A DNA stretch of 33,348 bases. Origin: Chitinophagaceae bacterium (GTDB lineage Bacteria; Bacteroidota; Bacteroidia; Chitinophagales; Chitinophagaceae). The DNA lies in contig CANCPA010000031.1 in NCBI GenBank assembly GCA_947379895.1, positions 1-33,348 of the forward strand, read 5' to 3'. The stretch's first letter is position 1; every line of letters starts with the position of its first letter. Position numbers and translations under genes: made by a program. This document shows positions 1 to 33,348 of the stretch, one piece after another. The notes beneath the pieces were generated by a model. The model had not been told where the DNA came from and did not search any database. It saw only the letters and a program-made list of their open reading frames with translations.

Positions 1-495
1 ACTTTTGAAGAGAAGAAAGGAAGGAAGGTATCGATAGGTATTTCTCTTTTAAAGAATGTAAACAGACTAGAATGGTTTTTGGAAAAAGTAACAGAACTCG
101 GTGTATCTGAAGTGATTCCTTTGCTTTGTCAAAGAACCGAAAAACAACAATTCCGATTCGATAGGATGCAAAATATCCTGATTTCTGCCATGCTACAAAG
201 CAAACAGGTTTGGCTACCAATATTACATGAACCCTCTCCGATTGAAAAGATTATTACTAGTTGTACTATTGAACAGAAACTGATAGCACATTGTGAAGAA
301 TCCGTAAAAGCAAGTTTAAAAGACCTACAATTGCAAGAAAGCCTTCAAATTCTGATTGGCCCCGAAGGAGACTTTAGTCCAAGGGAAATAGATATTGCTT
401 TGCAGAATAATTATTTACCTGTTTCATTAGGAAATACTCGTCTTCGGACAGAAACAGCAGGCGTAGTAGCGACATCGCTATTGATAAATTTATAA
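1..495 (+). CDS. rsmE: 16S rRNA m3U1498 methyltransferase RsmE, 3' part (start outside window)
   Basis: The frame is open from base 1 to a TAA at 493-495, so this is the C-terminal ~164 residues of a protein that begins upstream. It reads ...GISLLKNVNRLEWFLEKV followed by TELGVSEVIPL, and later LIGPEGDFSPREI and SLGNTRLRTETA. These are the hallmark motifs of the RsmE SPOUT methyltransferases: the last two form the trefoil-knot SAM pocket. Family knowledge: the enzyme methylates N3 of U1498 in 16S rRNA of the assembled 30S subunit in the cytoplasm. The N-terminal PUA-like domain is outside the window. A TTG at 79 is internal and is not the start. Nothing after it is co-oriented until 9480, so it is the last gene of its transcript. 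Confidence 0.93.
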   Translation, partial: TFEEKKGRKVSIGISLLKNVNRLEWFLEKVTELGVSEVIPLLCQRTEKQQFRFDRMQNILISAMLQSKQVWLPILHEPSPIEKIITSCTIEQKLIAHCEESVKASLKDLQLQESLQILIGPEGDFSPREIDIALQNNYLPVSLGNTRLRTETAGVVATSLLINL

Positions 496-732
496 TAATC
501 TTTGATGTTCTATTTCTAGGTAACAAAAAGGAAATTCACAAGATGTTTTATTTATCTGCATTTCATTTATTCAAATTATAAGTAGAAATACTTTTTCAAC
601 TAAATTATAATTGTTGAAATATACCCTCCCTTATTATACTACTTAATTAGCTAAATAGGTTTACAATTATCATTTGATAGGCTTATTTGTAATGATTTCA
701 TTTATATAATTATTTTTATTTCACACTATTTT
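496..732. other. AT-rich intergenic region after rsmE, no gene seen
   Basis: This stretch is stop-rich in all frames and very AT-rich. I see no coding potential, no RNA gene and no convincing terminator. It leads into the tandem array that follows. Confidence 0.6.
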
Positions 733-938
733 CAATAATTGTCTATTATAACTCAATAACTATTCATGAAAATCCAATAACTATGAATGAAAGTCAATAA
801 CTCTGTATGAAAGTTCATTTACTATGGAAGAAAGTCTATAACTCTGTATGAAAGTCCATTGGTAATAGAAGAAAGTCAATAACTCTGTATGAAAGTCCAA
901 TATCTCTGCATGAAAGTCGATTTTACAATAGAAATCGT
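733..938. repeat. Degenerate 20-21 bp tandem array 1 (about 9-10 units)
   Basis: Consecutive units begin at about 733, 754, 775, 795, 815, 836, 856, 877, 897 and 918. The best-conserved form is CAATAACTCTGTATGAAAGT, seen exactly at 795-814 and 877-896, and nearly so at 775 and 836. Alternate units diverge more (for example TCATTTACTATGGAAGAAAG at 815), and lengths alternate 20 and 21 bp. There are no unique spacers between units, so it is not CRISPR-like. It is one of three intergenic arrays here with a ~21-bp period but different sequence. Function unknown. Confidence 0.85.
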
Positions 939-1379
939 ACTAAAATCATTATTTTTCGGTTAATGAAACAAAAAAAATTAGCTAATAATATGAGTTTATG
1001 GAATTAAGAATAAAATAATGGCTAATAAATAGAAGATTTTATTTAAAGAGTTATTGAAGTTTGAAAAAACTCTAATGCAAACATAAAACTTACTATAGAT
1101 TTATTGAAACTTGGATATGATAAGTGAGGAATTACAAAACTATTCTTATGTGTTAGCCGATTTATAAAATTAGTACACAGGATTTAAGATTGTATTAGAA
1201 AAAATATAATTTGGGTGATAGTTTATTTGGACAAGTATATTTTCACATAACAGAAAAAATACTAATCTAATGTATGGGGATAGAAGGAAACTGAAATTTG
1301 AACATTATGCTTATGGATGTTTTAGGGGCATCGTAAAAAACGATTTGCTTTGGTAAGATTTTTAAAAAATCTAAGGCTA
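939..1379. other. AT-rich intergenic region, no gene seen
   Basis: About 440 bp with no open frame that resembles a protein, no tRNA and no clear repeat. It separates array 1 from the terminator of the minus-strand lipoprotein gene. Confidence 0.5.
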
Positions 1380-1434
1380 TCCAATAAAAATAAGCCAATA
1401 GCGTTATTCTATTATTATAACAACGCTATTGGCT
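1380..1434 (-). terminator. Rho-independent terminator of the lipoprotein gene
   Basis: A perfect 13-bp inverted repeat, AGCCAATAGCGTT at 1393-1405 and its complement at 1422-1434, has a 16-nt loop. Read on the minus strand it is followed by TTATTTTTATTGG, a T-rich tail. It lies 13 bp beyond the minus-strand stop codon at 1447. Confidence 0.8.
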
Positions 1435-1446
1435 GTAAAGATGTTC

Positions 1447-2049
1447 CTATTTCTTTTCTCCCTTTGTAAGTGCAGTCAGCTTACCAATCGTTTCCCTTAT
1501 TTCCTGAATACTATAAAAGCGATATACTTCAGGAACCTTATCTCCTTCTTTTTCTACAGAGGTCATCCGATGAAAAGGACCAACAACAAATGCATCAATA
1601 TTATCAGAAATCTTAACTGTTGTTTTTGGTAACACAAAAAAGTTACGGTTTGCAGCCGAAATCTTTTTTCCTTCAGTAAGTTGTTGCAAGGAATCAATAT
1701 CTTTTTTTAGCTGTTCCTGTGTTGTCATTGACTTTGTTAAACGAGGGTCACTATATTTCTGATAACTACCAATCAGTGTATCAGCTTTTGCATTAACAAC
1801 ATACAAACCATTTTGGTCAATAGATACGGTGGCATCCTTATCTAAACCTTTTATTTGCAAGTCAACCTTATCGGCCGTATTGTACGAAATAACCTTTTCG
1901 TCACTTCCACTACCATTCACAAAAGTGATGGTTTTTGAGGCTTCATCCACTGTAGTCCCACCTTTAATATACACGATAACCTTTTTGTGATTTTCAGAAC
2001 ATGCTGCTAACAATAACATAGCCGAGCAATAAATAGCACACTTTTTCAT
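1447..2049 (-). CDS. Hypothetical lipoprotein, 200 aa
   Basis: The protein begins MKKCAIYCSAMLLLAACSEN, a type II signal peptide with lipobox LAAC (Cys17), so it is predicted to be lipid-anchored in the envelope. After the lipid anchor comes a beta-rich segment of about residues 24-90 (VIVYIKGGTTVD, ITFVNGSGSDEKV, VDLQIKGLDKDATVSI). A charged helical stretch follows (KSMTTQEQLKKDIDSLQQL), then a C-terminal part ending in a predicted helix (SIQEIRETIGKL). I do not recognise a named family. It is monocistronic: a strong terminator follows it and 338 bp separate it from sodA upstream. The ATG at 2049 is chosen because it gives a complete signal peptide. Confidence 0.75.
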   Translation of the reverse strand: MKKCAIYCSAMLLLAACSENHKKVIVYIKGGTTVDEASKTITFVNGSGSDEKVISYNTADKVDLQIKGLDKDATVSIDQNGLYVVNAKADTLIGSYQKYSDPRLTKSMTTQEQLKKDIDSLQQLTEGKKISAANRNFFVLPKTTVKISDNIDAFVVGPFHRMTSVEKEGDKVPEVYRFYSIQEIRETIGKLTALTKGEKK

Positions 2050-2269
2050 TTACAGTAATTTAGTTTTATAAATAGGGGTGCAATGTCTGTATTTTATTTC
2101 AACAATTTATTGACGAATGTTTGGTTTTTAAAAACTAGGATGATTAAAGGGAGGTATTACTAGTGAAATAAAGCAAAACAGGGAATAAAAGATTTTAGAT
2201 TATGATTTTTGGATTTGTATTTGAGTATTTTATTTCCATTGGGATAGCATATGTTTTACTAAAGGAAAT
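2050..2269. other. Intergenic region upstream of the lipoprotein gene, no further gene seen
   Basis: This is AT-rich non-coding sequence. It should contain the minus-strand promoter of the lipoprotein gene, but I could not find a clear TAnnTTTG box in it. Confidence 0.5.
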
Positions 2270-2349
2270 TATTATATAAAACAAAAAGGCACAAAAGAAA
2301 TTTATTAGTACAATAAAAAATTGTAATTAAAGAAGTCCTTTGTGCCTTT
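2270..2349 (-). terminator. Terminator downstream of superoxide dismutase
   Basis: AAAGGCACAAA at 2285-2295 pairs with TTTGTGCCTTT at 2339-2349. On the minus strand the second arm is followed by TTTTGTTTTATATA, a T-rich tail. The loop is long (about 43 nt), so the stem is weaker than usual, but its position 38 bp beyond the sodA stop fits a terminator. Confidence 0.65.
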
Positions 2350-2387
2350 GAATTATATTGATTTTTAAGTCTTAAACTTAAAACTTA

Positions 2388-2993
2388 CTATTTAGCAGCA
2401 GCGAAACGTTCAGCAACTTTTGTCCAGTTGATAACATTCCAGATTGCGCCCAAATATTCAGGACGACGGTTTTGATACTTTAAATAATAAGCATGTTCCC
2501 AAACGTCAACTCCTAAAATTGGTGTACCCTTTACTTCAGCAACATCCATCAATGGATTATCTTGATTAGGAGTAGAACTTACTTCTAATTTACCATCTTT
2601 AACAAGTAACCAAGCCCAACCGCTTCCAAAACGGGTAGCACCTGCAGCTGCAAACTTTTCTTTGAAAGCAGCAAAACTTCCAAAAGCACTGTTGATAGCT
2701 TCTGCCAATACACCTGTTGGTTCGCCACCTGCGTGAGGTGCTAAACTTTCCCAAAAGAAAGTGTGATTCCAATGACCACCACCGTTATTTCTAACTGCAG
2801 GAGAAATTGTACCCGCAACTGCTACTAATTCTTCCAAAGTTTTTCCTTCATTTGGAGTTCCTGCAATTGCCTTGTTTAAATTGTCTACATAAGCTTGATG
2901 ATGTTTTCCATGATGAATTTGCATGGTAGTAACATCAATAAATGGTTCCAATGCTTCGTGGGCATAAGGAAGTGCCGGTAGTGTAAATGACAT
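2388..2993 (-). CDS. sodA: Superoxide dismutase, Mn-type or cambialistic
   Basis: This 201-aa protein has the full length and all metal ligands of the Fe/Mn SOD family: His27 (MQIHHGKHH), His77 (NHTFFW), Asp163 and His167 ([18 protein letters not shown]). It dismutates superoxide to peroxide and oxygen in the cytoplasm; no signal peptide is seen. Metal preference can be read in part. Gly73, four residues before His77, and Gln144 in STPNQDNPL match the MnSOD pattern rather than the FeSOD one, where a Gln sits in the first position. An Mn or cambialistic enzyme is therefore more likely, but this is inference. A -7 box lies 40 bp upstream and a terminator follows, so it is probably transcribed alone. 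Confidence 0.95.
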
Positions 2994-3032
2994 GTTTGTA
3001 TTGTTTAGATTAAAAAAATAAATTAATGGTCA

Positions 3033-3040
3033 CAAATGTA
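3033..3040 (-). promoter_or_regulatory. Bacteroidota -7 promoter element for sodA
   Basis: On the minus strand this reads TACATTTG, matching the TAnnTTTG -7 consensus of Bacteroidota sigma factors. The sodA start codon is about 40 nt downstream. No clear -33 TTTG is visible at the expected distance. Confidence 0.5.
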
Positions 3041-3053
3041 GGCGGTAAGCCGC

Positions 3054-3081
3054 TATGAGTTATGAATTATGAATTATGAGT
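3054..3081. repeat. Heptamer repeat tract A, 4 units
   Basis: Four adjacent 7-bp units, TATGAGT-TATGAAT-TATGAAT-TATGAGT, lie 29 bp beyond the tadA stop (minus strand) and upstream of the sodA promoter. This is the shortest of four heptamer tracts in the window. Confidence 0.85.
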
Positions 3082-3110
3082 TTTGGAAAATTAGTTATCA
3101 AACATATTTG

Positions 3111-3572
3111 CTATCTTCTCATTCTAAAAAAATCTTTCATCAACTTTGCACATTCTTCAGCCAAAACACCTCTGATGATTTCTGTTTTTGGGTGAAAAGG
3201 ATTGACTGTTGTATAATGTTGATACCCGTTCTTTTCATCGCTTGCACCATAAACTATTCGACCCACTTTTCCCCAATACAAGGCACCGCAGCACATTAAA
3301 CATGGTTCGACTGTGACATATAATGTGGCTTCGGGTAGATACTTGCTGCCCATTAATTGATAGGCAGTAGTCAATGCTAAAATTTCGGCATGTGCAGTAC
3401 TATCATTCAATAGTTCGACCTGATTATGTGCCTTTGCGATAATCTTATTGTTCATCACTATCACTGCACCAATTGGGATTTCTTCTTTATCAAAAGCCTC
3501 AGCAGCTTCCCTCAATGCCTGACGCATGAAGTATTCATGGCTTTGAGGCGGAGTGTCAATATATAAGCTCAT
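3111..3572 (-). CDS. tadA: tRNA adenosine(34) deaminase TadA-like
   Basis: The 153-aa protein has the cytidine/deoxycytidylate deaminase zinc site: His61 and catalytic Glu63 in TAHAEI, then Cys91 and Cys94 in EPCLMCCGAL. The N-terminal stretch (MRQALREAAEAF, EEIPIGAVIV) and length match TadA. Family knowledge: TadA converts A34 to inosine in tRNA-Arg(ACG). A related nucleoside or guanine deaminase of the same fold is a lesser possibility. It lies downstream of the metalloprotease gene on the same strand, with a 91-bp gap filled by a long hairpin of heptamer repeats, so co-transcription is uncertain. Start chosen at the ATG ending at 3572. Confidence 0.88.
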   Translation of the reverse strand: MSLYIDTPPQSHEYFMRQALREAAEAFDKEEIPIGAVIVMNNKIIAKAHNQVELLNDSTAHAEILALTTAYQLMGSKYLPEATLYVTVEPCLMCCGALYWGKVGRIVYGASDEKNGYQHYTTVNPFHPKTEIIRGVLAEECAKLMKDFFRMRR

Positions 3573-3574
3573 AA

Positions 3575-3668
3575 GTTTTATGTTGTAAGATGTAAGTATT
3601 AAGTTGTAGGTATCATATAATTAACGGAAAAAAACTTATAACCTAATACTTACAACTTATTACTTACT
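3575..3668. repeat. Heptamer repeat tract B, inverted halves forming a hairpin
   Basis: The left half (3575-3616) is six 7-bp units of the form GTTGTAA/GTATTAA. The right half (3634-3668) is five units of the complementary type, ACTTATA/ACCTAAT/ACTTACA/ACTTATT/ACTTACT. The halves pair over about 20 bp around a 17-nt AT-rich loop. The right half runs through the TAA stop of the metalloprotease gene (3664-3666). It could act as a terminator or mRNA 3'-end hairpin, although no T-tract follows it. Confidence 0.85.
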
Positions 3669-6234
3669 TTGGGTCAAGCGTTCTTTTTATTTTCTCTGAT
3701 AAATCCTGCAAGTGCAATCTGCTTAGTTTATCCGTAGTCAACGGAAGTGTAGCATTTATTTGTGAACGCAATTGATGTAATTGTCCCCTAGCAATTGCAG
3801 GTAAATCGCTTCTATTTGCATCAGAACCAAGTGATAATGTAATCCCTTGAAAACTAATAGTATTTGAAGTTGCACTTGAAGGACTCACAATTGCTGATAG
3901 TTTATCTACATAACTCTTTTGCAATAATCTTCTATACATATCAATTGGCTTGGCAATCGATAATTCCGAAAATAATCCACTTTGAACATCTGCCAAAAAC
4001 TCCATAGCATTATAGGCTTTATCAGACCCAAAACGTTCGATACAAGTTTGCATTCTAGCCATCCGATCTGTAGCTAATAGACTTGCTAAAGCATTTTCTT
4101 GCAGATTTGCAACAGGATCACTACTTGTAGGATTGTTTATTTTATCCAAAATATCCTTCGATATAAGCCATCTAGGTGTTGTAAATACTTGTTTATTTAA
4201 AAATGAAACAGCTTCTTTTTGTGTAGCTTTTGGGGTTATTTCATAAACAGCACCTGTTTCCTCAACACTCTTAAAGGTTTCATATATGCCCCCTACGTTT
4301 CTAGTTACATGGCCAATATATTGACGAAACTGACCAACAAGTTGTACATAAATATTGTATAAGTTGGTATTTAAGTCAGCTTCTTCTTTTGTCCATAGTG
4401 ATAGATTAGGTAAAATTCTTTGCAGATTTTTAATGCCATATTCACTTGCTTTTATGGCATTATCACCCAAATCTTCTCGCTGTGTTCTTGGGTCGGAAAC
4501 ATTTCCTCCTTCATAACTACCAAACCAATTTCGGGGATTTTCCTTTATTGATGCGATAATCATTTTGTTGCTTGCCTTCTTTTGTTCCTCTTCATTTGCG
4601 CCAGGTATATAAGAGTAACCCCACTTAATTGCCCAATAATCATAATCTCCAATCCGAGGATACAATCCCTCTTTACTGATACTATCTTCGGGTTGTGCTA
4701 CATAATTAAAGCGTGCATAATCCATAATTGAAGCTGTATGCCCATGCGCTTCCACCCATTTCTTGTCCCGTAATTTGTCTACAGGCGTTTTACTACTGCT
4801 ACCCATATTATGACGAAGTCCAAGGGTATGTCCCACTTCGTGAGATGAAACAAAACGTATCAAATCGCCCATTAAATTTTCATCGTATTTCATTTTTCTT
4901 GCTCTAGGATCAACGGCCGCTGTTTGAATCATGTACCAATCATGCACTAGCTTCATCACATTATGATACCATCCAATATGACTTTCCAAGATTTCGCCAC
5001 TTCGTGGATCATGAACATTTGGACCATAAGCATTTTCAATTTCAGAAGCGAAATATCTAAGAACCGAGAAGCGGGCGTCCTCCATACTCATTGTAGTATC
5101 ATTTTCAGGCCACTCTTTTCCTATAATTGCATTCTTGAAGCCAGCCTTTTCAAAGGCCTTTTGCCAATCGTTGATGCCTGCTATCAAATAGGACCTCCAT
5201 TGTTTTGGGGTTGCAGGGTCTATATAATAAATAATTTGTTTTTTGGGCTCAACTAAACCGCCACCAATCCATTTGTTATAATCACTGTCATTCGGTTCTA
5301 GACGCCAACGAATCGCAAATTCTTTGTTAGTTACTTGCTGCTGATCATCGCTGTAAACATTAAAGTCATCTGTAAAATAGCCTACACGCTTATCTGCAAT
5401 ACGCTTTGCCATTGGTATTTTTGGCAATAATAAAAGCGAAGTGTTCAACTCAATAGTCACTGAGCCTGCAACAGTCGCAGCGGGTAATGATGCAGAGCCT
5501 AACATGCCCATTCCCCCTCCACTACTAAACGCATTGAAGGTTTTAATACTTCTTATTTCAATATTAATTGGGTAAGGTTTAATAGTTTCTATATAAGACT
5601 TATCGGATGCAACACCGCTAAAACCAAAACGTTTCTTAGCATTGCTTCCCACACTAACAGGCTGATTATCTCCCTTAAAAAATTCAGTTACATCAATTAC
5701 ATAACTAGGATTCAAACTGTCTTTTCCTTTAGCTGCTATCGAAAATGAATTTGCAATGCTGTTTACATTACTATTTGCCACCGCTTTATAGATAGCTTGG
5801 GTAGAATCGGCCGTATTGATTAAGGTTATTATTCGAAGAAAGATATTATTGTTTGGCCCTTTTTCAAATATAAAACTATTCTGATTGGCAATCTCTCCTC
5901 CATAACCTGCCCCTGAAGGAACTTTTACAAATCGTACTACGGCTAATATTTCTCTTCCCAAAAGTGTATCAGGAATTTCGAAATAATATTTCTCTTCCAC
6001 TTTATGTACGGAGAAGAGCCCTTTTTTAGTAATAGCTTTTTCGGTAATTACATCTTTATAGGGCTTTGGGCCATCATTGTTTTTATTTCCAGAAATCAGA
6101 TCGGAGATTCCCTTAAGCTTTGTAGAATCTGAAGATGTAGTGGGTAATTTTTTTTGTGAAAACGATGTAAAAGGGCAAAAGTAAAAAGCAAAAAAGAAGG
6201 CGAGAAATGCCATTATATTCTTCGACACTGTCAT
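3664..6234 (-). CDS. Secreted zinc-dependent metalloprotease (DUF5117/DUF5118/DUF4953 type)
   Basis: This 856-aa protein has a hydrophobic N-terminal signal (MAFLAFFFAFYF, then SFSQ with likely cleavage near residue 27), so it is exported. Residues about 45-95 resemble the DUF5118 lead segment, and about 100-310 the DUF5117 beta region (PDTLLGREILAVVRF onward). The catalytic domain carries HEVGHTLGLRH at 465-475, an extended metzincin zinc motif with ligands His465, His469 and His475 and catalytic Glu466. A downstream Met in SIMDYARF may serve as the Met-turn. Such proteins are common in Bacteroidota, and their substrates are generally unknown. No T9SS sorting domain is seen at the C terminus, which ends in a helical region, so it is probably periplasmic. 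The final codons overlap a heptamer repeat tract. Confidence 0.85.
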   Translation of the reverse strand: MTVSKNIMAFLAFFFAFYFCPFTSFSQKKLPTTSSDSTKLKGISDLISGNKNNDGPKPYKDVITEKAITKKGLFSVHKVEEKYYFEIPDTLLGREILAVVRFVKVPSGAGYGGEIANQNSFIFEKGPNNNIFLRIITLINTADSTQAIYKAVANSNVNSIANSFSIAAKGKDSLNPSYVIDVTEFFKGDNQPVSVGSNAKKRFGFSGVASDKSYIETIKPYPINIEIRSIKTFNAFSSGGGMGMLGSASLPAATVAGSVTIELNTSLLLLPKIPMAKRIADKRVGYFTDDFNVYSDDQQQVTNKEFAIRWRLEPNDSDYNKWIGGGLVEPKKQIIYYIDPATPKQWRSYLIAGINDWQKAFEKAGFKNAIIGKEWPENDTTMSMEDARFSVLRYFASEIENAYGPNVHDPRSGEILESHIGWYHNVMKLVHDWYMIQTAAVDPRARKMKYDENLMGDLIRFVSSHEVGHTLGLRHNMGSSSKTPVDKLRDKKWVEAHGHTASIMDYARFNYVAQPEDSISKEGLYPRIGDYDYWAIKWGYSYIPGANEEEQKKASNKMIIASIKENPRNWFGSYEGGNVSDPRTQREDLGDNAIKASEYGIKNLQRILPNLSLWTKEEADLNTNLYNIYVQLVGQFRQYIGHVTRNVGGIYETFKSVEETGAVYEITPKATQKEAVSFLNKQVFTTPRWLISKDILDKINNPTSSDPVANLQENALASLLATDRMARMQTCIERFGSDKAYNAMEFLADVQSGLFSELSIAKPIDMYRRLLQKSYVDKLSAIVSPSSATSNTISFQGITLSLGSDANRSDLPAIARGQLHQLRSQINATLPLTTDKLSRLHLQDLSEKIKRTLDPK

Positions 6235-6582
6235 AAATAATTTTCTATTTCGTATTAATAAAAGTTTTTAAAGATAAGGGTAGGATTAATACAATGAAAT
6301 TTTACCTTACTACTCAGGTATTTTTACCAAAATATCAACTATGGTTTAGGCAAGATCAATAGGGATTTCATTCCATTTATAATGGATAGTTACCATTCTA
6401 TCTAGACAAAAAAATTTGTGTATTTATTTCCCTTTTATTATTCTGACATGAGGAGTATCCATTTTACATATTATCAGAAAGAAAAATGTGAATTAATAGC
6501 AGGATTCAAAATAATGAGAGTATTAAAAAATGATGAAATGATTTTTGGGAGGAAGAGGTACGTAATCTAATTTTTGCTGTTC
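6235..6582. other. Intergenic region between metalloprotease and histidine kinase genes
   Basis: 348 bp of AT-rich sequence without a gene, RNA or tandem repeat that I can support. It must hold the metalloprotease promoter, but no good TAnnTTTG box is evident on the minus strand. Confidence 0.5.
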
Positions 6583-7665
6583 TTATCCTAGCCAAAAGTG
6601 TAAATGAAAGGTAGTGCCTTTATCCACTTCACTTTCAACAGTAATACGTCCTCGCATCGCCTCCACTTGATATTTTGAAATAAATAATCCAATGCCTTGT
6701 GCATCAGGATTACGATGAAAGGTCTTGTACATTTTGAATAAGTCATGTCCATATTTTTCCAAATTAATACCCATGCCATTATCCTTAATAGATAACTCTA
6801 GTTCATTGTTTTGAATACTCGAAGACAATTCAACAATCAATGGCCTCTCAGGGCTCCTGTATTTTATAGCATTAGAACAGAAATTGAGTAAAATGCTTTC
6901 CAAATAGGCGGCATTAGCATTTAAAGTGAGTTCTGGATTTACATTATTTATAAAAATTGCATTACTCAGTTCAATCTCAATACCAAGAATATGTATTGCC
7001 TTTTCTATGTAATTATATAAGTTTAGATGCTCATTATTTTCATCCCCTCCATTTTGTGCTTCAATAACCTTATTCAAATCCACCATTGTACTTGAAAATC
7101 CTTTAGATATGATTTGAAGGTGATGCAACATTTTATCCTTAGTCGCTTCATCCTTTGCAGTGATGAATAATTTCAAAATCATTTCAAGGTTGCGTGAATA
7201 TGATTTAAGATTATGAGAAATGGTATTTGAAAAATTTATTAGCCGAATGTTTTGTTCTGTTATAATATGGTTTGTTCTTTCTAATTCCTGCATTTTAACA
7301 GGCGTAATATCGGTAACATGAACGCAAAAGCCCACCACTTTCCCATTCCTAAAATCTGGGGTATAATTCGCGATAGTATCTCTAGTAAAACCAGAAGGTT
7401 GCGTTATCTTTCGTTCAAAGGTTTGAGCTTGACCATCAAGAACAGCCTTAATATAAGGTTCATTCAATGGATATAATGGACCAAGTAATTCTATAAGTGT
7501 CATCTTTCCCACCATTTGATTTCTTGTTTTTCCAAACCATTGTAAGTAGGCTGCGTTGGCAAAACGACAAACCAAATCCCTATCCCAATAGGCTAACATT
7601 GCGGGAACATGGTCGGCGACCATTACTCCATAAAGTGCTATATTATTTTTATCTGCGGCTGTCAT
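6583..7665 (-). CDS. Soluble PAS-domain sensor histidine kinase
   Basis: The 360-aa protein has no membrane segment. A PAS domain spans about residues 14-125 (VPAMLAYWDRDLVCRFANAA ... VVGFCVHVTDITPVKMQ). A dimerisation helix holds the probable phospho-acceptor His151 in NTISHNLKSY. The HATPase domain follows, with N-box NFCSNAIKYR (261-270), G1 box DNGMGI (295-300) and G2 box GIGLFISKY (324-332). It should autophosphorylate in the cytoplasm in response to a signal sensed by PAS, and pass phosphate to a response regulator. None is encoded nearby, so it is an orphan here. The H-box variant (ISHNLKS) is the type common in Bacteroidota PAS kinases. Confidence 0.9.
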   Translation of the reverse strand: MTAADKNNIALYGVMVADHVPAMLAYWDRDLVCRFANAAYLQWFGKTRNQMVGKMTLIELLGPLYPLNEPYIKAVLDGQAQTFERKITQPSGFTRDTIANYTPDFRNGKVVGFCVHVTDITPVKMQELERTNHIITEQNIRLINFSNTISHNLKSYSRNLEMILKLFITAKDEATKDKMLHHLQIISKGFSSTMVDLNKVIEAQNGGDENNEHLNLYNYIEKAIHILGIEIELSNAIFINNVNPELTLNANAAYLESILLNFCSNAIKYRSPERPLIVELSSSIQNNELELSIKDNGMGINLEKYGHDLFKMYKTFHRNPDAQGIGLFISKYQVEAMRGRITVESEVDKGTTFHLHFWLG

Positions 7666-7909
7666 TTAATTTGTTTTTATGTTGTTTTCCTAAACCGTCA
7701 TAAATTGAGATGCACAAAGAATGCCAAATAGAAATTAAAAGAAAATTTTGTGTTCTTGTTTTTTGTTAAAAAATGATTTCGTAACTAATTCCAATGCGAT
7801 AATATTATGGTAAATACAAATGATTATGGGATTCTATTTTTTTAGGCTTCGAAAACTATTTTCTTTTCAGTACTTAAATATTTGTGCTAAAATTTTATAT
7901 GCGGTTGTA
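7666..7909. other. Intergenic region upstream of the histidine kinase gene
   Basis: AT-rich, no gene seen. An open frame at 7820-8086 starts here but is made mainly of the 21-bp repeat that follows and is not believed to be a gene. Confidence 0.5.
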
Positions 7910-8139
7910 ACTCCCGTACGTGCTGCCACCACGCAAGCACGTGCTTTAACCTCTCAAGTACTTTTTTTTATCACTCCCGTACATGCTGCAACCACTCCCG
8001 TATGTACGGCAATGACAAAAGCAAGTGCTGCAACCTCTCAAAGATTCTTTTTGCATCTAAAACACGTGCTTTTGTCACTCACGTAAGTGCGGCAATCATT
8101 CAAGCACGTGCTTTAGTGACTACAAATAGTCATTATTTC
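7910..8139. repeat. 21-bp tandem array 2 (11 units)
   Basis: Units start at 7910, 7931, 7952, 7973, 7994, 8015, 8036, 8057, 8077, 8098 and 8119. All are 21 bp except the one at 8057 (20 bp). The dominant form is ACTCCCGTACGTGCTGCCAC plus one C (7910); close copies are at 7973 and 7994. Several units contain the palindrome AGCACGTGCT or a variant of it (7935-7944, 8102-8111). The array is distinctly more GC-rich than its flanks. Other units share only the period and the AAG..GTGCT core. It lies about 270 bp beyond the stop of the DUF2490 gene. Function unknown. Confidence 0.88.
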
Positions 8140-8407
8140 AGATTAAATGAACTTTTATTACTTCAAGTATGACCGTTTGTGGTCCAATGTAGGTGATGAT
8201 TAGCTGCGTAAAATGAATAAGTAAGCAAAAAAGAAATATTGGTAAGCATAGATGTTGAGAAATAGAGTCGATTTAATTAGCACCTCAAGTATTTAATTTA
8301 ATGTGAAGATGGAGTGAAGAACACAATAAGACTATTGAATTTTAGTCATACAATTATCATAAGCCTTTTATATTAAGTAAAGACAAAATGATAACAAGTG
8401 AAATTTC
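8140..8407. other. Intergenic region downstream of the DUF2490 gene
   Basis: No gene, RNA or clear terminator seen in this AT-rich stretch. Confidence 0.45.
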
Positions 8408-9160
8408 TTAGTCCATGATACTATTCGACTTACTTTCTTTTTTAAACATCTTCCTGTCTGCATAAAAAAGTAATGAAGTCTGAATGAAACTTTTATCTTT
8501 TTGCCCACCCGCAGCATTGTAGTCCGTTTGATTTAAATATCCCATTTGAAGTGTGAAAGAACTTGAAAACTGATAACCTAAACCTAGATAGTATCTGTTT
8601 CTTTCGAGATGAGGATTTGCATTACCTAAAAATAATTCGTCGAAAGCACTTAAAAAGAGTGTATTTGGAATAATAGAAGGGTGGTTAATGGCAAGAGTTG
8701 GATTAATTCTATAGCGTATCCGAGGCTTAAAATTGTTGTTTATCCATCTTTGTTCTAAGCGATATCTGTGTTCGATATTTAATTGATTATATCCGTTATT
8801 TAATGTGAATTGCTCCCAAGTTCTACATTCTTCGGTAGCAATTGGAGATTTGAAATTGCCAGAAAAATTATAGGTGGTATATCTGCCACCTCCAAAGAAA
8901 ATAGTACTGCGATATTTAGGAAAGTTATAAAACATTCCGGCTTTTAATTCATGATAATAAAAGTCGGTAAATAGATTCTGCGAACGAGTTTGGGTTTCTA
9001 ACCAAAGAGTAGTATGAGGGTTGAATTTATAATACAAATCAACAATATTCCAGGTGCCAACATTAGTAGTTTGTGCCGAGACGGTGAAGTAAAGTGCAAG
9101 AATAGTAACTGTAATTAACAGGCTTTTCCCTTTTTGTATAATTGGGACTATATTTCTCAT
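8408..9160 (-). CDS. DUF2490-family outer-membrane beta-barrel protein
   Basis: The 250-aa protein has an N-terminal signal peptide (hydrophobic stretch LLITVTILALYFTVSAQ, cleavage probably after the SAQ near residue 30). Alternating beta-strand patterns rich in aromatic residues follow, with features typical of DUF2490: GTWNIVDLYYKFNPHTTLWL, YHELKAGMFYNF, INNNFKPRIRYRI, YLGLGYQFSSSFTLQMGYL. The family is predicted to be outer-membrane barrels of unknown role. The mature N terminus (TTNVGTWN) fits. A -7 like box ends only 5 nt before the start codon, suggesting a leaderless mRNA. It is divergent from the potassium-channel gene. Confidence 0.82.
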   Translation of the reverse strand: MRNIVPIIQKGKSLLITVTILALYFTVSAQTTNVGTWNIVDLYYKFNPHTTLWLETQTRSQNLFTDFYYHELKAGMFYNFPKYRSTIFFGGGRYTTYNFSGNFKSPIATEECRTWEQFTLNNGYNQLNIEHRYRLEQRWINNNFKPRIRYRINPTLAINHPSIIPNTLFLSAFDELFLGNANPHLERNRYYLGLGYQFSSSFTLQMGYLNQTDYNAAGGQKDKSFIQTSLLFYADRKMFKKESKSNSIMD

Positions 9161-9165
9161 TCAGG

Positions 9166-9173
9166 CAAATTTA
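9166..9173 (-). promoter_or_regulatory. -7 promoter element for the DUF2490 gene
   Basis: The minus strand reads TAAATTTG, matching TAnnTTTG, with only five bases between its final G and the ATG. A TTTG at 9192-9189 is closer (15-nt spacer) than a standard -33 box, so the assignment is tentative. Confidence 0.4.
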
Positions 9174-9450
9174 AAAGAATATTATTATCAAATAAATTTA
9201 TATAAAATAAAACAACTAAAATATGGGTAGTATTTCTCCTGTTTTAAATTCAAGCTGATTGTTTCATTTTTCAAAAACTTGAAATCTATAAAAACGAGTT
9301 ATTATTACAATATAATTATTACATATTGCATAAAGACTGATTACTTTAAATTGAAAGAATTTGTGAAAATCAATTTTTAAAGACTATTTCAAATCGTTTA
9401 AAAAATAATTATCTATTGCCAAAATCATATTAAACATGATTAGTTTATTG

Positions 9451-9458
9451 TACTTTTG
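9451..9458 (+). promoter_or_regulatory. -7 promoter element for the potassium-channel gene
   Basis: TACTTTTG matches the TAnnTTTG consensus and lies 21 nt before the ATG at 9480. No clear -33 box is visible. Confidence 0.5.
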
Positions 9459-9479
9459 CCTTAATTAATAAACTAGACA

Positions 9480-10508
9480 ATGAGGCTACTGCCTTCAAAG
9501 AAAGTTCATCCCTTAATAATTTGGTTTGCCGTTATTGTTCTCATCAATATGTTGGGTGTAATAGGCTTTATGATTGTTGAAAATCTAAGCTTTTTCGATG
9601 CAGTATATATGACTGTAATTACAATTACTACAATAGGATATGGCGAGGTTAAACCCTTATCTCATAATGGAAGAGTATTCAATATCGTTTTTATTATCAC
9701 TTCATTTACTACAATTACTATTGCTCTTGCATGGCTGACCCGATACATTGCAAGTGGCGAAATGTTTATATATCTTAAAAATAGGAAGCTCATGAAAATG
9801 CTTGAAAATTTAAATAATCATGTTATTGTTTGTGGTTTTGGCAGAAATGGACAACAGGCGGCAAAGACATTGAAGAGTCATAAATTGCCTTTTGTTGCCA
9901 TAGATTACAGAGAAAAAAATATTGATGATTTCTTGAAAAATGACTCTAGTCTAATCTATATTAAAGGAGATGCTACCGACGATGCCTTACTTGTGCAAGC
10001 TGGAATTGATCGGGCAAAAGGGTTGATTTGTGCATTACCTACGGATGCCGATAATGTTTTTGTAGTGTTATCTGCAAGAGCGTTGAATCCGAAAATTCAG
10101 ATTATTAGTCGTTCTGCACAGGCAAGTTCTATTGCCAAATTAAAAAAAGCGGGGGCAGACAATGTAATCATGCCCGATAGAATTGCAGGGACACATATGG
10201 CCACTCTTTTATCTAAACCTGATGTTATAGAGTTTATCGATTATTTATCTGGAGAGGAGGGAGAGAGTATCAATATTGAGAGTGTTGCGTATGAACAATT
10301 GCATATTTCTATTCAAAATTCTACTTTGAAAGAAGTGATGGAATGGGAAAAAACAGGTATGACCTGCATTGGTGTAAAGGATAAAGACGGTAAATTTATC
10401 ATTAGTCCATCAGAAGATACGTTGATTAGCCCTGGAATGAAAGTTATTGTATTAGGCTCGAAAGAACAGATACGGAAAATGAAACACAATCTAATCAATG
10501 TTAAATAA
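9480..10508 (+). CDS. Two-TM potassium channel with RCK (TrkA-N/TrkA-C) domains
   Basis: The 342-aa protein has TM1 at about residues 10-33, a pore loop with the selectivity filter TTIGYGE (50-56), and TM2 at about 66-90. A cytosolic TrkA-N/RCK domain follows with the Rossmann glycine motif VCGFGRNG (117-124) and an acidic residue closing the next strand (Asp142 in AIDYRE). The C-terminal ~90 residues (about 250-342) match a TrkA-C/RCK_C fold. This is the MthK/Kch-like layout: a tetrameric inner-membrane K+ channel gated by a cytosolic ligand or ion. Met1 is well supported by the hydrophobic start and the -7 box upstream. It ends 168 bp before the giant gene, with no evident terminator between. 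Confidence 0.93.
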   Translation: MRLLPSKKVHPLIIWFAVIVLINMLGVIGFMIVENLSFFDAVYMTVITITTIGYGEVKPLSHNGRVFNIVFIITSFTTITIALAWLTRYIASGEMFIYLKNRKLMKMLENLNNHVIVCGFGRNGQQAAKTLKSHKLPFVAIDYREKNIDDFLKNDSSLIYIKGDATDDALLVQAGIDRAKGLICALPTDADNVFVVLSARALNPKIQIISRSAQASSIAKLKKAGADNVIMPDRIAGTHMATLLSKPDVIEFIDYLSGEEGESINIESVAYEQLHISIQNSTLKEVMEWEKTGMTCIGVKDKDGKFIISPSEDTLISPGMKVIVLGSKEQIRKMKHNLINVK

Positions 10509-10676
10509 GTTCTAAAATTATTTTCCAATATCATTAATGGTAAAAAGTAGATAAAGGTATTGTGTCGCTATTAATTCAAAAATACATACTATTCTTGCAG
10601 TCGTTTTGCGAAGTTGAATAGTAGCGTTCAGGCAGCAAAACATATTAATATAGTATCAATCAAAAAAATTATTATC

Positions 10677-13600
10677 ATGAAAAGTAAAATTTTACTCTTT
10701 TTGCTTGTTTCTTTCTGTTTTAGCTTAAACATTTTTGCTCAAACGGCTTCTCCTTCCTTTATAGGTGGTGCAAATCAGTCGTTAACTATTTGTGAAAATG
10801 CAAGCAGTTATGTCATAGACAGTTATTTTTCTACTTATGATAATACAAATGGGTTGACTTTAACATATTCAATAGTTACACCTCCGATTCATGGAACGCT
10901 ACACGGTTTTCCTGGTTCAGGAAGTAGTAATAGCGGTGTTTTTAATCCTTCAGGGTTTAATTATTCTCCTACTACAGGATATAGTGGTTCAGATAATTTT
11001 CAGATAAGAGTTTCTGATGGTATTTCAAGTGCTATTACTTCGGTTAGTGTAACTATTAATACGCTTCCTACGATTTCTGCAATTACGGGAACTCCTTATG
11101 TCTGTGGCGCAAATTCATCAACACTAAGTAATGCCTCTACGGGGGGTAAATGGACTAGTAATTCAATAAATGCAACAGTTGATAGCCTTACAGGTGTGGT
11201 TACGGGTGCATATGTTGGATCTGCCACTATAACTTATACGGTAACGAATGCGAGTGGTTGTTCTGCGACTGCTTCAACCAATTTCGTTGTTAGTGGTACA
11301 CCACTAGTTGCATCAATCACTGGTACTGGGACTGTTTGCGTAGGGTTAACTACAACTCTAGCAGATGCTACAGCTAATGGAGTTTGGAGTAGTAGTAATA
11401 CAAATGCTGCCACAGTAAATTCGAGTGGGGTAGTTACGGGTGTAGCTGCAGGTGCAGGTGGGGCCACTATTTCCTATACAATAACCAATTCTTACGGTTG
11501 TAGTGGAGCTTCTACAAGAAATGTAACGGTAAGCAATAGTCCTACGGTTAATGCAATCACTGCTGCAGTAACAAAAGTGTGTGTTGGTAGTACCATTACA
11601 ATGACAGATAATACTTTTGGAGGTACTTGGTCGAGTAGCAATACTGCCCTTGCAACAGTAGTTTCTAGAGGAGGGTTCCCATCTACTGCAACTATTACCG
11701 GTGTTTCTGCAGGTACTGATACTATTCTTTATACTACCACAAATGGAAACGGTTGTTCTGCTTCTAGTAAAGTAGCAATTACTGTTGGTGCAATTCCTGT
11801 GGTTGGAGCAATTAATGGTACAAAAACAGTTTGTGCAAAATCAACTACACAATTATCAAATACAACTTCGGGAGGTGTTTGGACAACAAGTAGTGCTGCT
11901 ATTGCAACAGTGAGTTTAAGTGGATTAGTAACAGGTGTTACTGCAGGAAATGCAACAATAACTTATACAGTTACAAATGCTACCGGATGTTCTACTGCTG
12001 TTACAACTACTGTTACAGTGGTTGCAGCACCTGTAGTTGCGGCAATTACAGGTACTAATACAACTTGCGTAGGATCAACTACAACATTAGCTGATGCCAC
12101 AGCAGGTGGAACTTGGACAAGTAGTAATGACGCAATTGCAACAGTTAATACTACGGGAACTGTTACAGGAAATGCATTTGGTACTGATACTATCTATTAT
12201 ACAGTTACGGGGCCCTCTTGTAATACTACAGTGTCATATCCCGTTACAGTAAGTTCAGGAATTGTTGTACCTGCAATTGGTGGCGTATCTTCAGTTTGTA
12301 CAGGTTCTACTGCAACACTTACAGATGCTACAAACGGTGGAGTATGGTCGAGTAGTAATACGGCTGTTGCCACAGTCAATGCAAGTGGTGTGGTTACTCC
12401 TGTTGCGATAGGTTTGACTGTTATAAAATATACTTTAGGTATTGGTACATGTACAGGAAGTGCTATTAAGAATGTAACTATAAACGCTACTCCAGTATTG
12501 ACTGATAATAATATTGTTTCTACAACAATCTGTTCTTCCGATTCAGTTTTATTGACAAATACTACAAGTGGTGGTGTTTGGTCAACTAATAATGCAGCTG
12601 TAGCAACAGTTAGTCAAACTGGATTAGTGAAAGGTGTGTCAGCAACAACACTAACTACTGGAATTGTTTATACTGTCACAAATGCTTACGGTTGTTCTGC
12701 TACTAAATCTAGTAATATTACAGTAAATGCTAAACCTGCTGCCTTTACTATTACTGGTACAAATGCAACATGTATAGGAACATCCACTGGATATTCCACA
12801 TCAGGAAATGGTGGTGCATGGGCAACAAGTAATAGTGCAGTTCTTCGGTTAACAAATACTGGTAATAATGCAACAATTACGGGGTTAACAGCAGGTAATT
12901 CTACTGTATCCTATACAGTTTCTAATGGTGTTTGCTCTACAGTAAGTTCAACGGTGGTTACTGTGGGTGCTACAGTAACTGTTTCTCCAATTCAAGGTGC
13001 TTCAACTGTTTGTGTGGGTACAAATAGTACGTACACCGACTCTACTACAGGTTCTGGATTAGGAGGCGCTGCTTGGAGTGTGATTAATGGAACTGGTACA
13101 GCTACAATTGGTGGAACAGGTGCATTGTCGCCAAGTACTGCAGGAACAGTAACTGTAAAATATACTTATACTAGAGGCGCCTGTACAGGTTCTGATTCTA
13201 AGGTAGTTACGATATATCCCGTGCCAACAGTATCTGCAATAACAGGAACAACCACAGTTTGTGTTGGTAATACAACCACACTTTCAGATGGGACTTCTGG
13301 TGGAAAATGGTCTAGCGGTAATACTGCGCAATTGGTAATAGATTCATTAACTGGTGTTGCAACTGGTGTAGCGAGGTCTTTTGCTGGCGTTACAGTTACC
13401 TATAAATATACGAATGCAGGAGGTTGTAGTGCATCTGCTAGTACATCAGTAACTGTAAATGCAGGAACAGTACTTCGTGCAAATACGGGTACTACATCTT
13501 TGTGTGCTGGCTCAACTACTACATTAGCAAATACAACTGCAGGAGGAACATGGTCGAGTAGTAATACTGCAATTGCTACAGTAAATGGTTCAGGAGTTGT

Positions 13601-16600
13601 AAGTGGCGTTGCTGCGGGTACAGTAGTGATTCAATATCTTATTACCACAGGAGGTTGTCCTAGTTATGCAAATAGTACAATAACAGTGAATGCATTACCA
13701 ACTGTATTGGCAACAACAGGAAATTCTTCTTCCTGTGCCGGAAGTGCAACTGCGTTAGTTAATTCTTCAACAATACCTACAGGAGGAACAGGTATTTGGA
13801 GTAGTACCAATACATCGTTAGCAACTGTTTCAGCAACAGGAATTGTGACAACAATTGCTGCTGGTATTGATACTATTAATTATAAAGTTACCAATACAAA
13901 TACGGGTTGTACAAATACAGCTATTCTTCCTTTTACTATTAATGCAAATCCGGTAGTAGCTGCTATTTCAAGTGCAGGAACAACAGTTTGTGTGGGAAGT
14001 ACTCTCGCTTTGACTGATGCTACAAGTGGTGGTACTTGGGGAATAAATGATACTTCTTTAGCAAAAATATCTGCAAGTGGAGTCGTTTCTGGAAATAAAG
14101 TTGGTGATGTAGTGGTAACTTATACTGTTTCTAAAAATGGTTGTACTACAATCGTTTATGGAAATGGAACCGTAGAACCATTGCCTGTAGTAGCAGCAAT
14201 TACTGGAACTACTACTCTTTGTCAAGCTAGTACATCAAAATTATCAAGTACTACAACGGGAGGTGTTTGGACAAGTAGCGATACTTCAATTGCAAAAGTA
14301 GATGCTGCAGGTACGCTAACAGGAATTGGTGCGGGTAATGCGACAATTACTTATACAGTAACGAGTATTTATGGTTGTGTTACTGCTGTAACTACAACTG
14401 TAAAAATAAATCCTCTACCTGTAGTTGCTGCAATCACAGGAAACGCTGCCATTTGTTTTGGAGGAACTCAAACTTTGGGTGAAACAACAACAGGTGGTGT
14501 TTGGTCAAGTGTGAATACTTCAATTGCAAACATTAATAACACTGGTTTATTTACACCTGTTACAATAGGCGTTGATACCATTAATTATACTGTTACCAAT
14601 TTATTCAATTGTATAACGACTGTTTCAAAAGTCATTACCATCAATGCTACTCCTGTTGCATCATTTACGGTAAATAAAGTCTCTCAATGCCTTAGTGGTA
14701 ATTTGTTTGTTTTCAATAATACGAGTACAATAAGTGCAGGTTCAATTACTTATTCATGGACAATAGATGGCAAAAACTTTACCACTACAAGTCCTACCTA
14801 TACTTTTGCTATTGCAGGAAAATATATAGTGAAATTAGTGGTGACAAGTGGAACAGGTTGTACGGACAGTGTATCACAAACAATTACTGTCAATCCTCAA
14901 CCTGTACCAACCTTTACTATTAATAATGCAAATCAATGTTTAACAGGAAACAGTTTTGTATTGACAAATGGCAGTACAATAGCTAGTGGAACTGAAACTT
15001 TTAGTTGGAATTATGGAGATGGAACGGCAGTTTCAACAACTACAAATCCTACACATGCCTATACTAAGGCTGGTTCATATTCTATTGTATTGACTGCTAC
15101 TAGTGATAGTAGTTGTGTGGATAGTACTAGTCAAATAGTTACCCTAACTGCAAATGTTACGCCTACTGTTTCAATCAGTGCATCAGCAACAAGTATTTGT
15201 GCTGGTACTTCAGTTACGTTTACTGCAACGCCTGTAAATGGTGGAACCACTCCTGCTTATCAATGGAAAAAGAACGGCGTTATTGTAGGAACAAATTCAA
15301 GTGTATATAGCAATAATAGTCTTGCAAATGGAGAAGTAATTACTTGTGTTTTAACAAGCAATGTAACCTGTGTGACAGCATCAACTGCAACAAGTAATTC
15401 TGTTACAATGGCAGTAGCACAATATGCTACTCCTTCAGTAAGTATTAGTGCAACTTCAACTACAATTTGTACAGGGACAAGTGTAACATTTACTGCAACT
15501 CCTTCAAATGGTGGGGTTACTCCTGCCTATCAATGGCAGAAGAATGGAGTTAATGTAGGAACTAATTCTACTACCTATACGATAGCGTCTTTGGTGGATA
15601 ATGATAAGATTACTTGTATTTTGACTAGCAGTGTTACTTGTGTAACCTCAAAGACAGCTACAAGCAATACAGTAACGATAACTGTAAATCAACCTACAAC
15701 TTCAACTACAAATGCAAGCATCTGTGCCGGTGGTTCATATAGTTTCAATGGTACTACATACACGACAGCAGGTACTTATGTTGCTCATTTAACAAACTCA
15801 GTTGGTTGTGATAGTGCTGCTACTTTAAACTTAACAGTTAAGTCACTCAGTACAAGTACTACAAATGCAAGTATCTGTGCCGGCGGTTCTTACACCTTCA
15901 ATGGTACAGCTTACACTACAGCAGGAACTTACGTTGCACATCTAACAAATGCGGTAGGATGTGATAGTGCTGCTACTTTGGTTCTTACTATCAAATCACT
16001 TAGTACAAGTACTACAAATGCAAGCATCTGTGCTGGCGGTTCTTACACTTTTAATGGTACTACCTATACTAAAGCAGGAACTTACATTGCTCATCTAACA
16101 AATGCGGTTGGTTGTGATAGTGCCGCTACACTGAACTTAACAATCAAGGCATTGAGTACAAGCACTACAAATGCAAGTATCTGTGCAGGCGCAAGCTATA
16201 CATTTAATGGTACTGCTTATACTACAGCAGGTACCTATGTTGCACATTTGACAAACTCAGTAGGTTGTGATAGTACTGCTACGCTGAACTTAACAGTTAA
16301 GGCACTCAGTACAAGTACTACAAATGCAAGTATCTGTGCTGGCGGTTCTTATACCTTCAATGGTACAGCTTACACTACAGCAGGAACTTACGTTGCACAT
16401 CTAACAAATGCAGTAGGATGTGATAGTGCTGCTACTTTGGTTCTAACTATAAAAGCATTGAGTACAAGCACCACAAATGCAAGCATCTGTGCCGGAGGTT
16501 CATATAGTTTCAATGGTACTTCCTACACTACAGCAGGAACTTATGTTGCTCATCTGACAAATGCAGTAGGTTGTGATAGTACTGCTACGCTGAACTTAAC

Positions 16601-19600
16601 AGTTAAGGCACTCAGTACAAGTACTACAAATGCAAGTATCTGTGCAGGAGCAAGCTATACATTTAATGGTACTACTTACACTACAGCAGGAACATATGTT
16701 GCTCATTTAACAAATGCGGTTGGTTGTGATAGTGCTGCTACATTAAACTTAACAATTAAGGCACTCAGTACAAGTACTACAAATGCAAGCATCTGTGCCG
16801 GAGCAAGCTATACGTTTAATGGTACTGCTTATACTACAGCAGGTACTTATGTTGCTCATCTGACAAATGCAGTAGGTTGTGATAGTGCCGCTACTTTAAA
16901 CTTAACAATTAAGGCATTGAGTACAAGCACCACAAATGCAAGTATCTGTGCAGGCGGTTCTTATAGTTTTAATGGTACTACCTACACGAAGGCAGGTAGC
17001 TACGTTGCACATCTGACAAATGCGGTTGGTTGTGATAGTGCTGCTACTTTGGTTCTTACTATCAAATCACTGAGTACAAGCACTACAAATGCAAGTATCT
17101 GTGCAGGAGCAAGCTATACCTTTAATGGTACTGCTTATACTACAGCAGGTACTTATGTTGCTCATCTGACAAATGCGGTTGGTTGTGATAGTGCCGCTAC
17201 GCTGAACTTAACAATTAAGGCACTCAGTACAAGTACTACAAATGCAAGCATCTGTGCAGGAGCAAGCTATTCATTTAATGGTACTACCTACACGAAGGCA
17301 GGTAGCTACGTTGCACATCTAACAAATGCAGTTGGTTGTGATAGTGCTGCTACGCTAAACTTAACAATCAAGGCACTCAGTACAAGTACTACAAATGCAA
17401 GTATTTGTGCAGGAGCAAGCTATACCTTTAATGGTACTGCTTATACTACAGCAGGTACCTATGTTGCACATTTGACAAACTCAGTTGGTTGTGATAGTGC
17501 TGCTACACTAAACTTAACAATCAAGGCACTCAGTACAAGTACTACAAATGCAAGCATCTGTGCTGGCGGTTCTTACAGTTTCAATGGAACAGCTTACACA
17601 ACAGCAGGAACTTACATTGTACATCTAACAAATGCGGTTGGTTGTGATAGTGCCGCTACACTGAACTTAACAGTGAAGGCATTGAGTACAAGCACTACAA
17701 ATGCAAGCATCTGTTCAGGAGCTAGCTATTCATTTAATGGTACTACCTACACGAAGTCAGGTAGCTACGTTGCACATCTAACAAATGCAGTAGGATGTGA
17801 TAGTGCTGCTACTTTAAACTTAACAGTTAAGGCACTCAGTTCAAGTACTACAAATGCAAGTATCTGTGCGGGCGGTTCTTATAGTTTTAATGGTACTACC
17901 TACACGAAGGCAGGTAGCTACGTTGCACATCTGACAAATGCGGTTGGTTGTGATAGTGCTGCTACGCTAAACTTAACAATCAAGGCACTCAGTACAAGCA
18001 CTACAAATGCAAGTATTTGTGCAGGAGCAAGCTATACCTTTAATGGTATTGCTTATACTACAGCAGGTACCTATGTTGCACATTTGACAAACTCAGTTGG
18101 TTGTGATAGTGCTGCTACGCTAAACTTGACAGTGAAGGCACTCAGTACAAGTACTACAAATGCAAGCATATGTGCAGGAGCAAGCTATACCTTCAATGGT
18201 ACTACATACACTACAGCAGGAACTTATGTTGCTCATTTGACAAATGCAGTAGGATGTGATAGTGCTGCTAGATTAAACTTAACAATTAAGGTAGTGAGTA
18301 CAAGCACTACAAATGCAAGCATATGTGCAGGGTCAAGCTATATATTTAATGGTACTACATACACTACAGCAGGTACTTACGTTGCTCATTTGACAAATGC
18401 AGTTGGATGTGATAGTGCTGCTACACTAAACTTAACATTGAAGGCACTCAGTACAAGTACTACAAATGCAAGCATCTGTGCAGGCGGTTCATATACATTT
18501 AATGGAACTACTTACACTACAGCAGGAACTTATGTTGCACATTTGACAAATGCAGTAGGATGTGATAGTGCTGCTACGTTAAACTTAACAATTAAGGCAT
18601 TGAGTACAAGTACCACAAATGCAAGCATCTGTGCAGGAGCAAGCTATACCTTTAATGGTACAGCATATACTACAGCAGGTACTTACGTTGCACATCTAAC
18701 AAATGCAGTTGGTTGTGATAGTGCTGCTACGCTAAACCTAGCAATTAAGGCACTCAGTACAAGCACTACAAATGCAAGTATCTGCGCTGGAGCAAGCTAT
18801 ACATTCAATGGTACTACTTACACTACCGCAGGAACGTACGTGGCACATTTGACAAATGCAGTAGGATGTGATAGTGCTGCTACTTTGGTTCTAACAATTA
18901 AGGCATTGAGTACAAGCACTACAAATGCAAGTATCTGTGCAGGCAGTTCTTATACCTTTAATGGTACTACCTACACTCAAGCAGGTAGCTACGTTGCACA
19001 TTTAACAAATTCTGTAGGTTGTGACAGTGCTGCTACGCTAAACCTATCAATCAAGGCATTGAGTACAAGTACCTCAAATGTAAGTATTTGTGCAGGGGCA
19101 AGCTATATCTTCAATGGTTCTACTTACACTACTGCAGGAACTTATGTGGCTCATTTAACGAATGCAGTAGGTTGTGATAGTGCCGCAACTCTAAACTTAA
19201 CAATTAAGGCTTTGAGTACAAGCACTACAAATGCAAGTATCTGTGCAGGTGCAAGCTATACCTTTAATGGTTCTACCTACACTACAGCAGGAACTTATGT
19301 TGCTCATCTGACAAATGCGGTTGGTTGTGATAGTGCTGCTACTTTGGTTCTAACTAATAAGGCCTTGAGTACAAGCACTACAAATGCAAATATCTGTGCT
19401 GGAGCTAGCTATACATTCAATGGAACAGCTTATACTATAGCAGGTACTTATGTTGCTCATTTAACAAATGCGGTTGGTTGTGATAGTGCTGCTACTTTGG
19501 TTCTAACTATTAAGGCCTTGAGTACAAGCACTACAAATGCAAGTATCTGTGCAGGAGCAAGCTATACGTTTAATGGTACTACCTATACTAAAGCAGGAAC

Positions 19601-22600
19601 TTACATTGCTCATCTAACAAATGCGGTTGGTTGTGATAGTGCTGCTACTTTAAACTTAACTGTAAAAGCTTTGAGTACAAGCACAACAAATGCAAGTATC
19701 TGTGCAGGCGGTTCTTACACCTTCAATGGTACAGTTTACACTACAGCAGGAACTTACGTTGCTCATTTAACAAACTTAGTAGGTTGTGATAGTGCAGCAA
19801 CGCTGAACTTAACAATCAAGGCACTCAGTACAAGTACTACAAATGCAAGCATCTGTGCGGGCGGTTCTTATACCTTTAATGGTACTACTTACACTACAGC
19901 AGGAACTTACGTGGCACATTTGACAAACTCAGTTGGTTGTGATAGTGCTGCTACGCTAAACTTAACAATCAAGGCACTCAGTACAAGTACTACAAATGCA
20001 AGTATCTGTGCCGGCGGTTCTTATAGTTTTAATGGTAATACCTACACGAAGGCAGGTAGCTACGTTGCACATCTGACAAATGCGGTTGGTTGTGATAGTG
20101 CTGCTACGCTTAATTTAACAATCAAGGCTTTGAGTACAAGCACTACAAATGCAAGTATCTGTGCAGGAGCAAGCTATACCTTTAATGGTACTGCTTACAC
20201 TACAGCAGGAACTTATGTTGCTCATTTAACAAATGCGGTTGGTTGTGATAGTGCTGCTACTTTAAACTTAACAGTTAAGGCACTCAGTACAAGTACTACA
20301 AATGCAAGTATCTGTGCAGGAGCAAGCTATACCTTTAATGGTTCTACTTACACTACAGCAGGAACATATGTTGCTCATTTGACAAATGCAGTAGGATGTG
20401 ATAGTGCTGCTACGCTGAACTTAACAATTATGGCACTCAGTACAAGCACTACGAATGCAAGCATCTGTGCCGGTGGTTCTTACACCTTCAATGGTACAGC
20501 TTATACTACAGCAGGTACTTATGTTGCTCATTTAACAAATGCGGTTGGTTGTGATAGTGCTGCTACACTAAATCTAACACTAAAGGCACTCAGTACAAGC
20601 ACTACAAATGCAAGTATCTGTGCAGGTAGTTCTTATATTTTCAATGGTACAGCTTACACTACAGCAGGAACTTACGTTGCTCATTTAACAAACTCGGTTG
20701 GTTGTGATAGTGCTGCTACTTTAAACTTAACAGTTAAGGCACTCAGTACAAGTACTACAAATGCAAGTATCTGTGCAGGTGCAAGCTATATCTTTAATGG
20801 TACTACTTACAATACAGCAGGAACTTATGTAGCACATCTAACAAATGCGGTTGGTTGTGATAGTGCTGCTACGCTGAACTTAACAATCAAGGCATTGAGT
20901 ACAAGCACCACTAATGCAAGTATCTGTGCGGGCGGTTCTTACACCTTCAATGGAATAGCTTACACTACAGCAGGCACTTATGTTGCTCATTTAACAAATG
21001 CGGTTGGTTGTGATAGTGCTGCTACGCTAAACCTAACAATTAAGGCACTCAGTACAAGCACTACAAATGCAAGCATCTGTGCGGGAGCTAGCTATACATT
21101 TAATGGTACTACTTACACTACAGCAGGCACTTATGTTGCTCATTTGACAAATGCAGCAGGATGTGATAGTGCTGCTACGCTAAACTTAACAATAAAAGCC
21201 TTGAGTACAAGCAGTACAAATGCAAGTATCTGTGCCGGCGCAAGCTATACCTTTAATGGTTCTACCTACACTACAGCAGGAACTTACATTGCACATCTAA
21301 CAAATGCGGTTGGTTGTGATAGTGCCGCTACTTTGGTTCTAACTATTAAGGCCTTGAGTACAAGCACTACAAATGCAAGTATCTGCGCAGGCGGTTCTTA
21401 TAGCTTTAATGGTTCTACTTATACTTCAGCAGGAACTTACGTTGCACATCTAACAAATGCGGTTGGTTGTGATAGTGCTGCTACGCTGAACTTAACAATT
21501 AAGGCACTCAGTTCAAGTACTACAAATGCAAGCATCTGTGCAGGTGCAAGCTATATCTTTAATGGTACTACTTACAATACAGCAGGAACTTATGTAGCAC
21601 ATCTAACAAATGCAGTAGGATGTGATAGTACTGCTACACTAAATTTAACAGTTAAGGCACTCAGTACAAGTACTACAAATGCAAGTATCTGTACTGGCGG
21701 TTCTTATACCTTTAATGGTACAGCTTACACTACAGCAGGAACTTATGTTGCTCATTTAACAAACTCGGTTGGTTGTGATAGTGCGGCAACTTTGGTATTG
21801 ACTGTTACACCAACTGTAACACCGACTGTATCTATTACTGCAAGTTCCACAACTATCAGCAGTGGTTCTAGTGTGACATTTATTGCAGCACCACTTAATG
21901 GCGGAGCTACTCCTATGTATCAATGGGTTAAGAATGGTATAAATATTTCAGGTGCCAATTCAGACACATTGATAACCTCGAGCCTGAATAATAAAGACAC
22001 AATTACTTGTATTTTAACAAGTAGTATTGGTTGTGTTACTAGTATTTCGGTTACTTCAAATTCTATTGGAATTACTGTTAATTCTCTATTCACTATTAGC
22101 GGTTCAGTCAAAAATCCTTTGGGTGCAATTATTCCGACTGTTACTGTAAGCTTGAATGGCACGCAGTCTGTTACTACTGATGTAAATGGTAATTATAGTT
22201 TCACAGGGTCACCTGATAGTAGTTTTGTTATTATGCCTTCTAAGAACAATGATAAGACGATTGCTAATGGTGTAAATGGTACTGATATCAGTTTGATTCA
22301 AAGTCATATCTTGAAGAAGGTAATATTTAATGCGCCTTATAAGTTAATAGCTGCTGATGTAAATAGTGATGGTGCTGTAAATGGTACTGATATCGCCTTG
22401 ATTAAATCGTTAATCTTAAAGCGTATTACCAAATTCACTGGCAATAAGTTGTGGGCCTTTGTAGATAGTAGTTATAGTTTCCCTACTCCAACTAAGCCGT
22501 TTCCTTTCCATGACAGTATCAGTATTGCCAAAATTTCGACTAATCAATCAAACCAAAACTTCATTGGGGTTAAATTGGGAGATGTAAACTATGATTGGAA

Positions 22601-23321
22601 TTCAGCTATTTTGGGTGCTAATCTTTCTAGTACATCCATTGAATTATTCAATGATAAAATTGCAGTTAGTCCAGTTGCAACAGAAGTTCGTGTGCCTGTT
22701 AAGGTCAAGAATTTCAAGAACATCATGGGTATGCAATATACTTTGAACTATAATAGTGATGCATTAGAATTGAAAGCTGTTGAAAATAACAGTATTCGTA
22801 TGGATTATAATACTGATTATGCTTCAGAGGGTATGTTGCCAATACTATGGGTAGATGCAGCGAGTGAACCAAAATCATTGGAAGATGGTACTACCTTGTT
22901 CGAGTTGGTATTTAATAAGAAAGGTAATTTAACAAATGAAGACATTAGTCTTACTTCCGATATTACTGCTGCAAGTGCATTCGATGGAAACTACAATACT
23001 GTTGGAATTGTTAAATCGGGTGGAACTATTAGTGATGCTGCCTCTATTGTAAGTTCAGATAGTTGGAATGTAGTTCCAAATCCTACAAAAGATGGATTAG
23101 TAAAAGTAGTTTTATCTCTTGCAAAAGGAAAGAAAGTTCAGTTCGAATTAACATCTCTCGAAGGAAAGTTGTTAATGCAACAAACTACTGTTTTCCCTGT
23201 TGGAAATAGTTCAATTGTTCTTGACCTTCAAAAACAAGTAAGACTAACACCGGGTATCTACTATTTGAAAGCTATCGGTGTTGATGGCGTTAATATTAAA
23301 CAAGTATTATTTGTGAAATAG
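10677..23321 (+). CDS. Giant multidomain T9SS-secreted adhesin-like protein, 4214 aa
   Basis: Start chosen at ATG 10677, not the upstream in-frame TTG at 10614, because it begins a signal peptide (MKSKILLFLLVSFC ... NIFAQ). Approximate order by residue: cadherin-like segment 25-130; 15 Big_2-like modules of ~80 aa to about 1325, each with a GGxWSSSNTAxATV core; two PKD-like domains 1327-1492 (second has WNYGDG); two Ig-like domains 1495-1672; 40 copies of a 51-aa repeat 1673-3712; another Ig-like domain 3713-3803; carboxypeptidase-regulatory-like stalk 3804-3858; dockerin-like pair 3860-3918; cohesin-like domain ~3989-4121; T9SS type A sorting domain 4130-4214 (NVVPNPTKDG ... PGIYYLK). Predicted to be exported by Sec then T9SS and attached to or released from the surface; adhesion is inferred from architecture only. 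No catalytic domain is seen. The mass is roughly 420 kDa. Confidence 0.93.
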   Translation: MKSKILLFLLVSFCFSLNIFAQTASPSFIGGANQSLTICENASSYVIDSYFSTYDNTNGLTLTYSIVTPPIHGTLHGFPGSGSSNSGVFNPSGFNYSPTTGYSGSDNFQIRVSDGISSAITSVSVTINTLPTISAITGTPYVCGANSSTLSNASTGGKWTSNSINATVDSLTGVVTGAYVGSATITYTVTNASGCSATASTNFVVSGTPLVASITGTGTVCVGLTTTLADATANGVWSSSNTNAATVNSSGVVTGVAAGAGGATISYTITNSYGCSGASTRNVTVSNSPTVNAITAAVTKVCVGSTITMTDNTFGGTWSSSNTALATVVSRGGFPSTATITGVSAGTDTILYTTTNGNGCSASSKVAITVGAIPVVGAINGTKTVCAKSTTQLSNTTSGGVWTTSSAAIATVSLSGLVTGVTAGNATITYTVTNATGCSTAVTTTVTVVAAPVVAAITGTNTTCVGSTTTLADATAGGTWTSSNDAIATVNTTGTVTGNAFGTDTIYYTVTGPSCNTTVSYPVTVSSGIVVPAIGGVSSVCTGSTATLTDATNGGVWSSSNTAVATVNASGVVTPVAIGLTVIKYTLGIGTCTGSAIKNVTINATPVLTDNNIVSTTICSSDSVLLTNTTSGGVWSTNNAAVATVSQTGLVKGVSATTLTTGIVYTVTNAYGCSATKSSNITVNAKPAAFTITGTNATCIGTSTGYSTSGNGGAWATSNSAVLRLTNTGNNATITGLTAGNSTVSYTVSNGVCSTVSSTVVTVGATVTVSPIQGASTVCVGTNSTYTDSTTGSGLGGAAWSVINGTGTATIGGTGALSPSTAGTVTVKYTYTRGACTGSDSKVVTIYPVPTVSAITGTTTVCVGNTTTLSDGTSGGKWSSGNTAQLVIDSLTGVATGVARSFAGVTVTYKYTNAGGCSASASTSVTVNAGTVLRANTGTTSLCAGSTTTLANTTAGGTWSSSNTAIATVNGSGVVSGVAAGTVVIQYLITTGGCPSYANSTITVNALPTVLATTGNSSSCAGSATALVNSSTIPTGGTGIWSSTNTSLATVSATGIVTTIAAGIDTINYKVTNTNTGCTNTAILPFTINANPVVAAISSAGTTVCVGSTLALTDATSGGTWGINDTSLAKISASGVVSGNKVGDVVVTYTVSKNGCTTIVYGNGTVEPLPVVAAITGTTTLCQASTSKLSSTTTGGVWTSSDTSIAKVDAAGTLTGIGAGNATITYTVTSIYGCVTAVTTTVKINPLPVVAAITGNAAICFGGTQTLGETTTGGVWSSVNTSIANINNTGLFTPVTIGVDTINYTVTNLFNCITTVSKVITINATPVASFTVNKVSQCLSGNLFVFNNTSTISAGSITYSWTIDGKNFTTTSPTYTFAIAGKYIVKLVVTSGTGCTDSVSQTITVNPQPVPTFTINNANQCLTGNSFVLTNGSTIASGTETFSWNYGDGTAVSTTTNPTHAYTKAGSYSIVLTATSDSSCVDSTSQIVTLTANVTPTVSISASATSICAGTSVTFTATPVNGGTTPAYQWKKNGVIVGTNSSVYSNNSLANGEVITCVLTSNVTCVTASTATSNSVTMAVAQYATPSVSISATSTTICTGTSVTFTATPSNGGVTPAYQWQKNGVNVGTNSTTYTIASLVDNDKITCILTSSVTCVTSKTATSNTVTITVNQPTTSTTNASICAGGSYSFNGTTYTTAGTYVAHLTNSVGCDSAATLNLTVKSLSTSTTNASICAGGSYTFNGTAYTTAGTYVAHLTNAVGCDSAATLVLTIKSLSTSTTNASICAGGSYTFNGTTYTKAGTYIAHLTNAVGCDSAATLNLTIKALSTSTTNASICAGASYTFNGTAYTTAGTYVAHLTNSVGCDSTATLNLTVKALSTSTTNASICAGGSYTFNGTAYTTAGTYVAHLTNAVGCDSAATLVLTIKALSTSTTNASICAGGSYSFNGTSYTTAGTYVAHLTNAVGCDSTATLNLTVKALSTSTTNASICAGASYTFNGTTYTTAGTYVAHLTNAVGCDSAATLNLTIKALSTSTTNASICAGASYTFNGTAYTTAGTYVAHLTNAVGCDSAATLNLTIKALSTSTTNASICAGGSYSFNGTTYTKAGSYVAHLTNAVGCDSAATLVLTIKSLSTSTTNASICAGASYTFNGTAYTTAGTYVAHLTNAVGCDSAATLNLTIKALSTSTTNASICAGASYSFNGTTYTKAGSYVAHLTNAVGCDSAATLNLTIKALSTSTTNASICAGASYTFNGTAYTTAGTYVAHLTNSVGCDSAATLNLTIKALSTSTTNASICAGGSYSFNGTAYTTAGTYIVHLTNAVGCDSAATLNLTVKALSTSTTNASICSGASYSFNGTTYTKSGSYVAHLTNAVGCDSAATLNLTVKALSSSTTNASICAGGSYSFNGTTYTKAGSYVAHLTNAVGCDSAATLNLTIKALSTSTTNASICAGASYTFNGIAYTTAGTYVAHLTNSVGCDSAATLNLTVKALSTSTTNASICAGASYTFNGTTYTTAGTYVAHLTNAVGCDSAARLNLTIKVVSTSTTNASICAGSSYIFNGTTYTTAGTYVAHLTNAVGCDSAATLNLTLKALSTSTTNASICAGGSYTFNGTTYTTAGTYVAHLTNAVGCDSAATLNLTIKALSTSTTNASICAGASYTFNGTAYTTAGTYVAHLTNAVGCDSAATLNLAIKALSTSTTNASICAGASYTFNGTTYTTAGTYVAHLTNAVGCDSAATLVLTIKALSTSTTNASICAGSSYTFNGTTYTQAGSYVAHLTNSVGCDSAATLNLSIKALSTSTSNVSICAGASYIFNGSTYTTAGTYVAHLTNAVGCDSAATLNLTIKALSTSTTNASICAGASYTFNGSTYTTAGTYVAHLTNAVGCDSAATLVLTNKALSTSTTNANICAGASYTFNGTAYTIAGTYVAHLTNAVGCDSAATLVLTIKALSTSTTNASICAGASYTFNGTTYTKAGTYIAHLTNAVGCDSAATLNLTVKALSTSTTNASICAGGSYTFNGTVYTTAGTYVAHLTNLVGCDSAATLNLTIKALSTSTTNASICAGGSYTFNGTTYTTAGTYVAHLTNSVGCDSAATLNLTIKALSTSTTNASICAGGSYSFNGNTYTKAGSYVAHLTNAVGCDSAATLNLTIKALSTSTTNASICAGASYTFNGTAYTTAGTYVAHLTNAVGCDSAATLNLTVKALSTSTTNASICAGASYTFNGSTYTTAGTYVAHLTNAVGCDSAATLNLTIMALSTSTTNASICAGGSYTFNGTAYTTAGTYVAHLTNAVGCDSAATLNLTLKALSTSTTNASICAGSSYIFNGTAYTTAGTYVAHLTNSVGCDSAATLNLTVKALSTSTTNASICAGASYIFNGTTYNTAGTYVAHLTNAVGCDSAATLNLTIKALSTSTTNASICAGGSYTFNGIAYTTAGTYVAHLTNAVGCDSAATLNLTIKALSTSTTNASICAGASYTFNGTTYTTAGTYVAHLTNAAGCDSAATLNLTIKALSTSSTNASICAGASYTFNGSTYTTAGTYIAHLTNAVGCDSAATLVLTIKALSTSTTNASICAGGSYSFNGSTYTSAGTYVAHLTNAVGCDSAATLNLTIKALSSSTTNASICAGASYIFNGTTYNTAGTYVAHLTNAVGCDSTATLNLTVKALSTSTTNASICTGGSYTFNGTAYTTAGTYVAHLTNSVGCDSAATLVLTVTPTVTPTVSITASSTTISSGSSVTFIAAPLNGGATPMYQWVKNGINISGANSDTLITSSLNNKDTITCILTSSIGCVTSISVTSNSIGITVNSLFTISGSVKNPLGAIIPTVTVSLNGTQSVTTDVNGNYSFTGSPDSSFVIMPSKNNDKTIANGVNGTDISLIQSHILKKVIFNAPYKLIAADVNSDGAVNGTDIALIKSLILKRITKFTGNKLWAFVDSSYSFPTPTKPFPFHDSISIAKISTNQSNQNFIGVKLGDVNYDWNSAILGANLSSTSIELFNDKIAVSPVATEVRVPVKVKNFKNIMGMQYTLNYNSDALELKAVENNSIRMDYNTDYASEGMLPILWVDAASEPKSLEDGTTLFELVFNKKGNLTNEDISLTSDITAASAFDGNYNTVGIVKSGGTISDAASIVSSDSWNVVPNPTKDGLVKVVLSLAKGKKVQFELTSLEGKLLMQQTTVFPVGNSSIVLDLQKQVRLTPGIYYLKAIGVDGVNIKQVLFVK
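15693..21812 (+). repeat. 40 x 153-bp coding tandem repeat (51 aa per unit) in the giant gene
   Basis: Forty units counted in translation fill 6120 bp exactly, so no unit has an insertion or deletion. A typical unit has the features LSTSTTNASICAG, SYTFNGTAYTTAG, TYVAHLTNAVGCDS and AATLNLTIK. Each carries two cysteines, in ICAG and GCDS, about 28 residues apart. Variation is confined to a few positions: G/A/S after ICAG, T/S/I before FNG, T/A/S before YT, TTAGT versus TKAGS, NAV versus NSV, LNLT versus LVLT, TIK versus TVK. The two edge units (1 and 40) differ most at their outer ends. Such two-Cys beta modules occur in large Bacteroidota surface proteins. Confidence 0.97.
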
Positions 23322-23350
23322 TATTTCAATACAATATTGAGAATAGATTG

Positions 23351-23386
23351 GCCGCCTCTGAATTTTCAGGGGCGGCTTTTTATTTT
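23351..23386 (+). terminator. Terminator of the giant gene
   Basis: GCCGCCTCTGA pairs with TCAGGGGCGGC (one mismatch) around a short loop, followed by TTTTTATTTT. The stem is 29 bp after the stop at 23321. It is the strongest GC-rich terminator in the window. Confidence 0.9.
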
Positions 23387-23454
23387 AAGTCTGATTTTTC
23401 GCTAAAATATTGGACCACTAAAATAATTGAAGATGTGAGTTTCGAAGTTCCCCT

Positions 23455-23462
23455 TATTTTTG
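23455..23462 (+). promoter_or_regulatory. -7 promoter element of tgt, four bases before the ATG
   Basis: TATTTTTG fits TAnnTTTG. Only TCCG separates it from the tgt ATG at 23467, so transcription would start at or next to the start codon. Confidence 0.45.
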
Positions 23463-23466
23463 TCCG

Positions 23467-24606
23467 ATGGCTGCATTACAATTTAATCTTCAAAATACAG
23501 ACACAAACAGTAAAGCAAGGGCAGGTGTTATAACTACCGATCATGGCGTTATTAATACTCCTATTTTCATGCCTGTAGGAACGGTGGGAAGTGTGAAAGC
23601 TGTTACACAATTGCAACTAAAAGAGGAGGTAAAGGCTCAAATTATTCTTGGAAATACATATCACCTTTATTTACGTCCCGGAACTGAAGTACTCGAAGCA
23701 GCAGGTGGATTACATAAATTTAATGGTTGGGATCGTCCAATACTTACAGATAGTGGGGGATATCAAGTTTTTTCTTTGGCTGCAAACAGGAAGCTTACCG
23801 AAGACGGAGCTTTATTTCAGAGTCATATTGACGGTAGCAGGCATTTGTTTTCTCCCGAAAGAGTAATGGATATTCAACGTAGTATTGGTGGTGATATTAT
23901 CATGGCATTTGATGAATGCCCTCCTTACCCTAGTGATTACAAGTATGCCCAAAAAAGTATGGAGCTTACCCACCGTTGGTTAGATAGATGCTTTAAACGA
24001 TTAGAGGAAACTCCCGATAAATATGGCTATACACAAAATCTTTTTCCAATTGTTCAAGGAAGTACTTATAAGGATTTGCGAGTTGCTGCTTCTCAATTTG
24101 TAGCAGATAAAAATGCAACAGGTAATGCAATAGGAGGGTTGAGTGTAGGTGAACCCGAAGAGATGATGTATGAATTTACTGAATTGTGTTGCGATTATTT
24201 ACCCGTTAGTAAACCACGTTATTTGATGGGTGTGGGTAATCCTTGGAATATTTTGGAGAATATATCACTTGGGGTAGATATGTTCGACTGTGTGATGCCT
24301 ACTCGAAATGGTCGGAATGGGATGTTATTTACTTCGAAGGGTGTAATTAATATTCGTAATAAGAAATGGGCAACAGATTTTAGTTGTATTGATGATGGTA
24401 TTCCTTGTCATACTAGCCAATATTATTCAAAAGCCTATTTGAGACATTTATTTGTTGCCAACGAAATTCTAGCTTTGCAAATTGCTAGCATCCATAATCT
24501 TTCTTTTTATTTGTGGTTAGTGACCGAAGCTAGAGAGCAGATTCTACAAAATACCTTTCATAGTTGGAAGATTGAAATGATTGAAATTTTGAAACAACGA
24601 TTGTAG
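23467..24606 (+). CDS. tgt: tRNA-guanine transglycosylase Tgt
   Basis: The 379-aa protein matches bacterial Tgt throughout: catalytic-site Asp95 in TDSGGYQVFS, MAFDECPP, IVQGSTY, GGLSVGEP, and the nucleophile Asp274 in MFDCVMPTRNGRNG. It exchanges G34 for preQ1 in tRNAs with GUN anticodons (Tyr, His, Asn, Asp), the first step of queuosine insertion; a tRNA-Tyr(GTA) lies later in this window. The zinc site is odd. The usual CxCxxC ahead of YSRAYLRHL aligns with I-P-C-H-T-S before QYYSKAYLRHL, leaving Cys314 and His327 but not the other two cysteines. A nearby Cys307 does not align. I believe Bacteroidota Tgt proteins often lack this site, so the enzyme may still be active. It follows the giant gene's terminator and has its own promoter. 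Confidence 0.95.
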   Translation: MAALQFNLQNTDTNSKARAGVITTDHGVINTPIFMPVGTVGSVKAVTQLQLKEEVKAQIILGNTYHLYLRPGTEVLEAAGGLHKFNGWDRPILTDSGGYQVFSLAANRKLTEDGALFQSHIDGSRHLFSPERVMDIQRSIGGDIIMAFDECPPYPSDYKYAQKSMELTHRWLDRCFKRLEETPDKYGYTQNLFPIVQGSTYKDLRVAASQFVADKNATGNAIGGLSVGEPEEMMYEFTELCCDYLPVSKPRYLMGVGNPWNILENISLGVDMFDCVMPTRNGRNGMLFTSKGVINIRNKKWATDFSCIDDGIPCHTSQYYSKAYLRHLFVANEILALQIASIHNLSFYLWLVTEAREQILQNTFHSWKIEMIEILKQRL

Positions 24607-24844
24607 TGGTATGTATATATACCTAAAAAAACAGGATGATTTATGCATATAAGCCCTACGATTTAAAGTGTATAGTCGTTCTAACTCATCTATTTTATCA
24701 AACAAAAGTTTTTTTACAGATGTACACTGTTAATAATTCTAGTTTATCAGTTTACCTCCAATTAGTTTTGCCATAATTAACACAAAAGATTCAAATAGAC
24801 CTCAATGTTTAGTCGATTATATTCTTAATAAATTTTAGCTTCTT
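24607..24844. other. Intergenic region after tgt, no gene seen
   Basis: AT-rich sequence without coding potential or a clear terminator. It leads into the 21-bp hairpin array. Confidence 0.5.
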
Positions 24845-24951
24845 CTCAATAATAGAGCACAAATTGACAATAAGTGCTCTATTATTGAGAGTTTGACATC
24901 TATTATTGTCAATAAGTGACCACTTATTGTCAATTTGTGGTCTCTTATTTA
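24845..24951. repeat. 21-bp array 3 (5 units) forming long hairpins
   Basis: Five 21-bp units begin at 24847, 24868, 24889, 24910 and 24931, sharing CAATAAG at the start and TTATTG at the end. Units are themselves near-palindromic: CAATAAGTG at 24910-24918 pairs with CACTTATTG at 24921-24929 across two bases. Adjacent units are also complementary: CTCAATAATAGAGCAC at 24845-24860 pairs perfectly over 16 bp with 24874-24889 around a 13-nt loop. GACCAC (24918-24923) can pair alternatively with GTGGTC (24937-24942). The array begins 241 bp beyond the tgt stop. Function unknown; a transcription terminator or protein-binding array are possibilities. Confidence 0.88.
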
Positions 24952-25133
24952 AAGGAAGAATATGTTTATAGAGAACTAACCCCCTTTTTTTTTGAGAAAT
25001 TGAGAGGCAAATGGTCTTTTTTATTTTAATAAGATTGCTTTCCTTCAATATACTAGTATAGATATATTTTCAAGACAAAAAACATTTATACACCCATATA
25101 ATTTTCGTTGAATGTCTGCAAACGATAAGTAGT
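24952..25133. other. Intergenic region upstream of tyrS
   Basis: AT-rich, without a gene. It ends in the tyrS promoter box. Confidence 0.45.
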
Positions 25134-25141
25134 TACTTTTG
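25134..25141 (+). promoter_or_regulatory. -7 promoter element of tyrS
   Basis: TACTTTTG matches TAnnTTTG, 18 nt before the ATG at 25160. A TTG at 25108-25110 is a possible -33 element, but the 23-nt gap is longer than usual. Confidence 0.5.
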
Positions 25142-25159
25142 CGTCAAATAAATTTAAAG

Positions 25160-26443
25160 ATGACACTGATTGAAGAACTTCGTTGGAGAGGCATGTTGCA
25201 AGATATTATGCCAGGAACAGAAGAACAATTAAATAAGGAAATGACGAGTGCCTATATTGGTTTCGATCCTACTTCTGATAGTCTACATATAGGTAGTCTA
25301 GTCCCCATTCTTTTATTGGTACATCTACAAACGGCAGGACATAAACCGATTGCTTTAGTAGGTGGTGCCACGGGAATGGTGGGCGATCCGAGTGGAAAAA
25401 GCGAGGAGAGGAACTTATTAAGTGAAGATATATTACAGCATAATCAAGCGGGTGTAAAAAGGCAATTAGAACGTTTCCTAGACTTTGATGCTTCTAAACC
25501 AAATGCTGCCGAAATGGTCAACAATTATGATTGGTTTAAAGAAATTGATTTTCTTGGATTTATCAGAGATATTGGCAAACATATTACTGTCAACTATATG
25601 ATGAGTAAGGATAGTGTGAAGAAAAGAATTGAGGGCGAGAGTGGTATTAGTTTCACTGAATTTACGTATCAGTTAATTCAAGGATATGATTTTTATTGGT
25701 TATACAAGAATAAGAATTGTAAACTTCAAATGGGAGGAAGCGATCAGTGGGGAAATATAACTACAGGAACCGAATTGATTCGTAGAAAAGGTGGAGGAGA
25801 AGCATTTGCATTTACTTGCCCACTTGTTACAAAAGCAGATGGAGGTAAATTTGGTAAAACAGAAAAAGGTAATATTTGGCTTGACAGTAAAAAAACAAGT
25901 CCTTATCAATTCTATCAGTTTTGGTTAAATGCTAGCGATGATGATGCAAAACGTTGGATTAAACTGTTTACCTTATTATCAAAGGAGACTATTGATGGAT
26001 TAATTGCGGAACATGATGCTGCACCACATCTTAGAAGTTTACAAAAGACTTTGGCAGAACAATTAACCGTATTTGTTCATAGTAGGGAAGACTATGATTT
26101 TGCAGTTAAGGCAAGCGAAATATTATTTAGTAATGATACTGCCGAGATATTGCAATCGCTTAATGAAGAGCAATTGTTGCAGGTTTTAGAGGGGGTGCCA
26201 ACTGTTTCTATTAGTAAACAGAAGCTAGCAGAAGAATATGATTTGATTAGTTTTTTGGCAGAAACTCAAATTTTCCCAAGCAAAGGAGAAGCCAAGAAAA
26301 TGTTGCAAGCGGGCGGTTTGGCTATTAATAAGATAAAAATCTCTTTAGAGAAATCTGTTATAAATACAACTGATTTATTACAAGAAAAATACATTTTGTT
26401 GCAAAAAGGCAAGAAGAATTATTATTTGGTAATATCAGGGTAG
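25160..26443 (+). CDS. tyrS: Tyrosyl-tRNA synthetase
   Basis: The protein is 427 aa from ATG 25160. An in-frame TTG at 25139 overlaps the -7 box and is rejected as start. Class I signatures are HIGS (43-46) in [11 protein letters not shown] and KFGKT (230-234), the usual TyrRS form of KMSKS. The tyrosine-pocket motifs YIGFDPT and [12 protein letters not shown] and the conserved GGSDQWGN are all present. An S4 RNA-binding domain forms about residues 355-427 ([22 protein letters not shown]). It charges tRNA-Tyr with tyrosine in the cytoplasm. Its cognate tRNA-Tyr(GTA) lies at 32845-32927. I see no T-box or other leader element in the short 5' UTR. Confidence 0.97.
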
Positions 26444-26452
26444 CAGGAAGTG

Positions 26453-26520
26453 ATACGTTAAAAGTTATACGTTTTACGTTCAGGGAACGTAACGTAAAAC
26501 GTACAACTTATAACTTTTGA
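26453..26520. repeat. Heptamer repeat tract C, inverted halves forming a hairpin
   Basis: Four 7-bp units (ATACGTT-AAAAGTT-ATACGTT, then TTACGTT; 26453-26480) are followed by CAGGG and then five units of complementary type (AACGTAA-CGTAAAA, then CGTACAA, CTTATAA, CTTTTGA; 26486-26520). The halves fold into an imperfect hairpin, 9 bp after the tyrS stop. It may serve as a 3'-end structure, though the T-tract is weak. Confidence 0.82.
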
Positions 26521-26592
26521 AGAGTTTGGCGTTTTATTTGATATAGAAAATCTTTTAATGTATGGCGCTTTTTTCATTTACATTGCCTGATT

Positions 26593-27876
26593 ATGAGTTT
26601 TGATGCTTTGTCATTTGGGTTTTATCTTCTTCTCTTTTGTTTTCTCATCACACGCATTCCCTTTTTTAAAAATTCGGGTATTGTTATTTGGATGCTGATT
26701 GCATTATACTGCACAAAAGTTGGAGTAGGAGTATTGTATGGGCTCTATTTTAAATCGCCTTTGCTTCTTTATAAATCAGATACTTGGCGTTATTACAGAG
26801 AAAGTCTTCCCGAAACACAACTATTGTTAAATAATCCCATTTTATTTATTAAGTCTCTTTTCAGTAGCAATTATGCAGAAACCGGAGGTTTGTTTGTTAG
26901 CAAAAATTCCTATTGGAATGATTTGAAGGATAATATTATCATTAAATTATTTGCTATTTGCAATGTTTTTAGTAGGAATAATTATTTTACAAATACTATA
27001 TTCTTTAACTTTTTGTCCCTTTTTGGATTAGTAGCATACTATCGTCTTGTAAAGCTTTATAGTATATCGCATCAATATCTATTACTTGCTTCTATCTTTT
27101 TACTACCATCCTTTTTATTTTGGGGGAGCGGCATTCATAAGGATGGATTGATGTTCTCGGCACTTGGACTTGTATTATTTTCGTTTCAGCGTATTATAAA
27201 AAATGATGGAACTTTCAAGTATTGGTTTACTCTAATAATTTGTTTTTTCTTTATTTTTTTCGTTAAAAACTATATTGCTCTTGCATTAATTCCTGCTCTT
27301 TTGGGATGGTGGCTAGCTGATAGGAATCAGCAGAGACATGAGTTTTATTTTATTGCTGTTTATTCAGGCTTTTTGTTATTGATTATAATGATTGCAATGA
27401 TGGGTAGTCAATTTAACGCCCTATATTATATTGTAAACAAGCACAATGATTTTTTATCATTAAATGGTAACTCAGCTATTTCTGTACGTCCTCTTTCGGC
27501 AAATACAGAAAGTGCCATATTTTATTTGCCTACAGCTATTGATATTGCTTTTTTTCGACCGCATCCTTTCGAGTCAAAGAACATTGCTTATTTGCTTTCT
27601 TTTTGTGAAATTGCAGCTACATTAGTGATTACCCTTATTTTTATCGGCTCAGCAAAGCTTAATAGGCTAATGCCCCCATTTTTTATTTGTTGCTTTTATT
27701 TTGCATTTAGTATTCTGTTATTAGATGGGTATATAGTTACATTTTCGGGGGCCATTGTTCGATATAGGAGTTTAATGTTACCATTTTTAATTACTCCAAT
27801 GATTGCATTGATACCAGAAAAGAGAAAGAGGAGTGGCGAGAGAAGTTTGAATTTGAAGAAAGAAAAGGTCCTTTAA
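26593..27876 (+). CDS. Polytopic inner-membrane protein of unknown function
   Basis: The 427-aa protein has about ten hydrophobic segments (near residues 5-20, 30-52, 126-148, 157-174, 180-197, 207-240 as two, 248-268, 330-352, 358-380, 392-410). A larger extracytoplasmic or cytoplasmic loop lies around 55-120 (SDTWRYYRESLPETQ ... NSYWNDLKDN). Conserved-looking polar motifs at membrane edges are WGSGIHKDGL (~174-183) and VRYRSLMLPF (~389-398). That layout resembles polysaccharide polymerase or lipid-linked-sugar transferase families (Wzy/EpsG or GT-C-like), but I do not recognise a specific family and assign no function. It lies between tyrS and tmk with 81 bp to tmk. The C terminus is a basic tail (EKRKRSGERS). 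Confidence 0.75.
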   Translation: MSFDALSFGFYLLLFCFLITRIPFFKNSGIVIWMLIALYCTKVGVGVLYGLYFKSPLLLYKSDTWRYYRESLPETQLLLNNPILFIKSLFSSNYAETGGLFVSKNSYWNDLKDNIIIKLFAICNVFSRNNYFTNTIFFNFLSLFGLVAYYRLVKLYSISHQYLLLASIFLLPSFLFWGSGIHKDGLMFSALGLVLFSFQRIIKNDGTFKYWFTLIICFFFIFFVKNYIALALIPALLGWWLADRNQQRHEFYFIAVYSGFLLLIIMIAMMGSQFNALYYIVNKHNDFLSLNGNSAISVRPLSANTESAIFYLPTAIDIAFFRPHPFESKNIAYLLSFCEIAATLVITLIFIGSAKLNRLMPPFFICCFYFAFSILLLDGYIVTFSGAIVRYRSLMLPFLITPMIALIPEKRKRSGERSLNLKKEKVL

Positions 27877-27957
27877 ATTTTATTGATATCTGTGAGGATA
27901 TTTACAATTAGCGATTCATCGGTTTAGACGCTGAATCATTTTAACTATTAATATATT

Positions 27958-28575
27958 ATGCAAAAGCAGTTGTTTATAGCCTTTGAAGGCATTGATGGAA
28001 GTGGAAAGAGTACTCAAGTTAAATTATTGACAGAAAAGCTTATTGCCGCAGGTCATAAAGTGTATAGCACATTTGAACCCACCGACAGTCCTATTGGTTC
28101 GTTAATACGTAATATTTTTAAAGGAAGAATGTCAGCTGATCATAAAACGATTGCTGCACTCAACGTTGCAGATCGCTTAGATCATTTACATAATGAAATA
28201 AATGGACTATTAAGGAAAAAAGAAGAGGGATTCACAATTATCACTGATAGATATTATTTTTCTTCTTATGCTTATCATGGTGTACATGTTGACATTGATT
28301 GGGTAATTGCCGCAAATGCACTTAGTGCAGCTATTATGAAGCCTGATATAAATATTTTCATAGATGTTGCTCCAGAGGTTTCTATGAATCGACTGAATAG
28401 TACAAGAGGCACCATCGAATTGTATGAGACACTAGAAAATCTACAGCAAGTTAGGAATAAGTTCTTAGAAGCATTTGATAAATTAAAAGGTGCTGAAAAC
28501 GTGGTTTTCGTCAATGGAAATCAAACCGTATTAGCAATTGCTGAAGATGTATGGAATGCTATTAAAAAATTATAG
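27958..28575 (+). CDS. tmk: Thymidylate kinase
   Basis: The 205-aa protein has the P-loop GIDGSGKST (11-19), the EPTDSPIG substrate loop (40-47) and the DRYYFSSYAY motif (97-106), in the order and length of bacterial dTMP kinases. It phosphorylates dTMP to dTDP with ATP in the cytoplasm, an essential step for DNA synthesis. After RLNSTRGTIELYE there is no long arginine-rich LID. One Arg lies in the P-loop-facing segment (RNIFKGR). The gene is 81 bp downstream of the polytopic membrane protein on the same strand, and co-transcription is possible. A MITE-like palindromic element begins 19 bp after its stop. Confidence 0.95.
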   Translation: MQKQLFIAFEGIDGSGKSTQVKLLTEKLIAAGHKVYSTFEPTDSPIGSLIRNIFKGRMSADHKTIAALNVADRLDHLHNEINGLLRKKEEGFTIITDRYYFSSYAYHGVHVDIDWVIAANALSAAIMKPDINIFIDVAPEVSMNRLNSTRGTIELYETLENLQQVRNKFLEAFDKLKGAENVVFVNGNQTVLAIAEDVWNAIKKL

Positions 28576-28594
28576 ACTATCATTATTTTAATTA

Positions 28595-28805
28595 ACTCAC
28601 CTTACGCATAATCAAATGTTTTTTTGTCTTTTTTTGTTTCTATTGCCACAAAGAAACTAAGTCGCTAAGGCACTAAGTTCTTTAAAGCACTTCATAAGTA
28701 TCAATAATTCATTTTTGCTTTGTGCTAATTTGAGTATTTGTGTCTTTGTGTTGAAGAATATAAATTAGACTTAAGATCCTTTGTTAATTGTTGCGTAAGG
28801 TGAGT
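28595..28805. mobile_element. MITE-like palindromic element, 211 bp
   Basis: Perfect 14-bp terminal inverted repeats, ACTCACCTTACGCA at 28595-28608 and TGCGTAAGGTGAGT at 28792-28805, enclose a non-coding interior. AATTA lies directly outside each end (28590-28594 and 28806-28810), as a 5-bp target-site duplication would. Interior arms also pair: CACAAAGA (about 28651) with TCTTTGTG (about 28743), and AAAGCA with TGCTTT, so the transcript could fold into one long interrupted hairpin. The interior contains ACTAAGTCGCTAAGGCACTA, a short-repeat type I have seen in other bacterial intergenic regions. No transposase is present, so mobilisation would have to be in trans. AATTA could also reflect local AT-richness. 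Confidence 0.6.
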
Positions 28806-28960
28806 AATTAAATAAAATGTATCGTTTTTAGTTATTAGAAACATGTTAACAATTTATTAATCTCTCTAGAAATTAAACTTTGATGATGTTATTGTTTCAT
28901 AAAGAAAAAGTATAGAAAGCTAGTCTTATAAATTGCAATCAAATTAAGAATATCAAGAGA

Positions 28961-29287
28961 CTAGTCAAAAACGAGATACATTCCGTACATCATCATTCCT
29001 ACTGCAATTAAAGTTAGGCCGAATAGAAAGAAGTCTTGCATGTCAGGCATCGGATTAATCATTGCCATTACACAGGCAAGAAAACCGATAAATGCCCCGA
29101 CTGCCATAAACACAAACCCTGTTATTTGTTTATTCGCATTCTTTAGTTTTTTAAACTGCTGAAGGTATTCAGTGATTTCTGCAGTTTCAAATCCATCTAA
29201 TACTAAAGTTTTTTCTACTGTATCATAGCTAAGTCTATCATCAATCCATGATTGAATGGTAGCCCGATTTACGGAACTATTGTTCAT
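28961..29287 (-). CDS. Small hypothetical membrane protein, 108 aa
   Basis: The N-terminal ~55 residues are soluble and helical (ATIQSWIDDRLSYDTVEKTL ... ITEYLQQFKKLKNANKQ). Two membrane segments follow, at about 57-78 (FVFMAVGAFIGFLACVMAMI) and 86-106 (FFLFGLTLIAVGMMMYGMYL). I do not recognise a family. The same-strand neighbour upstream is the PspC-like gene, 317 bp away. A small inner-membrane protein is the most that can be said. Confidence 0.65.
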   Translation of the reverse strand: MNNSSVNRATIQSWIDDRLSYDTVEKTLVLDGFETAEITEYLQQFKKLKNANKQITGFVFMAVGAFIGFLACVMAMINPMPDMQDFFLFGLTLIAVGMMMYGMYLVFD

Positions 29288-29546
29288 AAAGGCAAGTGTT
29301 TAATTTGTTTTTAATTGTTGTTTAATTGTATTGCAATCATTGTAACGTACTATAAAAAAAGCAAGAAAGGTTTAGATTTCCAAATTTATTTTTCAGTAGG
29401 GCATGATGTAAACAAAATTGCAGCCCCTATAATAGATGCTGCAATTAATATTTTTACATTTATTTAAATAAAATAGTCGACTGATTTCCCAATATTGAAT
29501 AGTGCATTCGGAAGATAATAAACAGAAATATATCTATACAATATTA
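29288..29546. other. Intergenic region between the two small membrane-protein genes
   Basis: AT-rich with no gene. GCAGCCCCTATAATAGATGCTGC (here split as GCAGCCCCTATA and ATAGATGCTGC, about 29419-29442) contains a short imperfect palindrome that could be part of a terminator. The heptamer tract follows. Confidence 0.4.
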
Positions 29547-29609
29547 CTTACTACCTATTACCTAATACTTATTACCTTCTACCTTAAACCTTAAACCTTC
29601 CACCTTATA
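29547..29609. repeat. Heptamer repeat tract D, 9 units
   Basis: Nine consecutive 7-bp units: CTTACTA, CCTATTA, CCTAATA, CTTATTA, CCTTCTA, CCTTAAA, CCTTAAA, CCTTCCA, CCTTATA. The last one contains the TAA stop codon of the minus-strand PspC-like gene (29605-29607). This repeats the pattern of tract B, which runs through the metalloprotease stop. Confidence 0.9.
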
Positions 29610-29826
29610 AATATCTCAAAGGGTTTCTCTTTGCATTTAGTATATATCTTTTGATGTTAATGGTAAACGCAAGTATCATATATATGATAACGGGAGAACC
29701 CATTGTAAGGAATGAAATGTAGATAAACCACATTCTGATACGAGAAGAGGCAACACCGAGTTTTTCGCCTACAGTAGAGCATACGCCGAATGCATATAAC
29801 TCCAAAAAGTCTCTTAGCTTATTCAT
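29605..29826 (-). CDS. PspC-domain small membrane protein, 73 aa
   Basis: The sequence LRDFLELYAFGVCSTVGEKL followed by GVASSRIRMWFIYISF and TMGSPVIIYMILAFTI matches the PspC domain (N-terminal amphipathic helix, then two hydrophobic helices). PspC proteins of the phage-shock system act in membrane-stress responses. Stand-alone PspC proteins are frequent in Bacteroidota, and their role there is not established. The basic tail (KRYILNAKRNPLRYL) is probably cytoplasmic. No other psp gene is nearby. Its stop codon lies within heptamer tract D. Confidence 0.8.
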   Translation of the reverse strand: MNKLRDFLELYAFGVCSTVGEKLGVASSRIRMWFIYISFLTMGSPVIIYMILAFTINIKRYILNAKRNPLRYL

Positions 29827-29986
29827 GAGTTGTGTTTTATTGTTTATTAGTCGTGCAAATTATATAAATATTCCGAATAAATAACAAAACGTAGGTCAGT
29901 AAGTTCACTTTTACCCTAAATTCGCAATTCTTTTACAAAGAACAGATTTCTCAAACTATTTATTAACAATAAATCTACGTGTAATT

Positions 29987-32254
29987 ATGGCATTTGATAT
30001 CGAAATGATCAAAAAAGTGTATGCAGAAATGCCTACAAAAGTCGAAGCTGCAAGGAAAGCATTAGGCAGACCTCTGACCTTATCAGAAAAAATCCTTTTC
30101 TCTCATTTACATGCCGATCAAAAGTTGGAAAACTTCGGAAGAGAAAAGTCTTATGTAGACTTTGCACCGGATCGTGTAGCAATGCAAGACGCTACTGCTC
30201 AAATGGCATTGTTGCAGTTTATGCAAGCAGGTAGACCAAAAGTTGCTGTGCCTTCAACAGTTCATTGTGATCATTTAATTACAGCGAAAGTTGGTGCTAA
30301 AACTGATTTGGCAGTTGCAAATACTGAAAGTAAAGAAGTGTATGATTTTCTTGCTTCTGTTTCCAATAAATACGGTATTGGATTTTGGAAACCTGGGGCG
30401 GGTATCATCCACCAAGTAGTTTTGGAAAACTATGCATTCCCAGGTGGTATGATGATTGGTACTGATAGCCATACTGTAAATGCAGGTGGTTTAGGTATGG
30501 TGGCAATTGGAGTAGGTGGTGCTGATGCTTGCGATGTAATGGCAGGATTGGCTTGGGAATTAAAATGGCCTAAATTGATTGGTATCAAATTGACAGGTAA
30601 ATTAAATGGATGGGCTGCTCCTAAAGATGTAATTCTGAAAGTAGCAGGAATCTTGACTGTAAAAGGTGGTACTGGTGCTATCGTTGAATATTTTGGAGAA
30701 GGTGCTGCAGCTATGAGTTGTACAGGTAAGGGCACAATTTGTAATATGGGTGCAGAAATTGGTGCAACCACTTCTACTTTCGGTTATGATGATAGTATGG
30801 GTCGTTATTTAGCTTCTACGGGTCGTGCTGATGTGGCTGAGGCAGCATCTGCAATCAGAGAACACCTAAATGCTGATCCTGAAGTATTGGCAGATCCTGC
30901 TAAATATTTTGACGAAGTAATCGAAATAAATCTAAGCGAATTGGAACCACATTTAAATGGTCCTTTCACGCCTGATTTAGCTACACCAATTTCTAAAATG
31001 AAAGAAGTGGCTGCTGAAAACGGTTGGCCAAATAAGGTTGAATGGGGTTTAATCGGTTCTTGTACCAACTCTTCATACGAAGATTTGTCAAGAGCGGCTT
31101 CTATTGCTAAACAAGCAATCGCTAAAGGTTTGGTGACTAAAGCAGAATTTGGTATCAATCCAGGTTCTGAGCAAGTTCGTTACACAGCTGATAGGGATGG
31201 TTTATTAGGAACATTTACCGATTTGAATGCAACCATTTTCACGAATGCTTGTGGACCATGTATTGGTATGTGGGATAGAATGGGTGCTGAAAAGAAGGAA
31301 AAGAATACAATAGTTCATAGTTTCAATAGAAACTTCGCTAAGCGTGCCGATGGTAATCCAAATACTTATGCATTTGTAGCTTCTCCAGAAATTGTAGCTG
31401 CAATTGCTATTGCAGGCGATTTGTCTTTCAATCCGATTACTGATACTTTAACAAATAATAAGGGTGAGCAGGTAAAATTAGATCCTCCTACAGGAGATGA
31501 ATTACCTGTAAAGGGTTTTGCGGTGGAAGATGCTGGATTCCAAGCTCCTGCTGCCGATGGTAGCGGTGTTCAAGTTGCAGTAGATCCTGCATCTAAGAGA
31601 TTGCAATTATTGGCTCCTTTTGCAGAATGGGAAGGAACTGATTTGAAGGGTCTTAAATTATTGATTAAGGCAAAGGGCAAGTGTACAACAGATCATATTT
31701 CAATGGCGGGTCCTTGGTTAAAGTTTCGTGGTCATTTAGATAATATCAGCAACAACATGTTGATTGGTGCCGTTAACTTCTTTAATGAAAAGACAGATAA
31801 TGTAAAGAATCAATTGACAGGTGTTTATGATGCTGTTCCTGCTACACAACGTGCTTATAAGGCTGCGGGTATTGGAACAATCGTTGTGGGTGACGAAAAT
31901 TATGGAGAAGGTTCTTCTCGTGAACATGCGGCTATGGAACCTCGTTTCTTGGGAGTACGTGTAGTATTGACAAAATCATTTGCTCGTATCCATGAAACTA
32001 ACTTGAAGAAACAAGGCATGTTGGCATTGACCTTTGCTGATAAGGCTGATTACGAAAAGATTCAGGAAGATGATACTATTGATGTGATTGGATTGACCTC
32101 CTTTACACCTGGAACTCCTTTAACATTGGTATTTACTCATGCAGATGGTTCAAGTGATACAGTTATTGCAAACCATACTTATAATCAACAACAAATTGAA
32201 TGGTTTAAGGAAGGTGCAGCATTAAATATTATCAAAAAACAGATTGCTAAATAA
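29987..32254 (+). CDS. acn: Aconitate hydratase, mitochondrial type
   Basis: The 755-aa protein has the three [4Fe-4S] ligands Cys359 (GSCTNS), Cys422 and Cys425 (ACGPC), and the numbering lies within one residue of mammalian mitochondrial aconitase. Other signatures are [13 protein letters not shown], the C-terminal swivel domain with [19 protein letters not shown], and [15 protein letters not shown]. It interconverts citrate and isocitrate via cis-aconitate in the TCA cycle, in the cytoplasm. This length and sequence type belong to the eukaryotic-mitochondrial-like branch common in Bacteroidota rather than AcnA (~890 aa) or AcnB (~860 aa). It is monocistronic, with a strong terminator directly after it. 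Confidence 0.96.
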
Positions 32255-32277
32255 TATATAAAAGCATCTTTTTTAAT

Positions 32278-32317
32278 AAAAAAGGTCATGGTCAATGTTG
32301 ATTATGACCTTTTTTTA
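32278..32317 (+). terminator. Terminator of the aconitase gene
   Basis: AAAAAAGGTCAT (32278-32289) pairs perfectly with ATGACCTTTTTT (32304-32315) around a 14-nt loop. The T-run is the 3' arm itself. It begins 24 bp after the stop codon. Confidence 0.9.
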
Positions 32318-32366
32318 TTGTTTTATTGCTTTTTTGATATTTATTTTAAAAATAATTGAAAAATTG

Positions 32367-32398
32367 TTTGTCTATAAGGAATCAGCCCCCTATATTTG
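32367..32398 (+). promoter_or_regulatory. Promoter of tRNA-Glu (-33 and -7 boxes)
   Basis: TTTG at 32367-32370, a 20-nt spacer and TATATTTG at 32391-32398 match the Bacteroidota consensus. The tRNA begins 17 nt downstream. Confidence 0.75.
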
Positions 32399-32415
32399 CA
32401 CTCCCTTAGCGGAAT

Positions 32416-32487
32416 GGAGCGTTGGTCAAGGGGTTAAGACATCTCCCTTTCACGGAGGAATCACGGGTTCGATTCCCGTACGCTCTA
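32416..32487 (+). tRNA. tRNA-Glu (anticodon TTC)
   Basis: A 72-nt cloverleaf: acceptor GGAGCGT with ACGCTCT, anticodon loop CTTTCAC on stem TCTCC/GGAGG, T-arm CGGGTTCGATTCCCG, discriminator A. The CCA end is not encoded. It has its own promoter and terminator. Confidence 0.95.
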
Positions 32488-32494
32488 CAAAAGG

Positions 32495-32516
32495 CCCTTG
32501 CATTGCAAGGGTTTTT
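32495..32516 (+). terminator. Terminator after tRNA-Glu
   Basis: CCCTTGCA and TGCAAGGG form an 8-bp stem (32495-32511) followed by TTTTT, 7 bp after the tRNA. Confidence 0.9.
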
Positions 32517-32689
32517 GATTGAAATAAGAGAACCTTGTTAGGTAAGGTTTTGAAAAGTTTTTTGAAAGGAGGAAAGGTATTGTGACTATGATTTGTTAGA
32601 AATACACTTTATTTATTTTATGCTTTTGACTAATGTATTTTAATTGAATAAAATAATTAGTAAAAAATAAAAAAAAGTTACTGTAAAAT

Positions 32690-32719
32690 TTTGTCAGATA
32701 AAGTTTTCTATTACCTTTG
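32690..32719 (+). promoter_or_regulatory. Promoter of the tRNA-Thr/Tyr/Gly/Thr cluster
   Basis: TTTG at 32690-32693, an 18-nt spacer and TACCTTTG at 32712-32719 fit the phylum consensus. The first tRNA starts 43 nt downstream. No other promoter-like pair is seen before the last tRNA, so the cluster is probably one transcript. Confidence 0.7.
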
Positions 32720-32762
32720 CCATCCCGAAAATAAAAGAGGTCTTTTTTTAATGATTAAATAC

Positions 32763-32835
32763 GCCGAAATAGCTCAGTTGGTAGAGCAACTGATTTGTAA
32801 TCAGTAGGTCGCTGGTTCGACTCCAGTTTTCGGCT
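32763..32835 (+). tRNA. tRNA-Thr (anticodon TGT)
   Basis: A 73-nt cloverleaf: acceptor GCCGAAA with TTTCGGC, anticodon stem CTGAT/ATCAG with loop TTTGTAA, T-arm CTGGTTCGACTCCAG, discriminator T. CCA is not encoded. First of four clustered tRNAs. Confidence 0.95.
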
Positions 32836-32844
32836 CAGTGTTTA

Positions 32845-32927
<83 letters not shown>

Positions 32928-33049
32928 CAATAGTTTAGCATCACTGCCGGATTATTTTAGTTCTTTAAAGTGTTAGAAAATTAAAAAGACTGAAGAGTCG
33001 GATTAGTGGTAAACACAAAACGATTGATAAGCTTGATAATTTCTTGATT

Positions 33050-33122
33050 GCGAGAGTAGCTCATTTGGTAGAGCGGTAGCCTTCCAAGCTTCAGGTGGCC
33101 AGTTCGAGCCTGGTCTCTCGCT
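33050..33122 (+). tRNA. tRNA-Gly (anticodon TCC)
   Basis: A 73-nt cloverleaf: acceptor GCGAGAG with CTCTCGC, D-arm GCTC/GAGC, anticodon loop CTTCCAA, T-arm GCCAGTTCGAGCCTGGT, discriminator T. The anticodon stem GTAGC/GCTTC has a U-U mismatch at the second pair (28-42). Otherwise intact. Confidence 0.93.
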
Positions 33123-33175
33123 CAAAGCAACAGAGGGTGGTGCATAAATAAAATATTTATGTAGCCTCCCTCTTT
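33123..33175 (+). other. Long hairpin between tRNA-Gly and tRNA-Thr
   Basis: CAAAG and AGAGGG (33123-33127, 33132-33137) pair with CCCTCT and CTTTG (33168-33175), and CATAAATA (33143-33150) pairs with TATTTATG (33154-33161). The result is an interrupted stem immediately after tRNA-Gly. No T-run follows it, so a processing or spacer structure is more likely than a terminator. Confidence 0.6.
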
Positions 33176-33201
33176 GTACTATCACCTGTTGACGGTTAAA
33201 A

Positions 33202-33273
33202 GCCGTTGTAGCTCAGGGGTAGAGCACTTCCTTGGTAGGGAAGAGGTCGTGAGTTCGATTCTCACTAACGGCT
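33202..33273 (+). tRNA. tRNA-Thr (anticodon GGT)
   Basis: A 72-nt cloverleaf: acceptor GCCGTTG with TAACGGC (one G-U), anticodon stem CTTCC/GGAAG with loop TTGGTAG, T-arm GTGAGTTCGATTCTCAC, discriminator T. It is the last tRNA of the cluster; the remaining 75 bp are a likely leader for tuf, which usually follows in this phylum (inference). Confidence 0.95.
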
Positions 33274-33348
33274 CATCGTTTTGAATAATAATTGATAAAA
33301 GATATTGTTATCGAAATATTTGATAACATAGCATTTAAAACAAAAAAA

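Follow-up and report, generated by a model that had tools for sequence, protein, structure and literature searches.

What is built by a protein in which a single 51-residue unit recurs forty times, and what would hold so long a chain of small domains together? The question is raised by contig CANCPA010000031.1 of Chitinophagaceae bacterium (assembly GCA_947379895.1), a water-dwelling member of the Bacteroidota, of which 33,348 nucleotides were analysed (the window).

Anatomy of the array and of its gene

The array spans positions 15693-21812, that is 6120 bp or 40 x 153 bp, and runs in the frame of its open reading frame with neither indel nor stop, so that the forty in-phase repeats described in the initial annotation are confirmed at exactly those coordinates. 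Each unit comprises 51 in-frame codons, and all 40 lie inside one protein of 4214 residues. The 153-bp stretches on either side match the unit consensus at just 31% and 35%, which fixes the two ends of the array; at the outer edges of units 1 and 40, a few residues resemble the flanks. No two of the 40 units are the same. Mean pairwise identity is 89.3% for protein and 83.2% for DNA (range 72-96%), the units differing at 17% of bases; thus, the low divergence attributed to the array holds well for the protein and less so for the DNA. Every unit (40/40) has two cysteines, Cys1 as its residue 11 and Cys2 as its residue 39. The gene, all of it on the forward strand, is laid out as follows, with cysteines of the other domains assigned to a first or a second type.

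10677..23321, +, gene (ATG start at 10677) for a secreted, adhesin-like protein of 4214 residues
10677..10742, +, signal peptide MKSKILLFLLVSFCFSLNIFAQ, read by eye from the sequence
10752..11072, +, first domain, Big_9-like; first-type Cys at residue 39 (10791-10793), no second-type Cys
11073..14666, +, about 15 Ig-like (Big_2) domains in a row, all of them with a single first-type Cys and a single second-type Cys
14667..15140, +, two PKD domains, Cys pattern as in the Big_2 run
15159..15692, +, two Ig-like domains, Cys pattern as in the PKD and Big_2 domains plus one extra Cys per domain
15693..21812, +, putative stalk of 40 tandem 51-residue mini-Ig units, Cys1 at residue 11 and Cys2 at residue 39
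21813..22084, +, post-array Ig-like domain; second-type Cys kept at residue 3786 (22032-22034), no first-type Cys
22092..22226, +, carboxypeptidase-regulatory-like domain (domain match)
22272..22415, +, dockerin type I-like domain (Dockerin_1 match above cut-off)
22680..22967, +, cohesin-like domain (Cohesin match above cut-off)
23073..23306, +, C-terminal sorting domain of type A for type IX secretion (TIGR04183 match above cut-off)

The open reading frame as called by the tool begins upstream, at a TTG at 10614. At the C-terminus, TIGR04183 scored 26.0 bits (cut-off 23) in one search and 31.1 bits in another, so that the protein carries the type A sorting domain of type IX secretion system (T9SS) cargo, and the SprA translocon is encoded in the same genome (TIGR04189, 2308 bits, at C41). 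Domain matches identified only Ig-like and PKD domains in the N-terminal part, and no adhesive head domain. In 12 congeners, the K-channel and tRNA-guanine transglycosylase genes that flank the present gene adjoin nothing of its kind, within the reach of their contigs. The Dockerin_1 and Cohesin matches beside the sorting domain could indicate a cellulosome-like scaffold that binds carbohydrate or cohesin. This is improbable, as the closest homologue of the N-terminal part, which has 47 units, ends in a short sorting region with neither dockerin nor cohesin, and both domains are therefore dispensable to the architecture.

The unit itself is an unnamed, minimal Ig-like domain found in 214 of the 299 Chitinophagales genomes sampled (72%), and the array thus belongs to a large family. 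Matches to named Pfam and NCBIfam repeat families were scattered, the most shared, PKD_4, reaching at most 11 of 85 members. Pfam matches such as those to DUF5722, K-cyclin_vir_C and Peptidase_M11 were set aside as chance products of composition, since they covered no significant stretch or few members. No solved structure matching the unit by sequence was found. In an AlphaFold model of units 7-10 (pLDDT 95.3, pTM just 0.60), each unit has five predicted strands and the units form a continuous chain of beta domains; tandem Ig proteins were the best structural matches, fragments of grappling hook protein A (GhpA) coming first. The predicted structure is in keeping with a rod-like stalk. A varying number of units, which the initial annotation expected between strains, is seen in a sample of one genome per species among homologues with a collinear N-terminus, both paralogues and proteins of other species, which have 15, 19+, 26, 29, 40 and 47 assembled units.

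Paired cysteine losses between neighbouring units

Across the family, Cys1 of one unit and Cys2 of the next are lost together. Both were kept in 916 neighbouring pairs and both lost in 39, while Cys1 alone was lost in 7 and Cys2 alone in none (Fisher p ~1e-62); shifts in the alignment account for most of these seven. The 39 co-lost pairs come from 25 proteins (ORFs) of Chitinophagaceae, Paludibacter and rumen Bacteroidales and show 16 residue combinations, and thus do not descend from one inherited pair. Looser cysteine calls gave a similar table (rows 874, 14 and 7, 44; p 1e-55). Chain ends, where the last unit has no further unit to follow, obey the same rule. When a Cys lies within the next 130 residues, Cys1 of the last unit was kept in 52 arrays and lost in 6, although some Cys follows in these six; when none does, it was lost in 15/16 (p 4e-10 for the contrast). 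Other families, fetched afterwards, gave co-loss counts of 421, 0 and 2, 1 (p 0.007) and end counts of 31, 0 and 0, 1 (p 0.03). A few divergent units (L177; L105) break the rule. This pairing of losses emerged from the present comparison, and the literature searched contained no paper dealing with the repeat or with disulfides between domains of Bacteroidota proteins.

The paired losses suggest a disulfide between each domain and the next. An obligate disulfide within the unit was rejected because Cys1 and Cys2 of one unit are hardly ever lost together, as was the reverse bond between Cys2 of one unit and Cys1 of the next, for which there was no co-loss. The strand order predicted by AlphaFold would set a unit's two cysteines at opposite poles and bring its Cys1 to the same junction as the following unit's Cys2.

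These observations bear on a more ordinary account of the array, in which the Ig-like beads fold independently, every bead has an internal disulfide, and the row was lengthened by recent tandem duplication, as in a plain Periscope-type protein. Unit length and protein identity pass the published Periscope screen (PMC8201768), and the domains are predicted to form a tandem rod. Nonetheless, this account is unlikely given that co-loss is practically absent within units and near perfect across neighbours, that the two cysteines of a unit are predicted to face opposite poles, and that the DNA has no exact repeats beyond 95 bp and no neighbour effect. A different objection is that covariation proves just contact or shared function, so that the paired cysteines might meet and yet bind metal or remain reduced. 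A metal site or a reduced pair is unlikely in an exported protein with only two cysteines per site, and the replacement pairs K/G, V/A, D/A and N/F do not suggest metal ligands.

Over its whole length, the protein contains 60 cysteines of the first type and 60 of the second, with a shift of one domain between the two sets. It is conceivable, with the chances about evenly balanced, that the ectodomain of ~3,750 residues, with its 61 domains of several types, forms one disulfide ladder of 60 bonds, in which the first domain would lack the backward half and the last the forward half, and that the staple is general to Bacteroidota T9SS fibres, GhpA included. Big_2 domains hardly ever lose a Cys; the co-loss test therefore has no power there, and the case for a staple in that run comes from the end pattern. 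Three extra cysteines in Ig domains (1557, 1647 and 3778) have no partner under the staple rule.

Constraint and exchange among the units

Across the units of the array, pN is 0.070 and pS 0.464 (pN/pS 0.15), which bears out the strong selection proposed earlier as a protein-level constraint. The absence of indels stands as an observation and counts for little as evidence, because flank rates predict just ~0.4-5 events in the array and equally uniform spacing occurs in 9/45 arrays of at least 10 units. Constraint at the nucleotide level was considered for codons fixed in 40/40 units, such as Ser41, which is always AGT, and was rejected. Ancestry suffices to explain them, since other arrays have nearly the same fixation and a change away from these codons takes at least two steps.

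The units resemble each other (83%) more than they resemble units of any other array (56-72% on average), which supports homogenisation at some time. The ongoing homogenisation proposed earlier finds no support in the form of whole-unit duplication: the longest exact repeat in the array is 95 bp, neighbouring units are no more alike than distant ones, and synonymous differences have reached about two thirds of saturation. Linkage between third positions has decayed to the background level within 20-30 bp (PHI p 0.014). In an informal comparison, simulated conversion with tracts of 30-60 bp comes much closer to the data than does either star divergence or unequal crossing-over alone, with simulated diversity lower than observed. 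Star divergence yields no local linkage, and unequal crossing-over alone makes neighbours 0.10-0.16 more alike and leaves identical units, unlike the data. The linkage pattern is consistent with old short-tract exchange, and recombination would be its cause.

Could the mosaic pattern and the exact forty have arisen in the assembly of short metagenome reads? The draft genome is in 401 contigs, 13/45 long arrays end at a sequence edge, so that assemblers do break there, and any array built of longer identical units would go missing or be collapsed. However, with exact repeats of at most 95 bp, words longer than that give an unambiguous assembly graph, and the 20-30 bp scale of the shuffling is finer than the usual assembly words. 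The frame stays open throughout 12.6 kb, the 47 units of a sister MAG are in phase, and a genome in one contig of 3.5 Mb has 54 units at 49-residue spacing. An artefact is thus very unlikely.

Known fibres and the proposed stalk

GhpA of Aureispira sp. CCB-QB1 (PDB 9flp, 9fls, 9flu-9fly and 9g8b) is, like the protein described here, a giant Bacteroidota protein of tandem Ig-like domains. It is the best structural match of the repeat rod and has cysteines at like places in the alignment fragment shown. The N-terminal part matched it in phmmer at E 1.5e-39 (residues 1-930) and 9e-26, a sequence relationship that repetitive Ig domains make partly generic, and the profile of the 51-residue unit did not match GhpA at any E value up to 1. 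The hook protein is T9SS-secreted according to a review (PMC11205867). GhpA forms the heptameric hook of a predator. SprB-type gliding adhesins of Flavobacterium are large, repetitive surface adhesins exported by the T9SS (PMC11205867). The present protein resembles them in these general features, and none of the listed Pfam matches of the unit or its relatives is to the SprB repeat.

Periscope Proteins (SasG, Rib, and the SHIRT repeats of Sgo_0707) consist of tandem folded domains of high identity, with copy number setting the length of the rod (PMC8201768; PMC9704523). The published screen for them took repeats of more than 50 residues and at least 80% identity (PMC8201768), and the array lies within both limits (51 residues, mean protein identity 89.3%). 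It likewise has tandem domains of high protein identity and a predicted rod. In contrast, its DNA identity is just 83%, without long exact repeats, and while Periscope Proteins are wall-anchored, this protein is T9SS cargo with neighbouring domains apparently stapled. Repeated Ig-like domains with a covalent spine are known from cross-linked Gram-positive adhesins, including the 51-domain adhesin of Mobiluncus mulieris, Spy0128 and Cpe0147 (PMC10619420). Their isopeptide, ester or disulfide links lie within one domain, whereas the putative disulfide here would join successive domains.

The array is thus probably the disulfide-stapled stalk of a very large T9SS surface adhesin, and old recombination over short tracts, with purifying selection acting, would have shuffled its units. 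After export, the C-terminal sorting domain would tether the protein, and the N-terminal Ig and PKD domains would be held off the cell. Each unit would fold as a minimal five-stranded Ig-like domain. Its Cys1, where strand 1 ends, would bond to the following unit's Cys2, which lies just ahead of strand 5, and the resulting staples would link all neighbours in a chain that starts at the first domain and reaches the Ig domain after the array. Every internal unit would give half a bond to each neighbour, and because half-bonds are supplied both ways, the chain would stay unbroken when whole units are gained or lost. Stiffness and adhesion would be expected properties of such a stalk.

The unit has no Pfam or NCBIfam name despite its wide presence in the sampled order. 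The known covalent spines of adhesins are built within domains, and a disulfide from each domain to the next would be a different route to a long, stiff stalk. If it exists, the stalk would resist being pulled apart at its linkers, and whole units could be added or removed with the bond pattern kept.

Anatomy of the array and its protein

Tandem Repeats Finder reports a single array at 15705-21784 (period 153, 39.7 copies, 83% matches, 0% indels), which, when cut at 15693, divides exactly into 40 units, each 51 codons long, in the frame of the enclosing ORF without a stop or an indel, confirming the 40 in-phase 153-bp repeats described in the initial annotation. Since the adjoining 153-bp stretches match the consensus at only 31% and 35%, the array borders are real. 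The 40 units are all distinct, with a mean pairwise identity of 83.2% in DNA (72-96%) and 89.3% in protein, and neither Pfam nor NCBIfam has a curated model that covers the 51-residue unit. The ORF spans 4235 codons from TTG 10614; ATG 10677, which opens a signal peptide, is the better start and gives a protein of 4214 residues. Its domains, in order, are:

signal peptide, at the N-terminal end
Big_9-like domain, after the signal peptide
about 15 Big_2 Ig-like domains, after the Big_9-like domain
two PKD domains, then two Ig-like domains, between the Big_2 run and the array
40 units (15693-21812), then one Ig-like domain, in the mid to C-terminal part
carboxypeptidase-regulatory-like, dockerin-like and cohesin-like domains, in that order after the post-array Ig-like domain
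type A T9SS sorting domain, at the C-terminal end (score above cut-off)

The genome (5.3 Mb, 401 contigs) encodes SprA. Its surface-protein repertoire is large: type A T9SS sorting domains number at least 150, and the 51-residue repeat recurs in about 20 other genes. Elsewhere in the window, intergenic degenerate 21-bp tandem repeats of the CAATAACTCTGTATGAAAGTC type and the ATTGACAATAAGTGATCTATT type, the latter partly palindromic, lie at 753-918 and 24863-24949. A 427-residue ORF (26593-27876) between the tyrosyl-tRNA synthetase and thymidylate kinase genes has zero Pfam matches up to E 0.1.

Selection and homogenisation of the units

The lack of indels had been taken as special, and this did not hold. 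In the flanks, each amino-acid difference is accompanied by 0.008-0.034 indels; for the 45 to 138 amino-acid changes within the array this rate predicts roughly 0.4 to 5 indels, making zero unsurprising. Spacing is just as uniform in 9 of the 45 arrays with 10 or more units. Strong selection, also proposed, is borne out by a pN/pS ratio of 0.15 (mean pS 0.464, where codon-usage saturation sets a ceiling of 0.71; pN 0.070), the ratio being 0.30-0.46 in the other ten arrays examined.

Units share 0.83 identity within the array and 0.56-0.72 with those of any other array, thus concerted evolution has occurred. This supports homogenisation at some time, but not the proposed ongoing homogenisation in the sense of recent whole-unit turnover: unit identity is independent of distance along the array, and no exact repeat exceeds 95 bp. 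Third-position linkage starts at an r2 of 0.14 for sites up to 6 bp apart and has decayed to background at about 22-30 bp (PHI p 0.014). In simulations, which are rough models and not fits, star divergence gave flat linkage, unequal crossing-over alone made neighbours 0.10-0.16 more alike and left identical units, and the observed decay with no neighbour effect was obtained with conversion tracts of 30-60 bp. Synonymous diversity is uneven, with some codons fixed in 40/40 units and others at the ceiling, as expected from reshuffling of a few founder variants. Codon choice in the repeats (15693-21812) depends on the site, as though inherited from founder units, and differs from that elsewhere in the window (Ile ATC 63% vs 15%, Lys AAG 84% vs 36%, Tyr TAC 45% vs 15%). 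Unlike this array, the 47-unit array of a sister homologue, L056, repeats at a higher order with a period of three units (identity 0.78 at lags 3 and 6 vs 0.705 overall) and contains exact repeats up to 134 bp, pointing to newer block duplication.

Cysteine co-loss and a proposed pairing between successive domains

Two cysteines, Cys1 and Cys2 (unit residues 11 and 39), are among the most conserved unit residues (93% and 94%). A bond within the unit would demand their joint loss, which was seen once in more than 1,100 distinct units. When Cys1 of unit i is compared with Cys2 of unit i+1, by contrast, both are kept in 916 cases and both lost in 39, with Cys1 lost alone in 7 (on inspection, mostly alignment shifts) and Cys2 alone in 0 (p 1e-62); the opposite neighbour pairing gives no co-loss signal. 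Spread over 25 ORFs and 16 residue combinations (K/G, V/A, D/A, N/F, T/Y, L/E and others), the co-losses suggest that the pair has been lost repeatedly and independently. Chain ends also behave as offset pairing demands: of 58 arrays with a Cys in the 130 residues downstream, 52 have retained Cys1 in their final unit, and 15 of the 16 with no such Cys have a final unit without it (p 4e-10). Losses are few in a set taken later from other families, but they agree with this rule (p 0.007 for co-loss, 0.03 for ends), apart from two real exceptions in one array, L177. Along part of L056, one unit lacks Cys1 and the next Cys2, the missing pairs recurring every third unit.

First-type and second-type cysteines number 60 each in the window protein: 40 of either type lie within the array, 20 of the first and 19 of the second precede it, and residue 3786, of the second type, follows it. 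The first domain of the protein lacks the second type and its last Ig domain the first. Beyond the signal peptide, only residues 1557, 1647 and 3778 remain outside this count. They are extra cysteines (15345-15347, 15615-15617 and 22008-22010), one in each of the three Ig-like domains flanking the array, set in an ITC motif eight residues before the second-type Cys and with no evident partner.

An AlphaFold model of four units, built from an alignment of 85 four-unit stretches (pLDDT 95.3, pTM 0.60), places strands of the first unit at residues 2-10, 15-17, 20-22, 26-33 and 39-49, and likewise in the other units, with a predicted gap of two residues between successive units. In this strand order Cys1 would lie at the far pole and Cys2 at the near pole, so that both could meet across the junction. 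Cysteine pattern and model together suggest a disulfide ladder stapling successive domains of the window protein. In structural comparison, fragments of GhpA, grappling hook protein A of Aureispira, rank first (VIA Z 6.0-6.9, rmsd 6.1-7.3 over about 200 residues), followed by titin and other tandem Ig proteins; for the predicted fold, such middling Z values show a common arrangement, not kinship of the unit. GhpA is nevertheless a sequence relative of the N part of the window protein (E 1.5e-39 and 9e-26) and the nearest solved relative.

Unit number among relatives and a possible spacer

Among homologues, arrays differ in their number of units though the N-terminal regions remain collinear, the kind of change that the initial annotation expected between strains. 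L056, from another species of the genus, is the closest homologue over the N part (62% over 1672 residues); its 47 units are all spaced at 51 residues, and its C-terminus differs. A paralogue in the same genome, 53% identical over the N part and 74% over the C part, has 15 units; other homologues that are collinear in the N part carry 26, 29 and at least 19. C-terminal modules are swapped among homologues: L056 ends in a short sorting region, and the paralogue and the window protein (21813-23321) have a common dockerin- and cohesin-like tail at 74% identity. Short-read assembly can show only arrays without long identical stretches, and 13 of 45 long arrays reach the edge of the available sequence. 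Such lengths are not confined to drafts, since a one-contig 3.5-Mb genome carries a 54-unit array of this family (L172; 51 spacings at 49 residues), which would also suit a long-read survey of copy number.

Of 299 Chitinophagales genomes sampled, 214 match a two-unit query (E 1e-10). Relatives identified by name are mostly Chitinophagaceae MAGs, several apparently from freshwater series; the family also extends to Saprospiraceae, Paludibacter, Taibaiella, Flavobacteriales and rumen Bacteroidales. The array falls within the screen of repeat length and protein identity used for Periscope proteins, tandem-domain rods whose length is set by repeat number (PMC8201768), although its DNA is not highly identical. 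Gram-positive adhesins with a covalent brace within domains (PMC10619420) work similarly, whereas the putative brace here lies between domains.

The T9SS would export the protein and keep its C-terminus at the outer membrane, and the stapled array may act as a stiff spacer carrying the N-terminal domains outward. If each unit adds 3.5-4 nm, a guess based on the 11 residues of the last strand, the array would measure about 140-160 nm. The staple would be the reason that every internal unit keeps both cysteines and that integer changes in unit number are tolerated.
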